From: Candidatus Alcyoniella australis | GTDB lineage: Bacteria; Lernaellota; Lernaellaia; JAVCCG01; Alcyoniellaceae | DNA: 19,428 bases | NCBI GenBank assembly: GCA_030765605.1 | Contig: JAVCCG010000132.1 | Coordinates: 1-19,428 of the forward strand | Direction: 5' to 3' | Translations under genes and position numbers: made by a program | Shown: piece by piece, positions 1 to 19,428 of the stretch | How positions within the stretch are numbered: the stretch's first letter is position 1 | How the letters are laid out: the number at the start of each line of letters is the position of its first letter | The notes under the pieces: model-generated | Told to the model about the DNA's origin: nothing | Seen by the model: only the letters and a program-made list of their open reading frames with translations | Database searches by the model: none

Positions 1-34
1 ACGGCCGTTCGAACGATGATCTGAGGCGCAAGAC

Positions 35-127
35 CTCGAATAGGCGGATGGAGGGAGCTGAAATCATCCTCGCCGGAGGAAAACCAGCAACGATACTTGA
101 CTGCCCTCTTTCATAGGCGGCTCAAAG
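35..127 (-). repeat. Left copy of 93-bp inverted terminal repeat (3'-flank element)
   Basis: These 93 bases are the exact reverse complement of 19336-19428. Read on the minus strand, the element starts six bases after the stop codon of the YbjQ-family gene (stop at 133-135). It runs through a TATGAAAGAGGGCAGTC segment, a small TCCTC-CGGC-GAGGA hairpin and a CTATTCGAG end. The bases at 127-132 form an imperfect stem, GGCACC-TTTGA-GCCGCC, at the junction with the gene. Bases 1-34 lie beyond the repeat and hold only a 10-bp palindrome, CGTTCGAACG (6-15). No transposase or target-site duplication is visible. An alternative is a dispersed palindromic 3'-UTR element at which the assembly broke. Confidence 0.9.
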
Positions 128-132
128 GTGCC

Positions 133-453
133 TTACTGGTCGGCGAATTTAACCGCCGTGCCGTATGCCAACAGCTCGGCTGCGCCGGACATCACCTCGG
201 AGGTGGCGAAACGCACCATCACCACCGCGTCGGCCCCCAGTTGTTCGGCCTGAAGAACCATCCGGTCCAGAGCTTGTTCGCGGCTCTGGGCGAGCATCTT
301 GGTGTAGTCGGTGATCTCGCCGCCGATCAGGTTGCGAAACACCGCCAGAATGTCGCGGCCCACGTTCCTGGCGCGGATCGTGTTGCCGCGCACCATCCCC
401 AGAGTCTGGACTACCGGTTTACCCGCCACGTTCTCGGTTGTGGTGATAATCAT
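133..453 (-). CDS. YbjQ/UPF0145 family protein
   Basis: A 106-residue soluble protein that starts MIITTTENVAGK and ends YGTAVKFADQ. Several features match the YbjQ (UPF0145, heavy-metal-binding-domain-like) family: the N-terminal ITTT strand, the VRGNTIRARN segment, the GGEITDY segment, the LGADAVV core and the GTAV end. The length is normal for the family. No biochemical function is firmly established; members form small pentameric folds. The start is ATG at 451-453, which overlaps the anti-sigma stop in an ATGA arrangement and has a GGGAGA ribosome site just upstream. The same frame stays open upstream to 615, but that extension is arginine/proline-rich shadow of the anti-sigma gene. As the last gene of the sigma operon, it is probably translationally coupled to the anti-sigma factor. 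Confidence 0.88.
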   Translation of the reverse strand: MIITTTENVAGKPVVQTLGMVRGNTIRARNVGRDILAVFRNLIGGEITDYTKMLAQSREQALDRMVLQAEQLGADAVVMVRFATSEVMSGAAELLAYGTAVKFADQ

Positions 454-890
454 CTTTCGATCTCCCTGTATGGATCGTGCTTGAGCGTTGTCAGCCGCTG
501 ACGCAGGGCCGAGACGCCGAGTACGGCCAGGCCGACCAGCCCCACCGGCACGCTGATCCTGACCAGCAGCGACAGCTCGGGGTTGAAAATCAGGTCGCGC
601 ACCAGGGCGATGCACCCGGCCGCCAGCAGCAAAGTCGCGGCGATCGAGAGCAGCACCCAGCCGATGCGGCGTTCCAGCCGCGCGTAAACTCCGTGCTCGA
701 AATCATCGAGCCGCTGGTCGTTCTCGCGGGCGAAGAGCATCTGCATTGTCTCCTGTTGTGAGAGCAGGTCCTGGTAAAGCGCGCGGCAGTCGGCGCACTG
801 TTCGAGGTGAGCCTTGGCCTGCGCGAGCTGCGCCTGGTCGAGCTCGCCGTCGACCAGCCCCGAGATTAAGACGCCTTCCTCACAGCCCAT
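450..890 (-). CDS. Membrane zinc-finger anti-sigma factor
   Basis: A 146-residue protein likely to hold the neighbouring ECF sigma factor inactive at the membrane. Residues 10-40 carry the anti-sigma zinc-finger signature: SGLVDGELD followed by H28-x3-C32-x2-C35, with an extra Cys3 where some family members have a fourth zinc ligand. A helical linker (about 36-70) follows. Two hydrophobic segments at about 77-97 and 107-128 predict a two-pass membrane anchor with a short basic cytoplasmic tail. The start overlaps the 3' end of the sigma gene by 11 bases, and the stop overlaps the next start by four. This is the usual arrangement for a cognate sigma/anti-sigma pair and keeps their synthesis in step. 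The sensed signal is unknown, and I see no large periplasmic sensor domain. Confidence 0.88.
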   Translation of the reverse strand: MGCEEGVLISGLVDGELDQAQLAQAKAHLEQCADCRALYQDLLSQQETMQMLFARENDQRLDDFEHGVYARLERRIGWVLLSIAATLLLAAGCIALVRDLIFNPELSLLVRISVPVGLVGLAVLGVSALRQRLTTLKHDPYREIER

Positions 891-1479
891 GTTTCTTCCT
901 CAACGCCTCGCGGGCGTGGTAGAGCCTGGACATCACGGTCCCTTTGGGAATTTCCAGACGCTGGGCGATCTGCTCGTAGCTCAGCCCATCGACACAGCGC
1001 AGGGCCAGAATCTCCTGGTGCGCCGGGCTCAGGCCCGAGAGCGCCTGCAACAGCTGCAACGCCTCGGCGCGCTTTTGCGGATCACAGTCCGGTCCCGCGG
1101 CCTGCGCCACCAGCAGCTCGTCGTCGCCGGCCTTGCGCCGACGTTTGGTCTGACGCACGCGTCCCAGTGCGCAGTTGCGCAGGATGCGGTGGAACCAGGG
1201 GTTGAACGGACGATCCAATTGGAAGGTTTTGCGCGCCTGAAACACGCGCATGAATCCGTCCTGGGATGCGTCCATCGCCTCGTCGTGATCGCGCAGAATC
1301 GTTAGGCAGTAGCGGTAGGCCCGCGCCTTGTGGCGCTTCATCAGCTCGGTGAAAGCCTGTTTATCGCCAGTTTGGGCGAAAGTCCGCATCAGTTCCTCGT
1401 CAGTGGCGCCGCTCAAATCTTTGCGGCCAACACCGTCGATATGCCGATCGCGGCCAGAATATTCAATGTCGCTCTTCAT
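880..1479 (-). CDS. ECF-type RNA polymerase sigma factor
   Basis: A 199-residue sigma-70 family factor of the extracytoplasmic-function type, containing only regions 2 and 4. Region 2 spans about residues 40-112 and includes DEAMDASQDGFMRVFQ (core binding) and FNPWFHRILRNCALG followed by a basic TKRRRK stretch (-10 recognition). Region 4 spans about 143-196, with LSPAHQEILALR and the helix-turn-helix LSYEQIAQRLEIPKGTVMSR (-35 recognition). Regions 1 and 3 are absent, as expected for this type. I chose ATG at 1477-1479. An in-frame TTG at 1486-1488 would add three residues but has no ribosome site. The ATG itself has only a weak GGAAA before it. The downstream anti-sigma gene overlaps it. No GGAAC-type autoregulatory promoter was recognised upstream. 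Confidence 0.9.
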   Translation of the reverse strand: MKSDIEYSGRDRHIDGVGRKDLSGATDEELMRTFAQTGDKQAFTELMKRHKARAYRYCLTILRDHDEAMDASQDGFMRVFQARKTFQLDRPFNPWFHRILRNCALGRVRQTKRRRKAGDDELLVAQAAGPDCDPQKRAEALQLLQALSGLSPAHQEILALRCVDGLSYEQIAQRLEIPKGTVMSRLYHAREALRKKHGL

Positions 1480-1512
1480 TTTCCGCAAGAGAATACAACA
1501 AACCGCGAATCA

Positions 1513-1531
1513 GGGCACCATAGGGGTGCCC
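1513..1531 (-). promoter_or_regulatory. Stem-loop in the leader of the sigma operon
   Basis: A perfect 7-bp stem, GGGCACC (1513-1519) with GGTGCCC (1525-1531), and a five-base loop. It lies 34-52 bases before the sigma-factor ATG, so it probably sits in the 5' leader or overlaps the promoter. It lacks a T-tract and is therefore unlikely to be an intrinsic terminator. The inner GCACC/GGTGC arms with a five-base loop match the first hairpin of the repeat array at 19061-19075, so it may instead be a degenerate dispersed palindrome. Confidence 0.5.
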
Positions 1532-1580
1532 CACGCGAGTGCGTACTCAAATATTTCTAAACCAATATTATTGCCTCCCC

Positions 1581-1611
1581 AATAAAAAAGGGCCGCCCGG
1601 TCGGGCGGCCC
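1581..1611 (-). terminator. Intrinsic terminator of groES-groEL
   Basis: On the minus strand, 25 bases after the groEL stop codon, a GC-only stem of up to 10 bp (GGGCCGCCCG pairing with CGGGCGGCCC, positions 1590-1611) is followed at once by six T residues and then ATT. This is a textbook rho-independent terminator. It separates the chaperonin operon from the sigma-factor operon downstream on the same strand. Confidence 0.96.
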
Positions 1612-1635
1612 TGTAGATTACATTTGGAGCGTGGG

Positions 1636-3306
<1,671 letters not shown>

Positions 3307-3323
3307 TCACACTGCTGTGGGCG

Positions 3324-3614
3324 TTAGTCTTCGATTACGCCCAGGACGTCTTCTTCACGCATAATCAGGTACTCATCGCCCGAGATTTTAACCTCGGTGC
3401 CCGCGTATTTGGAAAAGAGGATGCGATCGCCTTTTTTGACATCCAGCGGGCTCTTGGAGCCGTCGTCTCCGACTTTTCCCTCGCCCACGGCGATGATTTT
3501 GCCCTCAGCGGGCTTTTCTTTGGCGCTGTCGGGAATGATGATCCCGCCCTTGCTCGTTTCCTCTTCGGCAAGACGCTCGACGATTATCCGGTCGTGCAGC
3601 GGCCTGATCTTCAT
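3324..3614 (-). CDS. groES: Co-chaperonin GroES (10 kDa)
   Basis: A 96-residue GroES, normal length. It forms the heptameric lid of the GroEL chamber. It begins [15 protein letters not shown] and has the mobile loop [19 protein letters not shown] (about 17-35), which carries the GGIIIP contact to GroEL. The conserved [17 protein letters not shown] strand and the C-terminal EDVLGVIED follow. The ATG at 3612-3614 is preceded by a very good AAAGGAGA ribosome site. It is the first gene of the groES-groEL operon. I looked for a CIRCE operator (the HrcA site) in the 180-base upstream gap and did not find one. Confidence 0.99.
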
Positions 3615-3655
3615 ATCTGTTGTCTCCTTTCGTTCAGAATCAGAACTTGTGAAAA

Positions 3656-3686
3656 GTTATATGTTTAAGTGTACTTATCTTGTAAA
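3656..3686 (-). promoter_or_regulatory. Candidate sigma-70-type promoter of groES
   Basis: On the minus strand TTTACA (3681-3686) is followed 19 bases later by TATAAC (3656-3661), each 5 of 6 to consensus, in an AT-rich gap. Transcription would start near 3649 and give a leader of about 35 bases ending in the strong groES ribosome site. The spacer is two bases longer than optimal. An alternative -35, TTGACC (3687-3692), has no good -10 partner. Confidence 0.4.
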
Positions 3687-3704
3687 GGTCAATTGTCCCC
3701 ATTT
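3679..3704 (+). promoter_or_regulatory. Sigma-32-like heat-shock promoter motif facing the radical SAM gene
   Basis: On the plus strand CTTGTAA (3679-3685) and CCCCATTT (3697-3704) are separated by 11 bases. The sigma-32 pattern in enterobacteria is CTTGAAA, then about 11-16 bases, then CCCCATnT, so only one of the informative bases differs. The motif points toward the radical SAM gene at 3795 and away from groES, and it overlaps the candidate groES promoter. It may be a chance match, and the sigma factors of this organism are unknown. Confidence 0.3.
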
Positions 3705-3794
3705 TGGGCAGAGGAAACGTAACCATGTGCCCGGTGAGTGTCAAGTGTAATTACCCAATTTTTTTCATTTATTATTTAATGTAATGTATGCGCC

Positions 3795-6700
3795 ATGAGC
3801 CGCAACTTCGATCTGGACATCGCGCTCGTGATTTGCCCGTTCTGGGGGGTGGAGACGCCGCCGATCGGCCTGGCCTACCTCGACGAATCGGTGCGCGCCG
3901 CGGGCCTGAGCAGCAAGGTGATCGACTTCAACCTCGAGGTCTATTACAAGCAGCCTTCTGAACGCCGCGAGATGTGGCGCACCACGATCAACGTCACGCG
4001 CAATGTGCTTCAGCGCTCGGCCGACCTGCTGTCCTCGATGGACGACGATCTGGAACAAATGGTGCAGCGGCTGATCGCGCTCAACGCGCGGATGATCGGC
4101 TTCTCGGTGAGCCTGGGCAGCCTGCGTGTAACGCGCGAGCTGCTGGGTCGACTGCGCGCGGCCGGCGTGCGCTCCAAGCTGGTGCTCGGCGGCCCGTTCT
4201 TCTTTGACCAAAGTCAGGCGCGACGGGTGATCGCGCGTCAAGCGGACTACATCGTGGCCGGCGAGGGCGAGGCAGTGCTGGTCGATGCCCTGAGCGCCAT
4301 GCGACGCGGCGAGGATCCGACCGAGGTTCCGGGATTGCTGGCGATCAGCGACTCGGGGGTGTTGCGCGGGACCGGGCGCGAAGCGCCGCCCGTGATCGAC
4401 TACCCCTATCCGCGCTACGCCGGGTTCGACGTGCCGCGCTACACCGTGGGGCGCATCGACGTGCTCTCGAGCCGCGGCTGCGTGAGGAAGTGTCGTTTTT
4501 GCAACGATTTCCGCTATGCCGGGCGCTTTCGCGTGCGGCCCGAACAAAGCGTGATCGAGGAAATGCGCTTTATCCGCGACGAGCATGGGCTGCTCAAACT
4601 GATGTTTCTCGACCCGGTGTTCAACGGCGACCTGCAACGCGCGGCACGGCTGTGCGATAAAATCATCGAGGCCGATCTGGGCATCGGCTGGTCCGCACAA
4701 CTGATGGTCCATCCGGGCATGGAGTCCGCGGATTTCGAGCGCATGGCCGCCGCGGGCTGCACCAACGTGGACATGGGCCTGGAGAGCGGCGTTGACAGCG
4801 TGCTGGCGGCGATGAACAAACCGTACACTGCGCAGCAGGCCTCGCGGATGATTCGCGGCCTGGCCGCGGCCGGGATCAGCCCCAAGGTCAACCTGATAGT
4901 CGGCTATCCCGGCGAGTCGGACGCGGATTTCGAGGCCGGCATGCGCTTTATCGAGGACCATGCGGACGCGTTGGTGGGCGTGGGCCTGCTCAACACCTGC
5001 CTGATCAATTCCGACAGCTACCTCGACCTCCATGCGCGCGAGCTGGGGCTGCTGATGGGGCGCGACACCTGGGCCGCGGCGACCTGGGCCGATCGCCTGG
5101 GAAACTCGTTTGAGCTGCGCAAGCGCCGGGCGCAACGGATGTTGCAGACCCTCGAGCGCTGCGGCCTGCCCGTTGACGTGAATAACGTGCTGTGGGAGAT
5201 CGAGGCCGAGCCGCAGGTGGTCTCGCGCCAGCGGATTTTGATCGAAGGCGCCGACCTGCTGCCGCTGCCGCACCGTCTGGACGAAGCTCAGCCGCCCCCC
5301 GGGCCGCTGCCGCAAATTCAATCGTACGAGATCGAGCCCGGCCGTTTTACAAACGGCGCCTGGCAATGCCCGGTGGGCGTGCCGCTGTCCATCAGCGTGA
5401 CTGCCTGCGATGTACACCCCCAGCGCGAGGTGCGCATCGGCGTGGAGCTGTGGCTCTCGGGATTTCTGGTCACGCGGCTGCTCAGCCCGCCGCTGAGCTG
5501 CGACAAGACCGGCCGCGCGCGCGCCGGACTGCTGATCCAGCGGCTGGAGCTCGAGCCCGAGGTCTATTCCCTGTCGTTGACCCTCGAACAGCGCGAGGGT
5601 CCGCGCCCAATGCTGCGCGATGCGCGTATTTGCCGCGACGTGCAGGTCGTGGCCCAGGACCAGGCCGCGCCCACGGTTTTCCACCTGCTGCGGACGCGGC
5701 ACCACTGGCGCGTCGATCCGCTCCGCGCCGGGTCCTGCGCATCCGGGCCTGCGCACATCGCCGGAGTCAAGGTCGAAAATGCGCCGTCCCTGGCCGGCGA
5801 GCGCGGCGAGACCGTGGTGACAGTCCAGGTCGCGTCGTCCGAGCCTGTGGCCGACCCCAAGCTGTTCGTCGAGATCCTCAGCAACTCGCGCGGCCTGTTG
5901 CGCGCGGCGGGCTTTGATTTACAGGCCTACCCGGGCCACGCGCTGATTCCCGCGGGCGGGGCATTGGTCGAGCTGGTGCTGCCCGAGCTGGCCCTGGGCT
6001 GGGGCGCTTACGCCGTGGCCGCCGGACTGTTTGCGGACGACCGACGAAGTGCGCTGCTCAGTGAGGCCTCGCTGGAGCGGCCGTTCGTGGTCAAGGTGCG
6101 TCCCGACCGCGCGGTGGAGGGGCTGGTCGTGCCGCCTCACCGTTGGATCGATGCGCAACTCCCTGCGCCGGCAACCGATACGCCCCCCGAGCGCTTTACC
6201 GGCGATCCGCTCAAGGCTTTAATCAACGATGAGGCGAGTTTGATCGACGCCTCGTACTTTGACTTCGATTTGAACGGCGTGCGCTACTTCCACTTCGAGT
6301 CCGAGGCGTTGATCGAACAACGCGATGATCGTGAGCTGCGCCTGGTTCGGCGCTGGGGCGCGTGGTCGAGCCTGCCGCGCATCATCGAAAGCGTGGAACG
6401 AGTGGATGGGCGACTGCGCTGGCGTTTGGCAATCGAGGCCGCGAACCTGGACGGGCTCCAGCGGGTCAAGGCCGGGCTGTTGCTCGACGCCCGGTGCACG
6501 GGATTTGAGCTTGGCGACGAGGGTCACGATCCGCAACAGCGTGGGCCGTGGGGCGTGATCGGACCGCGCGACGATGCCGGACGGATGCCCTTGGAACAAT
6601 GCTTCGAGCTTACGTTAGACGCGAAGATTCCGCTGGCCGCGCGCTGCAACGGATCGCGGGTCGCGCTGAGTCCGGGACCGGACGCCCCGGCGCTGATGCC

Positions 6701-6827
6701 GGTGCTGCAGTCGGACTGCGACGGGGCCTGGGGCTTGTCAGTCTACGCTGTTAAGCCGCGGCGGGTCGGGGAGCGCCTGGTGCTGCTGGACCTGCTGATC
6801 GATTGCGACGGAGTCCGTCCCTCGTAA
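3795..6827 (+). CDS. B12-binding-type radical SAM protein with long beta-rich C-terminal extension
   Basis: A 1010-residue protein. Residues 8-200 resemble the cobalamin-binding-like Rossmann domain found before many radical SAM cores (PPIGLAYLDESVRAAG near the start, IGFSVSLGS at 101-109, LGGPFFF at 131-137), but no DxHxxG cobalamin-ligand motif is evident. The radical SAM core (about 222-460) has C229-x3-C233-x2-C236 for the [4Fe-4S] cluster, a late NLIVGYPGES strand (366-374) and a GLESG motif (328-332). Residues 500-1010 are unusual: two successive beta-sandwich-like stretches (about 510-620 and 655-770) weakly recalling Wzt-type carbohydrate-binding domains, then an unrecognised beta-rich region (800-1010). 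The substrate is unknown; modification of a lipid or polysaccharide is only an inference. The ATG has no clear ribosome site. The 3' end overlaps the convergent membrane-protein gene by 90 bases. Confidence 0.88.
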   Translation: MSRNFDLDIALVICPFWGVETPPIGLAYLDESVRAAGLSSKVIDFNLEVYYKQPSERREMWRTTINVTRNVLQRSADLLSSMDDDLEQMVQRLIALNARMIGFSVSLGSLRVTRELLGRLRAAGVRSKLVLGGPFFFDQSQARRVIARQADYIVAGEGEAVLVDALSAMRRGEDPTEVPGLLAISDSGVLRGTGREAPPVIDYPYPRYAGFDVPRYTVGRIDVLSSRGCVRKCRFCNDFRYAGRFRVRPEQSVIEEMRFIRDEHGLLKLMFLDPVFNGDLQRAARLCDKIIEADLGIGWSAQLMVHPGMESADFERMAAAGCTNVDMGLESGVDSVLAAMNKPYTAQQASRMIRGLAAAGISPKVNLIVGYPGESDADFEAGMRFIEDHADALVGVGLLNTCLINSDSYLDLHARELGLLMGRDTWAAATWADRLGNSFELRKRRAQRMLQTLERCGLPVDVNNVLWEIEAEPQVVSRQRILIEGADLLPLPHRLDEAQPPPGPLPQIQSYEIEPGRFTNGAWQCPVGVPLSISVTACDVHPQREVRIGVELWLSGFLVTRLLSPPLSCDKTGRARAGLLIQRLELEPEVYSLSLTLEQREGPRPMLRDARICRDVQVVAQDQAAPTVFHLLRTRHHWRVDPLRAGSCASGPAHIAGVKVENAPSLAGERGETVVTVQVASSEPVADPKLFVEILSNSRGLLRAAGFDLQAYPGHALIPAGGALVELVLPELALGWGAYAVAAGLFADDRRSALLSEASLERPFVVKVRPDRAVEGLVVPPHRWIDAQLPAPATDTPPERFTGDPLKALINDEASLIDASYFDFDLNGVRYFHFESEALIEQRDDRELRLVRRWGAWSSLPRIIESVERVDGRLRWRLAIEAANLDGLQRVKAGLLLDARCTGFELGDEGHDPQQRGPWGVIGPRDDAGRMPLEQCFELTLDAKIPLAARCNGSRVALSPGPDAPALMPVLQSDCDGAWGLSVYAVKPRRVGERLVLLDLLIDCDGVRPS

Positions 6828-8348
6828 ATAGATCAAGATCGTGTTGCCCGGATCGGGCACAATCCGCCGCACCAGCTCGTACTCCTGCTCCAATATCTCA
6901 AGGTCGCGCTGCATGTCGCGCAGGGTGAAGCCGCGCTGCTCTTGGTCGAACAGCATGGAGTAGCGGTCCTCGGAATCGAGCACCAGGAAGCGCTCCACGT
7001 AGTCGCGGTTGCGGTTCAGGCAGTCCTCGTCAGGCCCGCAGTCCATCAGCACCACGTCGGCGCGCGATGCGTCGCGGGCGCGCAGGGCGTTGTGGAAATG
7101 GATGTACTCCCAGGTCGGCTTGAGATTGGCGAAGAGCTCGGGATCGGCCGCATGCTCATAGTGCAGGTAGTTCTGCCAGAGGTGGTAGTTCGTCCAGTAG
7201 GGGTGCGAGGCGACGATGATCGGATCCTTGTCCGGGAAGCGCGCGTGTCCCAGCTCGTCGCAAAGTTGCAGCATCTGTCGCGCCTGAATTTCGCCCCACA
7301 GCAGGTCGCCGCGGTGCTGGGGTCCCATGATCGTTTCGAACGCCGGGGGATGAGTGCGTTGCGCGGCGAACGCCGCCACGTGGGTCGCCAGGTAGAACAC
7401 GGCCACGCCCAGGCCCAGTCCGCGGCGCAGGGTTCCACGGGGCATGCCGCTGATCAGGCCCGGCGCGATCATCGCGCACAACGGCAGCAACGGCAGTAAA
7501 TAGCGGTGATCCAGGTGCGGGGGCACGGCGAAGATCAGCAGCGGGCCGCCGATCCCGGCCAGGGCCAGCAGCAGCGCGCCGCGCCGCGCCGGTCGCGACG
7601 TGAGATACAGCGCCAGTCCGCAGGTCGCGATGATCAGCGGCCAGGCGCGGCGGCCGATCATCTGTAAAAAGTAGTCCAGCAGCACGCGCAGGTTGGCCGT
7701 GTAGCGATACTCGAGGAAGTACGGGTCGAGGCCCGAGGTGCGAGAGAATTCGCCCGTGTCGAACACCAGCAGATACCAAGGCCCGGCCACGACCGCCAAC
7801 AACCCAAGGCTGATCAGCATCCCGCCGATGCGTCGGCGGCGCAGCCGCGGCTCGCGCACAAGCGCGCCCAACCAGTCGATTCCCAGCACGATAAACAGCG
7901 GGCCGACGTAGGCGCCGAAGCTCCACTTGGTTAAAAATCCGGCAGCCATCACCAGTCCCAGCAGCGCGGCGAAATGCGGCCGAGCCAGGCGCTCCGAGGC
8001 CAGGTAAGCCCACAGCGCCAAAGGCACCAGCGGCAGCAGCAGTCCCTCGGGCGCGAGGAATTTGGAATAGATAGTCACACCGGGCAGCGCCGCACAGACC
8101 AGGGCCGCGCCCGCGCCGGCGAGGTTGGAGCGAAACAGCCTGCGTGCGGCCAGGGCCGCGGCAAGGATGCCCAGGCAGTACAGCGCCAGTCCGGCCAGCA
8201 CGTGCGGTTGGTAGTCGATGCCAAACAGCGGGTAGCCCAGGGCCAGCCATAGGTTGTAGCCGAAGGGGTAGAACCCGGGAAGCTGAATCACCTGCAGCGG
8301 ATCGCGCAGATTCGGATCGGTCAGGTTGTTGAGAAACGAAACTCCCAA
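6738..8348 (-). CDS. Polytopic membrane protein, GT-C/GT39-like glycosyltransferase
   Basis: From the first usable start (TTG, 8346-8348) this is a 536-residue membrane protein with about nine hydrophobic segments up to residue 330 and a hydrophilic C-terminal domain (about 340-536). It resembles lipid-carrier-dependent GT-C/GT39 transferases: the YPFGYNLWLALGYPLFG loop (27-43), FLTKWSF (138-144) and a DHRYLLPLLPL segment (280-290). The usual acidic DE pair of loop 1 is not evident, so catalytic activity is uncertain. The real N-terminus probably lies upstream. The frame is open for 42 more codons, back to the stop of the acyl-CoA synthetase gene, and encodes a hydrophobic helix (WAAVAAACLTLIVETW), yet contains no ATG, GTG or TTG. 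ATC at 8466-8468 would give a natural-looking start. It is the last gene of the minus-strand cluster. Confidence 0.78.
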   Translation of the reverse strand: MGVSFLNNLTDPNLRDPLQVIQLPGFYPFGYNLWLALGYPLFGIDYQPHVLAGLALYCLGILAAALAARRLFRSNLAGAGAALVCAALPGVTIYSKFLAPEGLLLPLVPLALWAYLASERLARPHFAALLGLVMAAGFLTKWSFGAYVGPLFIVLGIDWLGALVREPRLRRRRIGGMLISLGLLAVVAGPWYLLVFDTGEFSRTSGLDPYFLEYRYTANLRVLLDYFLQMIGRRAWPLIIATCGLALYLTSRPARRGALLLALAGIGGPLLIFAVPPHLDHRYLLPLLPLCAMIAPGLISGMPRGTLRRGLGLGVAVFYLATHVAAFAAQRTHPPAFETIMGPQHRGDLLWGEIQARQMLQLCDELGHARFPDKDPIIVASHPYWTNYHLWQNYLHYEHAADPELFANLKPTWEYIHFHNALRARDASRADVVLMDCGPDEDCLNRNRDYVERFLVLDSEDRYSMLFDQEQRGFTLRDMQRDLEILEQEYELVRRIVPDPGNTILIYLRGTDSVAIDQQVQQHQALPDPPRLNSVD

Positions 8349-8474
8349 CCCGTAGTACGGGCCGCTGCTCAGGTAGCACCAGGTCTCGACGATCAGCGTC
8401 AGGCAGGCTGCGGCAACGGCCGCCCACAGCGGCCAAGCGGGATCGTGGGGGCGGGCCGGCTGGTCGATCTGTCG

Positions 8475-10277
8475 TTACTCGGCGTACATCTGCTCGATTT
8501 CGTCCCGGAAGTGCTGGTTGACCTCCTTGCGCCGCACCTTCTGTGTGGGGGTCAGCATGTTGTTCTCCTGGGAGAACTCCGAGGACGAGAGCACGAACTT
8601 CTTAATTGTCTCGAACTTGACCAAGTTGCCGTTGACGCGATCCACGGCCTCGGCGATCAGGCTGATTACCGCCGGGTGTTTGACCGTCTCCTCGCGGCTG
8701 GTGAAGCGCAGGTGCTGCTCCTTGGACCAGCGGTCGATCTCGGTAAAATCGGGCACGATTACTGCGGTGAGGTATTTGCGCGCGTCGCCGACGATATTGA
8801 CCTGCTCGATGCTCTTCTCCATCAGCAGCAGGTTCTCGATGTTTTGCGGGGCGATGTTCTTGCCCGAGGCGGTGATGATGATGTCCTTTTTACGGTCGGT
8901 GATCCGCAGGAAGCCATCGTCGTCGAGCAGGCCGATGTCGCCGGTGGCCAGCCAGCCCGCGGGGTCGAAGATCTCGGTCGAGCACTGGGGGTGGCCGAAG
9001 TAGCCGAGCATTACGTTCGGGCCGCGCACCTGGATCTCGCCGTCGTCGGCGATACGCACCTCGACTCCGGGCAGTGGGCGGCCCACGGTGCCCAGCTTGA
9101 TCGCGTCGGGGCAGTTGGCCGAGACGATCGGGCTGGTCTCGGTCAGGCCGTAGCCCTCGTAGAGCTTGATGCCGATCGCCCAGAAAAATTCGGCGATCTC
9201 CGGGGCCAACGGCGCGCCGCCGCTGACGAAGTAGCGCAGCCGGTTGCCGTAGCGCTCGGCGATCCGCGAGAAGACCAGCCGCCGGGCCAGCTCGTGCTTG
9301 GCGCGTAGCACGGCGGGCACGCGCATGCCGGCCAGCTCGCGCTCCGCCTTTTCGCGGCCGATGCCCAGCGCCCAGACAAACAGGCTGGCGGCCGTCCGGC
9401 CTAATCCGTGCACGTCGTCGAGAATCCGGGCGTGCATCTTCTCGAAGATCCGCGGCACGGCGACCATCACCGTGGGGTTGATCTCCTCCATGTTGGCGGC
9501 CAGGGCATCGAGGCCCTCGATATAGGCCACCGAGGCCCCGGCGTAGAGCACCGAGAAGTGGCTGGCCGTGCGCTCGAAGCTGTGGCTCAGCGGCAGACAG
9601 GACAGGGCCACGTCGCTGGAGCCGATGTCCATCACCTTCATCACCGCCTCGACGTTGGAGATGATGTTGTAATGGCTGAGCATCACGCCCTTGGGCATGC
9701 CGGTCGTGCCCGAGGTGTAGATCAAGGTCGCGGTGTCGTCGGGCGTGATCGAGTCGATGCGGTGCTTAAGCTGCGCTGGGTCGCCCTTGTCGCGTCCGAT
9801 GTCGCAAAGCTGCGCCATGCTGATTACCAGCGGGTCGCGGTCGGTGATGTCCTGGATCGGGTCGAAGATCACGATTTGTTCCAGGCTGGGCAGGGTGTTC
9901 TTGACCCGCAGCACCTTCTGCAGCTGGTTGTTGTTCGAAACCAGGCAGATCCGCGCTCCGCAATCGCGAATGATGTAGCCGACCTGCTCGGGCGTGTTGG
10001 TCGAGTAGATGCAGGCCTGCACGCCTCCGGCGCTGAGTACGGCCAGGTCGCTGATCGCCCACTCGGGCCGGTTTTCGCTGAGCAGCGCCACGCGGTCGCC
10101 GCGTTCGAGCCCCAGGGCGATCAGTCCCAGGGCGACACGCTGGACCTGTTCGCCGACATCGGCGTAAGTGCTGTGGCTCCACAGGCCGTCCTCTTTGAAA
10201 CGCAGACACGGCTTACGTGCGTGGCGCTTGGCGCGCGCCATGAAAATCTGGGCTAGGTTGTCCTCGCGTGCGACCAT
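8475..10277 (-). CDS. Long-chain acyl-CoA synthetase (AMP-forming)
   Basis: A 600-residue ANL-superfamily enzyme that activates a fatty acid with ATP and then forms its CoA thioester. The sequence shows the phosphate-binding loop YTSGTTGMPKG (187-197), YEGYGLTETSP (373-382), TGDIG (445-449) and the hinge/linker DRKKDIIITASGKNI (461-475). A C-terminal TPTQKVRR holds the likely catalytic lysine. The overall pattern matches FadD15-type bacterial long-chain ligases, about 600 residues, without a signal peptide. The start ATG (10275-10277) has a good GGGAGA ribosome site. It lies between two membrane-protein genes on the same strand and may supply acyl-CoA to an envelope lipid pathway, or simply serve lipid use. 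The chain-length preference cannot be read from sequence. Confidence 0.93.
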   Translation of the reverse strand: MVAREDNLAQIFMARAKRHARKPCLRFKEDGLWSHSTYADVGEQVQRVALGLIALGLERGDRVALLSENRPEWAISDLAVLSAGGVQACIYSTNTPEQVGYIIRDCGARICLVSNNNQLQKVLRVKNTLPSLEQIVIFDPIQDITDRDPLVISMAQLCDIGRDKGDPAQLKHRIDSITPDDTATLIYTSGTTGMPKGVMLSHYNIISNVEAVMKVMDIGSSDVALSCLPLSHSFERTASHFSVLYAGASVAYIEGLDALAANMEEINPTVMVAVPRIFEKMHARILDDVHGLGRTAASLFVWALGIGREKAERELAGMRVPAVLRAKHELARRLVFSRIAERYGNRLRYFVSGGAPLAPEIAEFFWAIGIKLYEGYGLTETSPIVSANCPDAIKLGTVGRPLPGVEVRIADDGEIQVRGPNVMLGYFGHPQCSTEIFDPAGWLATGDIGLLDDDGFLRITDRKKDIIITASGKNIAPQNIENLLLMEKSIEQVNIVGDARKYLTAVIVPDFTEIDRWSKEQHLRFTSREETVKHPAVISLIAEAVDRVNGNLVKFETIKKFVLSSSEFSQENNMLTPTQKVRRKEVNQHFRDEIEQMYAE

Positions 10278-10375
10278 TGATCTCCCAATCCTTAGCCGAC
10301 TTCATTCGGCAATCGATGCTTCGTCCCGGCCGTCATTCCGGTCGAAGATATCCCATCATGCAAATAAGCGGAACA

Positions 10376-11987
10376 TTATGCGCCAGGATCAACGGCGCTG
10401 CCAAGCCCGTCAACCGTCGGGGGCGGCTGATAGCGGGGCACGCCGGGCACGGCGTCGAGCTCGATCACCAGCGCGCCGGCCCCGCTGCAAAGCGCCAGGC
10501 ACGATTCGTCGGCCGCCACGTCGATCCAGCGCGGCCTGCGCCCCACGTCGAGCACGGCCAGTGTCTGAAGATCAGCGGCGCGCAGCAGGTAGAGCTCTCC
10601 GCTCATGTAGTTCGATACCGCCAGCAGCTCGCGGCCCGGCGCCAGCGCCACGAAGCGCAGGCCTTGACCGAGCTGAACGCGATCGACCTGTTCGCGGCGC
10701 TCAAGGTCGAAGACCAGCACGTCGCCGCCGAGAAAGCGCGTCAAATACAGCCGACCGCGGCGATCATCGAGCGCCAGGTTGGCCAGGAACGGCGCGGGCT
10801 CGCCCAGTTCGATCTGTGCCAGCAGCTCAAAGCTTTCGAGGTCGAACACGCTGAGCACACCGGAGTTGCTGGCGTGGTAGATCTCGCCGCGCGACTGGCT
10901 GATCACGAAATCGGTGTTGCGGCCGCTGACCGGGATCATCAGCGGCAGGCCCCAGACGGGCCAGCGGGTCCACGCCGTAGGCGAAGATCGCCCGATGGCT
11001 GTCCGAGAGCACCAGCGCCAGGGAATGCTGCGGCGAGTAGCGCACCAGTCCCAGCCGCCCCTGGATCATCTGCAGCGACTCCAGGCGCTGGAACGGATCG
11101 TCGCCGATCAGCTCCAGCCGGTCCAGACCCTGGTCGGGCATCAGGTAGCGCCCGGCCGCGCAGTCGCGCTCGAGGTTGTCGCCCGCCGTGCCCGCCAGCT
11201 CGATCGACTCGGCCGCGCCTTGGCCGTCGATCGGCAATTTGACCAGGCGCGAATTGCGCTCGAACAACGTGCGGCTGCCCAGCAGCAGATGCTCGCCATC
11301 GCAGCTGAAAATCGCGAAGCGCAGGTGCGTGCCCAGCAGATCCTCGAGATTTTGGGAACCGCGGCCGTAGAGCATCAGTGGCCGGGCCCAAGCCTGGGAC
11401 TCGATACGCTTTGCCGCGCCCAAATCCGGCGCGAGGTAGAAGCGCAGGTCGTTGGCCAGCACCAGACCCAGGAAGGCGAACAGCGAGAGCAGCGGCAGCG
11501 CCAGCCTGCGCGCGGCGCCCTTGTACGCCGCGAGCAGCAGCGCCGCGCATCCTAATAAATACAGCGCGAGAATCGGCCAGGGCAGCTGCACGGCGAACAC
11601 ACCCATCGACAGCAGTAGCAGCGCCAGGGGCCAGACGCGCTGCGGCCAGCGCCAGCGGCAGACGATGAACGCCGCGCTGACCACGGCCAGGGCGATCGAT
11701 TCGCGTTGGCCGGTGAGCCACGAGAGGCGGATCATCATCGATTGCACGATGAAGTTCAGCAAATAGAACGGACTGCCCAGGGCGAGCACGATCCAGCGAA
11801 ATACCGCCATGCGGCAGATGATCGGCCGCAAGCAAGAATACAGCGCGATCGCCGCCACCGAGCCGATGGAGACCGGCCGCGAGTAGAGGTAGAAGATCGC
11901 GGTCAGCGGGAAGAACACCACCTCGAGCACGACCAGCGTGGCCAGCGCCTCGAGCCACAGCTTGCGTGAAAGCTCCCTGCGGTTCAC
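10376..11987 (-). pseudogene. Frameshifted membrane-anchored beta-propeller protein
   Basis: Two open frames form one gene broken by a one-base insertion. The first (GTG start at 11985-11987) encodes about 345 sensible residues: five or six membrane segments to about residue 180, then the start of a beta-propeller. After VDPLARLG it turns into arginine/proline-rich nonsense ending at 10827. The second frame (open from before 10939) continues with GLPLMIPVSGRN and YVTN/NHL-like blades such as VLSVFDLESFELL, DVLVFDLERREQV and LAVSNYMSGELYLL. The whole span is 1612 bases, one more than a multiple of three; removing one base restores a 536-residue protein. The likely site is the C4 run at 10950-10953 or the G3 run at 10958-10960, so a sequencing error is as likely as true decay. 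It overlaps the intact upstream paralogue by four bases (GTGA). Confidence 0.85.
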
Positions 11988-13645
11988 AGCGCTCCCACTC
12001 CGTTGGCGAGGTCCACACGGAACGTGCCGAACAAGCTCAGCGCGTACAGCGCGTCGCCCTCGGGCGAGATCGACAGCCCGCGCAGCAACGGCCCGAGCCG
12101 GATCGCGTACAACGTGCGGCCGCTCTCAAGATCCACCGCGCGCAACGTGCCGCTGAAGTACTCGGACACGAACAGCACCGGCAGCCGCGGGTGCAAGGCC
12201 AGAAAGCGCGCGCCGAACCCGACGTTCAGCGCCACGCGCTGTTTTAGGGTTTGCGCGTCGAATCCCAGCACCTGCGAGCGCAGGGGCAGGGCGACCCACA
12301 CCAAGTCGCGTTGCGCGTCGGTCAGGGCGGCGAAAGCCACGAACCCGGCCAGGGCGCGGCCCGCGGGCGACAGCCCCGCGCGGTCCAGGCGATGCAGCCA
12401 ACCATCGAATGCGTCGAGGGTCCACAGGTACGGCGCGTCGCCGGGCCCGACGCTCACCGCGTACTGCCCCTCGCGTTGCGACAGTGCGATGCTTCGCTGA
12501 AGCTCGAGGCTCTCCAAATCGAACACGGCCAGGGCCGGTCGGTTCTCGCAACTGGCGAACAGTCGGCCGTACTGTTCGTCGATCGCCAGCTCCGAGGTCT
12601 TGGGGCAGCCGGTGCTCAGCCCGCCTTGGGGTCGTAGGGTCAGCTCGTCGATCAGCACCACCTGCAGCTCGGGAGCGGTATGGTTGGCCACAAAAAGCAC
12701 GCCGCGCTTCGGATCGCGTACAAACTGCTGTAGATGGCTGCCCGGAATCTGGGCGCGTTGCACCTCGCCCAGGTCCGGGTCGAGGCGCGCGATCACGCCG
12801 GTGCGGTTGTAGGTCGCCAGCACGCCCTGGTCAACGGCCTCGATCCAGAAGCCGTCGGGACGGTCCGAGAGCCGTCTGACTCCGGGCCAAGGCTCGGCGC
12901 CCGCGTCGCGTACGTGCACAGCAGTGCTCAGGGTCAGGCCGCACCAGCTTACGAGCCCTGCCGTGCCGCAGAGCAACAGCAGCCCGCACAGGCTTGCCAG
13001 GCGTTTGCGCGGCCTTTGCCCCAATGCGTTGCGTGCGCCCCAGGCCAGGCCCAGACCCAGTGCCGCCGGCGCGAGTAGCGGAGTCAGGTGCAGTTTGAGC
13101 ATCAGCGCCAGGGTCGCCGGAGGGCCCGCGCTCCAGCCCAGGGCGATGCCGCGGCCCAGTCCCAGTCCGACCGCTGCCAGCGTTGCCGCGGCCACCAGCG
13201 CACAGCACGTGCCCAAAATTCGCGCCGCGCGCGGACGCTTTGTAAAAAACAGCCGCCGCGCGCTCAGGCCGATCAGCGCCGCGATCAGGGCGGTCAGGAA
13301 CGCCGGCCGATCCATGGACAAGCCGAACAGGGCGGACAGAACGACGACGATCAGTGCGACCAGCGCCAGGCAGTACAGGCCGATCCGCAGTAAGAGCCAG
13401 GCAGCGCGCCGCAGGGGGCGATATGCCAGGGATCCCAGGCCGAGCAGCGCGGCCAGGCCCAGCAGCGCGACGATCAGCGGCCAGATGCGCAGCAGCACAA
13501 GCTGCGCAGAACTCAGCAACACCAGCTCCAGACCGCGGTGCCACGCGCCGTGCGCACGCAGCAGCACGCCCAGGGCCCAGGCCGCGAGCACTGCCGCGGC
13601 CAAGATGTACGCTACACGGCGCAGTATTAGGAGCATTGGTTTCAC
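11984..13645 (-). CDS. Membrane protein with C-terminal YVTN/NHL-type beta-propeller
   Basis: A 553-residue protein of unrecognised function. Residues 1-245 hold about eight hydrophobic segments (for example near 9-29, 56-76, 82-105, 141-165, 179-203 and 217-243). Residues 255-553 read as about seven beta-propeller blades, each with a pattern like GVIARLDPDLGEV, ALAVFDLESLELQ, QVLGFDAQTLKQR and TLRAVDLESGRTL. The propeller is probably outside the membrane and may bind protein or glycan. The start is GTG at 13643-13645, 33 bases after the upstream gene; no good ribosome site is visible, and an ATG three codons later is possible. The next gene downstream encodes a protein of the same plan, so the two look like tandem paralogues. 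It may act with the neighbouring glycosyltransferase-like proteins at the envelope. Confidence 0.82.
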   Translation of the reverse strand: MKPMLLILRRVAYILAAAVLAAWALGVLLRAHGAWHRGLELVLLSSAQLVLLRIWPLIVALLGLAALLGLGSLAYRPLRRAAWLLLRIGLYCLALVALIVVVLSALFGLSMDRPAFLTALIAALIGLSARRLFFTKRPRAARILGTCCALVAAATLAAVGLGLGRGIALGWSAGPPATLALMLKLHLTPLLAPAALGLGLAWGARNALGQRPRKRLASLCGLLLLCGTAGLVSWCGLTLSTAVHVRDAGAEPWPGVRRLSDRPDGFWIEAVDQGVLATYNRTGVIARLDPDLGEVQRAQIPGSHLQQFVRDPKRGVLFVANHTAPELQVVLIDELTLRPQGGLSTGCPKTSELAIDEQYGRLFASCENRPALAVFDLESLELQRSIALSQREGQYAVSVGPGDAPYLWTLDAFDGWLHRLDRAGLSPAGRALAGFVAFAALTDAQRDLVWVALPLRSQVLGFDAQTLKQRVALNVGFGARFLALHPRLPVLFVSEYFSGTLRAVDLESGRTLYAIRLGPLLRGLSISPEGDALYALSLFGTFRVDLANGVGAL

Positions 13646-13678
13646 AGGTTCACAGCTTAAAGCTTTTGACTGGCCGAA

Positions 13679-15160
13679 TCACTCTTGCGCGCGGCTGCGC
13701 ACGTAGTTCTCGATGTCGAACTGCGGCGCGAAGAGCTGGTCCGCGATGCGGGCCGTCACAAAGATCAGCGCCACGGCCAGGATCAGCGGCAGCACGGCCA
13801 GCAGCGCACCCTCGAGGTTGCCCGCCAAAATCAGCACCAGCCCCTTGAGGCCCATGCCGCGTATGGCATCCGGTGCGTCGGACTCGATCAGTCGCAGCGG
13901 CAGATCCAAACGGCCGCGCCCCAGGTGCAGCAGGATCAGCTCCCGGCCGGTCTCGAACAGTCCGACCAGTGCGCAGAAGGCCGTGGCCGCCAGGACCGGG
14001 TAGCGCAGCACGCGATTGGAGCGCTCGAACAGCGTGCGTTGCAGCAGTGCGGCGACCAACACGAACATCGGCATCGCCGCGGGCCACAGCAGGCCCAGGT
14101 CCCAGCCATCGGCGCGCCAAGGCTCGGCGAACAGCGCCGCGCCCAACGAGCCCAGCGCCAGCATACCCAGGGCTACGGCGAACGCGCTACGCGGCCTGCC
14201 CGGCGACTCGAAGCGCGCGATCAGCGCCAGCAGCGCGATCAGCAGCAGCGGCGTGGTGAACAGCAGACCCCGGAAGCGCACATCGGGCCCCAAGCCCAGG
14301 GCCTGGGTCAAATCCGGATCGAGCGCACCGCGTCCGAGAAACAGCAGCCGCAGCCCGGTCGCGTGGTCGCCGAGCAACTCGCGGTAATCCGGCGGCAGCA
14401 CCGAGCCGAAGTGCAGGTAGTTCAGCCCCGGCGCAATCAGGGCGATCAGCACGAACGCCAGCAGCATCAACATCCAGGACGGCCCCTGGTCGCTCGACTT
14501 CTTTCGTCCGACGATCAGTCCAAGCAGCGGCACGGGCAGCAGCACGATCAGCCGGTAGTCCAGCAGCACGAAAAGGCCGCAGGCCGCGCCCAGCCCGAGG
14601 AAGTCGTGGACCCCGGCGTCGCCGTTGACCACGCGGTGTACGGTGAACGCGCACAGCGCCACAGCCATGCAAACCCAGGGGACCTTGGTCGCGCCCAGGG
14701 CCAGCGGCCAGCAGTGCGAGCCGAACGCCAGCAGCGCGGCCGCGATCAGCGCGGCACGCCAGGAGAGATTGGCGTTGAGCATAAACAGGTAGATCAGCAC
14801 CACGGCGCAGGCCATGGCCAGGGCCGAGCCCACGCGGGCGAAGAGTACGGCCAGTCCCAGCGATTGCGCGGCGTCCACATCAAGCAGCGTCGCGATTCCG
14901 TGGCCCAGGGCGATCCAGGGGAAGATCATCATCGATGTGCCCGGCGGCTCGATCGAGTACAGGTCGCGCAGCTTGCCCGGGTCCAACCGCTGTCCCGCGA
15001 TTCCCTCGACTCCATTAAGGTCGAGGGAATGTTCGTGTAGTAGCGTCAGCGCCTGGTGCACCGGCAGCGCCTCGTCGGGCCGCAGTACGCCCCCCTGTCC
15101 CAACACGTACAACAGTGCCAGTACAACCGCGCACGCGCCGATGATCAGCGTCTGCCGCAT
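13679..15160 (-). CDS. Polytopic membrane protein, GT-C-type glycosyltransferase-like
   Basis: A 493-residue inner-membrane protein with about ten hydrophobic segments. After the first (6-21), the loop carries RPDE (27-30) and then YSIEPPGTSMMIFPW (68-82). This matches the layout of GT-C transferases using polyprenyl-phosphate sugars, in which an acidic residue of loop 1 is catalytic. A middle loop has YLHFGSVLPPDYREL, another common feature of such proteins. It lacks the long soluble C-terminal domain of the protein ending at 6738. The start ATG at 15158-15160 has an AGGA ribosome site at good distance. It is the first gene of the minus-strand cluster, reading from an AT-rich divergent gap. 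The donor, acceptor and exact family are not determined. Confidence 0.82.
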   Translation of the reverse strand: MRQTLIIGACAVVLALLYVLGQGGVLRPDEALPVHQALTLLHEHSLDLNGVEGIAGQRLDPGKLRDLYSIEPPGTSMMIFPWIALGHGIATLLDVDAAQSLGLAVLFARVGSALAMACAVVLIYLFMLNANLSWRAALIAAALLAFGSHCWPLALGATKVPWVCMAVALCAFTVHRVVNGDAGVHDFLGLGAACGLFVLLDYRLIVLLPVPLLGLIVGRKKSSDQGPSWMLMLLAFVLIALIAPGLNYLHFGSVLPPDYRELLGDHATGLRLLFLGRGALDPDLTQALGLGPDVRFRGLLFTTPLLLIALLALIARFESPGRPRSAFAVALGMLALGSLGAALFAEPWRADGWDLGLLWPAAMPMFVLVAALLQRTLFERSNRVLRYPVLAATAFCALVGLFETGRELILLHLGRGRLDLPLRLIESDAPDAIRGMGLKGLVLILAGNLEGALLAVLPLILAVALIFVTARIADQLFAPQFDIENYVRSRAQE

Positions 15161-15203
15161 CCAAGTCCTATCATTAGGGAGTTTTTAATATACTTACACA
15201 TTG

Positions 15204-15233
15204 TATTCCAAGAATAAACTTGCACACTATAAT
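15204..15233 (+). promoter_or_regulatory. Candidate promoter with overlapping dyad in divergent gap
   Basis: A perfect TATAAT (15228-15233) lies about 95 bases before the plus-strand gene at 15329, in an AT-rich stretch between divergent genes. The -35 is poor (TTCCAA at 15206-15211, 16-base spacer). A dyad TATTC-CAA-GAATA (15204-15216) sits exactly over that -35, so a repressor or activator could act here. No clear -10/-35 pair was found for the opposite direction. Confidence 0.4.
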
Positions 15234-15328
15234 AAAGAGTGACGATTGGTACAGGAATCGTTCGGTTGACAGTGCGGCCGGATTCGGACTAAGACCTACG
15301 AAACAAGTTCACTGCGCAGGAAACCAAG

Positions 15329-16096
15329 ATGCCGAAGAAAAAGAAGAACACCAAGTCCCATGCCCAGCGTAACGCCCGGCGGGCGATGAAGCGCTACAAG
15401 ACCGAGACGGCCCGTCGCAAGAAGGCCCACTCGGTGATGAGCTCCAACGCTGTGCAGCACCAGATGATGGGGCAGTTCGGCAACGTCGAGAATTTAATGC
15501 GCAACGTGATTGCGCTGGGCGAGATGTTCTCGACTGAGCCCGACTTGGTCAAACTGCGCTTCGACGCCGAGGCGCTGTGCGCCAAGTTCGACGTGACGGA
15601 CCGCGAGACCAACGCCGCCCTGCGCGACCTGTACTCCGATGAAAAAGTGCTGTACTACGCCGAGGACTTCGAGGGCTACTGGCGCGATCGGCGCCGCGAG
15701 CTGCTCCCCGAGCTGGTGACCGACGAGTTCGTCAAAGAGTGCGGCCGCGTTTTCGACGTGCTGATGCAGAAGAAGCGCGGCAAGAAGAAAGAATACCGCG
15801 CGGCAATGGCGGGCAAGCTGCTGGTCGAGACCCACAACGCGGCGCTGACCGAGGCCGACGTCGAGGACAACAACCTGTGGGAGCTGGTGTTCAACGCCAC
15901 ACTCAAAGAACATAAGCTCGAGCTGCCCGAACTGCCCGAGGAACCCGAAGAGACCGAAGAGACCGAGGAGTCCGCAGAGCCATCGGAGCAGGGCGAAGAG
16001 CAGCCGGCCGAGGAACAGTCCGAGGAAGAGCCGCCACAGTCCGAGGAAGAGCCCGAGGAGCAATCCGAGGAAGAGCCGCCACAGTCCGAGGAATGA
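15329..16096 (+). CDS. Charge-polarised protein of unknown function with acidic repeat tail
   Basis: A 255-residue protein that I do not recognise. The N-terminus (1-33) is extremely basic, MPKKKKNTKSHAQRNARRAM followed by further Lys/Arg, and could bind nucleic acid or ribosome. Residues 35-195 look like a helical globular domain with several Trp/Tyr positions and no membrane segment. The C-terminal 58 residues are almost all Glu, Pro, Ser and Gln and end in two copies of EEQSEEEPPQSEE. Such an acidic tail is probably disordered. The start ATG has an AGGAA ribosome site eight bases upstream. The exporter gene follows after 49 bases on the same strand and may be cotranscribed, though a functional link is not evident. 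Confidence 0.82.
   Translation: MPKKKKNTKSHAQRNARRAMKRYKTETARRKKAHSVMSSNAVQHQMMGQFGNVENLMRNVIALGEMFSTEPDLVKLRFDAEALCAKFDVTDRETNAALRDLYSDEKVLYYAEDFEGYWRDRRRELLPELVTDEFVKECGRVFDVLMQKKRGKKKEYRAAMAGKLLVETHNAALTEADVEDNNLWELVFNATLKEHKLELPELPEEPEETEETEESAEPSEQGEEQPAEEQSEEEPPQSEEEPEEQSEEEPPQSEE
16010..16093 (+). repeat. In-frame 45-bp tandem repeat in acidic tail
   Basis: A 45-base unit (16010-16054) is followed directly by a second copy truncated to 39 bases by the stop codon (16055-16093). The two differ at two silent third-codon positions. Both encode EEQSEEEPPQSEE. The repeat is part of the gene at 15329 and probably arose by slippage, so its copy number may vary between strains. Confidence 0.9.
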
Positions 16097-16145
16097 TCGC
16101 CTCATACTCCGCCCCGCCTAGCGCGGGCCCCGTTGTATCAGCCCC

Positions 16146-18521
16146 ATGAGATTGCAACACCACGCCGCCGAGTTTCTAGTTGATCGGCCGCGCCTGGTGC
16201 TCGGGCTGCTGTGCCTGGTAACGCTGCTGCTACTGCCCGGACTGACCCTGGTCCAGATCGACCCCAGCCTCGAGGGGATGATCATCGACGACGATCCGGA
16301 CAAGATCTACTACTACAACGAGTTCATCCCGACCTTCGGCTCCGACGAGTTCTTCGTCTTTACCTACCGCGACGCCGCGTTGTTCAGCCCCGAGGGCCTT
16401 GCCCGGCTGGCGCGGATCGTCGAGGGCCTGCAGCAAATCGACGATGTGGAGCGCGTGCTGAGCCTGACCACGCTGCCGATAATCAGCGGCCGCGAGGACA
16501 CGCTGCGCGTGGCTCCGCCCGTGGACCGGCTGCCGCAATCGCGGATGGCCGCCGCGGTGCTGCGTTGGCGCGCGCTGTCCCATAGCGCGACGCGCGCAAT
16601 GGTGGTCAGCGCCGATGGCCAGGTGGCGGTCAACTTCGTCTTTCTGCGCAAGGCCAGTGGTCTCGAGCAGGATCCCGAGCTGCGGGTGCGGATCACCGAG
16701 TCGATCGAACAAATTGCACAGCGCGAGCTGGGTCAGCTCGGCCTGGAACACCACATGGCCGGCGTGCCCTACGTCAAAACCGAGATCGTGCGCACGATCC
16801 TGCGCAGCATCGTCCAGCTCGGCTTGCTGGCCGTGGCCGTGCTGCTGGGGCTGCTGTGGTACACCTTCCGCTCCTGGCGCGGGGTCTGGGTGCCGCTAAG
16901 CTGCGTGATGCTGGCGCTGATCTGGACCCTGGGGCTGATGGGCTACGCCGATCGGCTGTTCCAATCGCTCGTCGCTGCCTCCGAGAGTCCGGCTGGACCG
17001 TGGATATTGATGGGGCTGCGCGGGGTCAAGCTGGACACGATCAGCACGATCCTCTTTCCGCTGCTGATGGTGGTCGGCGTGGCGCACACGATTCACCTGC
17101 TGACCCAGTACCACGAGGAGTACTACGCCGACGAACGCAACGATCGGCGCGCGGCCGTGCTGCGCACCGTGCGACATTTGGCGCGGCCCTGCCTGCTGAC
17201 CAGCGTGACCACCGGCGTGGGCTTCGCCTCGCTGATGCTGGCGCGCATTCCGCCGATCCGCGCCTTCGGCCTGTTCGCGGCCCTGGGCGTACAGTTCGCC
17301 TGGCTGATCAGCATCAGCTTTGTCCCTGCGGTTTTAATGCTCAGCTCCGGGCCCCAGCGCCGTTTTCGCAAGCAGTTCGACTCCGGGCCGCTGTCGCGGC
17401 TGCTGTCGCGAATTGTCGATCTGGACCTGCGGCGGCCCAAGACCATTGTCGCGCTCTCCCTGGCGATCTGCATCGTCTCGGCCGTGGGCGTGAGCACCCT
17501 GCGCGTCGAGACCTACGTCACCGAGTTCTTCCGCGAGAACAGCAAGGTGATTCAGGGCTATCGTTTCCTGCGGCGCTACGTGACCTCGCCGGTGCCGCTG
17601 GAGATCGTGCTGCGCACGGAGCAGGGCGATTTTCTCGATCCCGAGGCCCTGGCCGCGGCCGAGCGTTTCGAGCAACGGGCGCTGGAACTGGACGAGGTGC
17701 TGCGCATCGACAGCCTGCTGGACTCGCTCCGGACCTTTCAGCGTGCGGTCAACAACGGCGACCCCGCGGCATATCGCCTGCCGCAGAACCGTGCTCAGGC
17801 CGCCGAGGCGCTGCTGCTGATGGAGTCCGATCCGCAGATGATCGAACGTCTGATCGACTTCGACCGCAAGCAGTTGCATTTGGCCGCGCGCATCGACGAT
17901 CTGCCCAGCAGCCGGATCAACAAGCTGCTGGACGATTTGCGCACGATCGGCGAGCAGGAGCTCGGACCGCAAATGCAAATGCGCCTCACCGGCGGCAGCG
18001 TGCTGTTCGCCAACCTGAGCACGACTTTGATGTACGGCCAGATCTACTCGATCAGCCTGGCCCTGGCGCTGATCTCGCTGATCATGATCTTCATCGCGCG
18101 CTCGCTGCGACTGGGTTTGATCGCGATGATCCCCAACGTCGCGCCGATCCTTTTCGGCCTGGGGCTGCTCGGAATTCTCGGCTTTCCGCTGGACACCAAC
18201 ACGGTGATGATCGCGCCGATCGCCATCGGCATTGCGGTGGACGATTCGATCCACCTGGTAACGCGCTTTTTGCGCGAGCGCCGTAACGGCCTGGACCCGC
18301 GAGAGGCCATGCGCCGTACGATCACCAGCACCGGCCGCGCCCTGGTCTCGACATCGCTGATTTTGGCGATGGGTTTCGTGATTACCTCGACCAGCCCGTT
18401 CAAACCCCAGGGCGTGATGGGATTGATCGGCGCGGTGGCGATCATCGCCGCGCTGGCCGCCGACCTGCTGCTGACTCCGGTCTGCATCCTGGCCGTGAGC
18501 AGGCGCGACAAACAGGGCTGA
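16146..18521 (+). CDS. RND-superfamily exporter (MMPL type)
   Basis: A 791-residue inner-membrane transporter of the MMPL/COG1033 group, to which lipid and hopanoid exporters such as HpnN belong. It shows the duplicated RND plan: one helix (about 17-37), a large extracytoplasmic loop (38-215), five helices (219-400), then a second copy with one helix (433-452), a loop (453-630) and five helices (631-783). Signature segments at the fourth helix of each half are GVAHTIHLLTQY (311-322) and GIAVDDSIHLVTRF (695-708). The second half keeps the acidic DD pair used for proton coupling; the first half has AH instead. Residues 267-296 form an insert before the fourth helix. The start ATG has little ribosome site. 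The substrate is probably lipidic (inference from family and from the thioesterase and acyl-CoA ligase nearby). Confidence 0.92.
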   Translation: MRLQHHAAEFLVDRPRLVLGLLCLVTLLLLPGLTLVQIDPSLEGMIIDDDPDKIYYYNEFIPTFGSDEFFVFTYRDAALFSPEGLARLARIVEGLQQIDDVERVLSLTTLPIISGREDTLRVAPPVDRLPQSRMAAAVLRWRALSHSATRAMVVSADGQVAVNFVFLRKASGLEQDPELRVRITESIEQIAQRELGQLGLEHHMAGVPYVKTEIVRTILRSIVQLGLLAVAVLLGLLWYTFRSWRGVWVPLSCVMLALIWTLGLMGYADRLFQSLVAASESPAGPWILMGLRGVKLDTISTILFPLLMVVGVAHTIHLLTQYHEEYYADERNDRRAAVLRTVRHLARPCLLTSVTTGVGFASLMLARIPPIRAFGLFAALGVQFAWLISISFVPAVLMLSSGPQRRFRKQFDSGPLSRLLSRIVDLDLRRPKTIVALSLAICIVSAVGVSTLRVETYVTEFFRENSKVIQGYRFLRRYVTSPVPLEIVLRTEQGDFLDPEALAAAERFEQRALELDEVLRIDSLLDSLRTFQRAVNNGDPAAYRLPQNRAQAAEALLLMESDPQMIERLIDFDRKQLHLAARIDDLPSSRINKLLDDLRTIGEQELGPQMQMRLTGGSVLFANLSTTLMYGQIYSISLALALISLIMIFIARSLRLGLIAMIPNVAPILFGLGLLGILGFPLDTNTVMIAPIAIGIAVDDSIHLVTRFLRERRNGLDPREAMRRTITSTGRALVSTSLILAMGFVITSTSPFKPQGVMGLIGAVAIIAALAADLLLTPVCILAVSRRDKQG

Positions 18522-18523
18522 GT

Positions 18524-18529
18524 TATAAT
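18524..18529 (+). promoter_or_regulatory. Possible -10 element before thioesterase gene
   Basis: A perfect TATAAT sits three bases after the exporter stop codon and 27 bases before the thioesterase ATG. The matching -35 region is GC-rich and shows no consensus. The thioesterase may therefore have its own weak promoter in addition to read-through from the exporter gene. Confidence 0.3.
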
Positions 18530-18556
18530 TCGACTCGCACAACCTCGGGGGCGATT

Positions 18557-19060
18557 ATGGAAAACACAGCCAGATCGATAGAACTGCCGCGCAGCCGCGA
18601 CTGCTTTCTCTGCGGGTTCGAGAACCCACACGGGCTGGACGTGTGCATGCGTATCGTGGACCCGGGCGGCGCCGACGAGCACGCGCGCGCCGAGTTTACG
18701 CCGGCCAAGCGCCATCAGGGGTATGTCGGCGTGATGCACGGCGGCATCGCGGCCACGTTGCTCGACGAGGTGATGGGCTGGGCCCCGGCCTATCGCCGCA
18801 GGCGGATTTGCATGGCGGTCGAGCTCAAGCTGCGCTATCTAAAACCCGTGCCCGTGGACACGCCGCTTTGCATCATCGGTCGGGTCGAGGACGACAGCCG
18901 CCGTATCTGGAGCGTCAAGGGCGAGATCAACGGGCCCGAGGGAACGACCTATGTCAAAGCCGAGGGCAAGTACTTCCCCCTGAGCCCCGAGGACTCGGCC
19001 AAGGCCGACCAGATCGAGCTGATCTATGCGCCGGGATGCGCCAAACTGTTCTCAGAATAG
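18557..19060 (+). CDS. PaaI-type hotdog-fold thioesterase
   Basis: A 167-residue cytoplasmic hotdog-fold protein that probably hydrolyses an acyl-CoA or similar thioester. The N-terminal CFLCGFENPHGLDV (residues 16-29) is the cysteine-containing signature of one PaaI subgroup. The core helix has VMHGGIAATLLDEVMGW (59-75), where the HGG loop and the acidic residue form the usual active-site region. A conserved strand VELKLRYLKPVPVDTPL follows. The length is normal for the subgroup. The ATG is preceded by a GGGGG run as ribosome site. The gene lies 35 bases after the exporter gene on the same strand, so the two may act on the same acyl pathway. Its stop codon is followed at once by a palindromic repeat array. 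Confidence 0.88.
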   Translation: MENTARSIELPRSRDCFLCGFENPHGLDVCMRIVDPGGADEHARAEFTPAKRHQGYVGVMHGGIAATLLDEVMGWAPAYRRRRICMAVELKLRYLKPVPVDTPLCIIGRVEDDSRRIWSVKGEINGPEGTTYVKAEGKYFPLSPEDSAKADQIELIYAPGCAKLFSE

Positions 19061-19335
19061 GCACCTTGGAGGTGCACCAAGGCTCGCGTGTTACGCTGGT
19101 CGTTCAGCATCGAACCATGCCGCGTAGGCAGCTTGGGGCTGTATTAAAACTCGCGTAGTTCGCTGGTCGTTCAGCAACGATCCTCTCCGCGCCCGGCGGC
19201 TTGGAGGCCGCAGTAGAATTCGCGTAGTTCGCTGGTCGTAAGGCCACGATCCTCTCCGCGGCGGCAGCTTGTAGGCCGCAGTAGAATTCGCGTAGTTCGC
19301 TGGTCGTAAAGCCACGATCCACCCCACGGCGGCGG
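19061..19335 (+). repeat. Tandem hairpin-repeat array after thioesterase gene
   Basis: This stretch holds no gene. Directly after the stop codon is a hairpin, GCACC-TTGGA-GGTGC (19061-19075). Then come tandem units that begin TCGCGT and continue GCTGGTCGT: A 19084-19150 (67 bp, most diverged), B 19151-19219 (69 bp), C 19220-19287 (68 bp) and D from 19288, which runs into the 93-bp end repeat. Each unit has a fairly constant stem, GGTCGT with ACGATC, and a variable stem with an apex like CTTGGAG: CAGC/GCTG after A, GCGGC/GCCGC in B and C (the C loop is longer), and GGCGGCT/AGCCGCC after D (19331-19347). The pattern suggests a REP/BIME-like palindromic array or a structured 3'-UTR RNA. No associated protein gene is in the window. 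Confidence 0.88.
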
Positions 19336-19428
19336 CTTTGAGCCGCCTATGAAAGAGGGCAGTCAAGTATCGTTGCTGGTTTTCCTCCGGCGAGGATGAT
19401 TTCAGCTCCCTCCATCCGCCTATTCGAG
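19336..19428 (+). repeat. Right copy of 93-bp inverted terminal repeat
   Basis: This is the exact reverse complement of 35-127 and forms the end of the array after the thioesterase gene. It includes the 3' part of the 7-bp stem GGCGGCT-TTG-AGCCGCC, then TATGAAAGAGGGCAGTC, the TCCTC-CGGC-GAGGA hairpin and the end CTATTCGAG. The match runs to the last base of the window, so the true repeat may be longer. ATCGTTGCTG (19369-19378) is also complementary to CAGCAACGAT in unit B (19172-19181). Confidence 0.92.

Follow-up and report, generated by a model that had tools for sequence, protein, structure and literature searches.

A probable REP/BIME-like family of interspersed palindromic DNA repeats in Candidatus Alcyoniella australis

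Introduction

REPs retain the pairing of their stems through complementary changes (PMC2817692). They occur near stop codons, and those of E. coli have been described at 15 nt or less from them (PMC12306157). REPs are also targets of insertion sequences, several of which insert at the REP axis (PMC1525189). The window analyzed here is a whole contig (C132, 19,428 nt) of the 4.29-Mb draft genome of Candidatus Alcyoniella australis (G000), and a palindromic array lies near one of its ends. The original prediction, made from the letters of the window, described a hairpin array at 19061-19347 and offered three readings of it, namely, a structured 3'-UTR RNA, a protein-binding array, or a palindromic mobile unit.

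Results

The array (19058-19330) consists of four head-to-tail units with a period of 67-69 bp (~68 bp), each containing a palindrome (H1) and a second stem (H2) that is more conserved across the units than H1 (Table 1). The predicted array was found as these four tandem units plus a further palindrome, GGCGGCT/AGCCGCC, which is a junction and not a fifth unit. The arms vary between units and the apex is near-constant, staying close to CTTNGAG, in agreement with the prediction. Pairing of H1 is good in units 1 and 2, imperfect in unit 3 (an additional G next to the apex), and possible in unit 4 only via the upstream GCGGC at 19261-19265 with GCCGC at 19275-19279; thus, two of the five palindromes are imperfect, where a single poorly pairing unit had been predicted. 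The second stem GGTCGT/ACGATC, which had been assigned to every unit as a constant stem with a variable loop, occurs with a varying 6-nt loop in units 2-4, and unit 1 has a weaker version of it. As a whole, the four-unit array folds with an energy that is ordinary relative to shuffles (DNA z -0.81, RNA z 0.15), and four copies by themselves are thus weak evidence. Evidence beyond chance comes from the genome, which has 52 perfect copies of GGCACCTTNGAGGTGCC and 0 matches to the reversed control pattern, and from the matched-arm counts given below. Elsewhere in the window, a Glu/Gln-rich tandem repeat (16008-16093) lies near the C-terminus of a 255-aa protein encoded at 15329-16096.

Table 1. 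Features of the array and of the ends of the window
Feature	Positions	Strand	Details
Second copy of element end, reading out of contig	1-123	-	H1 right half GAGCCGCC joined to GGCACCTTT left half at 124-132
Upstream gene, hotdog-fold thioesterase (4HBT)	18557-19060	+	Stop codon adjoins unit 1
Unit 1	19058-19124	+	Thioesterase stop TAG 19058-19060; H1 GCACC-TTGGA-GGTGC 19061-19075; H2 region to 19124
Unit 2	19125-19192	+	H1 GCAGCT-TGG-GGCTGT 19128-19142; H2 GGTCGT 19165-19170 with ACGATC 19177-19182
Unit 3	19193-19261	+	H1 GCGGCT-TGGA-GGCCGC, one extra G, 19196-19211; H2 19234-19239 with 19246-19251
Unit 4	19261-19330	+	H1 arms mismatched (GGCAGC..TTGTAG..GCCGC); H2 19302-19307 with 19314-19319
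Fifth H1	19331-19347	+	GGCGGCT-TTG-AGCCGCC; left half from array, right half from multicopy element
Element start, insertion-sequence-like, cut by contig end	19341-19428	+	Same end at C56, C113, C136, C32 and the window's other end

Among the genomes searched, the array is one stretch of a lineage-restricted interspersed family. Array-like sequence was found throughout the genome (53 matches). A covariance model, as proposed with the original prediction, was built from 40 units and recovered at least 152 units in the genome, a lower bound with ~150 candidates scored per genome, and 0 units in the six relatives that make up its same-class kin in the collection. The perfect palindrome GGCACCTTNGAGGTGCC was likewise absent from the six relatives, and its reversed control pattern gave 0 matches in the genome. 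Frequent 16-mers and hairpin counts in 200 kb each of the relatives G002 and G005 revealed no comparable high-copy palindrome. The specific H2 pattern had no match in the genome_contigs collection (84,980 species) or IMG/VR, a search in which the genome itself was possibly left out. One match in the relative G009 lies inside a coding sequence and was rejected as chance.

In the basic unit (~68 bp), H1 precedes the A module, which is conserved (CAAAACTCGCG...H2...CCGCG). Neighboring units run head-to-tail or form inverted pairs with CCGCGWCGCGG as the joint, and the inverted partner is often a second A-module subtype. Extra palindromic modules lie beside the units, for instance, AAAGATCG-loop-CGATCTTT. 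The modules that recur next to units are the stems AAAGATCG/CGATCTTT and AATAATGTT/AACATTATT and the tail GCATTGNCTCGAGATT (L016, L019, L022, L024, L037, L109, and L110), and several contigs end inside them.

Position statistics were obtained from ~760 kb of contigs chosen for holding matches, using a home-made gene caller based on codon usage; in this set, 73 of 82 hairpins with stems of at least 4 pairs were intergenic. Among gaps of at least 100 bp, hairpins occurred in 13 of 26 where the flanking genes converge, in 11 of 114 between tandem genes, and in 3 of 64 between divergent genes. The apex lay between -3 and +10 nt from a stop codon in 17 sense hairpins, compared with 3.3 expected from the intergenic density (Poisson P ~1e-7), and only 2 stop-adjacent hairpins were antisense. 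Repeats often start directly at the stop codon, and several arrays in convergent gaps, including inverted pairs, fill the interval between the two stop codons. In three of the 17 sense cases, the gene ends in the TGA of the apex itself; contigs C17, C95, and C113 (apex at -3 and -2) have such genes, whose reading frames are closed by the repeat.

Four left-arm types (GCACC, GCGGC, CCGGC, and GCAGC) were found in the stretches fetched. When the apex CTTNGAG was required, the left arm was matched by its own complement in 114 cases and by the complement of another type in 8. Of the 126 units found by a profile search free of the apex condition, 112 have CTTNGAG; the arms vary, and the apex (TTNGA core) is asymmetric and fixed. 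Across 40 aligned units, three H1 pairs flip two-sidedly in many sequences and a fourth does so in two. In this alignment, 97.5% of H1 cells are paired, and 42 cells are altered on both sides versus 15.2 in shuffles, with the qualification that the copies are related and changed cells are not independent events. The predicted compensated change of the arms was borne out by both comparisons. H2, with 85% of its cells paired in the same units, shows zero two-sided changes and is therefore conserved without covariation.

Among units at different loci, the seven closest pairs have 21% differing sites in the H1 arms and 1.7% in the A module; the arms thus change ~12 times faster and are still mostly matched. 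Some unit pairs with near-identical A modules carry different matched arms, and therefore flips recurred or were exchanged between copies. When units were compared with their nearest neighbor by left flank, the H1 types agreed in 25 of 41 cases (8.6 expected); with the nearest neighbor by A module, they agreed in 11 of 33 (6.8 expected), or in 38 of 100 (20.8 expected) at a looser threshold. Judging from arm and A-module divergence and from the flank agreement, whole H1 hairpins seem to have been exchanged or rewritten at the DNA level faster than their surroundings change.

Selection on RNA pairing was taken by us to predict more G-U than A-C on the sense strand. H1 shows no G-U excess (12 G-U versus 14 A-C), and H2 has 59 G-U versus 30 A-C. 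For 82 of 109 units, H2 folded in isolation is the more stable on its antisense strand. A scan of the array for terminator-like sites found none, and no Rfam family reached its gathering score in the window. With no G-U excess in H1 and array folding that does not exceed that of shuffles, the data give no support to selection on RNA structure. The original prediction had taken the compensated arms as a sign of selection for pairing; the compensation is real, but these counts, together with the missing two-sided changes in H2, do not support selection for RNA pairing.

An HUH-enzyme gene elsewhere in the genome had been suggested as a possible mobilizer. A gene of this type is present, the single RAYT of the genome (190 aa, NF047646, 146 bits at a cut-off of 80, C95:13328-13902), but it is not flanked by the repeat, the nearest copies being ~3.7 kb away. 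RAYT-family matches were found in all six relatives, in most genomes above the curated cut-off, and the repeat in none. Among named genomes, the RAYT has distant relatives only (25-29% identity). No GTAG, GTGG, or CGTC tag was found at the foot of H1 in 126 units, where the 5' neighbors are mostly CGCG/TCGC; GTAG lies a few nucleotides upstream of the H2 stem in only 46 of the 126, and just 40 contain CGTC, which does not form an end tag. As a RAYT-associated REP in the strict sense, the repeat fails on two features, the flanking copies and the GTAG tag; it is possible that it works like a REP.

Six contig ends, including both ends of the window, share a sequence beginning GAGCCGCCTATGAAAGAGGGC (the others are L010, L011, L012, and L013). 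To the left of this element stands half a hairpin, whose type differs between copies (GCGGC in four, GGCACC in one, and CCGGC in one), and this places the border of the element within the H1 apex. At the left end of the window, the GGCACCTTT left half directly follows the stop codon TAA (133-135, minus strand). A reading frame in the element, read by eye, ends in EPVIEKIVAAYEARPFER before a stop, and ~18 codons of a possible gene are visible. One end of the element is all that can be seen, its body being absent from the assembly. An IS110 transposase was rejected as the owner of the element, none being present in the assembly. The IS3-type genes (rve) at C85 and C98 are not bordered by an H1 pair.

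Discussion

The array and its copies probably constitute a REP/BIME-like family of interspersed palindromic DNA repeats confined to this lineage, as characterized by the observed copy number, restriction to one genome among those searched, position, arm matching, and faster change of the arms than of the A module. Of the three readings first offered, the mobile unit fits best, and the selection for RNA pairing implied by another is unsupported. The family would spread as a non-autonomous DNA element. Its units accumulate at the 3' ends of genes, in many cases immediately at the stop codon, a place where insertions would be tolerated. The apex has a fixed, asymmetric sequence, whereas pairing is all that the stem has to provide; the hairpin is therefore probably read in folded, single-stranded form, the mode of recognition of HUH (Y1) transposases, and the candidate enzyme would be the RAYT, the only one found. 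New arm types may come from copies trading whole hairpins or from template switches that correct an arm as the DNA is replicated, and a putative effect on mRNA ends would be a by-product.

The competing explanations differ in what they take the matched arms to mean. Template switching during replication has been reported to yield matched changes, creating and repairing hairpin stems (PMC8794818), and if it rewrote one arm from the other, the matching would be uninformative on function and the repeats inert debris. The ~12-fold faster, mostly matched change of the arms and the similar G-U and A-C counts in H1 agree with such a mutational origin; the asymmetric apex, which is nearly never altered, and the dominance of just four arm types, which suggests exchange among copies over free rewriting, make it a possible but doubtful account. 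That the single NF047646 transposase recognizes and copies these hairpins, as in a strict RAYT-mobilized REP, is unlikely: a RAYT far above the cut-off, inverted dimers, high copy number, and a fixed loop with a free stem speak for it, and are set against a RAYT without flanking repeats, the lack of the tag, and relatives that carry RAYT-family matches without the repeat. Hairpins in the transcript could instead protect mRNA 3' ends or slow termination at the adjacent stop, with RNA-pairing selection keeping the compensation. The first hairpin indeed adjoins stop codons mostly in sense, convergent gaps are favored, H2 has some G-U excess, and E. coli REPs at 15 nt or less from a stop codon have been reported to stall ribosomes (PMC12306157). 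We nevertheless regard a structured 3'-UTR RNA as improbable, given the covarying stem without G-U excess, the RNA folding score of the array, the greater antisense stability of most isolated H2 stems, hairpins that lie antisense to tandem genes, and an array with neither a terminator-like site nor an Rfam family.

Two further readings concern recombination. H1 could be the joint of an unknown recombination system in which modules and the multicopy element are joined at CTTN|GAG and the arms are interchangeable half-sites. Reciprocal mismatched half-hairpins (CCCGGC/GCCGCC and GGCGGC/GCCGGG) with identical A modules, at G000:C17:57224-57288 and C56:14745-14807, look as if produced by a crossover at the apex, and the six element copies start in the apex with differing left halves. 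The idea is weakened because breakpoints between near-identical arrays peak 6-11 nt from the apex (the hairpin edge or variable arm positions) and not at it, and we give it little credence. Integron attC-like sites, palindromes whose structure rather than sequence is conserved, would share the position after stop codons and the variable yet paired arms; their core sites (RYYYAAC then GTTRRRY) occur in 0 of 126 units and the tandem units have no genes between them, so this identity was rejected as extremely improbable.

Read as a REP-like family in a little-known lineage, more than 100 copies in one genome are a natural replicated test of how palindromes change, since arm changes can be separated from background drift over many copies. 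The result suggests that compensated changes may come from exchange or rewriting at the DNA level, and it calls for caution with covariation tests that treat such changes as proof of functional RNA.

The multicopy element sits at the palindrome axis, as do the REP-targeting insertion sequences ISRm22, IS621, and IS1397 (PMC1525189), but unlike theirs its transposase was not recovered. With the CGTC-tagged REPs (PMC3733652), the repeat shares the lack of a dedicated transposase, the prevalence of dimers, and the location downstream of genes; it differs in that CGTC is found in a minority of units and not as an end tag. In REPINs (PMC3116915), two inverted palindromes are one apparently dispersed unit, and the same holds here, except that the palindromes differ, the pairs combine two A-module subtypes, and the mobility is putative. 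From REP/BIME sequences (PMC2817692, PMC12306157), the repeat is set apart by its 68-bp two-hairpin unit without a GTAG-type tag at H1 and by a RAYT gene that it does not flank. The likeness lies in short palindromes with more than 100 copies (here, at least 152 units), mostly extragenic (73 of 82 hairpins), arranged in inverted dimers and mosaic arrays, often within 15 nt of stop codons, and kept paired by complementary changes.
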